A DNA stretch of 49,958 nucleotides from Prevotella sp. (GTDB lineage Bacteria; Bacteroidota; Bacteroidia; Bacteroidales; Bacteroidaceae), in NCBI GenBank assembly GCA_017462915.1, contig JAFTQG010000004.1:1-49958 (forward strand), given 5' to 3'. Position numbers and translations under genes: made by a program. The notes under the pieces are model-generated. The model saw only the letters and a list, made by a program, of their open reading frames with translations. It did not search any database and was not told where the DNA came from. This document shows positions 1 to 49,958 of this stretch, piece by piece (position 1 is the first letter of the stretch; each line of letters starts with the position of its first letter).

Positions 1-74
1 ATTTCTGTAATTTTGTCGGTGGTAATCATCGTATGTGTATTTTGTATGGTTTGTAACTATTTGTGTTTCAATTA

Positions 75-105
75 CAAAGATACAAAATTTCTGCGAGATT
101 ACCAA
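75..105 (-). promoter_or_regulatory. Leftward promoter for a gene outside the window
   Basis: TATCTTTG on the minus strand at 75-82, with TTGG 20 bp upstream (103-105). It would transcribe leftward past position 1, so the gene it serves is not visible. Confidence 0.4.
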
Positions 106-204
106 CTTTTTCAGACAATTTCTTATACCGAACTCGCGTATATAAAGCAAACTTGAATCATGTTCTTTATATACCCAAGTATACAGTCATGATAAAACTT
201 TTAG

Positions 205-370
205 AAACAGAAAAGACGTGAGTTACTATGCTTTGCCTATCATGAATCGAGGTTCTGGTAAACCTTTACACAAGAATCAGCAATCTTGTAACCCACGTCA
301 GAATGTCTTTCCCATCTCCCCTCCATTGCCTTGACTTAAACAAGCCACGGGATGTCGGGTAACTGGTTGA
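205..370 (-). ncRNA. Candidate structured small RNA or leader RNA
   Basis: No convincing protein gene lies here. On the minus strand, positions 288-299 pair with 215-226 to give a continuous 12-bp stem (GACGUG, a G-U pair, GUUAC). The same arms on the plus strand contain an A-C mismatch, which favours minus-strand transcription. The stem encloses a small hairpin (250-254 with 261-265) and a possible second one (272-275 with 284-287), so it looks like a three-way junction. It is followed by UUUU at 214-211, as in an intrinsic terminator. A -7 box (TAATTTTG) lies upstream at 376-383, giving a transcript of about 160 nt. I could not match it to a known RNA family; it could also be the leader of a gene left of the window. 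Confidence 0.4.
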
Positions 371-375
371 TTCTG

Positions 376-383
376 CAAAATTA
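376..383 (-). promoter_or_regulatory. -7 box for the candidate small RNA
   Basis: Reads TAATTTTG on the minus strand, a full match to TAnnTTTG. No clear -33 TTTG is seen at the usual distance. It points left into the structured-RNA candidate. Confidence 0.35.
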
Positions 384-574
384 CACTTTTTTCTGGAAAA
401 CAGGCACACTTTTCATGAAAAAGTGGTTGTCTGAATGAAAAAATATAAAAAAATATAAAAAACATGAAAGCAGCATAGGATAACATAATAAAGAAACAAA
501 AAAAGATGGCAACAGCTGAAGACATATAGTTCTCAGTTGCTACCACCTTAGATTATGCCGTAAGCGGCAATACA

Positions 575-3010
575 TCATATAAAGAGATTGACATTGGCAT
601 TCTCCGCACGATTCATATAGGTCGCGACGCCGCCTATCGTGACATTGTCAAGCAGTTCTTCCTTCGTGATACCCATGACATCCATGGACATCTGGCAGGC
701 GATAAACTCCACGCCGTTTGCCACAGCCATGTCGCGCAGTGTCTCGAGAGAGTCGATGTTCTTCCTCTTCATAACGTAGCGCATCATCTTTGAACCGGCA
801 CCAGCCATGTTCATCTTCGAGAGCTTGAGCTTGCGTGTGCCCGACGGCAACATCATGCCGAACATCTTGCCGAAGATGTCCTTTCGTGTCTTAGGCGGCT
901 GCTCCTTCTTTATGGCGTTAAGTCCCCAGAACGTGAAGAATATCGTCACCTTCTCACCTGTCGCTGTCGCACCGTTTGCCAGTACGAAAGTCGCCAGAGC
1001 CTTGTCAAGATCGTCACTGAAGAGGATGAACGACTTGCCCTTGCCCTGCTGTACAGGCTGCGCAAGGTCTTTCCTGCCCTTCTCCACCACAATGGTGCTC
1101 ACCCCTTTGGAACTCTCGTGGGACACGAACAGATTGCAGGTAGACTCACACCATGCACGTGCATCGCGTGCAAAACCAGGGTCGGTAGCCTCTATCTGTA
1201 TCCGCTCGCCCTCGGATATTGTCTCGACCGTCTGCTTCAGCTTCATTATCGGACCGGGACATGACAGTCCGCAGGCGTCTATCCTTACTGTCGCACGGAC
1301 ATTATCCTTCACCTCCGCGGCCGTTTTCCATGTCTCCTGCATGGACGGAGCTGTAGGCTCTGTCTTTGCGACGGCAGCGAGATAGGTCTTCATTCCGCCT
1401 ACAAGATTGCGTACATCCTTGAATCCGCGCTGCATCAGGATATTCGACGCGAGATAACCGCGCAGTCCCACACCGCAATAGAGCACTATCGGCTTGTCTG
1501 TCGGGATACGGTCGAGCTGCTGGCGCATGTCGTCAAGAGGGATATTCACAGCACCCTCGATGGCTCCCGTGGCAAACTCGTCAGGGGTGCGCACATCTAT
1601 CAGCGTCATGCCGCTACTGTCCATATCGCGCAGTTCACGCCAGTAGATTGGCGACATCCTGCCCGTCAGGATATTCTCCGCAACATATCCGGCAAGCGCG
1701 ACAGGGTCTTTTGCCGAAGAATACGGAGGAGCATAGGCATGTTCTATGCGTGTGAGGTCGGAGACTGTGCCGCCGTTCTTTATCACCATGGCAAACTCGT
1801 CGATGCGCTTGTCTACCCCGTCATAGCCTACTATCTGCGCACCGAGCAGCTTGCCTGTCTCTGGCGAGAACACGACCTTTATAGACATAGGTATCGCTCC
1901 TGGATAATAACCTGCATGAGAATTGGGGTGTATCGTCGCCGAGCTGTAAGCTATGCCTGCCTGTTTCAGACGCTTGGCTGCCATTCCCGTGGCTGCGACG
2001 GTGAGGTCAAACACCTTTGCCACAGACGTGCCGATAGCACCCTCGTACTTCACCTTGTCGCCAAAGACCATATTGTCGGCGACAATACGCGCCTGACGGT
2101 TGGCTGGACCTGCAAGATAATTGAGCCATGGCTGGCCTGTAAGCGGATGAGGATATTCTATCGCATCGCCCACGGCATATATGGAGGCATCGGATGTGCG
2201 GAGATATTCATTGACCTTTATACCGCCACGCGCGGCGACCTCAAGGCCTGCCTGTGACGCAAGGGCTGTGACAGGACGGACGCCGATGGAGAGAATCACC
2301 ATATCGGCCATGACCTTCTCACCAGAACCGAACGACACCTCTATGACACCGTCCTTGCCTTCAAAGGAGGTCACCGCCGTATTGAGACAGAGGCGGACAC
2401 CCTTCTGCAGGAGATGCTGATGGACAATGGCTGCCATGGAGTAGTCTATAGGCGCCATCACCTGGTCTGACATCTCCACGACAGAGACCTCGGCTCCTGC
2501 ATCATGGAGATTCTCTGCCATCTCGAGACCGATGAATCCTCCGCCTATCACCAGTGCACGGCGGACATCATGGCTATCAAGATACTGCTTCACGGCATCC
2601 GTGTCGGCAACATTCCTGAGGGTAAAGATACCGGGGAGGTCAATGCCGGGCAACGGCGGGATGAAAGGAACAGCACCGGGCGACAACAGCAGACGGTCGT
2701 ACGTCTCCTCGTAGACTGTACCGTCCTGTCCCTTCACCTCAACAGTCTTCCTGTCTGGATGGATGGCGGTCACCTCAGACCTTACCCTTACATCTATATC
2801 AAACCTCTGTCCGAAGGCTTCCGGTGTCTGTACGAACAGCTTGTCACGGTCGGCTATCGTGCCGCCGATATAGTACGGCAGTCCGCAGTTGGCATAAGAG
2901 ATGTGTTCACCCTTCTCGAAGAGGATTATCTCGTCCTTCTCTGCTATTCTCCTTATTCTTGCGGCAGCAGTGGCTCCACCTGCTACACCGCCTACAATGA
3001 TGTGTTTCAT
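575..3010 (-). CDS. CoA-disulfide reductase-like flavoprotein fused to rhodanese, TusA and DsrE2 modules
   Basis: Predicted 811-residue cytoplasmic sulfur-handling flavoprotein. Residues 1-445 are a pyridine-nucleotide disulfide reductase of the CoA-disulfide reductase/NADH oxidase type: an FAD-binding glycine motif at the N-terminus, the redox cysteine in SYANCGLPYY (Cys42), and an NAD-binding IGGGFIGLE at about 155. Residues 450-545 are a rhodanese domain with Cys512 in LYCGVGLRG. Residues 575-645 are TusA-like, with the CPxP motif (CPGP, Cys584). Residues 655-811 are a DsrE2-like domain with Cys772 in ACQMSMDVMG. The four modules together suggest persulfide or polysulfide reduction with sulfur relayed between cysteines; the substrate is not known. 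The start chosen is ATG at 3010 (MKHIIVGG), because the FAD fold begins at once; a TTG start 39 bp upstream would overlap the -7 box. Confidence 0.92.
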   Translation of the reverse strand: MKHIIVGGVAGGATAAARIRRIAEKDEIILFEKGEHISYANCGLPYYIGGTIADRDKLFVQTPEAFGQRFDIDVRVRSEVTAIHPDRKTVEVKGQDGTVYEETYDRLLLSPGAVPFIPPLPGIDLPGIFTLRNVADTDAVKQYLDSHDVRRALVIGGGFIGLEMAENLHDAGAEVSVVEMSDQVMAPIDYSMAAIVHQHLLQKGVRLCLNTAVTSFEGKDGVIEVSFGSGEKVMADMVILSIGVRPVTALASQAGLEVAARGGIKVNEYLRTSDASIYAVGDAIEYPHPLTGQPWLNYLAGPANRQARIVADNMVFGDKVKYEGAIGTSVAKVFDLTVAATGMAAKRLKQAGIAYSSATIHPNSHAGYYPGAIPMSIKVVFSPETGKLLGAQIVGYDGVDKRIDEFAMVIKNGGTVSDLTRIEHAYAPPYSSAKDPVALAGYVAENILTGRMSPIYWRELRDMDSSGMTLIDVRTPDEFATGAIEGAVNIPLDDMRQQLDRIPTDKPIVLYCGVGLRGYLASNILMQRGFKDVRNLVGGMKTYLAAVAKTEPTAPSMQETWKTAAEVKDNVRATVRIDACGLSCPGPIMKLKQTVETISEGERIQIEATDPGFARDARAWCESTCNLFVSHESSKGVSTIVVEKGRKDLAQPVQQGKGKSFILFSDDLDKALATFVLANGATATGEKVTIFFTFWGLNAIKKEQPPKTRKDIFGKMFGMMLPSGTRKLKLSKMNMAGAGSKMMRYVMKRKNIDSLETLRDMAVANGVEFIACQMSMDVMGITKEELLDNVTIGGVATYMNRAENANVNLFI

Positions 3011-3046
3011 ATCTGTCTTTATTTTGGGGTTATTTGCTTCTTTCTG

Positions 3047-3077
3047 CAAATTTACATTGTTTTTGATAGATATGCAA
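3047..3077 (-). promoter_or_regulatory. Promoter of the sulfur flavoprotein gene
   Basis: -7 box TAAATTTG at 3047-3054 with a TTG 20 bp upstream (3075-3077). The predicted leader is about 30 nt before the ATG at 3010. Confidence 0.6.
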
Positions 3078-3115
3078 CAGATTTTCGCTATTCTTTTATT
3101 GATAAAAGCTATTAT

Positions 3116-3225
3116 TGCGGTTGGACGGTTATACGGTTGGGCGGTTTTAGGTTGTGGATCGTGGGTTATGGGTTATGAGGTATTTAACCGAAAACCAACA
3201 ACCGAAAACCTATAACCCTAAACAC
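3116..3225. repeat. GGTT-octamer palindrome, copy 1
   Basis: Left arm made of 8-bp units beginning GGTT (GGTTGGAC, GGTTATAC, GGTTGGGC) and right arm rich in AACC units (3184-3225). The two arms are roughly complementary, so the spacer could fold into a long hairpin. It lies between the flavoprotein promoter and the end of the cupin/CMD gene. Confidence 0.75.
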
Positions 3226-3229
3226 CCAC

Positions 3230-4045
3230 TCATCTGAGCTTGTCGTACTCCTCGTCGGTTACCGGTTCCAGCCATTCGTTGGAGGTGTTCTCTCCAGAGA
3301 CCTCAAAGGCAAGATGTGCAAACCAGCTGTCGGCGGCAGCGCCGTGCCAGTGCTTCACATTGGCAGGGATATGGATGACGGTGCCGGGCAGAATCTCCAC
3401 AGCAGGCTTGCCCTCCTCCTGATACCAGCCACGTCCGGCAACGCCTATGAGCATCTGTCCGCCGCCCTCTGTGGCATGGTGTATATGCCAGTTGTTACGG
3501 CAGCGAGGCTCAAACGTGACATTGGCTATGCTGACTTGCTCGCGTGAGACAGGAGCGAGATAGCTGTTGCCGATGAAGTATTTGGCATAGGCTGTGTTTG
3601 GTTCGCCTATCGGGAAAATCATCTCGCGCTGGAAAGCTGCCTTCGCATCCTCTCCTGTCGTATCTTCCGCCCAGACCTCCTTAGCAAGACGGAACGCCGC
3701 CCATGCCTTAGGCCATCCGGCATAAAAGCCTATATGAGTGATTATCTCCGCGATTTCCGTACGTGTGATGCCGTTATCCTTTGCCGACTGGAGATGGAAT
3801 TTCAGCGAGCTGTCGGTGATGCCCTGACTGATGAGTGACGTGATAGTCACCAGACTGCGGTCGCGCAGGCCGAGAAGGTCATTCCTGCTCCATACCTCTC
3901 CGAAGAGGACATCGTCGTTAAGCTGTGCGAACTTAGGGGCGAACTCGCCGAGCTGTTCGCGTCCTGCTGTCTGTATTATTTTCTTCTGTGCCATAACATT
4001 GAATGTTAAAAAGGTGAATACTGAGATTAAGATTATTCTTTTCAT
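3230..4045 (-). CDS. Secreted carboxymuconolactone decarboxylase-like and cupin fusion protein
   Basis: 271 residues. A signal peptide ends near residue 20 (FNVMAQ), so the protein is exported. Residues about 35-125 match the carboxymuconolactone decarboxylase (AhpD-like) alpha fold; I see no CxxC pair, so peroxidase activity is unlikely. Residues about 165-245 are a cupin with a histidine-rich strand (NNWHIHH) and a second one (KHWHG), the usual metal ligands. Such CMD-cupin fusions are common in Bacteroidota redox operons next to flavodoxins and aldo/keto reductases, as here. It is last in a minus-strand operon, 40 bp after the ABM gene. The substrate is unknown. Confidence 0.88.
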   Translation of the reverse strand: MKRIILISVFTFLTFNVMAQKKIIQTAGREQLGEFAPKFAQLNDDVLFGEVWSRNDLLGLRDRSLVTITSLISQGITDSSLKFHLQSAKDNGITRTEIAEIITHIGFYAGWPKAWAAFRLAKEVWAEDTTGEDAKAAFQREMIFPIGEPNTAYAKYFIGNSYLAPVSREQVSIANVTFEPRCRNNWHIHHATEGGGQMLIGVAGRGWYQEEGKPAVEILPGTVIHIPANVKHWHGAAADSWFAHLAFEVSGENTSNEWLEPVTDEEYDKLR

Positions 4046-4085
4046 TATAAATTAAGTTTACAAAATAAGACAATAAGTGAGGGCT

Positions 4086-4577
4086 TCATTCCTGTATGGT
4101 ATGACGTTCTTGGATGAAATTTGTTATACGGCTTGCAGGATTTACAGGTGTCTGGTCGAGCAGTTGCAGACTCTTCACCATGTGCAGCGTCCCCTGCTTA
4201 TATTTCCGGAAATGCGGCGAGGCTATATGCTTTTCATACGCCGCCTTGCTGGCGTATGTCTCCAGTATGGTGATGACATTCGGCCTGCCATTCTCGCTTA
4301 AGGCGTACATCGTCAGCACGCCCGGTTCCGTGAGCAGAGATACTTCGCCCACCTCGGATGCGTATTTCAGATACTCATCAAGATATTGCGGATGAACCTC
4401 CACACGCGACAGGCGGACGATGCCGTCTGCAGCCATCGGTTCCTTTATACATATCGTTTTCTCTTCCATTTCAGCAGCATGTCGGCACCCAGGTTGTCCA
4501 TCCGTCATCATCCCATACGAGCAGAAGGATATGGCAAACATGTATCCGAGGCATAATGACTTTCTCATCAATGACAT
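4086..4577 (-). CDS. ABM-family (quinol monooxygenase-like) protein with N-terminal signal
   Basis: 163 residues. After a hydrophobic N-terminus (about 5-25), residues about 52-145 form one antibiotic-biosynthesis-monooxygenase ferredoxin-like domain (IVRLSRVEVHPQYLDEYL, then ITILETYASKAAYEKHIAS). This family includes YgiN-type quinol monooxygenases and heme-degrading enzymes; the substrate cannot be told. A Cys-rich stretch near residues 19-31 leaves open whether it is cleaved or membrane anchored. It begins 4 bp after the flavodoxin gene stop, so the two are co-transcribed. Confidence 0.85.
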   Translation of the reverse strand: MSLMRKSLCLGYMFAISFCSYGMMTDGQPGCRHAAEMEEKTICIKEPMAADGIVRLSRVEVHPQYLDEYLKYASEVGEVSLLTEPGVLTMYALSENGRPNVITILETYASKAAYEKHIASPHFRKYKQGTLHMVKSLQLLDQTPVNPASRITNFIQERHTIQE

Positions 4578-4581
4578 GGTC

Positions 4582-5145
4582 TTAAAGGTTAAGCGACTCG
4601 ACCCATTTGCCTATTGACTCCTCTGTAGGAGCATTCAGCAGTTTTCCGTCAGCCCAGTCTATTTCCGGATACAGCCTTCTCAGTTGCAACACACTGTTAT
4701 TTATACTGTTTCCGCCCGATGTGGCGAAAGGCACGACCTTTTTTCCGTTCAGCTTATTGCGCTCAATGAAAGTATTGACAACAGTCGGCGCAAGATTCCA
4801 CCATATAGGGTAACCGATGAACACGACATCATATCCCTCGATGTCTTTCTTTGTGTCCCTGATAGCCGGGCGTGATTCCTGACTGTTCATCTCTACCGAA
4901 CTGCGCGATTTCCTGTCTGTCCAGTCAAGGCCTGCGGCAGTATAAGGCTGTGCAGGCTCTATCTCCAACATATCAACATCAGTCACTGCGGCAAGTTGCC
5001 TTGCCACCTGCCTTGTCGTTCCTGTGGCGGAAAAATACACCACTATAGCCTTTCCGCCCTTGTCGCTTGGCCTTGACTCACCTTGTGCACAAGCGGAAAG
5101 GCACGCCGACATGACGGCTGTAAGTATCATTAGGATATTTCTCAT
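4582..5145 (-). CDS. Flavodoxin-like lipoprotein
   Basis: 187 residues. Signal peptide with a lipobox (LSAC, Cys at about 19), so it is predicted to be membrane anchored outside the cytoplasm. The mature part is a flavodoxin fold: the FMN phosphate loop YFSATGTTRQ, then GYDVVFIGYPIWWN and a late FATSGGN loop that cradle the isoalloxazine ring. It starts 6 bp after the stop of the aldo/keto reductase remnant and precedes the ABM and cupin genes, which suggests a periplasmic redox module. The physiological electron donor is unknown. Confidence 0.9.
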   Translation of the reverse strand: MRNILMILTAVMSACLSACAQGESRPSDKGGKAIVVYFSATGTTRQVARQLAAVTDVDMLEIEPAQPYTAAGLDWTDRKSRSSVEMNSQESRPAIRDTKKDIEGYDVVFIGYPIWWNLAPTVVNTFIERNKLNGKKVVPFATSGGNSINNSVLQLRRLYPEIDWADGKLLNAPTEESIGKWVESLNL

Positions 5146-5151
5146 TGTTCT

Positions 5152-5460
5152 TCAAATATTTGCAAGTAAATCAGCGCCCACCTGCCTCTGCTGCTCGGCA
5201 TTATAGCGGTCGCCCACGACAGGTATGGCAGCAACGGCAGTCTCAAGCTCGCGCCACTCTTCTGGAGCAAGGTGGAAATCAAGTGTATGCAGATTCTCTT
5301 CCAGATGTGACAGCTTCGTCGTGCCTGGTATAGGCACAATCCACGGAGCCTTCTGCAACAGCCAGCCAAGCGCCACCTGTGCCGAAGTCATCAGTTCTGC
5401 AATGGTCGACACCACCTCCTCTGCCGAGACATCCGGGTCTGCACGATGCTGGTAAAACAT
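5152..5460 (-). pseudogene. Aldo/keto reductase remnant (C-terminal part, internally deleted)
   Basis: The frame begins at FYQHRADPDVS, which in intact aldo/keto reductases lies about a third of the way into the barrel. It then jumps from IAELMTS directly to AQVALGWLLQKAPWIVPIPG, the C-terminal NADPH-binding part; the 80 or more residues normally between are missing. The Asp-Tyr-Lys part of the catalytic tetrad is absent, so it cannot be an active reductase. The frame stays open to the end and stops 6 bp before the flavodoxin gene. What remains is an in-frame internal deletion joined upstream to a different gene. Confidence 0.8.
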
Positions 5461-5461
5461 A

Positions 5462-5684
5462 CGTAGTCTATATAAAACGGAGGCAATACCGTAGTGCTCA
5501 CGTCAAGAGGCTTGCCGAGGATGCGTCCCATATACTCGTGTACTTCTTCCTGTGTATGACAGCCAGTGTTCATCTCCGTCGCGACCTTCATTGTCGCGAA
5601 GATTTCCGCAATAAGCTCATCATAACCCCTGTCATTAGGAGAAACCATCTCTCTACCCAGATCCCTTGCAAAAATATCATTCAT
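5462..5684 (-). pseudogene. Maltose/sugar O-acetyltransferase remnant (N-terminal 75 residues)
   Basis: From ATG at 5684 the first 70 or so residues match the N-terminal helical domain of sugar O-acetyltransferases of the maltose acetyltransferase type (VSPNDRGYDELIAEIFATM, then LGKPLDVSTTVLPPFYIDY). The left-handed beta-helix with the catalytic histidine never follows: near 5455-5465 the sequence becomes aldo/keto reductase in another frame, and the original frame runs to a stop at 5391. The gene keeps its promoter and start codon, so the scar probably still forms the 5' end of the redox operon transcript. Confidence 0.8.
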
Positions 5685-5711
5685 ATATCATTGTCATTTT
5701 CATTTCCGATG

Positions 5712-5719
5712 CAAAGGTA
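5712..5719 (-). promoter_or_regulatory. -7 box of the redox operon
   Basis: TACCTTTG on the minus strand, 28 bp upstream of the acetyltransferase remnant start. No good -33 element was found, so an activator may be needed. Such operons are often controlled by a divergently encoded AraC regulator, but none is present here. Confidence 0.45.
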
Positions 5720-5963
5720 AGGAATTATCCTATACGACGCGATACCTTTCTTACGGATATAAATACCTCGATTTCGGATTTTTGCAATGTTAGCAGTACA
5801 CATTATATAATAATATGTATCACGGCAACTGCAGACTGTCATCTGTATGGCCGCCTTAGACATTGACTTTGTTGGCATGCTTACCTATTTATATCGCCAG
5901 TCAATATGTTAAAATTATATAAAGAAATGGCTTGTTATACATCTGTAGAACCATATTTTTTTG

Positions 5964-5971
5964 TAACTTTG
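5964..5971 (+). promoter_or_regulatory. -7 box upstream of a 34-codon ORF
   Basis: TAACTTTG, full match to TAnnTTTG, about 30 bp before the ATG at 6001. The -33 region is weak. Confidence 0.4.
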
Positions 5972-6000
5972 CAACGCAATTCATAAAGAGTTGCCTTTGT

Positions 6001-6105
6001 ATGACTACAGATAACAAGTATTCTGAAACTATCATCGATGTCCCGTTGAGGAAATGGGGACATCTGGAAAACTGGAAAAGTACAGCTCCTTTCCATGGCT
6101 CGTGA
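6001..6105 (+). CDS. Possible 34-residue small protein or 5' remnant of a lost gene
   Basis: ATG at 6001 reads 34 codons to TGA at 6103 (N-terminus MTTDNKYSETIIDVPLRKW). It sits at the right distance behind a -7 box and diverges from the redox operon, where a regulator gene would be expected. I do not recognise it. It could be the surviving 5' end of a deleted divergent gene, since the neighbouring operon also shows deletions and a repeat element begins about 25 bp after its stop. The rest of 5720-6337 holds no other gene that I can see. Confidence 0.3.
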   Translation: MTTDNKYSETIIDVPLRKWGHLENWKSTAPFHGS

Positions 6106-6128
6106 GTCAGCGAGTCAAGGTCTTTTTT

Positions 6129-6297
6129 CGGTTTGGCGGTTTGACGGTTAGGCGGTTGTACGGATATTACTATTCCTATAACCCTAACAAAAAAAAGGTT
6201 TGACGGTTATACGGATATACGGATATTACTATTCCTATAACCAAAAACCAATATCCGTATAACCGCATAACTATACGTACAACCGTACGTAAGACCG
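6129..6297. repeat. GGTT-octamer palindrome, copy 2
   Basis: Two successive G/T-rich arms and one A/C-rich arm. CGGTTATACGGATAT on the left is the exact complement of ATATCCGTATAACCG on the right. The centre holds ATTACTATTCCTATAACC, repeated twice. It immediately precedes the exporter operon. Confidence 0.75.
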
Positions 6298-6337
6298 CAA
6301 CTTTATTTTAACTACACATAAAAAATCACATTCACTT

Positions 6338-7651
6338 ATGAACAATCTTCGATTGCTCACAGGGTTGCTTTCCGCAGCCTTGCTGAGCGGCGGAGTGCGC
6401 ACTTACTGCCAGTCGGTTATTACCCTGGAAGAGATTTTCAGGACTGCCGAGACCAACAGCGCACAGCTCCGCCCTTCATTTGCCGCGCAGGCCGAGGCAG
6501 AGCGTGAGGCAAGCGTCGCACGTGCCGGCCGTCTGCCGGACATCAGCGCGTCGCTGTCCGTAAGCTACATAGGCGACGGCTTTACCACCAAGCGCAATTT
6601 CAGTGACTACCAGCGTGCCCCTATCCCCCATCTCGGGACCGGCATGTCGCTGAATGTCACCCAACCCGTGTATACCGGCGGAGCGATAGACAACGCCATC
6701 GGCCTTGCCGATCTGAAACTCACGGCCTCAAGGTATGCCACGGAGCTGCAACGCGACAATATCCGCTTCAGGCTCACGGGATTCTATCTTGACATCTACA
6801 AATACAGCAACCTGCGCCAGGTGACGGAAGGCAACCTGGCGGCCGCAAGGAAGGTGCTGGAGGAGATGCGTGCACGCCATGAGCAGGGGACGGTCATCAG
6901 GAACGACATCACACGCTACGAGCTACTTGTGTCGAGCCTTGAACTGCAACTTGTAAGGATTGACAACACGCTCGAGATTCTCAATGCCAATCTTGTGACG
7001 ATGTCGGGCCTGCCCGAAGGGACTGTCATCGTGCCGGACACTACCATCCTCGACCGTTCGCTGCCGGCAGCGGGAGAGTTGTGGTGGCAACAGGAAGCCG
7101 TAGGCAACGCCCCTTCACTGAGCCTTGCCCGTACTGGCGTCGACATAAGCCGCAAGGCGGAGGCTCTTGTTCGTGCCGAGCGAATGCCGAAGGTTGGGCT
7201 TCAGGCAGGATGGACAATGGACGGCCCGATACTCGTGGAGATTCCTCCTATCAACAGAAACCTGAGCTACTGGTATGTAGGAGTAGGCGTAAGCTACAAC
7301 ATCTCCTCGCTCTACAAGAGCAATAGGTCGCTGGCAAAGAGCCGTACCGCCACGAGAAAGACCATGGAGGAGCTTGCCGCCACGCAGGAGAATGTATCGC
7401 TCGCCGTCAAGGCCGACCACATCCGCTACCTGGAGGCCTACGAAGAACTGAAGACCAGGCAGAAGAACGCGGAGCTTACCGAGCGCAACTACACGACCGT
7501 AGCCACACGCTACTCGGCAGACATGGCCCTCATCACCGACATGCTCGACGCCGCCAACGCCCGTCTCGATGCCGAAGAGCAGTTGGCGGAAGCCCGCATA
7601 AACATCGTATACCATTATTATAAACTCTTATTCACCACAGGAAAAATATGA
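6338..7651 (+). CDS. TolC-family outer membrane efflux protein
   Basis: 437 residues with an N-terminal signal peptide (about 1-25) and two repeated outer-membrane-efflux halves dominated by long alpha helices, as in TolC. It would form the trimeric channel-tunnel of the exporter. The stop overlaps the start of the HlyD-like gene (ATGA), showing tight operon structure with the next two genes. The length fits Bacteroidota TolC homologues. The drug or metabolite exported cannot be read from the sequence. Confidence 0.92.
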   Translation: MNNLRLLTGLLSAALLSGGVRTYCQSVITLEEIFRTAETNSAQLRPSFAAQAEAEREASVARAGRLPDISASLSVSYIGDGFTTKRNFSDYQRAPIPHLGTGMSLNVTQPVYTGGAIDNAIGLADLKLTASRYATELQRDNIRFRLTGFYLDIYKYSNLRQVTEGNLAAARKVLEEMRARHEQGTVIRNDITRYELLVSSLELQLVRIDNTLEILNANLVTMSGLPEGTVIVPDTTILDRSLPAAGELWWQQEAVGNAPSLSLARTGVDISRKAEALVRAERMPKVGLQAGWTMDGPILVEIPPINRNLSYWYVGVGVSYNISSLYKSNRSLAKSRTATRKTMEELAATQENVSLAVKADHIRYLEAYEELKTRQKNAELTERNYTTVATRYSADMALITDMLDAANARLDAEEQLAEARINIVYHYYKLLFTTGKI

Positions 7652-8682
7652 AACAAAAAAACAAGAAGATACTCTCGTATATCATCACCACAGCAATCGT
7701 TGCCACGGCAGCAGTATGGATAGGCGACAAGTTTATCCATCTCGGCAATGTAGAGTTTACCGACAACGCGCAGGTACAGCGCCAGATAGTTCCTGTCAAC
7801 AGCCGTGTGCAGGGATACATCAAGGAGATACGTTTCAAGGAGTACGAGAAAGTCAGGAAGGGCGATACGCTCGTCATCATCGACGATGCCGACATGAGGC
7901 TCAATGTTGCGCGTGCCACCGCCGACTATCAGAACGCCCTTGCCGGACGCGGCGTGGCAGACCGTTCCGTGACATCTGCCTCTGCCAACGTGGCTGTCAG
8001 CGAGGCTTCCGTGGCTGAGGCTAAGGTGTTGATGGACAATGCCGCCACAGACCTTGCACGCTACGAGAAGCTGCTGGCAAAAGATGCCGTGACACGCCAG
8101 CAATATGACCGTGCGAAGACCGATTACGAGGCCAAGAAGGCCCGTTACGAGATGCTCGCACGCCAGCGCTCCGCCACATCCACGGCTGTTGATGTCAGCC
8201 GTCAGCGCATCTCCCAGTCGGACGCAGGCATAGAGCTTGCCAAGGCACTTCTGGAGACAGCGAAGCTCAACCTCAGCTATACCGTCATCGTTGCTCCATG
8301 TGACGGCTACGCCTCACGCAAGGAGATACAGGAGGGGCAGCTTGTCCAGCCCGGACAGACCCTGCTCGATGTCATAGACACCGGCGATGTCTGGGTGACA
8401 GCCAACTACAAGGAGACACAGCTCCACCATATCGCTCCGGGAAGCGATGTCGACATAAAGATCGACGCACTGCCCGGCATCGTCTTCCACGGCAAGGTGA
8501 AGGCCATATCCACTGCCACGGGAGCTTCCCTCTCACTGTTGCCCCAGGACAATTCTGCAGGCAACTTCGTGAAGGTGCGCCAGCGCATCCCTGTCAGGAT
8601 AGAGTTCACTGACAGGAACAGGGCAGAGGATGTCGCACGCCTCAGTGCGGGCATGAATGTGGAATGCAGCTTAAGATACTGA
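7648..8682 (+). CDS. HlyD/EmrA-type membrane fusion protein
   Basis: 344 residues. One N-terminal transmembrane helix (about 8-30) anchors it in the inner membrane. A split biotinyl-lipoyl domain follows (near 45-80 and 205-245, with DGYASRKEIQEGQLVQPG), flanking a coiled-coil hairpin (about 85-200), then beta-barrel sequence. This is the EmrA pattern, the periplasmic adaptor linking the MFS pump to TolC. It overlaps the TolC gene by 4 bp and ends 1 bp before the MFS gene. Confidence 0.93.
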   Translation: MKQKNKKILSYIITTAIVATAAVWIGDKFIHLGNVEFTDNAQVQRQIVPVNSRVQGYIKEIRFKEYEKVRKGDTLVIIDDADMRLNVARATADYQNALAGRGVADRSVTSASANVAVSEASVAEAKVLMDNAATDLARYEKLLAKDAVTRQQYDRAKTDYEAKKARYEMLARQRSATSTAVDVSRQRISQSDAGIELAKALLETAKLNLSYTVIVAPCDGYASRKEIQEGQLVQPGQTLLDVIDTGDVWVTANYKETQLHHIAPGSDVDIKIDALPGIVFHGKVKAISTATGASLSLLPQDNSAGNFVKVRQRIPVRIEFTDRNRAEDVARLSAGMNVECSLRY

Positions 8683-8683
8683 T

Positions 8684-10285
8684 ATGGCAGACTGGCATGT
8701 TCCACAGGGACCGTTCGATATCCCGGAGGTCCCAGATTTCGTCCCGCGGCGGCTGAAGCCCTGGCTGTTTATCCTCTTCGTGCTCGTCATCCAGTTCTCG
8801 GGTGGCGTGTACCTCGCCGCCGTGTCCGATATGGTCGGCACTACGGCACTGATGCAGGAGGATATCCTCATGGCAGGCTACGCCTCGCTCGTGGGCATGG
8901 CGATAAACTTCGCCGTGATGTTCCGCATCAAGTTCCGTTTCTCCACACGCACCCAGCTCATCGCGGCAGGCTTTGTGCTGATGGCGGCAAACATCATCTG
9001 CGCCCATACCTCGAGCGTGCCGTTGCTCGTCGCCACATGCTTCGTGGCAGGATGGTTCAGGATGCAGGCCACCCTCGCCTGCAACTCCACCATACAGCTG
9101 TGGCTCACGCCGGTGCGCGACATGGCTGTCTTCTTCTGCTACGTCTATATCGTCGTCGACAGCGTGATACAGCTCAGCGGCATGGCGACAGTCTATACCA
9201 CCTTCCTCGCCCAATGGGAATACATGCACTGGATAATGACCGGACTGCTTGCGCTCATGATACTGGCGGTGACGATACTCGTGAAGCCTCTGCGCGCACC
9301 GATGTTCATCCCCTTGCTCGGCATAGACTGGCTCGGTGCAGCAGTCTGGGCAGGATTCATGCTCAGCTTCACCTTCATCTGCGTTTACGGCCGCTACTTC
9401 GACTGGTGGGAGGCAGCAGAGATAAGGGGCGCGACACTTATCGCCATCGCCTGCCTCGCCCTTAACCTGTGGCGCGCGACATTCCTCCGCCATCCATACA
9501 TCTCGTTCAGGGCAATGACAAACCGCAACGTCATACGCGCCACAGCTGTCTATCTCGTCTTCTTCACCCTGCTGGCAACCGAGCATGTCTTCGAGCACAG
9601 CTATGCCGCGGTCATACTGGGATACGACGAGACCAACCTCATAGACCTCAACTGGTATGCCCTCACAGGCATCATCGCCGGATGCGCCTTCACCTACTTC
9701 ACGTTCGCCCTCCGCAAGTGGCGCTACAAGACCATGACGGCGACAGCCTTCGCCCTTGCCGCCTGTTACCTCGCCTGGTTCTATTTCTTCATAGACTACG
9801 GCGTGGAGAAGGAAGCGCTCTTCCTGCCGCTCTTCCTCCGCGGCATGGCGTCGGTGACGCTCTCCATCGTCTTCCTTACCTCCATCGTGCAGAGCAGACT
9901 GCCGTTCCAGGTGTTCCCGCAGGCACTGACTATCAACGGATTCACAGGAGCCGTCATGGGCGCGACCCTCGGACCGGCAATCATCGGCGAACTGCTGACA
10001 CGCACCATGGCAAGAAACGCCTCCCTACTCGGCGCAAACGTCACGGCTCTGAATCCCGACATGACATTCACATCCATCGGACAATATTACGGCATGGTAC
10101 AGACACAGGCTCTCGTGGTCTCCATGAAGGAAATCTACGGATGGCTGCTCATGGTATCGCTGGCAGCGCTACTGACGATACTCATAAGCTACGGCAATGT
10201 GCGCCCCTTCGCCGTATTCCCCAAATGGAGCACCGTCAGGCGGAGCATAAGACACGCCGTGAGGACGACAAGTCAGGAAAGTTAA
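8684..10285 (+). CDS. MFS transporter, EmrB-like (DHA2-type) drug:proton antiporter
   Basis: 533 residues with about 14 hydrophobic helices, the size and layout of EmrB-type MFS antiporters. As the third gene of the TolC-HlyD-MFS operon it should be the inner-membrane pump of a tripartite exporter. It is more divergent from classic EmrB than its partners: I do not see a clean motif A, so the substrate could be something other than a drug. It is convergent with the histidine kinase gene, with a 56-bp gap. Confidence 0.85.
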   Translation: MADWHVPQGPFDIPEVPDFVPRRLKPWLFILFVLVIQFSGGVYLAAVSDMVGTTALMQEDILMAGYASLVGMAINFAVMFRIKFRFSTRTQLIAAGFVLMAANIICAHTSSVPLLVATCFVAGWFRMQATLACNSTIQLWLTPVRDMAVFFCYVYIVVDSVIQLSGMATVYTTFLAQWEYMHWIMTGLLALMILAVTILVKPLRAPMFIPLLGIDWLGAAVWAGFMLSFTFICVYGRYFDWWEAAEIRGATLIAIACLALNLWRATFLRHPYISFRAMTNRNVIRATAVYLVFFTLLATEHVFEHSYAAVILGYDETNLIDLNWYALTGIIAGCAFTYFTFALRKWRYKTMTATAFALAACYLAWFYFFIDYGVEKEALFLPLFLRGMASVTLSIVFLTSIVQSRLPFQVFPQALTINGFTGAVMGATLGPAIIGELLTRTMARNASLLGANVTALNPDMTFTSIGQYYGMVQTQALVVSMKEIYGWLLMVSLAALLTILISYGNVRPFAVFPKWSTVRRSIRHAVRTTSQES

Positions 10286-10341
10286 AAGCATACACTCAAC
10301 CTTTACATATACATAAAAGAGCCCGCACTCTCGTCCTTCTG

Positions 10342-11157
10342 TCAAGTTAGAAAGCGGAGGTCTATCACCAGCCTGACACGGTATGTTCCCTCCTGTGTGA
10401 GCCCACAATCAAGGCTGTGGCGGTCGGAATAGAGCAGGGAGAGTCGGCGGCGACAGTTAGCGAGCCCCATCTGTCTGGATGCAGCAGTCGTGCGTCCAGG
10501 CACGGAGTTCGTCACCTCGAAGCCGAGCTCCCCTCCATGCTGCCAGAGACTGATATGGACAAAACAGGGAGTATTGGAGGAAATGCCGTATTTGAAGGCA
10601 TTCTCCACAAAGGTGATGAGCAACATCGGATGAACAAGAACCGCATCATCCTCTACCTCGCTATGGAAACGGACATCGGCAAACTCGTTGAGACGCAGTT
10701 CCTGTAAGCCGATATAATGTCCAATATACTCCACTTCTTCGGCAAGAGAGATAAACTCAAGTCCGGCATTGTTGTACATATATTTCGTGAGAGTGATGAA
10801 TCGCTCGAGGGCTTTTTCCGTCTTGTCGGAATGAGTAATGAGCAGGCCATATATCGTGTTGAGGGTATTAAACAGAAAGTGAGGGTTTATCTGTGCCTTG
10901 TACAGAGCCAGCTCAGCCTTGTTACGCTCGTACTCCAGTTCCTCGCGTGCAAGCCGTTGACGGTATGCCTCGGTGAGCATACCAACGGCCACGCAAAATA
11001 TCACCACCACGATATAGTGCAACCATACCGCCTGCTGGTTCATCCTGATGCCCCATATCGGGACATTGACTGTCTCCAGCTGCTGTTGCCAGATATGATA
11101 AAACGGGGAAGTGATGTCGTAGAGCGAGAAAACGAATGTCACCGTCAGAGAGATCAC
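10342..11157 (-). CDS. LytS/YpdA-type sensor histidine kinase, apparently N-terminally truncated
   Basis: 271 residues. The kinase part is complete: phospho-acceptor histidine in INPHFLFNTLNTIYGL, N-box ENAFKYG, and a glycine box around MGLANCRRRLSLLY. The N-terminus keeps only about two hydrophobic segments; relatives usually have around 350 residues and four helices. The only start found is GTG at 11157, but the frame stays open upstream for 17 more codons with basic residues typical of a cytoplasmic loop between helices (FHRGRRRVH) and no ATG before a TAA at 11209-11211. This suggests loss of the first helices. No LytTR response regulator is nearby. It may be a decaying gene. Confidence 0.8.
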   Translation of the reverse strand: MISLTVTFVFSLYDITSPFYHIWQQQLETVNVPIWGIRMNQQAVWLHYIVVVIFCVAVGMLTEAYRQRLAREELEYERNKAELALYKAQINPHFLFNTLNTIYGLLITHSDKTEKALERFITLTKYMYNNAGLEFISLAEEVEYIGHYIGLQELRLNEFADVRFHSEVEDDAVLVHPMLLITFVENAFKYGISSNTPCFVHISLWQHGGELGFEVTNSVPGRTTAASRQMGLANCRRRLSLLYSDRHSLDCGLTQEGTYRVRLVIDLRFLT

Positions 11158-11216
11158 TATGGCCGCAACTGCATGGACACGTCGCCTGCCGCGATGGAAC
11201 TCATTTAGTTATAGAT

Positions 11217-11245
11217 TGTATCGGTTAATTTTGTTTACTTACTTA
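11217..11245 (+). promoter_or_regulatory. Promoter-like element, copy A
   Basis: Contains TAATTTTG at 11226-11233 followed by TTTACTTACTTAAG. The same sequence occurs near 15092, 37362 (minus) and 37606. Here it lies about 100 bp upstream of the PepSY-like gene and could start its transcript. Confidence 0.45.
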
Positions 11246-11336
11246 AGATTAAAACAAGCGCAAAAGCGTTATGAATATGGTTAGAAGGTTTTACGAAAAA
11301 ACAATATAATTTCCTGACAAAACAACAAAAACGACT

Positions 11337-11777
11337 ATGAAGAAACTGATTTTTATGTTCATGTGGCTGTTCGGCCTGTATGCTACAATAGCCTGTGCCG
11401 ACAACGAGAAACCTGTCTCTGTCTCACAACTGCCGAAAAAGGCTCAGCTGTTCCTGCAACGGCACTTCCCCGACAGGACTGTCGCGCTCGCCAAGATGGA
11501 GACCGAACTGATGTCCAAGAGCTATGAGGTATATTTCGCCAACGGCGAGCATATAGACTTTGACGGCAAGGGCAACTGGACGGAGGTGGACTGCAAGATG
11601 TCTGCCGTGCCTGCCGACATCGTCCCTGCACCTATCGCAACGTATGTCAAGGCAAACTATCCTGACACCCATATCCTGAAGATAGAGAAGGACAGAAAGG
11701 AGTATGAGGTGACACTGTCAAACCGCATGGAGCTGTCCTTCGACTCGAAATTCAACATCATGGACATAGACCTGTAA
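11337..11777 (+). CDS. Secreted PepSY-like domain protein
   Basis: 146 residues. Signal peptide about 1-21 (ending near TIACA). The rest looks like two PepSY-like repeats of about 60 residues, each with an alternating pattern of the type YEVYFANGEHIDFDGKGNW and YEVTLSNRMELSFDSKFN. This family is abundant and periplasmic in Bacteroidales; binding or inhibitory roles have been proposed from the fold, but the function is not known. It is a single gene followed by a long perfect hairpin. Confidence 0.85.
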   Translation: MKKLIFMFMWLFGLYATIACADNEKPVSVSQLPKKAQLFLQRHFPDRTVALAKMETELMSKSYEVYFANGEHIDFDGKGNWTEVDCKMSAVPADIVPAPIATYVKANYPDTHILKIEKDRKEYEVTLSNRMELSFDSKFNIMDIDL

Positions 11778-11863
11778 ACACAGCCTCAGACATGGCACAC
11801 AGCGACACCCTACCCGACCTGTCCGACGACCACAATACAGCCTTCCGACCGTGGAGGAAATAA

Positions 11864-11916
11864 GGAAAAGTCTCTTGCAAGATGGCGTATGCCGTATCCT
11901 TGCAAGAGACTTTTCC
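11864..11916. terminator. Long perfect hairpin after the PepSY-like gene
   Basis: GGAAAAGTCTCTTGCAAG (11864-11881) is exactly complementary to 11899-11916: an 18-bp stem with a 17-nt loop that itself contains GGCGTATGCC. There is no clear U-tract on the plus strand, so it may be a processing or stability hairpin rather than a plain terminator. Confidence 0.6.
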
Positions 11917-12010
11917 GTTACAGAGAATCCCATACATCGCCCCTTCGGCGACCTTCCAAGAAAACAACTGTGACGACCGCCGCAATGCCCGTAAATACAG
12001 GCACTGCCGA

Positions 12011-12087
12011 GGGTGACATTTTATGCCGCAGAAGGTCGCCTTTAACACAGTCAGAGGTGACCTCTCACAACATGAAAGGTCACCTCT
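12011..12087. repeat. Paired GGTGACC hairpins, locus 1
   Basis: Second hairpin: AGAGGTGACC (12053-12062) pairs with GGTCACCTCT (12078-12087), a 10-bp stem. The first (about 12011-12042) is a decayed version with GGTGACATTTT and GAAGGTCGCC. It lies about 50 bp beyond the end of the TonB-C-like gene. The other members are near 19583 and 28918. Confidence 0.65.
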
Positions 12088-12139
12088 GATTTTTCGTCCA
12101 ATGATGTCTGTATAATGAATCGATGTGATTTTGCCGCAT

Positions 12140-13408
12140 CTACTGTGTCTTCTGACTTTTCCTGAACGTAGCAGGGAGGAAGTATCTGGAGCTCTTGTAC
12201 TGTCCTTTCCCGAAATGGTTCATGGCTGGAGTCCACCGCGGCATGGAGCGGAGGATGCCCAGCACCTGCGTATCCCACTCTGGTATGCCACAGCTACTCA
12301 GGGTCTTCACTTCGGTCAGCTCACCGTATTCATTGATGTTGATGAGATACGTGCCTCTTATGCTCTCCTTCTCGCCAAGGAAACAGGGGTCGTAGACAAG
12401 TCGACTCTGTATGTAGTCGAGCAACGCCTGTGGGCTGCCGTTAAGGAATCTCGGCTGCTCTTCCCAGTGTACACAGCATTTCTGAAACTTCACCTCTTCC
12501 AGACTGTCTGCCAGAATCCTGTCTCTGTAGTGTTGCGGCAGGAAGGGGACATAGACGGTATACAGGCACGGGACGCGCCTGCCGTCACTGTCTCTGCACG
12601 GCAGGGCGTGAGGAAGCTCTTTGACAAGACGGACAACCTCATCGTCAAATTCCTTACAGGTGGAGGTAAGGATGTCAACGCTACCGGGAAGTCCTAAGGT
12701 ATCTATCGCCAGCATGACGACAGAGCAACCGGCCTTGTTCTCTTTCAGCAGATGCTCTGGATACCTCATCTGCGACTGGAAATACTTGTCCAGATTCGTT
12801 CTCCAGTTTACCCACCGCGGAAGTTCCATGCCTTTCGCACTGCGGACAGGTTCTCCAGTCAACAGTGTAACACCTTTGCGCCAGACATCTTCCCTGCGCC
12901 AGATGCGGTCGAGACGCTTCTCATTAGCCAGTCGGCCGGAGAGACTGTTGTCCGTGGTGAAGTGCATCACACTATCACCAGGCGAATAGCCTCCTGACAG
13001 GCATCGTACGGACAAGGTACTGTCTGTCAATGACATAATGACATAGCTCTGCCCTGGTCTGAATATCTTTACGGTATCGCCACACAGGGTGTATGGAGAA
13101 GAGATGGTGACCTTGCCTTCACCGGCAGCAGTGAGATAGGCGTGCACATAGTTCTGCCCGTCTGGTTCATCAAGGATATCTGCTTTCTTCCGTGCCCCGT
13201 CATGTGATGGCGTGGAGATGCTCAGCGCATGGCGGAACTCTACGCACAGTTCGTCTTCGGGAAGCTGTGTCTTCCATATCCTGTCCTCCAGCATTGAGGG
13301 GACGCTCCTGCCGCTTTCCTGTGCAGATGCCTCACCGGCATTCATTACCAGGCATATCAATAGAGAATAAAATCCGAATTTTATCATTCTATTTCCGAAT
13401 TTTATCAT
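12140..13408 (-). CDS. Secreted protein with two TonB C-terminal-like domains
   Basis: 422 residues. After a signal peptide (cleavage near AGEASAQ) there is a domain of about 170 residues that I do not recognise. Two TonB-C-like domains follow: about 215-305 (MRYPEHLLKENKAGCSVVM, DTLGLPGSVDIL) and about 325-415 (GTYLININEYGELTEVKTL, WDTQVLGILRSMPRWTPAM). There is no proline-rich linker or ExbB/D-interacting membrane anchor, so energy transduction as in TonB is doubtful; an envelope protein-protein contact role is more likely. A 21-bp tandem duplication covers the start (MIKFGNRMIKFG), so ATG at 13387 is an alternative start. Confidence 0.75.
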   Translation of the reverse strand: MIKFGNRMIKFGFYSLLICLVMNAGEASAQESGRSVPSMLEDRIWKTQLPEDELCVEFRHALSISTPSHDGARKKADILDEPDGQNYVHAYLTAAGEGKVTISSPYTLCGDTVKIFRPGQSYVIMSLTDSTLSVRCLSGGYSPGDSVMHFTTDNSLSGRLANEKRLDRIWRREDVWRKGVTLLTGEPVRSAKGMELPRWVNWRTNLDKYFQSQMRYPEHLLKENKAGCSVVMLAIDTLGLPGSVDILTSTCKEFDDEVVRLVKELPHALPCRDSDGRRVPCLYTVYVPFLPQHYRDRILADSLEEVKFQKCCVHWEEQPRFLNGSPQALLDYIQSRLVYDPCFLGEKESIRGTYLININEYGELTEVKTLSSCGIPEWDTQVLGILRSMPRWTPAMNHFGKGQYKSSRYFLPATFRKSQKTQ

Positions 13409-13497
13409 TGTATATCCGTTTTTATCTTGTTAATAAAACCACACTGATGCCGACGAAATCATGACATCACAGGTTAAGAAATATGCCTATATATACA

Positions 13498-13534
13498 CGA
13501 AGTGCCGCTGACTTTTCCTGTCAACGACACTTCG
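13498..13534 (-). terminator. Terminator-like hairpin after the PCMD operon
   Basis: CGAAGTG (13498-13504) pairs with CACTTCG (13528-13534), extended inward by CG and TGAC/GTCA pairing. It lies about 100 bp past the stop of the calycin-like gene, before the TonB-C-like gene. No strong U-tract is seen. Confidence 0.5.
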
Positions 13535-13632
13535 CTTTACATGTATTTCTGAAGAGCAGCACGGTATCCGCTACAGCCTCGTCCCAGTCAGGGTATGCCG
13601 GATATCCGTCTGTCCCGTTATTTACTTTGGCT

Positions 13633-15006
13633 TTACTTGATTACCTTGACAGTCTTGCCGTCAGCCTTGCGGATGATGTATATATTTCCAGACTGCATAT
13701 TATCAGCCTTCATACCGTCTATGGTGTATACGCCTGTAACGTGTGACGCACTGGCATTAACATGGTCTATACCGGTACCCTTGCTGCCGAAGACAACCTT
13801 GATGATCATTCCGTTGAACGGGATATCTATCTCGGCATACAGCTTGTCGCCTGTCATCTCGGCATTGAGCGTCACAGGTATCTCATTAAGCTGTGGACCA
13901 AGCCATCCGGTGATACCTTCAAGGTCACCCTCCTTTATAGTGATTGTCTGTGTAGTGGACAGTTTTACAACACCGTCAGCCTCTGTACCTTCCACATCCT
14001 CAATGGTTATCGTGCCTATAGGCATTGCATTGGCATCTGTACCAAGGATAAAGTTAGGAAGGCTCAAGGTGTACTTGCCGTTGCCCTTGTCGGTAACAAA
14101 GATAGAAGCCTGCTGAGGTTCCATAGGAGTTGTGTTAAGCGTTACCTGAAGGTTGTCTTTGAACTCCTTTGCCTCAGGAGCATCTGCCTCACACTCTATG
14201 GCAACCATATCGACATATAGCGTGCTGCCTACTGCTCCAACGAAAGAAGCTCCCTCAACACTGGATGTGAACACTACAGTAAGGCTATATCCGCCTGCGC
14301 TGAGAATATCTGCATCGATAGTCTTGTCACCATAGTTATACTCTACCTCAAATGGAGTCCAAGCGTCAATATCTGTGATTTCACCAGCATCGGCAATAGC
14401 CACAATATTAGGGTTGGTAAGCACATCCTTACCGTTCAGCAACACAGGATTGCCATCGCTGTCGACATTGCGGTACAATACAGAATAGATTCTGCCCTGG
14501 TCGGTCTTGCCGGAGACCTCTTTGTTATCCTTGTCTGTGACTGTTGCTCCGGCCTTGTACTTGTAATAACCAGTGAATCTGAGAGGCTTCTTGTCGAACG
14601 GCAAGCCGAACTTCGTGGCTTTCATTGCATCTGACATAGCTGCACTGGAATCAAAAGTCCCGACAAATAGATTTCCTGCCGCCAATGGCATTTTCACCAG
14701 ATTTCCCAGGAAACCTGTACTCTTTGTCTCAAGTTTGATACATGCTCCATCCAGTCCCTCTGCAACAGGTGATGTAGGGTATGTATCTGCAGCCGCGTTG
14801 CCAGCTGTCATCGCGAAGCCCGAATTGCCAGAAGCCCATATCTCTGTCTCTGCATTGTCGGCATCCAGTTCATACCAGACATAGTATTTGCTTCTTGAAT
14901 CAAGCTTATAGTGCTCGAAATCGTATCTCACGATATTCCCGTCATCTGCTGCCATGACATTTGCGGTGCAAAAGGCAGCCGTCAGTAAAGTAAAAAGTTT
15001 CTTCAT
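13633..15006 (-). CDS. Secreted PCMD plus calycin-like domain protein with C-terminal sorting-like tail
   Basis: 457 residues. Signal peptide about 1-19 (NVMAA). Residues about 25-275 form a PCMD (putative carbohydrate metabolism) beta-sandwich, sharing FGLPFDKKPLRFTGYYKY with the upstream lipoprotein. Residues about 285-405 are a calycin-like barrel of the Bacteroidales family (KYTLSLPNFILG). The last 45 residues (GVYTIDGMKADNMQSGNIYI, ending KTVKVIK) resemble the short beta-rich C-terminal tails of secreted Prevotella proteins and may act in sorting. It is third in an operon; an AAAGGAAAA stretch just before the ATG serves as ribosome binding site. The ligand is unknown. Confidence 0.85.
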   Translation of the reverse strand: MKKLFTLLTAAFCTANVMAADDGNIVRYDFEHYKLDSRSKYYVWYELDADNAETEIWASGNSGFAMTAGNAAADTYPTSPVAEGLDGACIKLETKSTGFLGNLVKMPLAAGNLFVGTFDSSAAMSDAMKATKFGLPFDKKPLRFTGYYKYKAGATVTDKDNKEVSGKTDQGRIYSVLYRNVDSDGNPVLLNGKDVLTNPNIVAIADAGEITDIDAWTPFEVEYNYGDKTIDADILSAGGYSLTVVFTSSVEGASFVGAVGSTLYVDMVAIECEADAPEAKEFKDNLQVTLNTTPMEPQQASIFVTDKGNGKYTLSLPNFILGTDANAMPIGTITIEDVEGTEADGVVKLSTTQTITIKEGDLEGITGWLGPQLNEIPVTLNAEMTGDKLYAEIDIPFNGMIIKVVFGSKGTGIDHVNASASHVTGVYTIDGMKADNMQSGNIYIIRKADGKTVKVIK

Positions 15007-15091
15007 GATTTTCCTTTCTTTAAAAATAAATTATGTATTTGTAATTATAATGTCTGCATAAGCAAGCACACAAGACCGATGTATCGTATAG

Positions 15092-15125
15092 GCTACATAT
15101 AATATCGTTTGATTTTGTTTACTCA
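15092..15125 (+). promoter_or_regulatory. Promoter-like element, copy B
   Basis: TATCGTTTGATTTTGTTTAC matches the element at 11217, 37362 and 37606. The -7 box is altered to TGATTTTG. Its orientation points into the 3' end of the beta-barrel gene, so it would give antisense RNA if active. Confidence 0.35.
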
Positions 15126-15878
15126 TCACTTCAGCTTGTACATCACTCCCACTGTAGCGAATATCGGGTAGAGTGTCTGCTCTATGGTGGTGAATGAGCT
15201 CTTGTGTATGCCGTTGAGACCCCATTGCAGGTCGGCGTATGCTCCCCAGCGGCGGCTGAACTGCCAGTCGACACCGACATCAATGCCCACCTGTATGCGT
15301 CTCATGTTCTCGCTGAAGTCATACGTTCCCCATGTGTCCTCCGTATTGCCCATCTCGACCTTCTCGCCTATCGGCACAACACGGCGCAGGTAGCCGTCAT
15401 AGACATGGCCCTTGAATACTCTGGTCGATACATACGAGATATACGGACCGCATTTGAGCATGACCTTGTCATGCACCTTGAAGGTCGCCATGACGGGAAG
15501 CGTGAGCATCCATTCCTCACACTCTGTGACAAGATTGCCGGTGTAGTATCCTTCCACCTCGTCACCGCCCTTTGTCATCACCATGTGGTAGTTCTTTACA
15601 GTGGCATCGACCTCCATGCCCTTGTTCTCAAGGTGCAGGCCTGTAAGCACGCCCCATTTGCCTTTCATCGGCTTATGGACATCCAGCCCAAGCGAGAAGT
15701 TAGGCATCATCTTGTAGTCGTTCATGCTGCGTATCGTCGCCGGCATACCTATCGGAGCCGTGCCGCCGATATTGTATCCGAGGCGTGCCACATATTCCCA
15801 GCCTTCCAGTATATTCCCGGCATTGGCCGTGACGGAAAGCATCGCCGCCAGCAGTGCCGTTATCGTTTTGCGTATCAT
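15126..15878 (-). CDS. Outer-membrane beta-barrel protein (PorT-like family)
   Basis: 250 residues. Signal peptide about 1-20 (LSVTANA). The mature part alternates hydrophobic and polar residues in amphipathic strands (NFSLGLDVHKPMKGKWGVL, IQVGIDVGVDWQFSRRWGAY) and ends with a short aromatic/hydrophobic strand (TVGVMYKLK), as in outer-membrane barrels of the OMP_b-brl family. It starts 9 bp after the PCMD lipoprotein gene stop and lies 5' of the PCMD-calycin gene, so the three are probably one unit at the cell surface. Confidence 0.85.
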   Translation of the reverse strand: MIRKTITALLAAMLSVTANAGNILEGWEYVARLGYNIGGTAPIGMPATIRSMNDYKMMPNFSLGLDVHKPMKGKWGVLTGLHLENKGMEVDATVKNYHMVMTKGGDEVEGYYTGNLVTECEEWMLTLPVMATFKVHDKVMLKCGPYISYVSTRVFKGHVYDGYLRRVVPIGEKVEMGNTEDTWGTYDFSENMRRIQVGIDVGVDWQFSRRWGAYADLQWGLNGIHKSSFTTIEQTLYPIFATVGVMYKLK

Positions 15879-15887
15879 CGGAATGTC

Positions 15888-17057
15888 TTATTTTGTCGTT
15901 TCACAAATTACACTTACCTTATCTATATACAGTGTGCTGCCTATCGCTCCCTGGAAATAAGCGCCGTCCTTGCTTGAAGAGAAGACCACGGCAAGATTAT
16001 ATCCGAATGTGTTCAGGATATCCATATCAATATCTGCGCCATAATAGTCGAAGTCCACTTCGAATGCCGTCCACTCGTCTGTAGGCCTCACTTCCGCCAG
16101 TATCGCCTTGGCGACAATCTGCTCACTGGTCTGCACATTGTCACCGTAGAGCACGACAGGGTTGCCTGCCGCATCATGGTTCTTGTAGAGAATGGCATAG
16201 ACGGAGGCCTCATCGATTCTGCCTGCCTCGACATTTCCATACTTGTCCATAAACGCCTCGCCGGGCCGATACTTATAGTATCCGGTGAACTTGACAGGCT
16301 TCTTGTCAAACGGCAGACCGAAATGGGTGCTTTGCAAAGGATTGATCAACGCGCTTTCAGTGACGAACTCACCAAGAAAGAGGTTACCTGCCGCCATGCG
16401 CATGTTCATTGCCTGCGCTATAGGTCCGGTGGCTTTCGTCATGAGCCTCACAGCCTTGCCGTCATATCCGTCCTCTATGGATATTGTAGGATACTCGTCC
16501 AACTTGGCGGAAGGGTTGCTTATAGAGAAGCCGCCATTGCCAGAAGCCCAGTTGTTGGCTGGCGTTCCGTCTTCTTTCAGGTCGTTCCACTTGTAATACT
16601 GCTTCTTTGTCACGTTGTCCGTGTAGACATCTACTCTCTCGAAATCGAAGTTTATGATGTCGCGCACAGTACGGCGCTCCTCTATTACAGAGACCTTATA
16701 TACACGTTGCCAGTTGCCGTCCTGCGATGTGACGGTATACTCCTGCGGTCCGTTGGTGAAGTCGCGTGTCGTCCCGCTTGCAGGACTGATTACTGCACCT
16801 TCCGTAACGACAAACTGTGGGGCGACACTGCTCCTGTCCGTTCCTGGCTTTACCTTGAACTGGATATCACTGACACCGGTATATACCTTTTCTATAATAG
16901 TGTCACTGAGATTCCAAGTGCACTCCTCAGGCTTCTCATAATGTATCCAAGCCTTCTCGATGTCACACTCGGCATTCAGCGGTTCCTCCTTAAAACACGC
17001 GGTAAGTCCGGAGCAAACCGTCACCGCTACGCATACCTTTCCTAATATCTTTAACAT
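15888..17057 (-). CDS. PCMD-domain lipoprotein
   Basis: 389 residues. Lipobox LTAC with the lipidated cysteine at 21, so it is predicted to be an outer-membrane-associated lipoprotein. A small beta-sandwich (about 40-130, with VTEGAVISPASGTTRDF) precedes a PCMD domain (about 140-385) homologous to the first domain of the third gene in the operon (FGLPFDKKPVKFTGYYKY; IGSTLYIDKVSVICE). PCMD proteins are linked to polysaccharide or glycoprotein binding by context only. It is first in the operon, behind a -7 box at 17090. Confidence 0.87.
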   Translation of the reverse strand: MLKILGKVCVAVTVCSGLTACFKEEPLNAECDIEKAWIHYEKPEECTWNLSDTIIEKVYTGVSDIQFKVKPGTDRSSVAPQFVVTEGAVISPASGTTRDFTNGPQEYTVTSQDGNWQRVYKVSVIEERRTVRDIINFDFERVDVYTDNVTKKQYYKWNDLKEDGTPANNWASGNGGFSISNPSAKLDEYPTISIEDGYDGKAVRLMTKATGPIAQAMNMRMAAGNLFLGEFVTESALINPLQSTHFGLPFDKKPVKFTGYYKYRPGEAFMDKYGNVEAGRIDEASVYAILYKNHDAAGNPVVLYGDNVQTSEQIVAKAILAEVRPTDEWTAFEVDFDYYGADIDMDILNTFGYNLAVVFSSSKDGAYFQGAIGSTLYIDKVSVICETTK

Positions 17058-17089
17058 AATCTGGAGTATATAGTTTTATCCCCTGTGCG

Positions 17090-17097
17090 CAAAATTA
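17090..17097 (-). promoter_or_regulatory. -7 box of the PCMD operon
   Basis: TAATTTTG on the minus strand, about 33 bp upstream of the lipoprotein ATG. No -33 TTTG is visible at normal spacing. Confidence 0.5.
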
Positions 17098-17277
17098 CCC
17101 AAAAAGAATAGCATTTTAACATTTGAATTAAAAAAGAATCACTTTTAAGTCGTTTTTAATGACATTTATCAAGATTTTGCATCTCAATTCTTACAATCAG
17201 GACTCCATACGTAACATTTAGACCATTATCGTGCTCACCGCATTGAGTACCATTCCATCAGGCGTACAGCAAACCAA

Positions 17278-17324
17278 AAGAGCCATACCATACTCTGCAT
17301 TTCTTGAGTAATGACATGGCTCTT
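17278..17324. terminator. Hairpin between the zinc-ribbon gene and the PCMD promoter
   Basis: AAGAGCCAT (17278-17286) is exactly complementary to ATGGCTCTT (17316-17324), with a 29-nt loop. It is placed as a terminator for the minus-strand zinc-ribbon gene ending at 17412. The rest of 17058-17411 shows no gene. Confidence 0.45.
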
Positions 17325-17411
17325 CATATATCAATAAAGGCAGTGTTGCCTTGAGAAAACAGACATGTCCTATGCTATACGGCAAGGCATATCTTCTCAA
17401 TACAATATAGA

Positions 17412-18230
17412 TTATTCCTCTGCAGAGGTCTTTGTACGTGTCGTACGCTTGCGCTTTGGCTTTTCATCGACAGCAACGGCGGTCTTCACGCCAGCCAGTT
17501 CCGGGTCGACAAGGATACGTCCGCAGTACTCGCAGACAATAATCTTCTTGTGCATCTTGATGTCCAGCTGTCGCTGTGGCGGAATCTTGTTGAAGCAACC
17601 GCCACAGGCATCACGCTGTACGTACACGACGCCGAGGCCGTTGCGTGCGTTCTTGCGTATGCGCTTGAAGCTCTGGAGCAGACGTGGCTCGATACGGAGC
17701 TCAAGGTCTTCTGCCTTTTCGCGGAGCTGTTCCTCCTCGGCACGTGTCTCTTCCATGATCTCGTCAAGCTCGGCACGCTTGGAATTGAGGTCTTCCTGAC
17801 GGCTTTCCATCTGTGCCTTAGCACGCTCACAGTCCTGAGTGCGCTCGGTGATTCTCACCTGAGCATCCTTTATCTTCTTCTCGCAGAGCTGGATTTCCAG
17901 ATTCTGGAACTCGATCTCCTTTGTCAGGACATCATACTCGCGGTTGTTGCGCACATCGTTTATCTGCGCCTTGTAACGCTCGAGGCTCTCCTTGGCGCGC
18001 TCGATGTCACTGCGCTTTGTCACGATAGCCTGCTGGAATGATGCCACCTCGTCTGTAAGATTCTTGATACGCGTCTCCAGTCCTGCTATCTCGTCCTCAA
18101 GGTCTTCGACCTCCAGAGGGAGCTCGCCGCGGAGAGCACGCTTCTCATCGATGCCGGAAAGGGTTGTCTGCAACTGATAGAGAGTCTTGAGCTTCTCCTC
18201 TACAGTCATTTCCTTTGCTTTCTTTGCCAT
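17412..18230 (-). CDS. Coiled-coil protein with C4 zinc ribbon (zf-RING_7 family)
   Basis: 272 residues. Residues about 10-190 are a long heptad-rich antiparallel coiled coil (for example LEDEIAGLETRIKNLTDEV). Four cysteines at about 205-245 (CGGCFNK and CEYCGRI) form a C4 zinc ribbon. The tail is basic (KRKRTTRTK). This matches the widespread CT398-like family, whose role is not established; nucleic-acid binding has been proposed. It follows the Nif3-like gene by 52 bp, a pairing common in Bacteroidota. Confidence 0.88.
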   Translation of the reverse strand: MAKKAKEMTVEEKLKTLYQLQTTLSGIDEKRALRGELPLEVEDLEDEIAGLETRIKNLTDEVASFQQAIVTKRSDIERAKESLERYKAQINDVRNNREYDVLTKEIEFQNLEIQLCEKKIKDAQVRITERTQDCERAKAQMESRQEDLNSKRAELDEIMEETRAEEEQLREKAEDLELRIEPRLLQSFKRIRKNARNGLGVVYVQRDACGGCFNKIPPQRQLDIKMHKKIIVCEYCGRILVDPELAGVKTAVAVDEKPKRKRTTRTKTSAEE

Positions 18231-18282
18231 ATTCTATTTCTGTATTTACAATTATGTTTTTGCGTATACCTTATTATATATG

Positions 18283-19044
18283 TTACCAGTAACGTACAGG
18301 ATTCGTGCTGCCGTACATCTCTGTCCTGATGTCTGGGAACCTTTCTGTCATTATCCTTCGCAAGACATCAGTCGTGTATTGCTCAGACTCGTAATGGCCT
18401 ATCACCATGATCTGTATCTGCTGCTCCACGCCGAAGTATTCGTGATAATGCATCTCGCCTGTTATGAAGGCATCGGCTCCTTGCTCCAGCGCCTTTCCCA
18501 AAAGGAAAGAACCGGCACCGCCACATAGGGCAATTCTGCTTACGGGACGCTCCAGCAAGGCATTTGTCATGCAACATTCCACGCCGAAAAGTTCCTTGAC
18601 GCGCTGTATCAGCACGATAGGCTCGACAGGCTCTGCAAGTGTCCCTATCGCCCCGCTGCCGCCGTCGGCAAGAGGCGTGACGTCGCGGAGCCCGAGAAGC
18701 TCTGCTATCTTATAGTTCACGCCACCCTCGGCATTATCAAGATTAGTATGCATGGACACCACGCACACATCATTCTTTATGGCCTTGACTACCGTGCGCT
18801 GCACATAGTCGCCGCCGCTTATCCGCTTCAGCCCACGGAAGAGCAGCGGATGATGTGACACGACAAGGTTGCATCCACGGCGGACCGCCTCGTCTATTAC
18901 GTCCTCCGTAACGTCCAGACACAATAATGCCCCTGAGACATCCGCTTCTGTCAATCCTATTTGCAGGCCGGCATTATCGTAGCTTTCCTGCAAAGGCAGA
19001 GGCGCGAACTGTTCAAGGGCGTCAATGACTTCCTGTATTTTCAC
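18283..19044 (-). CDS. Nif3-like dinuclear metal-centre protein
   Basis: 253 residues, cytoplasmic. Metal-ligand motifs of the Nif3/YbgI family are present: SHHPLLFRG (about 60), MHTNLDNAEGG (about 98), GEMHYHE and GHYESEQ near the C-terminus. Its length is like E. coli YbgI (about 247) and it lacks the PII-like insert that makes many Bacteroidota homologues about 365 residues. Family members were once called GTP cyclohydrolase I type 2; the true function is unclear. The first gene of the pair with the zinc-ribbon protein, behind a well-formed promoter. Confidence 0.9.
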   Translation of the reverse strand: MKIQEVIDALEQFAPLPLQESYDNAGLQIGLTEADVSGALLCLDVTEDVIDEAVRRGCNLVVSHHPLLFRGLKRISGGDYVQRTVVKAIKNDVCVVSMHTNLDNAEGGVNYKIAELLGLRDVTPLADGGSGAIGTLAEPVEPIVLIQRVKELFGVECCMTNALLERPVSRIALCGGAGSFLLGKALEQGADAFITGEMHYHEYFGVEQQIQIMVIGHYESEQYTTDVLRRIMTERFPDIRTEMYGSTNPVRYW

Positions 19045-19078
19045 GCTAAATATTACTTAGTAGAATAAATATCAAGTG

Positions 19079-19110
19079 CAAAATTAATCATTTCAACTGA
19101 GAAATACAAA
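19079..19110 (-). promoter_or_regulatory. Promoter of the Nif3-like gene
   Basis: TAATTTTG (19079-19086) with TTTG exactly 20 bp upstream (19107-19110): the full Bacteroidota consensus. A second box TAATTTTG in the same context recurs at 19343-19350. Confidence 0.7.
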
Positions 19111-19582
19111 CTTACACCTTCTGAATTAGCAATTTTTAAGGAGATGAGCCGTATCAAGCGAAAGCCGTCTTTGTCTTTCCGCGCCTTCGCTGTCCTTCCG
19201 CTTCATGACGTTTTCTGCACACATGGATGTGCAAGTGTCTCTCCCATCTTCCTAACCCAAATGTCTTCTTTGTGTTTCTATTGAAGTAAGAGCGTTTACT
19301 TGACGAGCAGGCCAAACCTGCACCATCTTTATTTTTCGAATGCAAAATTAATCATTTTAATACCAAATCATGCAAGTATCCTGACATAAATTGTACTTTG
19401 ACACTTTATTTTTGACAGACGTCAATACAGGACATCCGAGATGCTTTTCACACCTCGTATTTTTCAGAATCAGACAAAGGGGCAAACTGGATTTTATCTG
19501 AGAAGAGTCCATCATGGAAAGCGCAAGAAGAATATCCGCTTGGGCAAGCTACAGGACATCAGGTAAACTCCATCACAGAAAA

Positions 19583-19660
19583 AAGGTGACACTTTATCCT
19601 GCGAAGTGTCACCCTTGACATAATAAAAGGTGACCTTTTGCCGTATGAAAGGTCACCTTT
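19583..19660. repeat. Paired GGTGACC hairpins, locus 2
   Basis: First hairpin about 19583-19616 (GTGACACTT with AAGTGTCAC). Second hairpin AAAGGTGACCTTT (19626-19638) with its perfect 13-bp complement at 19648-19660 and loop TGCCGTATG. The two hairpins lie 10 bp apart. The long spacer 19045-19961 otherwise contains two more hairpins and no gene that I can support. Confidence 0.7.
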
Positions 19661-19736
19661 GCGGCCGCCGGAGCGCACCGATGTCTCAACAAACTGATTT
19701 ACAACTACATCTATTAGATTAGAGTATCAGGCATAC

Positions 19737-19773
19737 GTTCCCTTATCACACCCGGACAAACACGTAAGGGAAC
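19737..19773. repeat. Hairpin downstream of metG
   Basis: GTTCCCTTA (19737-19745) pairs with TAAGGGAAC (19765-19773). Loop and flank share CACACC and ACGCCTGTATCCAC-like text with the next hairpin, so the two look like diverged copies. Confidence 0.45.
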
Positions 19774-19829
19774 ACCACAATACGCCTGTATCCACGACGA
19801 AACGACCAAGCCTCTAAACCGCAAACATG

Positions 19830-19872
19830 TAGGGGCATACCGCGTTACACCTGTATCCACGGTATGCCCCTA
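19830..19872. terminator. 13-bp perfect hairpin downstream of metG
   Basis: TAGGGGCATACCG (19830-19842) is exactly complementary to 19860-19872 with a 17-nt loop. It lies about 90 bp past the metG stop (minus strand) and is a plausible terminator. A similar AGGGACGTACC / GGTGCGTCC palindrome occurs near 29890. Confidence 0.5.
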
Positions 19873-19961
19873 TACTTCATGCGGCATCATAATCCATCTG
19901 TCTGACGGCCAGGTTGCACCGCAACCGTCAGCAAATGGCAGTAAGCAGAGTGCCGGTGCTC

Positions 19962-22028
19962 CTACCCTACTACAGAACCCGGCTTCACTTCCTGGTCAAG
20001 GGTGGATGTGACATGCAGAGTGCCGTCATAGTTTACAGCCGAGAGAATCATGCCCTGCGACTCCTCTCCCATCATCTTGCGCGGAGCGAAGTTGGCAACG
20101 AACAGCACCTGCTTGCCGACAAGCACCTGAGGGTCCTCGTAATACTGTGCTATGCCTGACAGTATCGTGCGTCCGTCCTTTGTGCCGTCGTCGATATGGA
20201 ACTTCAGGAGCTTCTTCGATTTCTTCACTTTCTCGCAAGATGTCACAAGTCCGACACGTATGTCGAGCTTCTCGAATGTCTCAAAGTCCACATTATCCTT
20301 GACAGGTTCCGGCTCAAAATTGGCGGCTTCGTTGGCACGCTTGGTGTCCTCGAGCTTCTGCAGCTGTGCCTCAATCACGCTGTCCTCAATCTTCTCAAAG
20401 AGGAGGGCAGGCTCGTTGAGCTGTTTTCCTACAGGCAAGATGTCCATTGCGCCGAGCTGCTCCCATTCGAAAGTCTCCATGGCAAGCATCTCGCGCAGTC
20501 TCTTTGACGAGAACGGGAGGAACGGCTCGAATGCTATGGAGAGGTTTGCCGTAAGCTGAAGGCAGACATAGAGTATTGTCTCCACGCGCTTAGGGTCTTC
20601 CTTCCATACCTTCCACGGCTCACACTCCGTGATGTAGCGGTTGCCTATACGTGCGAGGTTCATGGCCTCCTTCTGTGCCTCGCGGAACTTATACTGATCC
20701 AGAAGTTCCTCGACATTCTTCTTCACGTCCTTGAACTCGCTGATGGCGTTACGGTCTACGTCAAGCAGTTCGCCGCAGGCAGGCACGACACCGTTGAAAT
20801 ATTTCTTTGTCAACTGCAGGGCACGGTTGACGAAATTGCCGTAGATAGCCACAAGTTCGGAGTTGTTGCGCTCCTGGAAGTCCTTCCATGTGAAGTTATT
20901 GTCCTTTGTCTCAGGCGCATTGGCCGTGAGGACATATCGCAGCACATCCTGCTTTCCAGGCATGTCCACGAGATATTCGTGAAGCCATACTGCCCAGTTG
21001 CGCGATGTGGAAATCTTGTCATTCTCAAGATTCAGGAACTCATTGGAAGGGACATTGTCAGGCATGATATACTTGCCGTGAGCCTTCATCATGACAGGGA
21101 ATATCAGGCAGTGGAAGACTATATTGTCCTTGCCTATGAAATGCACCAGCTTGGTGTCCTCATCCTGCCACCACTGCTCCCATTTGCCGAACTTGTCAGG
21201 ATTGGCATCGCAAAGCTCTTTCGTATTGGAGATATACCCTATCGGAGCGTCAAACCATACATAGAGCACCTTTCCCTCCGCACCCTCGACAGGCACCGGT
21301 ATGCCCCAGTCGAGGTCACGTGTCATGGCGCGTGGCTGAAGGTCCATGTCGAGCCATGACTTACACTGCCCGTAGACATTAGGACGCCACTCCTTATGGC
21401 CTTCGAGAATCCACTCTTTCAGCCATTCCTGATACTTTCCGAGAGGCAAGTACCAGTTCTTGGTAGGCTTTTTCACAAGGCCGTGGCCGGGATTGTTCTT
21501 GTTTGTAGGATTTATGAGTTCATCGGGAGAGAGCGTTGCGCCGCATTTCTCACACTGGTCTCCGTACGCTCCCTCTGCGCCGCATCGCGGACAGGTGCCG
21601 ACGATGTTGCGGTCGGTAAGGAACTCGCCCGTCACCTCGTCACAATACTGCTCCTCAACGATTTCCTCCAGCTCACCCTTGTCGTAGAGAGTGCGGAAGA
21701 AATCAGACGCGAACTTGTTGTGTATGTCCGATGTCGTGCGGCTGTAGATGTCGAAAGAGATACCGAACTTCTCGAACGAGTCCTTAATCATATTATGGTA
21801 ACGGTCTACGACCTCCTGTACAGTGATACCTTCTTTACGCGCCCTGATGGTCACAGGCACGCCGTGCTCGTCAGAGCCGCCGATGAAGATGACATCTTTC
21901 TTCTTCAGACGCAGGTAACGCACATAAATGTCAGCAGGTACATAGACACCTGCAAGATGTCCGATATGCACGCCGCCATTGGCATACGGCAGGGCGGCGG
22001 TGACGGTTGTTCTCTTGTATTCTTTCAT
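19962..22028 (-). CDS. metG: Methionyl-tRNA synthetase
   Basis: 688 residues from ATG at 22028 ([19 protein letters not shown]). Charges tRNA-Met with methionine in the cytoplasm. HIGH motif at about 20 (HIGHLAG), zinc knuckle with four cysteines (CPRCGAEG and CEKCGA, about 145-165), KMSKS loop as DKISTSRNW (about 340), anticodon-binding helical domain (about 390-550), and a C-terminal EMAPII-like tRNA-binding domain (about 585-688, [19 protein letters not shown]) that mediates dimerisation. The upstream in-frame ATG at 22085 would cover the -7 box and adds no conserved sequence. Confidence 0.96.
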
Positions 22029-22082
22029 ATTCGCTCTTGTTTTTCTTTTGTCATATTGTTGGAAAATCATCGTTCCAATGTG

Positions 22083-22090
22083 CAAAATTA
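22083..22090 (-). promoter_or_regulatory. -7 box of metG
   Basis: TAATTTTG, about 55 bp upstream of the chosen metG ATG, divergent from the PAP2 promoter. Confidence 0.5.
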
Positions 22091-22134
22091 ATGTTTTTTT
22101 TTGACATTATCTGCCGTTTACAGGAAAAAAGTAT

Positions 22135-22142
22135 TACTTTTG
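22135..22142 (+). promoter_or_regulatory. -7 box of the PAP2 gene
   Basis: TACTTTTG, followed 20 bp later by a near copy TACTTTCG. The first lies 33 bp before the ATG at 22175. Confidence 0.5.
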
Positions 22143-22174
22143 CAGAAAAATACATTACTTTCGCAAACACAGCC

Positions 22175-22840
22175 ATGGACGAAGCTATACTCCTGTGGGT
22201 CAATTCCCACCATTGCGCCTACTTTGATGAATTCATGTGGATGCTGACATACAGGTTCACATGGATACCCATGTACCTTGCCATAGCATACGCCACTGTG
22301 CGCATCCTTGGATGGCGGAGAGGCCTGCTGTACATCATCGCCGTAGCACTCACAATACTTCTGGCGGACCAGATGTGCTCGCACGTCATCCGTCCATGGG
22401 CGGAAAGGCTCCGTCCGTCAAACCTCGGCAATCCTCTTTCGGCAATGATACACATCGTACATGACTACCGTGGCGCACCTTACGGTATGCCTTCGTGCCA
22501 TGCGGCAAACACAATGGCTTTGCTTACGATACTCCTCTGGCAGTTCCGCAGCAGGATACTCACAGCAACGATGGTCGTATGGATGCTCTCACAGGTATAT
22601 TCACGCATGTATCTCGGAGTACATTACCCTACCGACCTCCTTGTCGGAGCGGCTGTAGGCTGTATCTGCGCCACGCTGATATTCCTGATATACAGCCACA
22701 TCGTAAGGACTTATGCCACATTCAGAAGGGACATAATGCTTGAAAGCGGACGTCTGTCAATGTGTACGGCCTGGATTCCGGCAACGCTCTTTATAGAGAC
22801 CCTCGCCGTCATTGCCTTGCTGGCACTGGTGTTTGTATAG
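22175..22840 (+). CDS. PAP2-family membrane phosphatase
   Basis: 221 residues from ATG at 22175; the open frame extends upstream but only through promoter sequence. About six membrane helices. The phosphatase signature is present in three parts: RPWAERLRPSN (about 68-78), GMPSCHAANTMA (about 105-116) and SRMYLGVHYPTDLLVG (about 142-157), with the catalytic histidines in the second and third. Likely dephosphorylates undecaprenyl pyrophosphate or a lipid phosphate at the periplasmic face. Monocistronic and divergent from metG. Confidence 0.92.
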   Translation: MDEAILLWVNSHHCAYFDEFMWMLTYRFTWIPMYLAIAYATVRILGWRRGLLYIIAVALTILLADQMCSHVIRPWAERLRPSNLGNPLSAMIHIVHDYRGAPYGMPSCHAANTMALLTILLWQFRSRILTATMVVWMLSQVYSRMYLGVHYPTDLLVGAAVGCICATLIFLIYSHIVRTYATFRRDIMLESGRLSMCTAWIPATLFIETLAVIALLALVFV

Positions 22841-22854
22841 ATATTTTTCTTGAC

Positions 22855-22898
22855 AACTCACGATATCTTTGCGTATTTACGCATTTTTGTCGTGAGTT
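22855..22898 (+). terminator. Hairpin after the PAP2 gene
   Basis: AACTCACGA (22855-22863) pairs with TCGTGAGTT (22890-22898), with an inner GCGT/ACGC stem. It starts 15 bp after the PAP2 stop. Confidence 0.5.
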
Positions 22899-22977
22899 AA
22901 GGCATGTTTCCTTGTACTTTCTTTTACAGGAGACAGGCAAGACTTTTACAGGAAACGGACCGATTCATATAAAAAAC

Positions 22978-23019
22978 ATTCCCGGTTTTCATGATGCCGA
23001 GCATCTGAAAACCGGGAAT
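22978..23019 (-). terminator. Intrinsic terminator of the racemase gene
   Basis: ATTCCCGGTTTTCA (22978-22991) is exactly complementary to 23006-23019, with an inner GATGC/GCATC stem. On the minus strand it is followed by GTTTTTTATA. It sits 43 bp past the racemase stop, between convergent genes. Confidence 0.75.
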
Positions 23020-23061
23020 ATGTCATTTTATCCTATGCAGTCAACTGCACTTCTGTCATTC

Positions 23062-23715
23062 TTACAGGCCGAGATACTTGCGCAGTCCGAGCACGCCAAG
23101 CACTGGAGAGGAGAGCACAGGCTTTCCTGTCAGTTCGGAGAGACGCTTCTCCATACGCTCCATAGAGCCCTGTGCGAGCACGAACATGTCCACCTTGTCG
23201 GCAATCTTCTGCGCTGCCTCGGCAATAAGACGGTCATGCGTCTCGCCGTCACCGCTCTGTCCTGCCGCAAAAGCACCGTCGGCAAGTCCCTCAACGAGCT
23301 CTATTTCCTTGCCAGCCTCCTTCGCACAGTTCTGCAAGAGACGGCATGTAGGGTCGAGAGTGGTAGGGAGAGTGGATATTACACCTATCTTCTTAGCCTC
23401 CTGCACGGCTTTCTCCGCCATAGGTTTATCTATGCGGAACACCGGTATGCGGCATATTTTATTGCCGAGATCGGCAATATCGCCCACAGAAGAGCAGGTG
23501 TTGAATATCACATCTGCACCTGAATCCGCTGCGGCGTTGTAGTAGTCAAGCAGACGACGGCGGACAGCTGGTGTCACGGCATTGTTCGCGATGACCTCCT
23601 TTATCAATGAACTCTCGGCGATATGCTCCACTTCCACTTCCGGGATGAGCCTTTTGAATGTCTCTGTCAACGGACCTACCAAGGCCATTGCAGTATGTAC
23701 GCAGACAACTTTCAT
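23062..23715 (-). CDS. Aspartate/glutamate racemase-family protein
   Basis: 217 residues, cytoplasmic. Fold and key residues of the Asp/Glu/hydantoin racemase superfamily: an N-terminal beta strand with VHTAMALVGPL, a first catalytic-type cysteine in VIFNTCSSVGD (about 83) and a second in TTLDPTCRLLQN (about 128). Two cysteines fit a cofactor-independent racemase. The substrate cannot be assigned; hydantoin racemase or arylmalonate decarboxylase-like enzymes are alternatives. Single gene with a consensus promoter and terminator. Confidence 0.85.
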   Translation of the reverse strand: MKVVCVHTAMALVGPLTETFKRLIPEVEVEHIAESSLIKEVIANNAVTPAVRRRLLDYYNAAADSGADVIFNTCSSVGDIADLGNKICRIPVFRIDKPMAEKAVQEAKKIGVISTLPTTLDPTCRLLQNCAKEAGKEIELVEGLADGAFAAGQSGDGETHDRLIAEAAQKIADKVDMFVLAQGSMERMEKRLSELTGKPVLSSPVLGVLGLRKYLGL

Positions 23716-23818
23716 GTTTCTTTCTTTTTTAGGTTGTTGGTTTAAGGTATGTTACAATTACTTAGTTTTCATGTTTCGCCTCATAGTATCGGCTACTGTT
23801 GCAAAGGTTTTGTGAGGA

Positions 23819-23850
23819 CAAAGTTAATAAATTCTTTCCTCTCCGCCAAA
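23819..23850 (-). promoter_or_regulatory. Promoter of the racemase gene
   Basis: TAACTTTG (23819-23826) with TTTG 20 bp upstream (23847-23850). The predicted leader is about 95 nt. Confidence 0.65.
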
Positions 23851-23910
23851 TATCTTGCGGGAAATATCTCAATGAAACGGGATTGACACGTGAGAAAACC
23901 GCATTTAATG

Positions 23911-25041
23911 TCAGTCCCACCATAAATGCCATACTGTAGAATCCTTCATCGTGGCGGCAAGTGTCGCAAGGTTGTCATAACCTTGATAGACTGCATCAGG
24001 ACAGTATGCAAACTGTTCTTCGGCGAGCTTCATGGTGTCTCCCGTGACAGGTTGCGGCACAGTATATCCTATAGCATCGCACGATATATATGCGACAGTA
24101 GCCCCATACGTCTCATACCAGTATTTCGCGACAGCCATATGGTATTCCGCCTCGGGGCATTCGTTCCAGCCACCCACAGGGATATACAGGAAAATCTCCC
24201 ATGGGTTCTTTACAGGAACCTCCACAAGCATGATAGTATCTGTATTGAAATAGAACCCGTTGGTTGCATCATAATGCAAATCCGTGCCGACAACAGTCTC
24301 ATGCCAATGGGCTTCTCCATAATCCTGTACAACAGATTGATGCTCATCCTCCAGCCGTTTGGCAAGAAAAGCCTTGCCGTCCGCTATCGGCTTGCCCTTC
24401 ATCTGCTGTCTCCATTCTATGAAATCCGCCTTCGTTTCTCCCGAGATTGACCCCATAAGACTATCCATCAGGGGGTCACTCATTTCCAGCAACACAGGAC
24501 AGAACCCCTCTCGCCTACCACGTTCCTGTGCCTTGCGCCATAGATCCTGCAATTCTTCTGCAGTGGCTTTCTTGTCAACATACGTGAAACGGCAGTCTTC
24601 AATAATCGCTTCCACCATTTCACACGTTTCCTTACAAAGCGGTTCGTGATACACTGGTTCTTGTTGCTCCTCTATAACCTTCGCATTATCAAGAGATATA
24701 CGGTAGAGTTTTGCCAGTTTCACGACACGCCATGCGATGAAAAGCATCACGGCTACTGCGGTATAATACTGTTCTCCTTCGATAATGCGCAGGACAAGAT
24801 GTGCAGTCAAGAGCACAAACATACCGCCCCAGATAAGGAGTTGCCTACGCAGGATACGGCAGACACCCCTCCAGTCGTCAGCCTCCACGAGCGCATCGAT
24901 GTCCGTTCCCATTTTCTTCTCTGCCCTACGCTTGTAATGATAAAGGACAACAAAGGCGGCAATCCCTATGAATACTGCGATATGAATATACATTTCCATG
25001 GTCATTGATATTGTTTTATGGTGCATCTGTTCGTGGAGCAT
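23911..25041 (-). CDS. Membrane-anchored DUF4253 protein
   Basis: Up to 376 residues; ATG codons at residues 14 and 16 give starts closer to the first helix (MEMYIHIAVFIGIAAF). Two to three hydrophobic helices at about 17-35 and 70-110 are followed by a soluble part ending in a DUF4253 domain (about 270-376): NPWEIFLYIPVGGWNECPE, VAKYWYETYGATVAYIS, then STVWHLWWD at the C-terminus. The family is of unknown function. The N-terminal membrane part is not standard for DUF4253 proteins. It stands alone, without operon partners. Confidence 0.8.
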   Translation of the reverse strand: MLHEQMHHKTISMTMEMYIHIAVFIGIAAFVVLYHYKRRAEKKMGTDIDALVEADDWRGVCRILRRQLLIWGGMFVLLTAHLVLRIIEGEQYYTAVAVMLFIAWRVVKLAKLYRISLDNAKVIEEQQEPVYHEPLCKETCEMVEAIIEDCRFTYVDKKATAEELQDLWRKAQERGRREGFCPVLLEMSDPLMDSLMGSISGETKADFIEWRQQMKGKPIADGKAFLAKRLEDEHQSVVQDYGEAHWHETVVGTDLHYDATNGFYFNTDTIMLVEVPVKNPWEIFLYIPVGGWNECPEAEYHMAVAKYWYETYGATVAYISCDAIGYTVPQPVTGDTMKLAEEQFAYCPDAVYQGYDNLATLAATMKDSTVWHLWWD

Positions 25042-25157
25042 CGTGTTTATCTGGCGTTGGAACTGGCAAACATTCCAATTTTCTGCAATACATTAAGTGA
25101 ACATGCTTTCTCGTTTTGCACGGAGAGTAATGCCCACCAGTGGGTCCATCTTAATTT

Positions 25158-25174
25158 GTCACGCTGTGCGTGAC
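25158..25174. terminator. Short hairpin upstream of the DUF4253 gene
   Basis: GTCACGC, loop TGT, GCGTGAC, then CTTTT on the plus strand. In the spacer between the metallophosphoesterase stop and the DUF4253 start. Weak evidence of function. Confidence 0.3.
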
Positions 25175-25215
25175 CTTTTGGATAAGATAAACAGAACTAC
25201 CTCATATATAATACA

Positions 25216-26349
25216 TTACCCTTTCCTCAGCGTTATAATGACAATCTCCGGCCATACGCCGAAACGGAAAGGAAGATTGCCGCCCGTTCCTGTGCAGACA
25301 AAGAGCTTGCGGTCTCCCTCTTCATACAGCCCGGCATACTCCTTATATATAATAGAGGCTGGTGTCCAACCGAAAATCTTGAACTGTGTGGAGTGTGTAT
25401 GTCCCGACAACTGCAACTGCACATCGGTCTCAGGCAGTACGCTGCGTCGCCAGTGTGTAGGGTCGTGACTGAGGAGCACTGTGAAAAGGCTGTCTTTCCT
25501 GTCTGCGGAGAGAGCCTTCGGGAGGTCGCCGTAGTCAGGGAACGGCGGACGGCTGGAGTTCTCCACACCAGCAAGAAGTATCGAGTCACCGTTATGGCGT
25601 AGGATTTTGTTCTCGTTATTCAGCATCTGCCAACCGAATCGGCGTTGCCGTGCCTGCAACTCGCGGACAGCCTTGAGCTTGCCGTTCTCGTCAAGATAGC
25701 GGGCGTAGGTGCAGTAGTCGTGATTTCCCATTATAGAAAACACGCCATCCTTTGCCTTCATCTTCGGCAGGATATCCATGAAACCGTCCAGTTCGCGCGG
25801 ACTGCTGTTCACAAGGTCTCCCACGAAGCATATCATATCGGGCCTTCTGCCGTTGACCTCGTCCACAATTCTCTCCACACATTCCGGTGCGCTGACGTAT
25901 GTCTCGATGTGCATATCAGACAGCAAGGCGATGCGGTATCCATCAAAACCGGCAGGAAGGTCTTTGAAAGACAGTTCCACCTCGTTGACTACAAGGCGTC
26001 GCCAGCCGAAGAGCGTGCCGTATATCACTATGCCTATCACCGCTGCACCGACTGCCGCACCGACACCGTTCATCACCTGCCATGCGATGGGAAAGAGCGG
26101 TCTTGCCGCAAGTCCGACGATGGAAACAAGCATAAACAGCATCTTTGGTATGAAGAATGCAAGAAGGAGGGTCATGCCTATGCGAAACATCCACGCCTGA
26201 TACAGCGGTGTCTGCACAAGTATCATGCACAGTATCGTGACGATGACGGGCACAAAATACAGTGCCTGCCACGCCCAGTGCATGTTGCGGAGGAACATAT
26301 ACCATATATATATATCTGGTATAAGGAGTAAAAGGAACAGGAGGGACAT
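25216..26349 (-). CDS. Membrane-anchored metallophosphoesterase
   Basis: 377 residues. Four hydrophobic helices (about 1-150), then a calcineurin-like phosphoesterase with all metal motifs: LLSDMHIET (about 155), VGDLVNSS (about 190), MGNHDYC (about 222), LSHDPTH (about 310) and SGHTHSTQF (about 335). This matches the YaeI/YkuE group, membrane-associated phosphoesterases of uncertain substrate. It is preceded by a repeat spacer (copy 3). Confidence 0.9.
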   Translation of the reverse strand: MSLLFLLLLIPDIYIWYMFLRNMHWAWQALYFVPVIVTILCMILVQTPLYQAWMFRIGMTLLLAFFIPKMLFMLVSIVGLAARPLFPIAWQVMNGVGAAVGAAVIGIVIYGTLFGWRRLVVNEVELSFKDLPAGFDGYRIALLSDMHIETYVSAPECVERIVDEVNGRRPDMICFVGDLVNSSPRELDGFMDILPKMKAKDGVFSIMGNHDYCTYARYLDENGKLKAVRELQARQRRFGWQMLNNENKILRHNGDSILLAGVENSSRPPFPDYGDLPKALSADRKDSLFTVLLSHDPTHWRRSVLPETDVQLQLSGHTHSTQFKIFGWTPASIIYKEYAGLYEEGDRKLFVCTGTGGNLPFRFGVWPEIVIITLRKG

Positions 26350-26351
26350 TG

Positions 26352-26470
26352 CTGGTTGTTTGGTTATTTAGTGGTTTAGTTGTTTAGTGATTTGGTGATT
26401 TGGTGGGTAAGATAGCCGGAATAGCCAGAATAGCCGAAATAAGAAGCTGTTAACAAAACTACTAAACCCA
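26352..26470. repeat. GGTT-octamer palindrome, copy 3
   Basis: G/T-rich arm of units such as GGTTATTTA, GGTTTAGTT, then a central run of AGATAGCCGGAATAGCC units (9-bp repeat), then a short A/C arm (AAAACTACTAAACCCACTACC). Lies between the metallophosphoesterase start and the recX stop. Confidence 0.7.
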
Positions 26471-26938
26471 CTACCACTCCTCCACCTCGCCGATGCACTC
26501 CCTTGCCTGCGAGAAGGAGAAGCCACGGCCTATGGCAAAGCGCAGCAGTTTCTGGTTTATCTCATAGTCGTTCCTGCCCTTTGTCGACTTGCGCTTCTGA
26601 CTTATCAGCGGACGGAGGATGTCGGTCCATCTCTCCTCCTCTATCTCGGCAAACAGCGGAGCGGAGATGCTCCGGTCTATGCCTTTCGCCCACAGAGCCT
26701 GCTCTATCTTGCGCTGTCCCCAACGGTTGTACTCCATCTTGTCGTGGATAAAGCCGCGGCAATAGCGCACATTATCTATATATCGCTCTGTCACAAGGAC
26801 TTCCATGACATGCGCCTGCGCCTCGTCGGACATCTCCCAACGGCGCATCTTCTCCAGCATCTCCTTCTCGCAGTGCTCGCCTTGCGAGCAAAGGAGTGTA
26901 AGCCGCTGAAGGGCTTCCTTCTCGTCTATCTGCTGCAT
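26471..26938 (-). CDS. recX: RecX-family regulatory protein
   Basis: 155 residues. Three tandem three-helix repeats of the RecX fold (RYIDNVRYCRGFIHDKMEY; WGQRKIEQALWAKGIDR; INQKLLRFAIGRGFSF). RecX modulates RecA filaments. It overlaps the 3' end of prmC by 13 bp, so it is translated from the same mRNA. Typical size for the family. No recA is in the window. Confidence 0.88.
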   Translation of the reverse strand: MQQIDEKEALQRLTLLCSQGEHCEKEMLEKMRRWEMSDEAQAHVMEVLVTERYIDNVRYCRGFIHDKMEYNRWGQRKIEQALWAKGIDRSISAPLFAEIEEERWTDILRPLISQKRKSTKGRNDYEINQKLLRFAIGRGFSFSQARECIGEVEEW

Positions 26939-27783
26939 CTTACTATACGTGGATTGTCAAACTGGTCCATGATGACCTCGGCATCGCGGTATCCGAGGGC
27001 GGAGAGCATACGGCACACGTCACTGCCGTAGGCGCGGTTTATCTCAAAAGCTATCTTCCCTTCCGCGGAAAGGGTCGCCAGACCGAACTCGGCTATAGCG
27101 CGGTAGAAGAGCAACGGGTCGCTGTCTGGGACAAACAGCGCCATGTCCGGTTCATAGTCCAGTACATTGCGCTCCATCTCCGCGGCTTCCCTGCGGCATA
27201 TATACGGCGGATTGGAGACGATGATGTCATACATGCCCTTGCCGCGCCTGTCTTCCTGCGCCGGCGAGGCTTTGTACCAGTCGCGCCAACTCAGTATGTC
27301 GGCCTTGCGGAAAGTGACCTCCGCACCAAGGCGCATGGCGTTGTCACGGGCTATCTCCAACGCTTCGCCGCTGATGTCCCACGCCTCCACAGCACAACGA
27401 TGGCGCAAGGCGAGACTCACGGCTATACATCCCGAACCGGTCCCTATGTCAAGCACACGGCAGGACTTGTCCTTCACGGCACAAGCATCAACGAGAAGCT
27501 CCGTCTCGGGACGCGGTATGAGCACTCCCGGGGCGACACGGAAACGGTGTCCGCAGAATGTCTGCCACCCGAGGACATACTGCACAGGCTCGTGATTTTC
27601 TAAACGAACTATAATTTTTTCGAGTTCTTCCGTCTCTTCTCGCGTAAAATCATTAACTTTGCCAAAGGCGATGTCCGTAAGCGACAGTCCGAAACGCTCC
27701 TCCAGCACAAGCCGCGCGACAGCCCGTGCCTCGCCATGTCCGCAGACAGGCGACAACCGCATTATGATGTCCTGATATGTCAT
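26926..27783 (-). CDS. prmC: Release factor glutamine N5-methyltransferase
   Basis: 285 residues. Methylates the glutamine of the GGQ motif in RF1 and RF2. An N-terminal helical domain (about 1-90) precedes a SAM-binding Rossmann fold with VLDIGTGSGCIAVSLAL (about 115-131) and the catalytic NPPY (IIVSNPPYI, about 190). The -7 box ends only 8 bp before the ATG, so the transcript would have an extremely short leader or none. Confidence 0.94.
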   Translation of the reverse strand: MTYQDIIMRLSPVCGHGEARAVARLVLEERFGLSLTDIAFGKVNDFTREETEELEKIIVRLENHEPVQYVLGWQTFCGHRFRVAPGVLIPRPETELLVDACAVKDKSCRVLDIGTGSGCIAVSLALRHRCAVEAWDISGEALEIARDNAMRLGAEVTFRKADILSWRDWYKASPAQEDRRGKGMYDIIVSNPPYICRREAAEMERNVLDYEPDMALFVPDSDPLLFYRAIAEFGLATLSAEGKIAFEINRAYGSDVCRMLSALGYRDAEVIMDQFDNPRIVRCSR

Positions 27784-27790
27784 CGTCTCG

Positions 27791-27798
27791 CAAAATTA
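27791..27798 (-). promoter_or_regulatory. -7 box of prmC-recX
   Basis: TAATTTTG at 27791-27798. With transcription usually starting about 7 bp after this box, the first base would be at or next to the ATG (27783). No -33 TTTG at normal spacing. Confidence 0.45.
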
Positions 27799-27848
27799 GC
27801 AATTAATCGAGAGAAAATGACTTCCTCCTGCAAATGATTAAGATATTT

Positions 27849-28024
27849 TAAGTGGTTTGGCTGGTTGGTTGTTTAGTCGTTTGGTGGTTTTGTGGTTTAG
27901 TAATTTGGGGCAATTCCGAACTTATCACATGCCAATGCAAAAACGCCCCACAACCAAATACCGTAAAACCGCATAACCGTCTAACCGCATAATTGCAAAC
28001 AACATATAACCAAACAACAAAACA
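27849..28024. repeat. GGTT-octamer palindrome, copy 4
   Basis: Left arm from GTGGTTTGGCTGGTTGG to TTTGGGG; right arm of ACCGCATA, ACCGTCTA and ACCAAACA units. The right arm ends 6 bp before the comF-type start codon. Confidence 0.75.
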
Positions 28025-28030
28025 ACCGAA

Positions 28031-28720
28031 ATGCTCCTCAATGACATCATAAGTTCCATGTTCCCCAACACATGCCTCTGTTGCCACAAACGGCTGTTGC
28101 CCGGCGAGAGACACGTCTGCCTCCGTTGCGTGGCCGCCATGCCACGTCCCATGCTGCAAGGCGACCATCACGACAACAGCCTCGCAAGGCGATTCTGGGC
28201 GACATTCCCGATAGAAGGTGCGGCGACGGCATTCTGCTATACTCCGCAGGACACCGTGCACAGCATCATCTTCCGCATGAAATACTGGAAGCCTGACGCC
28301 GATCTGTGCCGATATGCCGGACAGCTCATCGCCGCGGAAGACCTGCCGTCGCGTATTCTCGCCGACGGCGACCTTCTCCTGCCTGTCCCGATAACGGCGG
28401 CACGGCGGAAAATGCGCGGTTTCAACCAGAGCGAGGAGATATGCCGCGGCATCCGCGAGGCGACAGGTCTGCCGATAGTCACCGACGCCCTGCTGCGCCA
28501 CGAGTCGGCAAAAAGCCAGGCGACAACGGCACGCCATCAACGTATGGACAACATCGGAGGCTTCATCGCAGGAGACCTGACGCGTCTCGAGCACCGCCAT
28601 GTCGTCATCATAGATGACATCATCACGACAGGGGCGACAGTAATGGAGTGCCTGCACATGCTGAAAGATGTCCCGGGGATAAGGATAAGCATCGTGGCTT
28701 TCGGACTGACACAGAGGTAG
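28031..28720 (+). CDS. ComF-type phosphoribosyltransferase
   Basis: 229 residues. N-terminal zinc-binding cysteines (CLCCHKR and CLRC, about 15-35) as in ComF, then a phosphoribosyltransferase fold with the PRPP loop VVIIDDIITTGATVMECL at about 195-212. ComF proteins are needed for natural transformation in some bacteria; in Bacteroidota the role is inferred only. The A/C arm of repeat copy 4 is its 5' leader. Confidence 0.9.
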   Translation: MLLNDIISSMFPNTCLCCHKRLLPGERHVCLRCVAAMPRPMLQGDHHDNSLARRFWATFPIEGAATAFCYTPQDTVHSIIFRMKYWKPDADLCRYAGQLIAAEDLPSRILADGDLLLPVPITAARRKMRGFNQSEEICRGIREATGLPIVTDALLRHESAKSQATTARHQRMDNIGGFIAGDLTRLEHRHVVIIDDIITTGATVMECLHMLKDVPGIRISIVAFGLTQR

Positions 28721-28726
28721 TTTTTG

Positions 28727-28920
28727 TGGTTTGGTCGTCTGAGCTTCGCTCGAAGTTCCTTCCGCTCGGCATAGCTCAAACAAGCTTTGCTCTGCCCTCG
28801 CTTAGCCGGAACTTTGGTTGTTTGGTTGTCGGTCCTTTTGTTTTTTATGTCTATCACGGCCATTTCTGCCATTACGCCTATCGCCTATATAAACCAACAA
28901 CCAAAAACCGCGAAACCAAA
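28727..28920. repeat. GGTT-octamer palindrome, copy 5, carrying a GCTTCGCTCGAAGTTCC element
   Basis: G/T arm (28727-28740; GGTTGTTTGGTTG at 28814-28826) and A/C arm (28890-28920). Inside it, 28741-28813 is a repeat whose reverse complement recurs at 32639-32788: GAGCTTCGCTCGAAGTTCC (28741-28759) equals the complement of 32768-32786, and AGCGAGGGCAGAG/AAGCTTG/TATGCCGA blocks follow in the same order. The spacer 28721-29172 has no gene. Confidence 0.7.
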
Positions 28921-29000
28921 GGTCACCTTTCACCATGCGAGAGGTGACCTTTGGCATGGTCTACCGTCACCCTTTTCCGCCCAAAAGGTCACCCTCCGCA
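28918..29000. repeat. Paired GGTGACC hairpin locus 3
   Basis: AAAGGTCACCT (28918-28928) pairs with AGGTGACCTTT (28942-28952). A second, partial member follows (GTCACCCTTTT at 28966, AAAAGGTCACCC at 28983). Upstream of pyrE. Confidence 0.6.
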
Positions 29001-29061
29001 ACAGGAAGCGCCATTTCGCCCTCCAGACAAGGCTACAAAACCACAAAAAAAGTGAAAAACA

Positions 29062-29091
29062 TTGTAGTCTCAAAAATAATAAGTACCTTTG
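29062..29091 (+). promoter_or_regulatory. Promoter of pyrE
   Basis: TTG at 29062-29064, 19 bp spacer, TACCTTTG at 29084-29091. The leader is about 75 nt. Confidence 0.65.
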
Positions 29092-29172
29092 CAGAAGACA
29101 TCGCGCGAAGAGAGCGCGACACACGCTGACGCGCACATATTCAGAAACATATAACAAACAATACATACAGCT

Positions 29173-29808
29173 ATGGAATCAATCAAAAACGCATTTGCAG
29201 CAAAGCTGCTCGCCATCAACGCCATCAAGTTGCAGCCACAGGCTCCGTTCACCTGGGCCTCAGGCTGGAAGTCACCTATCTACACCGACAACCGCAAGAC
29301 ACTGGCATACCCTGAGGTACGCAGTTTCGTCAAGCAGGAGCTGTGCCATCTCATCAACAGCGAGTTCCCTGAGGCGACAGCCGTTGCCGGAGTGGCGACA
29401 GGTGCCATAGCGCAGGGCGCACTGGTTGCCGAGGAATTGGGCAAGCCGTTCTGTTATGTGCGTTCAAAACCGAAGGACCACGGCATGGGCAACCTCATCG
29501 AAGGCACTCTCCCTGAAGGCGCCAAGGTCGTTGTCGTAGAAGACCTGATTTCTACAGGAGGCTCATCGCTGAAGGCTGTGGAGGCTCTCCGCGCGGCAGG
29601 CTTCGAGGTTGTGGGCATGGTAGCGTCATACACCTACGGATTCCCGCAGGCAGAGGAGGCTTTCAAGGCTGCCGACGTGCGCCTCATAACGCTCTCCGAC
29701 TATGAGCATACCACAGCGATAGCCGCAAAGACAGGATATATCCAGGAGTCTGACCTTGAGGTGCTTGCCACATGGAGAAAGTCTCCGTCAACATGGATGC
29801 AGGACTGA
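29173..29808 (+). CDS. pyrE: Orotate phosphoribosyltransferase
   Basis: 211 residues. Makes orotidine 5'-phosphate from orotate and PRPP in pyrimidine synthesis. Orotate/N-terminal hood YTDNRKTLAYP (about 40), ATGAIAQGALVA (about 77), the flexible loop RSKPKDHGMGNLIEG (about 98) and the PRPP-binding VVVVEDLISTGGSSL (about 117-131). Full length for the family. The downstream SRPBCC gene is separated by a repeat spacer. Confidence 0.96.
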   Translation: MESIKNAFAAKLLAINAIKLQPQAPFTWASGWKSPIYTDNRKTLAYPEVRSFVKQELCHLINSEFPEATAVAGVATGAIAQGALVAEELGKPFCYVRSKPKDHGMGNLIEGTLPEGAKVVVVEDLISTGGSSLKAVEALRAAGFEVVGMVASYTYGFPQAEEAFKAADVRLITLSDYEHTTAIAAKTGYIQESDLEVLATWRKSPSTWMQD

Positions 29809-29821
29809 TTTCATATACGGT

Positions 29822-29990
29822 CTCTGCGGTTATACGGTTATACGGTCTTGCGTAAAATGTCTCCATGTGAGAATATTGCGCAAACATTTAGGGACGTACC
29901 GTGGTGCGTCCGCAGGCGGTGTGAAACGCCGCTTAACCGCAAAACCGTATAACCGCATAACCGTCAAACCGCAAAACCATCAACCCGACT
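29822..29990. repeat. GGTT-octamer palindrome, copy 6
   Basis: Left arm with GGTTATAC twice in perfect 8-bp register (29830-29848); right arm of AACCGTAT, AACCGCAT, AACCGTCA, AACCGCAA units (about 29943-29975) ending before the SRPBCC gene. The centre has AGGGACGTACC and GGTGCGTCC, a smaller palindrome. Confidence 0.8.
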
Positions 29991-29991
29991 T

Positions 29992-30468
29992 ATGGCAAAA
30001 TACGAAAGTGAAATAAAATTCCTGCCACAGTGTACTGTAGAGCAGGTGTACAGCAAGCTCGCCAACCTCGAGTCGTTCCGCCCTATACTGGAGAACGCCG
30101 CCAACAACCCTATGCTTGCCGAGAAACTGAAGGAGGCTGGACAGGACCCCGCACAGCTGGAGAAACTGAAAGAGGTGGAGATAACCAACGACAGCATCTC
30201 TTTCCCTGTACCGATGATAGGGCTTATGGCCCTGGAAATCGTGGAGCGCGAGGAGAACCGCTGCATCAAGTTGCAGACCGTAGCAGCTCCTGTCGACGCC
30301 AATCTGTGGATACAGGTGCTGCCTGTAAGCTCCGGAGGGGCAAAGATGAGACTCACGCTGAAGGCCGACCTCAACATGATGATGAAGATGATGATAGGCT
30401 CCAAGCTGGAGAAAGGCCTCGACAAGCTGGCCGATATGCTGGCCGGACTGCCGTATCAGATGATGTAA
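29992..30468 (+). CDS. SRPBCC-fold (START-like) protein
   Basis: 158 residues, no signal peptide. A polyketide-cyclase/START-like fold is suggested by YESEIKFLPQCTVEQVYSKL at the start, a helix-rich middle, curved strand text (CIKLQTVAAPVDANLWIQVL) and the long C-terminal helix (SKLEKGLDKLADMLAGLPY). The family binds hydrophobic ligands; the ligand here is unknown. It stands between pyrE and argH, each separated by a palindromic repeat. Confidence 0.75.
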   Translation: MAKYESEIKFLPQCTVEQVYSKLANLESFRPILENAANNPMLAEKLKEAGQDPAQLEKLKEVEITNDSISFPVPMIGLMALEIVEREENRCIKLQTVAAPVDANLWIQVLPVSSGGAKMRLTLKADLNMMMKMMIGSKLEKGLDKLADMLAGLPYQMM

Positions 30469-30480
30469 GAGGACGGCTGA

Positions 30481-30637
30481 GGACGGTCATACGGTTGGGC
30501 GGTTGTACGGTTCGTGATAAAATCTATAGAGGCTATATCGGCTATTATGGCTATCAACCAAAAAACCTACAACAAAAAACCGTATAACCGCCTAACCGCA
30601 CAACCGCACAACCGTATAACCTAAAAACCGCATAACA
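30481..30637. repeat. GGTT-octamer palindrome, copy 7
   Basis: Left arm CGGTCATACGGTTGGGCGG; centre GAGGCTATATCGGCTATTA (9-bp units); right arm of AACCGTAT, AACCGCCT, AACCGCAC units. The right arm runs to 2 bp before the argH start codon. Confidence 0.8.
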
Positions 30638-30638
30638 A

Positions 30639-31973
30639 ATGAAACTCTGGAGCAAGGGATTTGAGATAAACAAGGAGATAGAGCGCTTCACCGTGGGAAA
30701 AGACCGCGAGATGGACCTCTATCTCGCCAAGTATGATGTGCTCGGCTCTATGGCCCACATCACTATGCTCAACAGCATAGGACTCATAAGCGACGACGAA
30801 CTGCCACAGCTGTTGCGTGAACTGCGTGCCATCTATGACGTATGCGAGAAGGGAGACTTCGTCATCGAGGACGATATCGAGGACGTACACTCACAGGTAG
30901 AACTCATGCTGACACGCGCTTTGGGCGACATGGGAAAGAAAATCCACAGCGGACGCTCACGCAACGACCAGGTGCTCGTAGACCTCAAGCTGTTCACACG
31001 CTCCGCACTCCGCGACATCGTGGACGAGACAAAGCAGCTCTTCGACGAGCTTCTGGCTAAGTCGGAGGAATACAAGGACGTGCTCATGCCGGGATATACA
31101 CACCTGCAGATAGCCATGCCGTCATCCTTCGGACTGTGGTTCGGCGCGTATGCCGAGTCACTGACAGACGACATGCTGTTCCTGCAGGCAGCATACCGCA
31201 TGACAAACCGCAACCCTCTCGGTTCGGCAGCAGGCTACGGCTCCTCTTTCCCTCTCAACAGACAGATGACGACAGACCTCCTCGGATTCGACTCCATGGA
31301 CTATAACGTGGTCTATGCACAGATGGGACGAGGAAAAATGGAGCGCAACGTGGCAATGGCGATGGCTTCTGTGGCAGGGACAGTGGCAAAGATGGCTTTC
31401 GACGCCTGCATGTTCAACTCGCAGAACTTCTCCTTCGTGAAACTTCCGAAGGAGTGCACCACAGGGTCTTCGATAATGCCGCATAAGAAAAACCCGGACG
31501 TCTTCGAACTGATACGTGCGAAATGCAACAAGCTGCAGGGGCTGCCTCAGCAGATAACGCTCATCATGAACAATCTCCCTTGCGGATACTTCCGTGACCT
31601 GCAGATAATAAAAGAAGCGTTCCTCCCTGCCTTTGAAGAACTGAAGGACTGCCTCGCCATGGCGGCATACATCATCAACCGCATGGAGGTGAAGCATGAC
31701 ATACTGGACAATCCTATGTATGACGCGATATTCTCTGTAGAGGAGGTCAACCGCCTCGCTGCCGACGGTATGCCGTTCCGTGACGCATACCGCAAGGTAG
31801 GACTGGACATCGAGGCAGGCAACTTCACGCCTGACAAGGATATCCATCATACTCATGAAGGCTCGATAGGCAATCTCTGCAACGACAGGATAAAGATGCT
31901 TATGGAGTCCATTCTCAAGGAATTCAATTTTGAAAGGGTAGATGATGCTGAAAGGAAACTTCTGGCGGTATAG
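30639..31973 (+). CDS. argH: Argininosuccinate lyase
   Basis: 444 residues. Last step of arginine synthesis: argininosuccinate to arginine and fumarate. Fumarase/aspartase superfamily with the signature loop GSSIMPHKKNPD (about 275-286) that holds the catalytic serine, SGRSRNDQV near the N-terminus (about 105) and PGYTHLQIAMPS (about 150). The leader consists of the A/C arm of repeat copy 7, without a Shine-Dalgarno sequence. The 3' end overlaps the lipoprotein gene by 32 bp in another frame. Confidence 0.95.
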   Translation: MKLWSKGFEINKEIERFTVGKDREMDLYLAKYDVLGSMAHITMLNSIGLISDDELPQLLRELRAIYDVCEKGDFVIEDDIEDVHSQVELMLTRALGDMGKKIHSGRSRNDQVLVDLKLFTRSALRDIVDETKQLFDELLAKSEEYKDVLMPGYTHLQIAMPSSFGLWFGAYAESLTDDMLFLQAAYRMTNRNPLGSAAGYGSSFPLNRQMTTDLLGFDSMDYNVVYAQMGRGKMERNVAMAMASVAGTVAKMAFDACMFNSQNFSFVKLPKECTTGSSIMPHKKNPDVFELIRAKCNKLQGLPQQITLIMNNLPCGYFRDLQIIKEAFLPAFEELKDCLAMAAYIINRMEVKHDILDNPMYDAIFSVEEVNRLAADGMPFRDAYRKVGLDIEAGNFTPDKDIHHTHEGSIGNLCNDRIKMLMESILKEFNFERVDDAERKLLAV

Positions 31974-32505
31974 CCTCCTCGCCGTCGCACTCGCATTCAT
32001 GGGATGCGGCGGCGACAATACATACACAAGTCATCCGTGCTACCTTGTCATAAACAACGACCTGCATGCCGACGAGACACTCGCCTCTGCCATGAACCAG
32101 TTCTCGCCGGGAGTATTCTGCATGATAACAAACGATGATGCAAGGAAAGAATATACCTTTGTGAGCAACAGCGGACTGTCGTCAACAAAGCGATACAACG
32201 ACATCGACAACCGGCGGACACGTGTCCTCGGCATGAACGGAGGACTTATCGTCGGCTTCGGGACACTGATGGACGGCCAGTTCTGCGCATACGACAGGGA
32301 GTGTCCCAACTGTTTCGACCCGAACGCCGTACCTGTGCGCTCAAAGCCCCTCACGATGTCCGGCGACGGCATAGCTACCTGCAATGTCTGCAAACGCCGT
32401 TACAACATGAACAACGGCGGCAACTGCGAGTCGGGCGGACACGGACTGACACGCTACCGTTGCAGCACCAGCGGCCCGTACGGGGTGTTGCAGGTGGGGA
32501 ATTGA
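31942..32505 (+). CDS. Cys-rich lipoprotein with a Rieske-like pattern
   Basis: 187 residues. Signal peptide and lipobox (FMGC, Cys about 21). In the second half, cysteines come in pairs (YDRECPNCFDP and ATCNVCKRRYNMNNGGNCESGG) arranged as in Bacteroidales Rieske-like lipoproteins, but the two histidines required for a Rieske [2Fe-2S] cluster are missing, so it may bind zinc or a tetra-Cys iron site instead. It starts inside argH (ATG at 31942), so translation is probably coupled. The physiological role is unknown. Confidence 0.75.
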   Translation: MMLKGNFWRYSLLAVALAFMGCGGDNTYTSHPCYLVINNDLHADETLASAMNQFSPGVFCMITNDDARKEYTFVSNSGLSSTKRYNDIDNRRTRVLGMNGGLIVGFGTLMDGQFCAYDRECPNCFDPNAVPVRSKPLTMSGDGIATCNVCKRRYNMNNGGNCESGGHGLTRYRCSTSGPYGVLQVGN

Positions 32506-32511
32506 GTAGTA

Positions 32512-32846
32512 GTTGTTTGGTGGTTTAGTCTTTTGGTGGTTTAGTCTTTTGGTGGTTTAGTTGTTTGATTATTCAGTCATGGGCTATTTCGGCTATTAAG
32601 GCTATTCCGGCTATCGCCATAGGCTCCCAAACAACTAAAGTTCCGGTTAAGCGAGGGCAGAGTCAAGCTTGCTTGGGCTATGCCGAACTTTTCGAGTAAG
32701 CGAGAACAGTAAAAAGCTTGTTTTTAGACTGTCGAGCGAGAGAAAAGTCAAGATTACTTAATCAAAAGGAACTTCGAGCGAAGCTCAAACCACCAAAAGA
32801 CTAAACAACTAAACCACCAAAAGACTAAACCACCAAACAACTAAGC
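32512..32846. repeat. GGTT-octamer palindrome, copy 8 (largest)
   Basis: Left arm (about 32512-32570) of GGTTTAGT and CTTTTGGT in strict 8-bp alternation; right arm (about 32788-32846) is its near-perfect complement (ACTAAACCACCAAAAG repeated). The centre has GGCTATTTC, GGCTATTAA, GGCTATTCC (9-bp units, 32582-32620) and a GCTTCG/AAGCTTG repeat (32639-32788). It fills the gap between the lipoprotein and the convergent permease gene, with no ORF of note. Confidence 0.85.
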
Positions 32847-32848
32847 CC

Positions 32849-34141
32849 CTACTCCTCCTTCTTCCCGAACTTAGGGTCTATCTTCAGGAATGCCGTGACA
32901 AGGAATGTCACCGCACACGCACACATGACGATAATGAAGAAATTGCGGTAGCCCACCGCCTCCTGCAATGCTCCGGCAAACAGACCCGGAATCATCATAG
33001 AGAGAGCCATGAACGCCGTACACAGCGCATAGTGGGAGGTCTTGTATTTGCCTTGGCTGTAATATATGAGGTAAAGCATGTATGCCGTGAAACCGAAACC
33101 ATAGCCGAACTGCTCCACGAAGACACAGAGATTGACGATAAACAGCGACGACGGGAGGGCGTAGCTGAGATAGATATACACCATATCGGGAAGCGTTATC
33201 GCGCAGACCATAGGCCAAAGCCATTTCTGCAGACCGTCTTTTCCTGCACAGATACCGCCGATAATGCCGCCGAGGGTCAGTCCGACGACACCTACAGTCC
33301 CCTGCACAAGACCGTACTCCATAGGCGAGAGCCCCAGTCCGCCTACGCTCTGCGGGTCGATGAGAAACAGCGACGAGACCTTGGCAAGCAGACCTTCCGG
33401 CATACGGTACAGCAACATGAAGAGTATTCCAGCCACAACCTGCGGCTTCTTGAAAAACGACACTATCGTCTCTCCGAGCTCAGACATCATAGCCTTGACA
33501 TTCAACGCCTTGCCGTCATCAGACATTCCGCGCTCGCTGTCCTCCTTAGGGCGTGGCAGTATATAGTTGTGCCACAGCCAGAAAGCGACAAACAGACCGA
33601 GAAGGCCATAGAAAGTAAGACTCCACGAGAAGGCAATGTTTCCGCGGAAAATCACCTGAAGATTGCCTGCAAGCATCACAAGGAGTCCCTGCCCGACAAT
33701 CATCGCAAGGCGGTAGAATGTGGAGCGTATGCCCACAAACCATGCCTGGTCGTGCTGGTTCAGACCGAGCATATAGAATCCGTCAGCCGCAATGTCATGC
33801 GTCGCACTCGAGAACGCCATCAGCCAGAAGAAGCACAGCGTGCCTTGCAGCCACATGGATGTAGGAATGGTAAACGCCACGCCGCCGAACGCCGCACCTA
33901 TAAGCAGCTGCATGGTGGTAATCCACCAGCGCTTGCATTTTATTATATCCACAAACGGGCTCCACAATGGCTTGATTACCCATGGCAGATAAAGCCAGGA
34001 GGTGTAGAACGTGATGTCGGCATTGCTCAGTCCCAACTGCTTGTAGAGTATGAGCGATATGGTCATTACCGCCACATAAGGCAGTCCTTCGGCAAAATAC
34101 AGTGTAGGCACCCATGCCCATGGAGATGATTTGAATTTCAT
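32849..34141 (-). CDS. AmpG-like MFS permease
   Basis: 430 residues with about 12 membrane helices. The N-terminus (WVPTLYFAEGLPYVAVMTIS, then SWLYLPWVIKPLWSPFVD) and SSATHDIAADGFY (about 110) are typical of AmpG-type permeases, which carry anhydromuropeptides into the cytoplasm for cell-wall recycling. No ampC or ampR-like gene is near, so beta-lactamase induction is not implied. Its transcript may start at the -7 box at 34419, in which case the leader carries three 66-bp repeats. Confidence 0.87.
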   Translation of the reverse strand: MKFKSSPWAWVPTLYFAEGLPYVAVMTISLILYKQLGLSNADITFYTSWLYLPWVIKPLWSPFVDIIKCKRWWITTMQLLIGAAFGGVAFTIPTSMWLQGTLCFFWLMAFSSATHDIAADGFYMLGLNQHDQAWFVGIRSTFYRLAMIVGQGLLVMLAGNLQVIFRGNIAFSWSLTFYGLLGLFVAFWLWHNYILPRPKEDSERGMSDDGKALNVKAMMSELGETIVSFFKKPQVVAGILFMLLYRMPEGLLAKVSSLFLIDPQSVGGLGLSPMEYGLVQGTVGVVGLTLGGIIGGICAGKDGLQKWLWPMVCAITLPDMVYIYLSYALPSSLFIVNLCVFVEQFGYGFGFTAYMLYLIYYSQGKYKTSHYALCTAFMALSMMIPGLFAGALQEAVGYRNFFIIVMCACAVTFLVTAFLKIDPKFGKKEE

Positions 34142-34219
34142 TTGGCTATCGACAGATTTATGGCGGTATGCGGGGAACTATACCGCCGGAGGTTATTGTA
34201 AATGCAGGTCTTAATGTCT

Positions 34220-34426
34220 GCAAAGGCAATGCAAACCGAGTGCAATCAAGCTTGCTTGGAATTGCCGAGGTGCAGCTTGCCTTATGCAAAGGCAATGCAA
34301 ACCGAGTACAATCAAGCTTGCTTGGAATTGCCGAGGTGCAGCTTGCTTTATGCAAAGGCAATGCAAACCGAGTGCAATCAAGCTTGCTTGGAATTGCCGA
34401 GGTGCAGCTTGCCTTATGCAAAGATA
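34220..34426. repeat. 66-bp tandem repeat, three copies, plus promoter-like end
   Basis: Units start at 34220, 34286 and 34352 (period exactly 66 bp, only two visible differences) and a fourth begins at 34418 but turns at once into CAAAGATACAAA. The unit includes GCAATCAAGCTTGCTTGG and TTGCCGAGG, the same blocks found in the repeats at 28741 and 32639. 66 is a multiple of three, so several frames stay open, but these ORFs show no start context and I do not regard them as genes. Confidence 0.9.
34419..34426 (-). promoter_or_regulatory. -7 box at the end of the tandem repeat
   Basis: TATCTTTG on the minus strand; it would drive the AmpG-like gene with a leader of about 270 nt. No -33 TTTG at normal spacing. 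Confidence 0.4.
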
Positions 34427-34520
34427 CAAAAATATCAGCAATTCACGGCATTGTGACATAAAAAAGTCATCTTCGGCATACATTTTTAAATAAAGAGTTC
34501 TCCATTTGGATTTTTTTTCG

Positions 34521-34528
34521 TATCTTTG
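34521..34528 (+). promoter_or_regulatory. -7 box of the TPR-secG-frr-rsgA operon
   Basis: TATCTTTG followed 27 bp later by the ATG at 34555. No -33 element of good quality. Confidence 0.5.
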
Positions 34529-34554
34529 CACACCTTAACGAGTATTCTCAGCGA

Positions 34555-35337
34555 ATGAATCTGACAGAACTGATACAGCATCCGGAACGAATGGACCGTG
34601 AGACCCTCTACGACCTGAGGAGTCTCATCGCACTGTATCCGTACCATCAGACCGCAAGACTGCTGATGCTGCAGAACCTCTACCTGCTGCATGATGCCAC
34701 ATTTGACGAGGAACTGCGACGGGCAGCAATATACATCACAGACAGGAAAGTGCTGTTCCAGCTCATAGAGGCGGCTCACTACAAACTGCGGAAGCAGGAC
34801 ACCGCCAAGAGCTCTGCCGGCAAACGCAAGGACGGCGAGAACGGCGGAAGCAGGACAACGGAACTCATAGACAACTTCCTCGGCTCCATACCTGAGGAGA
34901 AGGAGGAAAAACCTGCAACACGCAGGAAACCGACGCCTGCCGACGCGACAGTGGACTATGTCGCTTACCTCATAGAGAGCAGCATGGCGATGGACGGCGA
35001 ACAGGAGCAGGAGGCTCCGCAGATGAAGGGACAGAGCCTCATCGATGATTTCATCTCACGCGAGAAAAGCGCGATAACACTCCCAGACCTGCGTGATGAA
35101 TACCCGGACGAGCAGCAGGGCAGAAACGCTGCAGGACAGGAGAATACAGTGCCGCAGGTGACCATATACACCGAGACAATGGCACAAATATATGTGCATC
35201 AGCGCAGATATTCACAGGCATTAGAGATTATTAAGCGTTTAAATTTGGAAAATCCGAAAAAAAATGCTTACTTTGCAGACCAAATACGTTTCCTTGAGAA
35301 ACTGATAGCGAACAATAATAACAAAAAAATAAAATAA
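34555..35337 (+). CDS. TPR-like conserved protein of the secG neighbourhood
   Basis: 260 residues, soluble. An N-terminal helical region (PERMDRETLYDLRSLIALYP), a charged low-complexity middle (about 85-190), and a C-terminal TPR-like hairpin (ETMAQIYVHQRRYSQALEII, then NPKKNAYFADQIRFLEKLI). Position directly before secG (6 bp) is a familiar arrangement in Bacteroidales, but the function is not known. It may belong to the same transcript as the next three genes. Confidence 0.75.
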   Translation: MNLTELIQHPERMDRETLYDLRSLIALYPYHQTARLLMLQNLYLLHDATFDEELRRAAIYITDRKVLFQLIEAAHYKLRKQDTAKSSAGKRKDGENGGSRTTELIDNFLGSIPEEKEEKPATRRKPTPADATVDYVAYLIESSMAMDGEQEQEAPQMKGQSLIDDFISREKSAITLPDLRDEYPDEQQGRNAAGQENTVPQVTIYTETMAQIYVHQRRYSQALEIIKRLNLENPKKNAYFADQIRFLEKLIANNNNKKIK

Positions 35338-35342
35338 AACCA

Positions 35343-35702
35343 ATGTACACATTATTCGTAATTCTTATCGTCATTGTAGCACTTTTCATGATAGGCATCG
35401 TGCTCATCCAGGAGTCTAAGGGTGGCGGTCTCTCCACAGGATTCTCAAGCGGCAATGCCATGCTCGGCGTACGCAAGACAACAGACTTCATCGAGAAGAC
35501 AACCTGGGGACTTGCCGCTGCAATGGTAGTATTCAGCGTCCTGTGCGCATACGTCGCTCCAAAGGCCGCAACAGAGGAAAGTGTCATAGAAAAGGCTGCA
35601 ACAGAACAGCAGACAACAAACCCTAACAACCTTCCAGGCTTCGGCGCAAGCCAGACAAAGCAGAACGCTCCTGCACCTGCCGCACCTGCCAAGGCTGAAT
35701 AA
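35343..35702 (+). CDS. secG: Preprotein translocase subunit SecG
   Basis: 119 residues. Two membrane helices (about 3-23 and 52-72) joined by the conserved loop IQESKGGGLSTGFSSGNAML, which marks SecG of the SecYEG channel. The C-terminal tail is rich in Ala, Pro and Gln. 16 bp separate it from frr, so the order TPR-secG-frr-rsgA is probably one operon. Confidence 0.93.
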   Translation: MYTLFVILIVIVALFMIGIVLIQESKGGGLSTGFSSGNAMLGVRKTTDFIEKTTWGLAAAMVVFSVLCAYVAPKAATEESVIEKAATEQQTTNPNNLPGFGASQTKQNAPAPAAPAKAE

Positions 35703-35718
35703 ACCAAAACCCAATACT

Positions 35719-36279
35719 ATGATTGATGTAAAAGAGACTCTCAGCCATGCTGAGGAAGAGATGGAGATGGCGTGCATGTTCCTCTCCGAGCAATTGTCAC
35801 ACATCCGTGCAGGAAGAGCCAACGTCGCTCTTGTGGACGGCATCAGAGTAGAGTCCTACGGCTCTATGGTCCCACTCAACCAGGTTGCCAACGTATCCAC
35901 TCCAGACCCGCGCACCATCGCCATCCGCCCATGGGACAAGAAGGCTATCCGCGATATAGAGAAAGCCATCATCAACTCGTCTCTCGGCATCACACCGGAC
36001 AACAACGGTGAAGTGATAAGACTCTGCATCCCTGTCCCTACAGAGGAGCGTCGCCGCGAACTTGCCAAGCAGTGTAACAGCATCGGCGAGAAGGCGAAGG
36101 TCTCTGTACGTAAGGCTCGTGCCGACTATAAGGACACTTTCAAGAAGGCCGTGAAGGACGGACTTGCCGAAGACGAACAGAAAGACGCAGAGGAGAAATT
36201 GCAGAAGATTCACGACAAGCATATCAAGAAGATTGAAGATATACTTGCAGAGAAAAATCAGGAAATAATGACTGTCTGA
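35719..36279 (+). CDS. frr: Ribosome recycling factor
   Basis: 186 residues. Splits post-termination ribosomes with EF-G. The family pattern [20 protein letters not shown] near residue 30, [12 protein letters not shown]-like text near 62 ([13 protein letters not shown]) and the paired long helices ([20 protein letters not shown]) are clear. The TGA overlaps the rsgA ATG by 1 bp, so translation is coupled. Confidence 0.96.
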
Positions 36280-37295
36280 TGCAAGGACTCGTAATAAAGA
36301 ATACAGGATACTGGTACACGGTGCTCACCGATGAGGGGAGCACCGTGGATTGTAAAATAAAGGGCAGTTTCAGGCTCAAGGGCATACGCAGCACCAACCC
36401 TGTGGCTGTCGGCGACCGCGTGACGATAACGGAGCCGACACAGAACACCATCGCCGACAAAACGCACTCTACAGGCGACATGACGGCTTTCATAACCGAG
36501 ATAGCCGACCGCAGGAATTATATCATACGCAAGTCGCAGAATCTCTCCAAGGCAAGCCATATCCTTGCCGCCAACGTAGACCAGGCGGTACTTGTCGTCA
36601 CGGTAAACCATCCGCAGACAAGCACGACATTCATAGACCGCTTCCTGGCTTCTGCAGAGGCTTACTCCGTACCGGTCATACTCGCTTTCAACAAGAAGGA
36701 CCTGCTGTCGGAGGAGGACTTGCACTATCAGGAGATGATGATGACGCTGTACGATACCATTGGATACAAGTGTCTTGCCCTCTCAGCCTTGCACAAGGAA
36801 GGCATAGCAGAACTGTCCTCGCTACTGGAAGGTAAGGTAACCCTGTTCAGCGGCAACAGCGGTGTAGGCAAGTCGACAATACTCAACGCCTTGCTGCCGG
36901 GAGTAAACCTCCGCACTGCGGAAATCTCCGATGCCCACAACACCGGAATGCATACCACGACATTCTCCGAGATGCTTCCGCTGAATATTCAGGCTGACGC
37001 TTGCAGAGACATGCAATCGCGAGGCCAAGCAGGAAACCGCGGATGGGTAATAGACACGCCTGGTATAAAGGGCTTCGGCTCTTTCGACATGGAGCAGGAG
37101 GAGATATGCTCGTATTTCAGGGAGATATTCCAGTTTTCAAAAGACTGCCGTTTCAACAACTGCACACATACCCACGAACCGGGATGTGCCGTAAGAAAGG
37201 CCTTGGAAGAGCATTACATCTCTGAAAGCCGGTACAACTCCTACCTCAGTATGCTCAACGACAAGGACGACGGCAAGTATCGCGAGGCTTTCTGA
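36279..37295 (+). CDS. rsgA: Ribosome small-subunit-dependent GTPase A
   Basis: 338 residues. Circularly permuted GTPase acting in 30S maturation: an N-terminal OB fold (about 1-65), NKKD guanine motif (FNKKDLL, about 128) before the P-loop [14 protein letters not shown] (about 196), DTPGIKGFG (about 255), then the zinc-binding tail [14 protein letters not shown] (about 290). All motifs are intact. Operon partner of frr. Confidence 0.95.
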
Positions 37296-37361
37296 CAGGT
37301 GTCCATGTTGCATGGCACACATATTAATATATACTGTCAAACCAAATCATTTCTATTACTT

Positions 37362-37397
37362 AAGTAAGTCAACAAAATTAATGTATAGTATAAAGCG
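37362..37397 (-). promoter_or_regulatory. Promoter-like element, copy D
   Basis: On the minus strand TTAATTTTGTTGACTTACTT then AAG; a perfect -7 TAATTTTG. It points into the 3' end of rsgA. Related to the copies at 11217, 15092 and 37606. Confidence 0.35.
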
Positions 37398-37403
37398 CAG
37401 TTG

Positions 37404-37495
37404 TTTTTGAGATGTTTTCGTCTTGGGACGAAGAAGCATAGCGGGCTATGTGACTGAGTGACAAGGCGGAAACAGCCAAAAAGGACAAATTGATG
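37404..37495. repeat. Palindrome centred on CATAGCGGGCTATG, copy 1
   Basis: The outer arms TTTTTGAGATGTTTTCGTC and the complement of GGCGGAAACAGCCAAAAA match closely; the core is ATAGCGGGCTAT (about 37438-37449). Related copies lie near 48012 and 49870. Confidence 0.6.
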
Positions 37496-37496
37496 T

Positions 37497-37585
37497 CATT
37501 TGGTGGTTTAGTCGTTCAGTGGTTAGTGTTTTTGCTGACAACAAAATAACCAAACAACAAATATCCAAACAACCAAATTTATACA
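37497..37585. repeat. GGTT-octamer palindrome, copy 9
   Basis: TTTGGTGGTTTAGTCG on the left (37499-37514), AACCAAACAACAAATATCC on the right (from about 37547). Shorter than other copies. Together with the ATAGCGGGCTAT palindrome and elements C and D it fills the spacer 37296-37645. Confidence 0.65.
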
Positions 37586-37605
37586 TACAAGATTTTGACG
37601 CTTAC

Positions 37606-37645
37606 TTTGTTACATATAGTATCGTTTAATTTTATTGACTTACTT
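37606..37645 (+). promoter_or_regulatory. Promoter-like element, copy C
   Basis: ATCGTTTAATTTTATTGACT then TACTT directly before the ATG of the hydrolase gene (37646). If it is a promoter, the leader is very short. The -7 box is TAATTTTA. Confidence 0.4.
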
Positions 37646-39016
37646 ATGAAAAGACTACTCCCACTTATCTGCCTTGCATATCTCATGCCGCAGTCCGTTT
37701 GCGGACAGGAGATTTACGGTTCATGGAAAGGTGCACTGAGTCTGGGCATGACAAAGTTAAGCATCGTGTTCCACATAGAGAAAGACGGTGGCAACACTGT
37801 CTGCAAGATGGATAGCCCTGACCAAGGAGCAACGGGCATTGCCGCACAGGTAGACTACATCTCCACAGATTCGCTGAAAGTGTCCGTGCCTTCACTCGGT
37901 GTCATTTACAGCGGTCATCTTGACAACGGCACGATAAAAGGAGTATTCTCACAGGCCGGATACAACTTTCCACTGTCACTGAAGCAAGGCACGGTAAAAC
38001 TGAACCGGCCGCAGGAGCCTGTACCGCCATATCCTTACACGACAAAGGAGGTGACATTCACCAACAATGGTGACGGTGCGGTACTGTCCGGAACACTCAC
38101 CTACCCTACAGGGTACGACAAAGAGAAAAGAAGGAAGGACATACCTGTCGTACTGATGGTTACAGGCAGCGGACTACAGGACAGGAACGAGGAGGTCTTC
38201 GGACACAAGCCGTTTCTTGTCATAGCGGATTTTCTGGCACGCAACGGCATCGCATCGCTGAGATATGATGACCGAGGGTTCGGGAAATCGACAGGAAATG
38301 CCGAGAAAGCGACAACAATGACATTCAAGGACGACGCCAAGGCTGGTCTTGAATATCTCAGATCGCTGAAGGAATTCGGCAGAACAGGTGTACTCGGACA
38401 TAGCGAGGGCGGCACCATAGCGTTTATCCTCGGTGCGGAAGGCAAGGCGGACTTTATCGTCAGTATGGCTGGAGCGGCTGTCAGAGGCGACTTGATTCTT
38501 GTCGAACAGAACCGCATGGCATTGTCTCTTGCAGGTATGCCGGAGGATGCCGTGAACGCTTATTGCCAAACTTTAGGGAAAGTCTACGAATACATGAACA
38601 GCGGAAAGGCGCTGGATGCTCCGGAAAAGGTTTTACAGCAGATACAGGAAGCCAACGGCATCTCCCTGCCGGAAGCCGCAAGAAAGAATATCCTCAGCAT
38701 AATGACAAAAGACAACGCATGGATGAATCACTTCATTTCATACAGTCCTGCTGAAGACATAAAGCGGATAACATGCCCTGTCCTTGCCATAAACGGCGAC
38801 CTCGACATGCAGGTACTGTCTAAACAGAACCTTCCCGTGATAGAAAGCCTCCTGCCGAAAGGCAAGCATAATACAGTAAAGGAATATCACGGATTGAATC
38901 ACCCTTTCCAACATGCCAAGACAGGTGCTGTCATGGAGTATGGCAAACTGGAAGAGACCATCGCGGAGGAAGTGCTGAGGGACATCGCAGACTGGATTAA
39001 TTCGCTGTATAAATAA
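37646..39016 (+). CDS. Secreted alpha/beta hydrolase
   Basis: 456 residues from ATG at 37646; an earlier in-frame start at 37595 would read through the promoter-like element and disrupt the signal peptide. Signal peptide about 1-21 (SVCGQ). An N-terminal beta-rich domain (about 22-125) precedes an alpha/beta hydrolase with nucleophile elbow GHSEGG (about 265), oxyanion region VTGSGLQDRNE (about 172), Asp in LAINGDLDMQV (about 385) and histidine in YHGLNHPF (about 415). Serine-hydrolase of the S33/acyl-esterase type; substrate unknown. Confidence 0.9.
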   Translation: MKRLLPLICLAYLMPQSVCGQEIYGSWKGALSLGMTKLSIVFHIEKDGGNTVCKMDSPDQGATGIAAQVDYISTDSLKVSVPSLGVIYSGHLDNGTIKGVFSQAGYNFPLSLKQGTVKLNRPQEPVPPYPYTTKEVTFTNNGDGAVLSGTLTYPTGYDKEKRRKDIPVVLMVTGSGLQDRNEEVFGHKPFLVIADFLARNGIASLRYDDRGFGKSTGNAEKATTMTFKDDAKAGLEYLRSLKEFGRTGVLGHSEGGTIAFILGAEGKADFIVSMAGAAVRGDLILVEQNRMALSLAGMPEDAVNAYCQTLGKVYEYMNSGKALDAPEKVLQQIQEANGISLPEAARKNILSIMTKDNAWMNHFISYSPAEDIKRITCPVLAINGDLDMQVLSKQNLPVIESLLPKGKHNTVKEYHGLNHPFQHAKTGAVMEYGKLEETIAEEVLRDIADWINSLYK

Positions 39017-39070
39017 AAAAACATTGTCGGTCTGGTGACCGGATTTAGGGAATAACAGGATATATTTTCA

Positions 39071-40150
39071 ATGAATATTGACGAGATAAAGGACAAGAAT
39101 ATCGCTGTACTGCTGTCCGGCGGCGTGGACTCTGCCGTAGTGCTTCATCTGCTGTGTGAACAGGGCATGAAGCCCGACTGCTTCTATATAAAGATAGGTC
39201 CTGACGAGAAAGACGAATATGACTGTACATCCGAGGAAGACCTTGAGATGGCGACAGCTCTATGCCACAGATACGGATGTTGCCTTGAGACAGTAGACTG
39301 CCACCGCGAATACTGGGACAAGGTGACTGCCTATACTATGGAAAAGGTGCGCAACGGGTTCACACCAAACCCTGACGTCATGTGCAACAGACTGATAAAG
39401 TTCGGTGCTTTCCACGAGAAAAGAGGACACGCCTATGACCTCATAGCGACGGGCCACTATGCACAGACAGAGGTCATAGATGGCAGGAAATGGCTCTGCA
39501 CATCGCCCGACCCGATAAAAGACCAGACGGATTTCCTTGCACAGATTTACGACTGGCAACTGAAGAAGGCCATCTTCCCTATCGGCGGACTTCATAAAGA
39601 AGAGGTGCGACGAATAGCCGAGGAGAATCATCTCATCAACGCAAGACGTAAGGACTCGCAGGGAATATGCTTTCTCGGCAAGATCAATTACAATGACTAC
39701 ATACGCAAGTATCTCGGCGAGCAGGAGGGCGAAGCCATAGAGCTCGAGACGGGCAAGCTAATCGGCAAGCATCGGGGACACTGGTTTCACACAATCGGAC
39801 AGCGCAAAGGACTGGGATTCGGCGGAGGACCGTGGTTTGTAGTGAAAAAGGATATATCGAGAAACATCATCTATCTCTCACACGGATACGACCCAGCCAG
39901 CGCATATACAGCCGAGTTTGTCATCCATGACCTGCATCTCCTCACAGACAATATCATGCCTGAGCATGACATAACATTCAAGATACGGCACACTGCGGAC
40001 ATCAACAGGGCGACAATAGAGCATACCGGAGACGGAAGATACCGCATCTGTTCGGAGAAACCTATCCATGGTGTTGCCCCTGGGCAGTTCTGCGTCATCT
40101 ATGACAGCGACCACCATCGATGCTTCGGGTCTGGCGAGATAACCCTCTGA
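39071..40150 (+). CDS. mnmA: tRNA-specific 2-thiouridylase
   Basis: 359 residues. Adds sulfur to U34 of tRNAs for Lys, Glu and Gln. PP-loop LLSGGVDSAV (about 15), catalytic cysteines in NPDVMCNRLIKF (about 103) and DSQGICFLGKI (about 200), and the tRNA-binding/beta-barrel part after about 210 (HRGHWFHTIGQRKGLGFGG). The N-terminal PP-loop lacks the usual GMSGGVDS start, as in the Bacteroidota type. Followed by a strong terminator. Confidence 0.95.
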   Translation: MNIDEIKDKNIAVLLSGGVDSAVVLHLLCEQGMKPDCFYIKIGPDEKDEYDCTSEEDLEMATALCHRYGCCLETVDCHREYWDKVTAYTMEKVRNGFTPNPDVMCNRLIKFGAFHEKRGHAYDLIATGHYAQTEVIDGRKWLCTSPDPIKDQTDFLAQIYDWQLKKAIFPIGGLHKEEVRRIAEENHLINARRKDSQGICFLGKINYNDYIRKYLGEQEGEAIELETGKLIGKHRGHWFHTIGQRKGLGFGGGPWFVVKKDISRNIIYLSHGYDPASAYTAEFVIHDLHLLTDNIMPEHDITFKIRHTADINRATIEHTGDGRYRICSEKPIHGVAPGQFCVIYDSDHHRCFGSGEITL

Positions 40151-40159
40151 CAAAAAATA

Positions 40160-40202
40160 AACAGCCATTGAAATTGTCTTTCTGGTAATTTCAATGGCTG
40201 TT
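40160..40202 (+). terminator. Intrinsic terminator of mnmA
   Basis: AACAGCCATTGAAATT (40160-40175) is exactly complementary to 40187-40202, 16-bp stem with 11-nt loop, followed by ACCTTTTC. It starts about 10 bp past the mnmA stop. Confidence 0.75.
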
Positions 40203-40264
40203 ACCTTTTCATGCGAAATAGGATGTTAGGCTTTGTATAAAGTTTTCCACTGGATAATGCTAAA

Positions 40265-40303
40265 GAAACAGGTAGTTTCCATGTCAGAAACAGGTAGTTT
40301 CCA
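40265..40303. repeat. 17-bp direct repeat (two copies)
   Basis: GAAACAGGTAGTTTCCA at 40265-40281 and again at 40287-40303. Further on, CGCAGAT recurs three times at 40434-40456. The spacer 40203-40572 holds no gene that I can support; it separates mnmA from the accessory block. Confidence 0.6.
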
Positions 40304-40572
40304 CATTGAAAAAAGGCGGTTTTCTTACAGCCATGTGTCTGCATACTCCCGTGTTATCAAGCATAATCTGCATGACACATTAATACGTGAGTTCGGGATA
40401 ATTTCAGAACTCGCACATTAATCATTATACCACGCAGATTGCGCAGATAACGCAGATGTTTTTCCTAAATTATATTCGACCATTTTCACGCCCAGCACGG
40501 TGCTCACACTCTTTCTGTACCCACTTACTCAAAGGGTTGCAATACATGATAAATATGAAACGACTATGAATT

Positions 40573-41367
40573 CTAATGATCCATTTGGGTTAAGACATAG
40601 CTTTTCAACTTTTCCGCATATATCCTATAATTTTCCAGTTCTCTTTGCTGACCCGAATCTACATCTATATTGTCTGTGCCATACAGTTCCCGAAGCCTTT
40701 GGATCTCACTGACCTCTATCTTGAACTTTCTTTCCAAGTTACTTAAAATATTGTCCACATACTTGCAAGCCATCTCTGGCTGACCATCGGCAAGATAAAG
40801 AACTGGTGACAGAACTTTTGCATTCATACCAAACTTCAGTTTATTATCCTCCATATCCATTATTACATTCTTTATTGTAGAATACCTGTCAATTACAGGC
40901 ATGGCATATTCTATCAATCCGACAACCTCATCAATTACCTCAGCGATTTCCTCTTCTGTTGCAATATCTGCCAACCGCCATTCCTTATAAACATGATTCG
41001 GTCCCAAATATCCCAATCCACGACCAAAACCACTTGTCAGCACACCAGCTTCTTTCTCGATTTTCTTCACGATAGGGAAATCTATGAAGACTGATACTGA
41101 ATAATATTTTATATGTGGCTCATCATGATATGTAGAATGTCCCCACATGATGCTTTGCACACCATCTCCATTTTCCTTTATAAAAGTCTCTTTATTCTTT
41201 CGCCTGAAGCCCAAATGATTAAGCTTCTCATTCAAACGCTCATTGTAAGTTATATACCGTTTCGCCATAACATTGCCTTTCTGCACAGGCTTTTCCTGTC
41301 CCTCTACAGGTAATGTCTCTTCAGGCTTTCTGTTCTGCCTAAACAGTTCAAATAATCGTTTCAACAT
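40573..41367 (-). CDS. Uncharacterised protein with DUF4304-like segment
   Basis: 264 residues, soluble, no signal peptide. N-terminus MLKRLFELFRQNRKPEE is shared in style with two other genes of the block. Residues about 40-110 (LNHLGFRRKNKETFIKENG, then YYSVSVFIDFPIVKKIEKE) resemble DUF4304-type proteins; the C-terminal half (VLYLADGQPEMACKYVDNIL) is helical and unknown. It is last in a same-strand run of ten genes and is preceded by a 23-bp gap from the membrane-protein gene. Confidence 0.7.
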   Translation of the reverse strand: MLKRLFELFRQNRKPEETLPVEGQEKPVQKGNVMAKRYITYNERLNEKLNHLGFRRKNKETFIKENGDGVQSIMWGHSTYHDEPHIKYYSVSVFIDFPIVKKIEKEAGVLTSGFGRGLGYLGPNHVYKEWRLADIATEEEIAEVIDEVVGLIEYAMPVIDRYSTIKNVIMDMEDNKLKFGMNAKVLSPVLYLADGQPEMACKYVDNILSNLERKFKIEVSEIQRLRELYGTDNIDVDSGQQRELENYRIYAEKLKSYVLTQMDH

Positions 41368-41390
41368 ATTATTCCTTTATTTATCTGTCA

Positions 41391-41945
41391 CTATCGCCTC
41401 AAAAACAGGAAGTAAAAGCCTAAAAGCACCAATGCACAGCACCCCAAGAACAATGCTAAGGCCTTGCGGTGTACGGATTTAGACTTACGTCTGTATTTCT
41501 TGATTATCTTGTCCTGGCCCACTGTCGCCTCCATTCTCGATGCACTGAACATGGCAAGAGCACCTATCACCGTCAAAATGATTCCTCCATTCGCACCGTT
41601 TATCTGTATTATACCCCAATCGCTGCCAAATATCATGCGGAGAATCCACATTATGTCAAAATAGGCAAAAGTGTAGAGCAACGTAAACTTTGGATAAATA
41701 TGCCATTCCAATGTATGCCCATAGTTTGAATCCGCAAGTTTATCACATAATTTCATCGTGTCATTCACATGTTGCTTTGGAGTCAATCCGCGTTTTGCAA
41801 GATTACGCTTTGCAAAAGGCAATATATGCATCATTAATACATATAATGGTCGCATTATAGGTCTAAGTATCCGTCTTACCATTCGGTCTGTCATCCACTC
41901 AAAATAATATGCCCCAAAATATAGTAACTCAAAAAACTTTCTCAT
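41391..41945 (-). CDS. Uncharacterised membrane protein
   Basis: 184 residues with three or four hydrophobic segments (about 76-100, 112-130 and 160-180), the last ending LLGFYFLFLRR with a positive C-terminus. The N-terminal 50 residues are basic (MVRRILRPIMRPLYVLM) and could lie along the membrane. I do not recognise a family. Same operon-like run as its neighbours. Confidence 0.65.
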   Translation of the reverse strand: MRKFFELLYFGAYYFEWMTDRMVRRILRPIMRPLYVLMMHILPFAKRNLAKRGLTPKQHVNDTMKLCDKLADSNYGHTLEWHIYPKFTLLYTFAYFDIMWILRMIFGSDWGIIQINGANGGIILTVIGALAMFSASRMEATVGQDKIIKKYRRKSKSVHRKALALFLGCCALVLLGFYFLFLRR

Positions 41946-42012
41946 AACTTATTTTTTTTAGAATCCCATGTCAAACGTTTGTGTATCTGGCTTACCTTGT
42001 TCATGCCCAGTA

Positions 42013-42669
42013 CTACGGGTGGGGATTCTGCTCTCGTTTTTCCAAGACGTTCTTGAAAAACAGTCCCGACAGACCAGCCTCCTTCATTTTTAATGCTGTT
42101 TTTGTGCCAACAATTAGCACTGGAGACTTGTCATAATAACTGCCGTAGCAGTATTCTGTGCGGCAAATGAAGTCATCTGTAGCGATATGTTGTTCTTTTG
42201 CCTTGTAACTCGAGGGATGTATAATCTCGTCATAACAGCCACAGCATTCGCGTTTATTTGTAAACTTAGTGTCTTTTATATCAAGTTTGAATATATTCTT
42301 AGCCTCGAAATAATAATACCCAGGAGATTTGGGCAAAGACGTGAACGCCAACCCTTCATATTCGTTTAATTCGCAGAACCTCTTGAATTTTTCCGATACA
42401 ATACAAAAGGAATCGTAAGTATAGAACATATCTCCTTTCCTTTTTTTCATGCGATAGTCGGGATTAGGTATCTTCTTCAAAGAGTTATGGCATACAGGAC
42501 ACAGCCCTGGCTCTGTAGTCCCTCTACCATACATGAAATCCGCATCATACCCATAGACTTTTTTTGCGACAAGTTTGCCTCTTGGCTTTACAAGTTTGGG
42601 GTATCTCACCACTGGCTTTTTTTCTTGCTCGCCTCCAAAACCGAATAATCTCAATAATTGTTTCAGCAT
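42013..42669 (-). CDS. Cys-motif protein, immunity-like, paralogue 1
   Basis: 218 residues from ATG at 42669 (MLKQLLRLFGFGGEQ), chosen because the paralogue starts at the same point. Cys pairs (GLCPVCHNSLKKIP and RECCGCYDEII) suggest zinc binding. The body (FCELNEYEGLAFTSLPKSPG, YYYFEAKNIFKL) and the C-terminal VGTKTALKMKEAGLSGLFF follow the layout of double-CXXCG/Imm11-type immunity proteins; this is a resemblance, not a proven match. 110 bp separates it from its paralogue upstream. A 24-bp DNA stretch before it (42694-42717) recurs upstream of the paralogue. Confidence 0.72.
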   Translation of the reverse strand: MLKQLLRLFGFGGEQEKKPVVRYPKLVKPRGKLVAKKVYGYDADFMYGRGTTEPGLCPVCHNSLKKIPNPDYRMKKRKGDMFYTYDSFCIVSEKFKRFCELNEYEGLAFTSLPKSPGYYYFEAKNIFKLDIKDTKFTNKRECCGCYDEIIHPSSYKAKEQHIATDDFICRTEYCYGSYYDKSPVLIVGTKTALKMKEAGLSGLFFKNVLEKREQNPHP

Positions 42670-42778
42670 AATAGTATTTTTATTTGTGAAAAGCCCCATG
42701 ATATCCATGAACGCAACATCTTGTTATTCAAATAAAGATCAATACACATTCTCAGGAAAATTATATGTCCCATATCTA

Positions 42779-43417
42779 TTATGGATGTTCTCGCACATTA
42801 TCAAAATATATCCCGGACAGTCCAAACTGTCGCATCTTTCCTACCGTTTTTGTCCCTACAATTATATCTGGAGATTTTCTATTAAAACTACCATAACTAT
42901 ATTCCGAACGGCAAATAAAATCGTCCGTACATATATATTGACTCTTCGCCTTATAGCAGGAAGGAAGTATTATCTCGTCGTAGCTACCGCAACACTCTCG
43001 CTTATTTGTGAATTTGGTGACAGCAGTGTCAAGTTTAAAAATATTATAAGCCTCAAAATAGTAATATCCAGGAGATTTAGGCAATGGTACAAACGACAAC
43101 CCTTCATATCCATTATCATTGCAGAACCTTCTGAATTTTTCTGTGACAATATAAAAATCATCATATGTACAAAACAAATCACCTTTTTTCTTCTGCATAC
43201 AATAGCCCAAATCGGGAATCTTCTTAAGAGAATTGTGACAGGTTGGACATAGCCCTGGTTCTTCATCCTTACTACTGTACATACAGTCAGCATCTGCACC
43301 AATAAGTTTTTTTGCAACAACTTTACCTTTAAGTTTTACACGTTTCTGAACTTTCCTTACAGGCTCTTTCTCCTGCTTACTTTCCAGTCCAAATAATCTT
43401 AATAATCGTTTCAGCAT
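42779..43417 (-). CDS. Cys-motif protein, immunity-like, paralogue 2
   Basis: 212 residues. Paralogue of the previous gene along its whole length: MLKRLLRLFGLESKQEKEP, GLCPTCHNSLKKIP, RECCGSYDEIILP and C-terminal VGTKTVGKMRQFGLSGIYF. One of the two CxxC-like motifs differs (CCGS instead of CCGC), so the metal site may be altered. Ends without the long tail of paralogue 1. Confidence 0.72.
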   Translation of the reverse strand: MLKRLLRLFGLESKQEKEPVRKVQKRVKLKGKVVAKKLIGADADCMYSSKDEEPGLCPTCHNSLKKIPDLGYCMQKKKGDLFCTYDDFYIVTEKFRRFCNDNGYEGLSFVPLPKSPGYYYFEAYNIFKLDTAVTKFTNKRECCGSYDEIILPSCYKAKSQYICTDDFICRSEYSYGSFNRKSPDIIVGTKTVGKMRQFGLSGIYFDNVREHP

Positions 43418-43442
43418 AAGTGTCTTGGTTTATTTATTAAAT

Positions 43443-43616
43443 CTACCCATGGTCTCCATGAACGCAACACTCACTGATGTTTGTATGTGTATCCTGCGAA
43501 TATCTGCCCAATTGGGAGTCATGATCGAAGGCTGCACCTCTTAAAAAGCAACAGCTATACAGCACATGTATCACTAATAGACACATCGCTATCATAAATG
43601 TCTTTTTCTGTTTCAT
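43443..43616 (-). CDS. Possible small lipoprotein
   Basis: 57 residues from ATG at 43616. Signal peptide MKQKKTFMIAMCLLVIHVLY followed by a lipobox-type SC. The mature part is only about 35 residues (GRYSQDTHTNISECC). Its last codons lie in the 24-bp stretch duplicated upstream of paralogue 1, so it may be a remnant left by the duplication. The next gene starts 26 bp on. Could be a real small lipoprotein or debris. Confidence 0.35.
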   Translation of the reverse strand: MKQKKTFMIAMCLLVIHVLYSCCFLRGAAFDHDSQLGRYSQDTHTNISECCVHGDHG

Positions 43617-43675
43617 AGTTACCATATACTTAACGGATTGTTATAGCCACAATACGAATATGCACCTGTATAAAG

Positions 43676-44320
43676 TCATCTTGATGTCTTCTGTTCCTGC
43701 TTCCATTTCTTCCAGTCTGCCTCATCCTCCCAAAGCCATTTCTGTTCCTTTAACTGATGGTTCACATGCCACATATCCAGAAGTTCTGATTGTTCACTTA
43801 TCGGGAAAAAGAAATATTCCTTTCCGTTTTCCATTGTCTCTGCATCAGATTTATCTACCTCAAAAAGCCTTTCACGCCCTGTTATCATATATTTGTGCAT
43901 CCTCATCTTCCAAACAGATTCCTTCACATCAACGGTATTTGCATATATCATCTTGCCTTCCGCATAATATACGCCACAACGCCCAATGATGATTCTGTGT
44001 TCATTGATATATCTGTACAAATTATCCTTTATTTCGGCAAACATCCTGTCAGGAGAATTAGAATTAACACTAAACAATGCCACAGTTCCATCCCCAAAGA
44101 ACATAATGCAATCCATATAGAGCCTCCCGTCACGCATCGTGGATTCATTGTCTTTTGCCATATAGACACCATCAGTGTTTACTGGAACTACAGTCATATC
44201 ACCCTTATATCTTATACGTGTATTCAACCGTGCTTCACGTTTCGTATCCAATACAGGGAAGTTTGACAGACATGAGCCAAGAGATAGTGTCATGAGTATT
44301 ATTGCGAATATTCTTTTCAT
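43676..44320 (-). CDS. Uncharacterised lipoprotein, paralogue A1
   Basis: 214 residues. Signal peptide with lipobox SLGSC (Cys17). The body has a strand-rich pattern (CIMFFGDGTVALFSVNSN; LYRYINEHRIIIGRCGVYY) and ends WLWEDEADWKKWKQEQK, the same end as the next gene. Full-length paralogue of the gene at 44375. Both cysteines of the pair IGRCGVY / ITRCGIY are kept. Function unknown; periplasmic side of a membrane. Confidence 0.75.
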   Translation of the reverse strand: MKRIFAIILMTLSLGSCLSNFPVLDTKREARLNTRIRYKGDMTVVPVNTDGVYMAKDNESTMRDGRLYMDCIMFFGDGTVALFSVNSNSPDRMFAEIKDNLYRYINEHRIIIGRCGVYYAEGKMIYANTVDVKESVWKMRMHKYMITGRERLFEVDKSDAETMENGKEYFFFPISEQSELLDMWHVNHQLKEQKWLWEDEADWKKWKQEQKTSR

Positions 44321-44354
44321 ATCCGAAGATTTATTTTAAATACCGTTTTCTTAC

Positions 44355-44362
44355 CAAAGATA
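44355..44362 (-). promoter_or_regulatory. -7 box before paralogue A1
   Basis: TATCTTTG in the 54-bp gap between the two paralogous lipoprotein genes, about 35 bp before the ATG at 44320. It could start a separate transcript for the downstream genes. Confidence 0.35.
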
Positions 44363-44374
44363 ATATCGTTTCCG

Positions 44375-45067
44375 CTATTTTCGTCGTGTCTCTTTCTGTT
44401 CCTGCTTCCATTTCTTCCAGTCCGCCTCATCCTCCCAAAGCCATTTCTGTTTCTTCACATAGCGGTTTACGTAACGCATATTCAAAGGTTCCGTCTGCTC
44501 ATTTATTGGAAAGAACACATATTTTCTGAATATAATATCATTGCTTATTCTCGGCCATCCAAGAGAGCAGTGAATTAACAGCAAATGCTCATATCCCTCA
44601 ATCCTGTATATCGGGTTTTCTACAGTCCATATATACTGATATCTGTCAAATGAATTTGTATAAATATCATTACCCACAATTTTATAAATGCCACAACGCG
44701 TTATTGGTATCTTTCGCTCGTTGATATATCTGTAAAGATTGTCCCTTATGTCGTCTTCCGTCTTGCAACAAGAATCTTTGTACAAAGTGAATTCAGCAAT
44801 TGTACCGTCATCCAAAAACATCACACAATTTCTTCCACTATAACTTCCAGGGAAGCCTGCAACAGTGTCCTTCACAAGTAGCGGCCGTCCATCATCTTTT
44901 ATATAAAAACCATTTATGTTTATATATTTTTCTATATTTGTACTCTTTCCTGTATATTTTACAGATGCCTTCGCCTTTGCCTCTTTTTTTGTATTAAACA
45001 ACAAGAAGCCAGGCCAACAGGAACCAAGACAAGACGTCAGGATGATGATAAATAAAATCTTCTTCAT
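44375..45067 (-). CDS. Uncharacterised lipoprotein, paralogue A2
   Basis: 230 residues. Lipobox CLGSC (Cys17). Paralogue of the gene at 43676 (CVMFLDDGTIAEFTLYKDS; LYRYINERKIPITRCGIY) with extra residues in the first third. The last 17 shared residues are nearly identical also at DNA level (43690-43745 against 44395-44455), which suggests recent duplication or gene conversion at this end. 11 bp separates it from the preceding gene. Confidence 0.75.
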   Translation of the reverse strand: MKKILFIIILTSCLGSCWPGFLLFNTKKEAKAKASVKYTGKSTNIEKYININGFYIKDDGRPLLVKDTVAGFPGSYSGRNCVMFLDDGTIAEFTLYKDSCCKTEDDIRDNLYRYINERKIPITRCGIYKIVGNDIYTNSFDRYQYIWTVENPIYRIEGYEHLLLIHCSLGWPRISNDIIFRKYVFFPINEQTEPLNMRYVNRYVKKQKWLWEDEADWKKWKQEQKETRRK

Positions 45068-45078
45068 ATCATAGATAA

Positions 45079-45528
45079 TTATGGTTCCATGTATCTTATA
45101 TTTCTATCAAACTTACCGTCGACATCTCTCGTGACAATACATTTCCCGAACAGTTTCTTGTCACGGATTTCGTCCAGCGAATATTTCTTGACTTTGCCAT
45201 ATTTTACTAAGAAAAAATATAAAGTGTCCGTCTTGGCAAACAAATAGTCAACATCTATAACGCCGATAGAGTCTGGCTCTATAATTTCTATATCGTCACT
45301 CCCTCTCCAAAAGGCTATAGCCTCGGTATGTGGAGAACTAAAATCGCTACACAATTGAAGACATACACTGTCTATCTCTGCATAACGAGATGCACCTATT
45401 ACCAATGTATCGCCAGTACAGTTCTTAAAAAGACAGGCGCGTTCTGAATCGTACACACAAGACGAGAATAGACAAACAACCATTAAGGTGCACGCTAAAA
45501 GATGTATTTTGTTCTTGGTCTTATTCAT
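45079..45528 (-). CDS. Uncharacterised short lipoprotein, paralogue B1
   Basis: 149 residues. Signal peptide and lipobox LFSSC (Cys about 24). Shares a pattern with the upstream gene: LFKNCTGDTLVIG near the start, IIEPDSIGVIDVDY in the middle and KYSLDEIRDKKLFGKCIVTR near the end. A small beta-rich envelope protein of unknown role. Confidence 0.7.
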   Translation of the reverse strand: MNKTKNKIHLLACTLMVVCLFSSCVYDSERACLFKNCTGDTLVIGASRYAEIDSVCLQLCSDFSSPHTEAIAFWRGSDDIEIIEPDSIGVIDVDYLFAKTDTLYFFLVKYGKVKKYSLDEIRDKKLFGKCIVTRDVDGKFDRNIRYMEP

Positions 45529-45549
45529 TATAACTACGGATGATAAAAC

Positions 45550-46044
45550 TTAATGGTCGCCCTTAGAGCCTGTCGGTTTATACTCAAACAAACGGTTATG
45601 AAAATCTTTCTTTGTTACAATCTGTCTGTCGTAAAGTTTTCTTGCACGTATTTCTTCCAGCGGATAATGTTTCACATCTTGCCACTTTATGGCATAAATA
45701 TAATAATATGGCTCTTTGAGATTTAATACATATGCATCAGCAATTATCAAAGAATCAGGCAACACATAGTATTCTTTTTTTATAATTACCTCTTTCCCAT
45801 CTATATAAATCGCCAATGTATCTGGAGCCATTATCCCAATAGTATCTTCTGGATTTTCATCCCAGTACACCCAATCATCAAGAGTATCAGACTCTGTCAG
45901 ATCAATAAGCAAAGTGTCTTTCGTGCAATTCTTTATTAGGAAACTCCCTTGACAAGATGTGCAAGAACTAAATGATATCAATGCCAAAGACATACATATC
46001 AGAATATTGCGTATTTGTTCCACATTCATATTATATACATGCAT
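45550..46044 (-). CDS. Uncharacterised short lipoprotein, paralogue B2
   Basis: 164 residues. Lipobox SFSSC (Cys about 28), followed by TSCQGSFLIKNCTKDTLLI. Paralogue of the previous gene: IMAPDTLAIYIDGKEV corresponds to IIEPDSIGVIDVDY, and HYPLEEIRARKLYDRQIVTK to KYSLDEIRDKKLFGKCIVTR. First gene of the block; no clear -7 box was found upstream. An ATG at residue 6 is an alternative start. Confidence 0.7.
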   Translation of the reverse strand: MHVYNMNVEQIRNILICMSLALISFSSCTSCQGSFLIKNCTKDTLLIDLTESDTLDDWVYWDENPEDTIGIMAPDTLAIYIDGKEVIIKKEYYVLPDSLIIADAYVLNLKEPYYYIYAIKWQDVKHYPLEEIRARKLYDRQIVTKKDFHNRLFEYKPTGSKGDH

Positions 46045-46152
46045 GATAATTGATTACAGGAGCCTGATAAACGATTAAAGACAAACACGTCTTGTTTTAT
46101 TCTGTCAGCGCATGAAAACCATCTATGTGGCGCATCAAGGTGAAAACAAGAA

Positions 46153-46183
46153 AACGGACGCCTGTCTGTCACAAGCATCCGTT
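46153..46183 (-). terminator. Intrinsic terminator of the DUF349 gene
   Basis: On the minus strand AACGGATGC pairs with GCGTCCGTT (one G-U pair, loop 13 nt), followed by TTCTTGTTTTC. It begins 15 bp beyond the DUF349 gene stop. The plus-strand version has a mismatch, supporting the minus strand. Confidence 0.7.
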
Positions 46184-46197
46184 ATCCACAGTTATTG

Positions 46198-47907
46198 TCA
46201 GTCTATTTCCTTTATCTGCTTTTTCACAAGTTCTATCTCCTCCTTGAGCTTCTCTACCCGTCGGTTCATCTCGTCGAGGAGGGAGTTGCCCTTCTTGGAA
46301 GATATGGAGAGGAAACCGAGATTGTTCTCATAGGTCTTGAGGTCTCCCCTCATCTGGTCCAGCTTGCGTTGCAGGCGTGTGCGTTCGTTGTCTACAGCCT
46401 GCTCGCCACGCTTGGCGACAGCCTTTATGTTCTGCTTGAAATTGTCCATGCGGCGACGCTGGCTGTTGGCGTTCAAGGTCTTGTGTATCTTGTCAAGTGC
46501 GGCATGATACTCATCGTATATCTTGTCCTTCTCCTTGAACGGGACATGTCCCACCTCGTTGAATCTGTCGATGAGTTCACGCATACGCTGCTGCAGGTCT
46601 TCTCCTGCCTCTTCGGCAAGGGTCTCCAGCTCTGCGACAATCTCCTTTTTCTTCTGCAGATTCTCCTTCTCGGCGTTGCGTGTGCCGGAGTTGGCGGCGT
46701 TGCGTGCCTCGAAGAAGTGGTTGCAGGCACCGATAAACTCCTGCCAGAGCTGGTCGCCGACTTTCTTCGGCACCATGCCTATCTCCTTCCATTCCTTCTG
46801 CAGCTGCATCATCTTGTCGGCAGTCTGCTTCCAGTCTGTGCTGTCCATCAGAGCCTTTGCCCTGTCGATGAGTGCCTGCTTCTTCTCGGCATTCTCGGCG
46901 AAGCGTTCCTTCATCTCCTTGAAGTATTGTGTCTTGCGCTGGAAGAACTGGTCGCAGGCGATGCGGAAGCGCTCGAAGATCTTCACATTCATCTTCTGAG
47001 GAGCGAATCCTATGGTCTTCCATTCTGCCTGCAGGGCGAGGACGAGCTTTGTCACCTCCTCCCACTCGGCGGAGTTTTGGCACTCGCGCTTAGAGAGTTC
47101 CTCTGCCTGTTCGCAGAGGGCGGTCTTCTTTGCGAGATTCTCTTCCTCCTTGGCACGTATGTCTTCAAAATGCTGCTGGTGGCGTTTGTTCACTACGGTG
47201 CTCGCCGCCTTGAACCGTGTCCATACCTGTTCGCGCAGGTCCTTGGCTACCGGTCCCACCTCGCGGTACTCCTGATGGAGGTCCTGCAACTGGTGGAATG
47301 CGCTGATGACATCCTCTTCATCGGCAAGTTTCTCTGCAAGTTCGCAGAGGCGGGTCTTAGCCTCAAGGTTTTTCTTGAAATCATACTCACGAGCCTCGGA
47401 GTTGAGTTTCAGCATGTCGTAGAACTGTTCTACATACAGCTGATACGAGCGCCAGGTCTCGGTGGCGTTCTCTGCCGGCACCTGTCCTGTCTCCTTCCAC
47501 TGTGCCTGCAGGTCCTTGAAGTCCTGATAAGACCTGTTGGCCTCCTCGGGAGATGTCACCATTGCCTTTATCTTTTCTATGATGGCCTGCTTCTTGGTGA
47601 GGTTTGCCTGCTTCTCGGCCTCCTGTGCGGCGAAGACTTTCTGACGCTTCTCGCGGATGACAGCCATCGCTGTCTTGAATGTCTCCTCCGTGTCGTCGGC
47701 CTGGATGACATATTTCTCAGGGTCGCCGCCCTCGTCGAGGTATGTCTTCAGCTTCTGCTCACGCTCTTGGAAGTGTAACTTGTAGAACAGGCTCTTAAGG
47801 AGTTCCACCTCTTCCTTCTCGGGAGTTTCTTCACTTTGAGCGAGTTCTTTCACGCGTTCGATAACCTGCGCTATTGTCTCATAACGCTTCTCTTCAGAGT
47901 CCATCAT
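46198..47907 (-). CDS. DUF349 repeat protein
   Basis: 569 residues, soluble, almost entirely alpha-helical. Several tandem DUF349 units of about 75 residues are visible, each with a tryptophan-led motif (LQAQWKETGQVP, LHQEYREVGPVA, LQAEWKTIGFAP, LQKEWKEIGMVP, LIDRFNEVGHVP), so five units at about 120-480. The C-terminus is a coiled coil (EMNRRVEKLKEEIELVKKQ). Abundant in Bacteroidota; function unknown. The promoter may lie at 48154-48185. Confidence 0.9.
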   Translation of the reverse strand: MMDSEEKRYETIAQVIERVKELAQSEETPEKEEVELLKSLFYKLHFQEREQKLKTYLDEGGDPEKYVIQADDTEETFKTAMAVIREKRQKVFAAQEAEKQANLTKKQAIIEKIKAMVTSPEEANRSYQDFKDLQAQWKETGQVPAENATETWRSYQLYVEQFYDMLKLNSEAREYDFKKNLEAKTRLCELAEKLADEEDVISAFHQLQDLHQEYREVGPVAKDLREQVWTRFKAASTVVNKRHQQHFEDIRAKEEENLAKKTALCEQAEELSKRECQNSAEWEEVTKLVLALQAEWKTIGFAPQKMNVKIFERFRIACDQFFQRKTQYFKEMKERFAENAEKKQALIDRAKALMDSTDWKQTADKMMQLQKEWKEIGMVPKKVGDQLWQEFIGACNHFFEARNAANSGTRNAEKENLQKKKEIVAELETLAEEAGEDLQQRMRELIDRFNEVGHVPFKEKDKIYDEYHAALDKIHKTLNANSQRRRMDNFKQNIKAVAKRGEQAVDNERTRLQRKLDQMRGDLKTYENNLGFLSISSKKGNSLLDEMNRRVEKLKEEIELVKKQIKEID

Positions 47908-48011
47908 AACTTTTGTTTTAGTTTGAATCGATGTTTAGTCACTGTTTAGTAAGTAATCAGAATCGGATGATACTGTATGTGATGAAGCAAGTGATCTAAT
48001 CTTGCATGGAC

Positions 48012-48110
48012 AGATGCTGTTGTTTCCTGCCGTCTCTGCCTTTCCGCCCTGCAGAATAGAGGGCTATGTCTCTTTGTCACAAGCGGTAGAGCGAGCCGGA
48101 AACAACTGTG
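48012..48110. repeat. Palindrome related to the ATAGCGGGCTAT family, copy 2
   Basis: GTTGTTTCC at the left and GGAAACAAC at the right (about 48097-48105) with core ATAGAGGGCTATGT (48056-48069). ATAG-GGGCTATGT, GTGACAAG/GTCACAAG and GGAAACA occur in the same order as near 37438. No gene is visible in 47908-48232; the ORF of 70 codons here has no family or start context. Confidence 0.5.
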
Positions 48111-48153
48111 CTTCATATCATACGGTGATTTTGCTCACTTACATAATTTGGTG

Positions 48154-48185
48154 CGAAATTACAAAAAATATTCTATACCTGCAAA
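48154..48185 (-). promoter_or_regulatory. Candidate promoter of the DUF349 gene
   Basis: TAATTTCG (one mismatch to TAnnTTTG) at 48154-48161 with TTTG exactly 20 bp upstream (48182-48185). The leader would be about 240 nt and contain the palindrome at 48012-48110. Confidence 0.45.
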
Positions 48186-48203
48186 TAATTCGATATTTTT
48201 TAC

Positions 48204-48211
48204 TAACTTTG
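48204..48211 (+). promoter_or_regulatory. -7 box of the GH43-rlpA pair
   Basis: TAACTTTG, about 21 bp before the GH43 gene start at 48233. No -33 TTTG at normal spacing. Confidence 0.5.
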
Positions 48212-48232
48212 TAGCCTAATCTAACTGACAAC

Positions 48233-49264
48233 ATGATGAAAAAGTCATTTATTTCACTCCTTATTCTATTGTCCGCGGTGTCATGGCCGTCATTTTGCCA
48301 TGCTCAGGACGAGGCTTATATCTTCACATCCTTCCGCGAACCGTCCATTGATGGTATGCACTATCTCTACAGCTACGACGGCCTGCAGTGGGACACCATC
48401 CCCGGAGTCTTCATGCGCCCGGAGATAGGCAACAGGGAGGCGTACACCGATGTGTTTACGGGAGAGCATGTCATCCCCACCTTCGCGCCCGACGAGCGTG
48501 TCCTCCGCGACCCGTCCATAACGCAGGGACCTGACGGGACGTTTCATCTCGTATGGACGACACAGTGGTACGGCAGCCGCGGATTCGGCTATGCACACTC
48601 CAAAGACCTCATACACTGGTCGAGGCAGATAGAGATACCTGTGATGAAAGACCATCCCACGAACAATGTCTGGGCACCGGAGGTGTTCTACGACGACGAG
48701 CTGAAGGAGTATTTCATCATCTGGTCGTCGCAGATAGACCCAAAGGACCGCACGGCGGAGGACATGAAAGGCACGAACAGCTGTCACCGCATGTGGTACT
48801 GCACGACAAAGGACTGGAAGCGTTTCTCGCCTGCAAAGCCTTATTACGACCCGGGGTTCAACAGCATCGACGGCTTCCTGCTCAAGCGCGCGCCGAAAGA
48901 TTATGTGCTTGTAGTGAAGGACAACCGCAAGCCGGGCTATTCAAATCTCTTCTGTGTCTTCAGCGATTCGCCCCACGGACCGTTCCATTCGCCTACTGAG
49001 GTATTCACCCCGTCGTACAGCGAGGGGCCTTGTGCCGTAAGGATAGACAGCGGAAAGGGCAAGAAACGGCAGTCCGAATGGCTCATATACTACGACCAGT
49101 ACCGTCCGGCACAGAAGTTCGAGGCTGTCTCGACACGTGATTTCAAGACTTTCACCCCTGTTCCCGAGCGCATAAAGGTGCCTGCCGAGCACAAGCACGG
49201 CACGATAGTAAAGGTGAGCCGCAGTATTCTCGATAACCTCCTGAAGTATGCTGCATCCCGCTAA
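48233..49264 (+). CDS. Secreted glycoside hydrolase family 43 enzyme
   Basis: 343 residues. Signal peptide about 1-25 (SFCHAQ). Five-bladed propeller features of GH43: the general base Asp in RDPSITQGPDGTFHLVW (about 86), the pKa-modulating Asp in NVWAPEVFYDDELKEYFIIW region (about 145) and the acid Glu in SEGPCAVRID (about 262). Likely releases arabinose, xylose or galactose side chains from plant or host glycans; the exact sugar cannot be decided. No SusC/SusD genes are in view, so it is not in an obvious polysaccharide-utilisation locus. Overlaps the next gene by 17 bp. Confidence 0.88.
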   Translation: MMKKSFISLLILLSAVSWPSFCHAQDEAYIFTSFREPSIDGMHYLYSYDGLQWDTIPGVFMRPEIGNREAYTDVFTGEHVIPTFAPDERVLRDPSITQGPDGTFHLVWTTQWYGSRGFGYAHSKDLIHWSRQIEIPVMKDHPTNNVWAPEVFYDDELKEYFIIWSSQIDPKDRTAEDMKGTNSCHRMWYCTTKDWKRFSPAKPYYDPGFNSIDGFLLKRAPKDYVLVVKDNRKPGYSNLFCVFSDSPHGPFHSPTEVFTPSYSEGPCAVRIDSGKGKKRQSEWLIYYDQYRPAQKFEAVSTRDFKTFTPVPERIKVPAEHKHGTIVKVSRSILDNLLKYAASR

Positions 49265-49820
49265 CATACTTCTCCTTGCCCTGTCGCTCATCCTTTTCCC
49301 TGCAAAGGGAAGACAGAAGAGCAGTGCCCCACAGCAGAAAAAGGCTGCGGGACAGAAGGCTACGGGGCACGGCAAGCAGCAGAAAGGCATGGCGACATTC
49401 TACTCCAAGCGCTCGACAGGTGCGAGGACGGCAAGCGGAGCGCGCCTGCATCACGACAGTCTGGTGTGCGCACACAGGACACATCCTTTCGGCACGCGCC
49501 TGAAAGTGACGAACCCGCGCAACGGGAAATCGGTGATAGTGAAGGTGATAGACCGCGGACCGTTCCGCCGCGGCGGCATCATAGACCTCTCGTGGCGTGC
49601 GGCGAAGGAGATAGACATGATAAACCAGGGCGTGGCGATGGTCATTGTCAATGTCGTGAAGGACGAGATACACTCGCCATACAAGCTGAGGGAGCAGAAA
49701 GACAGCATAGAGTTTGACATCGAGACAAACGATTTCTACGACAGCACAGTGCCGGTATGGCAGAACAGCAATATATCGAAGGCCATCTTCAAACGCGGAC
49801 AGACACAACATAAACAATAA
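49248..49820 (+). CDS. RlpA-like septal ring lytic transglycosylase
   Basis: 190 residues. An N-terminal hydrophobic signal (about 5-20, LLLALSLILFPAKG) but no lipobox. A double-psi beta-barrel follows (about 48-140): GMATFYSKRSTGARTASG, FGTRLKVTNPRNGKSVIV and VIDRGPFRRGGIIDLS, with the Asp of DRGPF in the catalytic position. RlpA enzymes cleave peptidoglycan lacking stem peptides, at the septum in some bacteria. No SPOR domain is present. The gene starts inside the GH43 gene, so the two are co-translated. Confidence 0.87.
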   Translation: MLHPANILLLALSLILFPAKGRQKSSAPQQKKAAGQKATGHGKQQKGMATFYSKRSTGARTASGARLHHDSLVCAHRTHPFGTRLKVTNPRNGKSVIVKVIDRGPFRRGGIIDLSWRAAKEIDMINQGVAMVIVNVVKDEIHSPYKLREQKDSIEFDIETNDFYDSTVPVWQNSNISKAIFKRGQTQHKQ

Positions 49821-49869
49821 ACCCAAATCGGTCATTAGACCGACATACAGTAATATTCTGTTATTGTTA

Positions 49870-49958
49870 TATGGTCTTTTCGTTCGTTTCGCCTTTCTCT
49901 TCGCTGTCTTGCTTCCCGTTCCGTCTCGACATAGCCCGCTATGCCTTCGACGAAATGG
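49870..49958. repeat. Palindrome of the ATAGCGGGCTAT family, copy 3 (cut by window end)
   Basis: ACATAGCCCGCTATGCC at about 49930-49946 is the reverse of the core at 37438. The flanking text (GACGAAATGG, CGCCTTTCTCTTCGC) also resembles the first copy in the opposite orientation. The outer arm continues beyond the window. Confidence 0.5.

Follow-up and report, generated by a model that had tools for sequence, protein, structure and literature searches.

Gene content of the mnmA-DUF349 site

The window (the whole stretch of DNA analysed, 49,958 nt of a Prevotella sp. contig) contains a block of short genes at 40573..46044, between mnmA and a DUF349 gene. The features of this site are listed below by position.

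39071..40150, plus strand: mnmA (name taken from an earlier note), left border of the site
40573..41367, minus strand: DUF4304 protein, 264 aa (Pfam 5.8e-5), candidate immunity to a nuclease-like toxin domain
41391..41945, minus strand: membrane protein, 184 aa, candidate immunity to a glycine-rich, membrane-like toxin domain
42013..42708, minus strand: Cys-motif protein, 231 aa, same family as the 212-aa protein
42705..42740, minus strand: possible relic, 12 residues like the end of GHH-type toxins, overlapping the start of the 231-aa Cys gene
42779..43417, minus strand: Cys-motif protein, 212 aa, candidate immunity to GHH-type RHS toxins
43443..43625, minus strand: 60-aa ORF with a hydrophobic N-terminus (stretch 8-33), starting at the stop of the next relic
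43622..43675, minus strand: relic, 18 residues like the Ntox23 C-terminus (by tail profile), then a stop codon
43676..44320, minus strand: long lipoprotein, 214 aa, same family as the 230-aa lipoprotein
44375..45067, minus strand: long lipoprotein, 230 aa, candidate immunity to Ntox23
45079..45528, minus strand: short lipoprotein, 149 aa, same family as the 164-aa lipoprotein
45550..46044, minus strand: short lipoprotein, 164 aa, with a lipobox, candidate immunity to HExGH RHS toxins
46198..47907, minus strand: DUF349 gene (Pfam 1.7e-100), right border of the site

All named ORFs of the block are read from the minus strand and are separated by 11-70 nt. The earlier note, made from the sequence alone, had described ten genes on one strand; the single strand stands, while the number of short minus-strand ORFs between the two borders is nine. 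Eight of them are intact members of five families, and each block gene has 149-264 codons with the exception of the 60-codon ORF. The A/T-rich composition that the note remarked on was borne out, with G+C per kb of 0.366-0.405 across 40001-46000 versus 0.420-0.588 in the window's other kilobases (37-41% for the block of nine ORFs). So were its paralogous pairs, which share 68% identity (Cys-motif proteins), 45% (long lipoproteins) and 34% (short lipoproteins), as well as its membrane protein, which has hydrophobic stretches at 115-135 and 157-184. The tiny lipoprotein of the note is present as the 60-aa ORF, though it may be a truncated lipoprotein gene.

The only match over cut-off among the block's nine proteins in Pfam, NCBIfam and PADLOC (0/9 in PADLOC) was that of the DUF4304-like protein, also named in the note, to DUF4304 (PF14137), at 23.5 bits over a curated cut-off of 23.2. 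Its closest homologue in genome G596 has no Pfam match, and DUF4304 is mentioned nowhere in the literature we searched. Against solved structures, the best E was 0.075 for the DUF4304 profile and 0.086 for the Cys profile. As for the borders of the site, the mnmA protein has best matches in 141/150 genomes of the genus, and the DUF349 gene adjoins mnmA also in G661 and G680.

Toxin C-termini in front of homologous genes

Outside the window's genome, each of the five families has members encoded directly behind a toxin C-terminus of a class specific to that family; most of these C-termini belong to RHS proteins. Taken together, homologues with a toxin directly in front are a minority. Short lipoproteins were found directly behind an RHS-HExGH gene in six of the thirty-two family ORFs outside the window, and the window's 149-aa protein is 66% identical to one such copy, in locus L057. 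Locus L069 encodes three HEYGH proteins followed by lipoproteins without a match to the short-lipoprotein profile at 1e-3. These proteins and their lipoproteins were left out of the pair counts, as were L025 and L028, whose contigs were judged by length to be identical to those of L018 and L019, and short search loci overlapping fetched stretches.

Cys-motif proteins follow directly on an RHS gene with a GHH-type C-terminus in 5/19 family ORFs outside the window; the GHH regular expression missed L020 and L027, which were both placed in the GHH group by BLAST. Searches with the Cys protein in plasmids and in phages gave no match, and none of the eighty-five candidate stretches found in viral contigs with the Cys profile was confirmed. 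In genome contigs, a single Cys protein as query gave 0/22 confirmed hits, and the Cys profile gave seven loci. The membrane protein's relatives lie behind a glycine-rich C-terminus in L057 and L109 (2/4 family ORFs outside the window). In L107 and L019 (2/10), a nuclease-like C-terminus, or the tail of one, immediately precedes relatives of the DUF4304 protein.

The long-lipoprotein family is found behind Ntox23 in L063, L069 and L131, and directly behind it in two of nineteen family ORFs outside the window. Searching from the toxin side, we found Ntox23 in 2/150 genomes, with long-lipoprotein sequence downstream of it in both; one of the two had already been collected via the lipoprotein. 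Ntox23 is called a predicted RNase elsewhere. Pfam assigned no toxin family to the GHH-type, HExGH, glycine-rich or nuclease-like C-termini. For Ntox23, the part of the 2012 toxin catalogue available to us gives no immunity protein (Zhang et al. 2012, PMC3482391).

A blind comparison of eighteen toxin C-termini recovered the same groups as the immunity families. Thirty of the thirty-two links fell within families, and the two cross-family links, both marginal (E 0.007 and 0.01), connected L107's DUF4304 partner with the GHH group.

The check that the earlier note had proposed, a search for toxins beside homologues in related genomes, thus had a positive outcome, and its reading of the block as an immunity array is supported, on the evidence of gene neighbourhoods, by the placement of all five families behind class-specific toxin C-termini in relatives. 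The pattern that it named as refuting (homologues consistently lacking toxins and in fixed order, or matches to metabolic families) is absent: the families are sporadic in distribution, their gene order changes and their neighbours vary across genomes. As a second reading, the note had offered a new envelope system based on lipoproteins, in which the parts would work together. The row does encode four lipoproteins and one membrane protein, but in other genomes the families are found separately and beside varying genes, and the partner that recurs is a toxin class. We found no support for such a system, rejected it for want of constant partners and regard it as very improbable.

Toxin-like remnants and the site in related genomes

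The earlier note had stated that no toxin gene is in the window. As regards intact genes, within the classes compared, the statement stands, as tblastn with eight RHS or toxin proteins found none; the toxin-like tail at 43622-43675 is an exception. The profile score of this Ntox23-like tail is 55.25, compared with 24.75 at the window's next place and 32.0 for the best of 300 shuffled profiles. Eighteen residues are left, with no PF15528 domain match over cut-off, so the likeness is that of the tail profile. PF15528 had no match in the window's own genome, where a search for the RHS core gene with one query and no positive control also found nothing. From its position and its hydrophobic stretch, the 60-aa ORF is possibly a truncated long-lipoprotein gene; its match to the profile is circular, because the ORF was a row of the alignment.

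The twelve residues at 42705-42740 are a possible second remnant, judged by their likeness to the end of GHH-type toxins. The five-toxin profile score was reached by 5/300 shuffles and that of the closest toxin alone by 0/300; a longer GHH profile has its top place elsewhere. Two further classes, the glycine-rich and the nuclease-like, were scanned with tail profiles as well, and neither stood out in the window.

In the syntenic locus L057 of a near relative, RHS fragments lie between members of four of the five families, and the long lipoproteins are absent. G596 has an RHS core gene with a toxin C-terminus before immunity genes at this site, and another near relative has merely 510 nt at its mnmA site. 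Site content differs between the window, L057, L163 and L164 in what is a comparison between species.

We consider it likely that the block is an orphan immunity array, in which eight intact genes of five families face five toxin-domain classes, together with the stump of one more toxin-immunity cassette, and that this array at the variable mnmA-DUF349 site arose at least partly by deletion of toxins from an RHS cassette array. Toxin genes would have been deleted and immunity genes kept in one co-directional row, presumably with a common transcript. Each protein would bind the toxins of its class, and protect against them, at their place of action. For the Cys and DUF4304 proteins this would be the cytosol, with nucleases as targets, and for the lipoproteins the envelope, with a metallopeptidase and Ntox23 as targets; the membrane protein would counter a membrane-active domain. 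Of the five toxin classes, four are presumably enzymatic.

The truncated cassette (tail and 60-aa ORF), the fragments that fill the relative's locus and the 510 nt that alone occupy the site in another near relative would also suit decaying debris, the remains of an RHS locus that give no present protection and are on their way out. We think this unlikely, given that eight ORFs are intact and that comparison with the relative's copies gives pairwise dN/dS values of 0.20-0.44, which are, however, not assignable to the window's toxin-free branch.

Relation to known immunity loci

A further possibility is that the array was built by the gain of single immunity genes, as in AID/rAID clusters, rather than by toxin loss. 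The low G+C of the block would fit such an origin, and because the relative's site is without long lipoproteins, some genes may have come alone. As far as described in the part of the rAID report available to us (PMC12247911), these clusters of Bacteroidales, the same bacterial order, resemble the block in their co-oriented short genes without effectors; the array of co-oriented genes of ~100-300 codons is a feature that the block has, the 60-codon ORF apart. They are described there with a tyrosine recombinase and conserved intergenic motifs, and against type VI effectors, whereas the block's partners are RHS-linked toxins. No recombinase was found among twenty window proteins scanned (a subset of ORFs, on a contig that ends at 49958), and the spacers share no repeat of at least 25 nt, a length that shorter motifs would escape; membership in rAID was downgraded accordingly. 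With the toxin-like tail in the window and RHS fragments at the same site in the near relative also standing against it, we regard assembly by gain as improbable. The locus probably goes back to an RHS cassette array that lost its toxins, loss rather than gain being presumed for every cassette other than the tail-bearing one.

The block fits a heterogeneous polyimmunity locus, with immunity assigned from neighbours in relatives. In the sections available to us, Zhang et al. (2012, PMC3482391) describe tandem, co-directional, closely spaced and unrelated immunity genes, with no toxin genes between them, more than four in number and variable between relatives, as also seen for the five unrelated families of candidate immunity genes here. 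They set these loci apart from toxin loci and describe them as free of any interruption by toxins; the block differs in its toxin-like tail and in the RHS fragments between genes at the near relative's site. In the arrays of Vibrio cholerae, judged from an excerpt of that study (Kirchberger et al. 2017, PMC5361080), old effectors were likewise replaced or lost while immunity genes remained, but the array lies behind a type VI cluster that still works and has a current effector, of which the window showed none. Orphan CDI/Rhs modules (Poole et al. 2011, PMC3150448, as far as the accessible text goes) combine displaced toxin C-termini with immunity genes that are expressed and functional; L057 resembles them, whereas the window's toxin fragments are gone, with the tail excepted.

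The block is thus of a kind already known, and the pairings of these families with toxin classes are new as far as the literature searched, which held no report of them. More tentatively, the polyimmunity arrays of this group may stem from erosion of toxins from type IX secretion-linked RHS cassette arrays, with the compartment of an immunity protein telling where its toxin acts; Ntox23 might then act in the envelope, given the lipoprotein nature of its candidate immunity partner. With a toxin-like fossil in the window, toxin fragments in one relative and a near-empty site in another, the question of loss versus gain becomes testable within one small clade. Five poorly described families each gain a concrete partner toxin class, and a lipoprotein as candidate Ntox23 immunity predicts an envelope target.

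The gene block between mnmA and the DUF349 gene

The block (40573-46044) comprises nine ORFs, all on the minus strand, with intergenic gaps of 11 to 70 nt. Its members and borders are as follows.

mnmA: 39071-40150, plus strand, one border of the block
Two short lipoproteins: minus strand, 164 and 149 aa, lipoboxes computed
Two long lipoproteins: minus strand, 230 and 214 aa, lipoboxes computed
Small ORF: minus strand, 60 aa, starting at the stop of an Ntox23-like tail
Two Cys-motif proteins: minus strand, 212 and 231 aa, no hydrophobic stretch found
Membrane protein: minus strand, 184 aa, hydrophobic stretches computed
DUF4304 protein: minus strand, 264 aa, identified with Pfam, no hydrophobic stretch found
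DUF349 gene: 46198-47907, minus strand, the other border

G+C content is 0.366-0.405 per kb in the block versus 0.420-0.588 in the remaining kilobases of the window, which is one entire contig of a 2.93-Mb, 59-contig assembly. DUF4304 was the sole Pfam family above cut-off among the block proteins, and only barely so; NCBIfam and PADLOC searches of these proteins reached no family. Elsewhere in the window, positions 23911-25041 encode a 376-aa DUF4253 protein (Pfam, 3.6e-32).

All five families are accessory genes of sporadic occurrence. Counting the window's own genome, a single-protein Cys query hit 5 of 151 genomes in the taxonomic family, and the Cys profile hit 2 of 393 in the order and 5 of 200 in the genus. 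Long lipoproteins occurred in 3/151 genomes (one-protein query) and 13/200 (profile), short lipoproteins in 21/200, DUF4304 relatives in 8/200 and the membrane protein in 3/200. dN/dS was calculated pairwise against copies in a near relative (G596), a measure in which the branch under selection is not assignable; the values were DUF4304 0.27, membrane protein 0.22-0.29, 212-aa Cys protein 0.20 (dS 1.44), short lipoproteins 0.44 and 0.33, and end of mnmA 0.02. Three further comparisons were saturated.

Candidate toxin partners of the five families

Across 57 fetched loci, we took as upstream partner the longest same-strand ORF ending near a family member's start. An RHS-core gene preceded 5 of 19 non-window Cys ORFs, with a GHH-type C-terminus in all five (L020, L027, L029, L058, L059). 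Six of 32 short-lipoprotein ORFs had an upstream RHS-core gene, and all six of these carry an HExGH motif (L057, L111 twice, L114, L116 twice). Long lipoproteins followed Ntox23 in 2 of 19 ORFs: in L063 the Ntox23 protein is without an RHS core (Pfam, 1.4e-58), and in L069 it is an RHS protein (2.7e-35). A glycine-rich C-terminus lay upstream of two of four membrane-protein ORFs (L057, L109). Two of 10 DUF4304 ORFs had a partner: in L107 this is an RHS-like fragment, and in L019 it is a 59-aa ORF with a match to the end of that fragment (E 1.7e-5). The remaining family members had another upstream ORF or none.

The labels GHH-type, metallopeptidase (HExGH), membrane-like and nuclease-like are ones we presume from motifs. 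Pfam placed the GHH-type, HExGH, glycine-rich and nuclease-like C-termini in no toxin family, and the HExGH proteins matched only eCIS_core, below cut-off (E 0.026-0.034). Of nine toxin-side proteins run against the RHS core model TIGR03696, six matched.

We then compared all-vs-all the C-terminal 140 residues of the proteins encoded upstream, 18 in all (17 pairs plus L131, with the 59-aa protein used whole). At E 0.01 there were 32 links, 30 of them inside families; the other two (E 0.007 and 0.01) joined the L107 DUF4304 partner to the GHH group. Since the loci had been gathered through the immunity families, we also searched from the toxin side, with Ntox23 against 150 genomes of the genus. 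It was present in two. In G663 (L131), a long-lipoprotein gene overlaps Ntox23 on its downstream side, and in G589 (L132, which coincides with the previously collected L068) long-lipoprotein fragments lie about 300 nt past it. Thirty-three RHS-core ORFs were counted in the 57 loci, fragments included; a five-family gene lay within 120 nt downstream of thirteen and not of the other twenty.

Several of these loci have further arrangements. A 2087-aa RHS protein (L068:10295-16558), whose C-terminus looks by eye like a GIY-YIG nuclease, is followed by two similar 162-aa genes, an Ntox23 remnant and long-lipoprotein fragments. In L069:7022-13826, three HEYGH proteins, two with an RHS core, each precede a lipoprotein-like protein of 140-174 aa that does not match the short-lipoprotein profile. 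A single open frame at L111:7089-8822 matches both that profile and the RHS core; it is either a fusion of immunity protein with toxin or a junction formed by rearrangement. In L018:7385-8410, L027:9992-11017 and L035:10105-11106 the Cys protein is joined in one ORF to a second domain, to which no function is assigned and which in L035 precedes it. In L020:7838-8233 and L026:3358-3873 that domain is a separate gene adjoining the Cys gene; together they perhaps form a two-domain immunity protein.

Toxin-like tails and the mnmA site in relatives

Right past the stop of the 214-aa lipoprotein, on the minus strand, lies an 18-residue Ntox23-like tail; the stop codon that ends it coincides with the start of the 60-aa ORF. 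With a profile of four Ntox23 tails it scored 55.25; the next-best place in the window reached 24.75, and the highest score among 300 shuffles was 32.0. The start of the 231-aa Cys gene is overlapped by a possible, weaker tail of GHH type; its score was reached in 5 of 300 shuffles of a five-toxin profile and in none of 300 when the closest toxin was used, and a longer GHH-type profile had its top place elsewhere. In the lineage of the window, then, the toxin of one cassette or more has most likely been lost. In the window's own genome, one RHS protein query from G596 gave no match (a run without a positive control), and an Ntox23 search found none.

The same site is seen in L057, a contig of G596 (same genus). 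One end of this contig carries the final 90 residues of mnmA (99% identity to the window's), and it stops short of the DUF349 gene. Its alignment with the window runs from mnmA through the membrane-protein gene (86%, 2085 nt). L057 has five ORFs for short lipoproteins, three for membrane proteins and one for a Cys protein, besides one complete and two partial DUF4304 ORFs. Four of the five families are thus present, with no long lipoprotein. RHS fragments are interspersed among these genes, one with an HExGH C-terminus immediately upstream of a short lipoprotein and one with a glycine-rich C-terminus immediately upstream of a membrane protein. L057 also contains a 2.2-kb duplication (99% identical). 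The membrane-protein copies (L057:4862-5413, 8716-9267 and 9895-10443; window:41394-41945) are mosaic, with 46-62% identity over residues 16-95 and 89-100% over residues 96-184, as if a specificity segment had been exchanged.

The distance from mnmA to the DUF349 gene is 510 nt in G680 and about 1.8 kb in G661, where small, fragmentary ORFs (L163:10268-11640) match DUF1848 and an ADP-ribosyltransferase domain of the two-component type. The site looks like a hotspot. In eight more genomes (L165-L172), the 5 to 11 kb past mnmA held no DUF349 gene and none of the five families; the site is therefore restricted to close relatives.

Proposed mechanism and known kinds of locus

The mechanism we propose has as its steps binding, compartment match, a secretion route and an Ntox23 target. 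Each immunity protein would most likely bind and neutralise its own toxin, one-to-one. Predicted compartments would agree with toxin class: the Cys and DUF4304 proteins are without a hydrophobic stretch, the HExGH and Ntox23 partners have lipoprotein signals, and the glycine-rich domain's partner has membrane segments. Small genes upstream of full-length RHS genes (L020:15021-15452, L027:3378-3842, L068:16537-16980) encode a type IX sorting domain, the Por secretion tail, above the Pfam cut-off in two and below it in the third; such tails beside RHS genes would point to type IX secretion. Ntox23 is termed a predicted RNase in a 2026 paper (PMC13288982). A lipoprotein partner would agree better with an envelope target.

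The locus, read in the earlier note as an orphan immunity array, fits the heterogeneous polyimmunity locus of Zhang et al. 2012 (PMC3482391). Two other papers describe immunity genes retained after effector displacement in Vibrio cholerae (PMC5361080) and orphan modules at CDI and Rhs loci (PMC3150448), and the kind of locus is therefore already known. Two marks of rAID (PMC12247911), a tyrosine recombinase and conserved intergenic motifs, did not turn up among the 20 window proteins scanned or as a repeat of at least 25 nt shared between spacers. What is added here is the pairing of families with toxin classes, together with a toxin-like remnant whose site has intermediate states in relatives.
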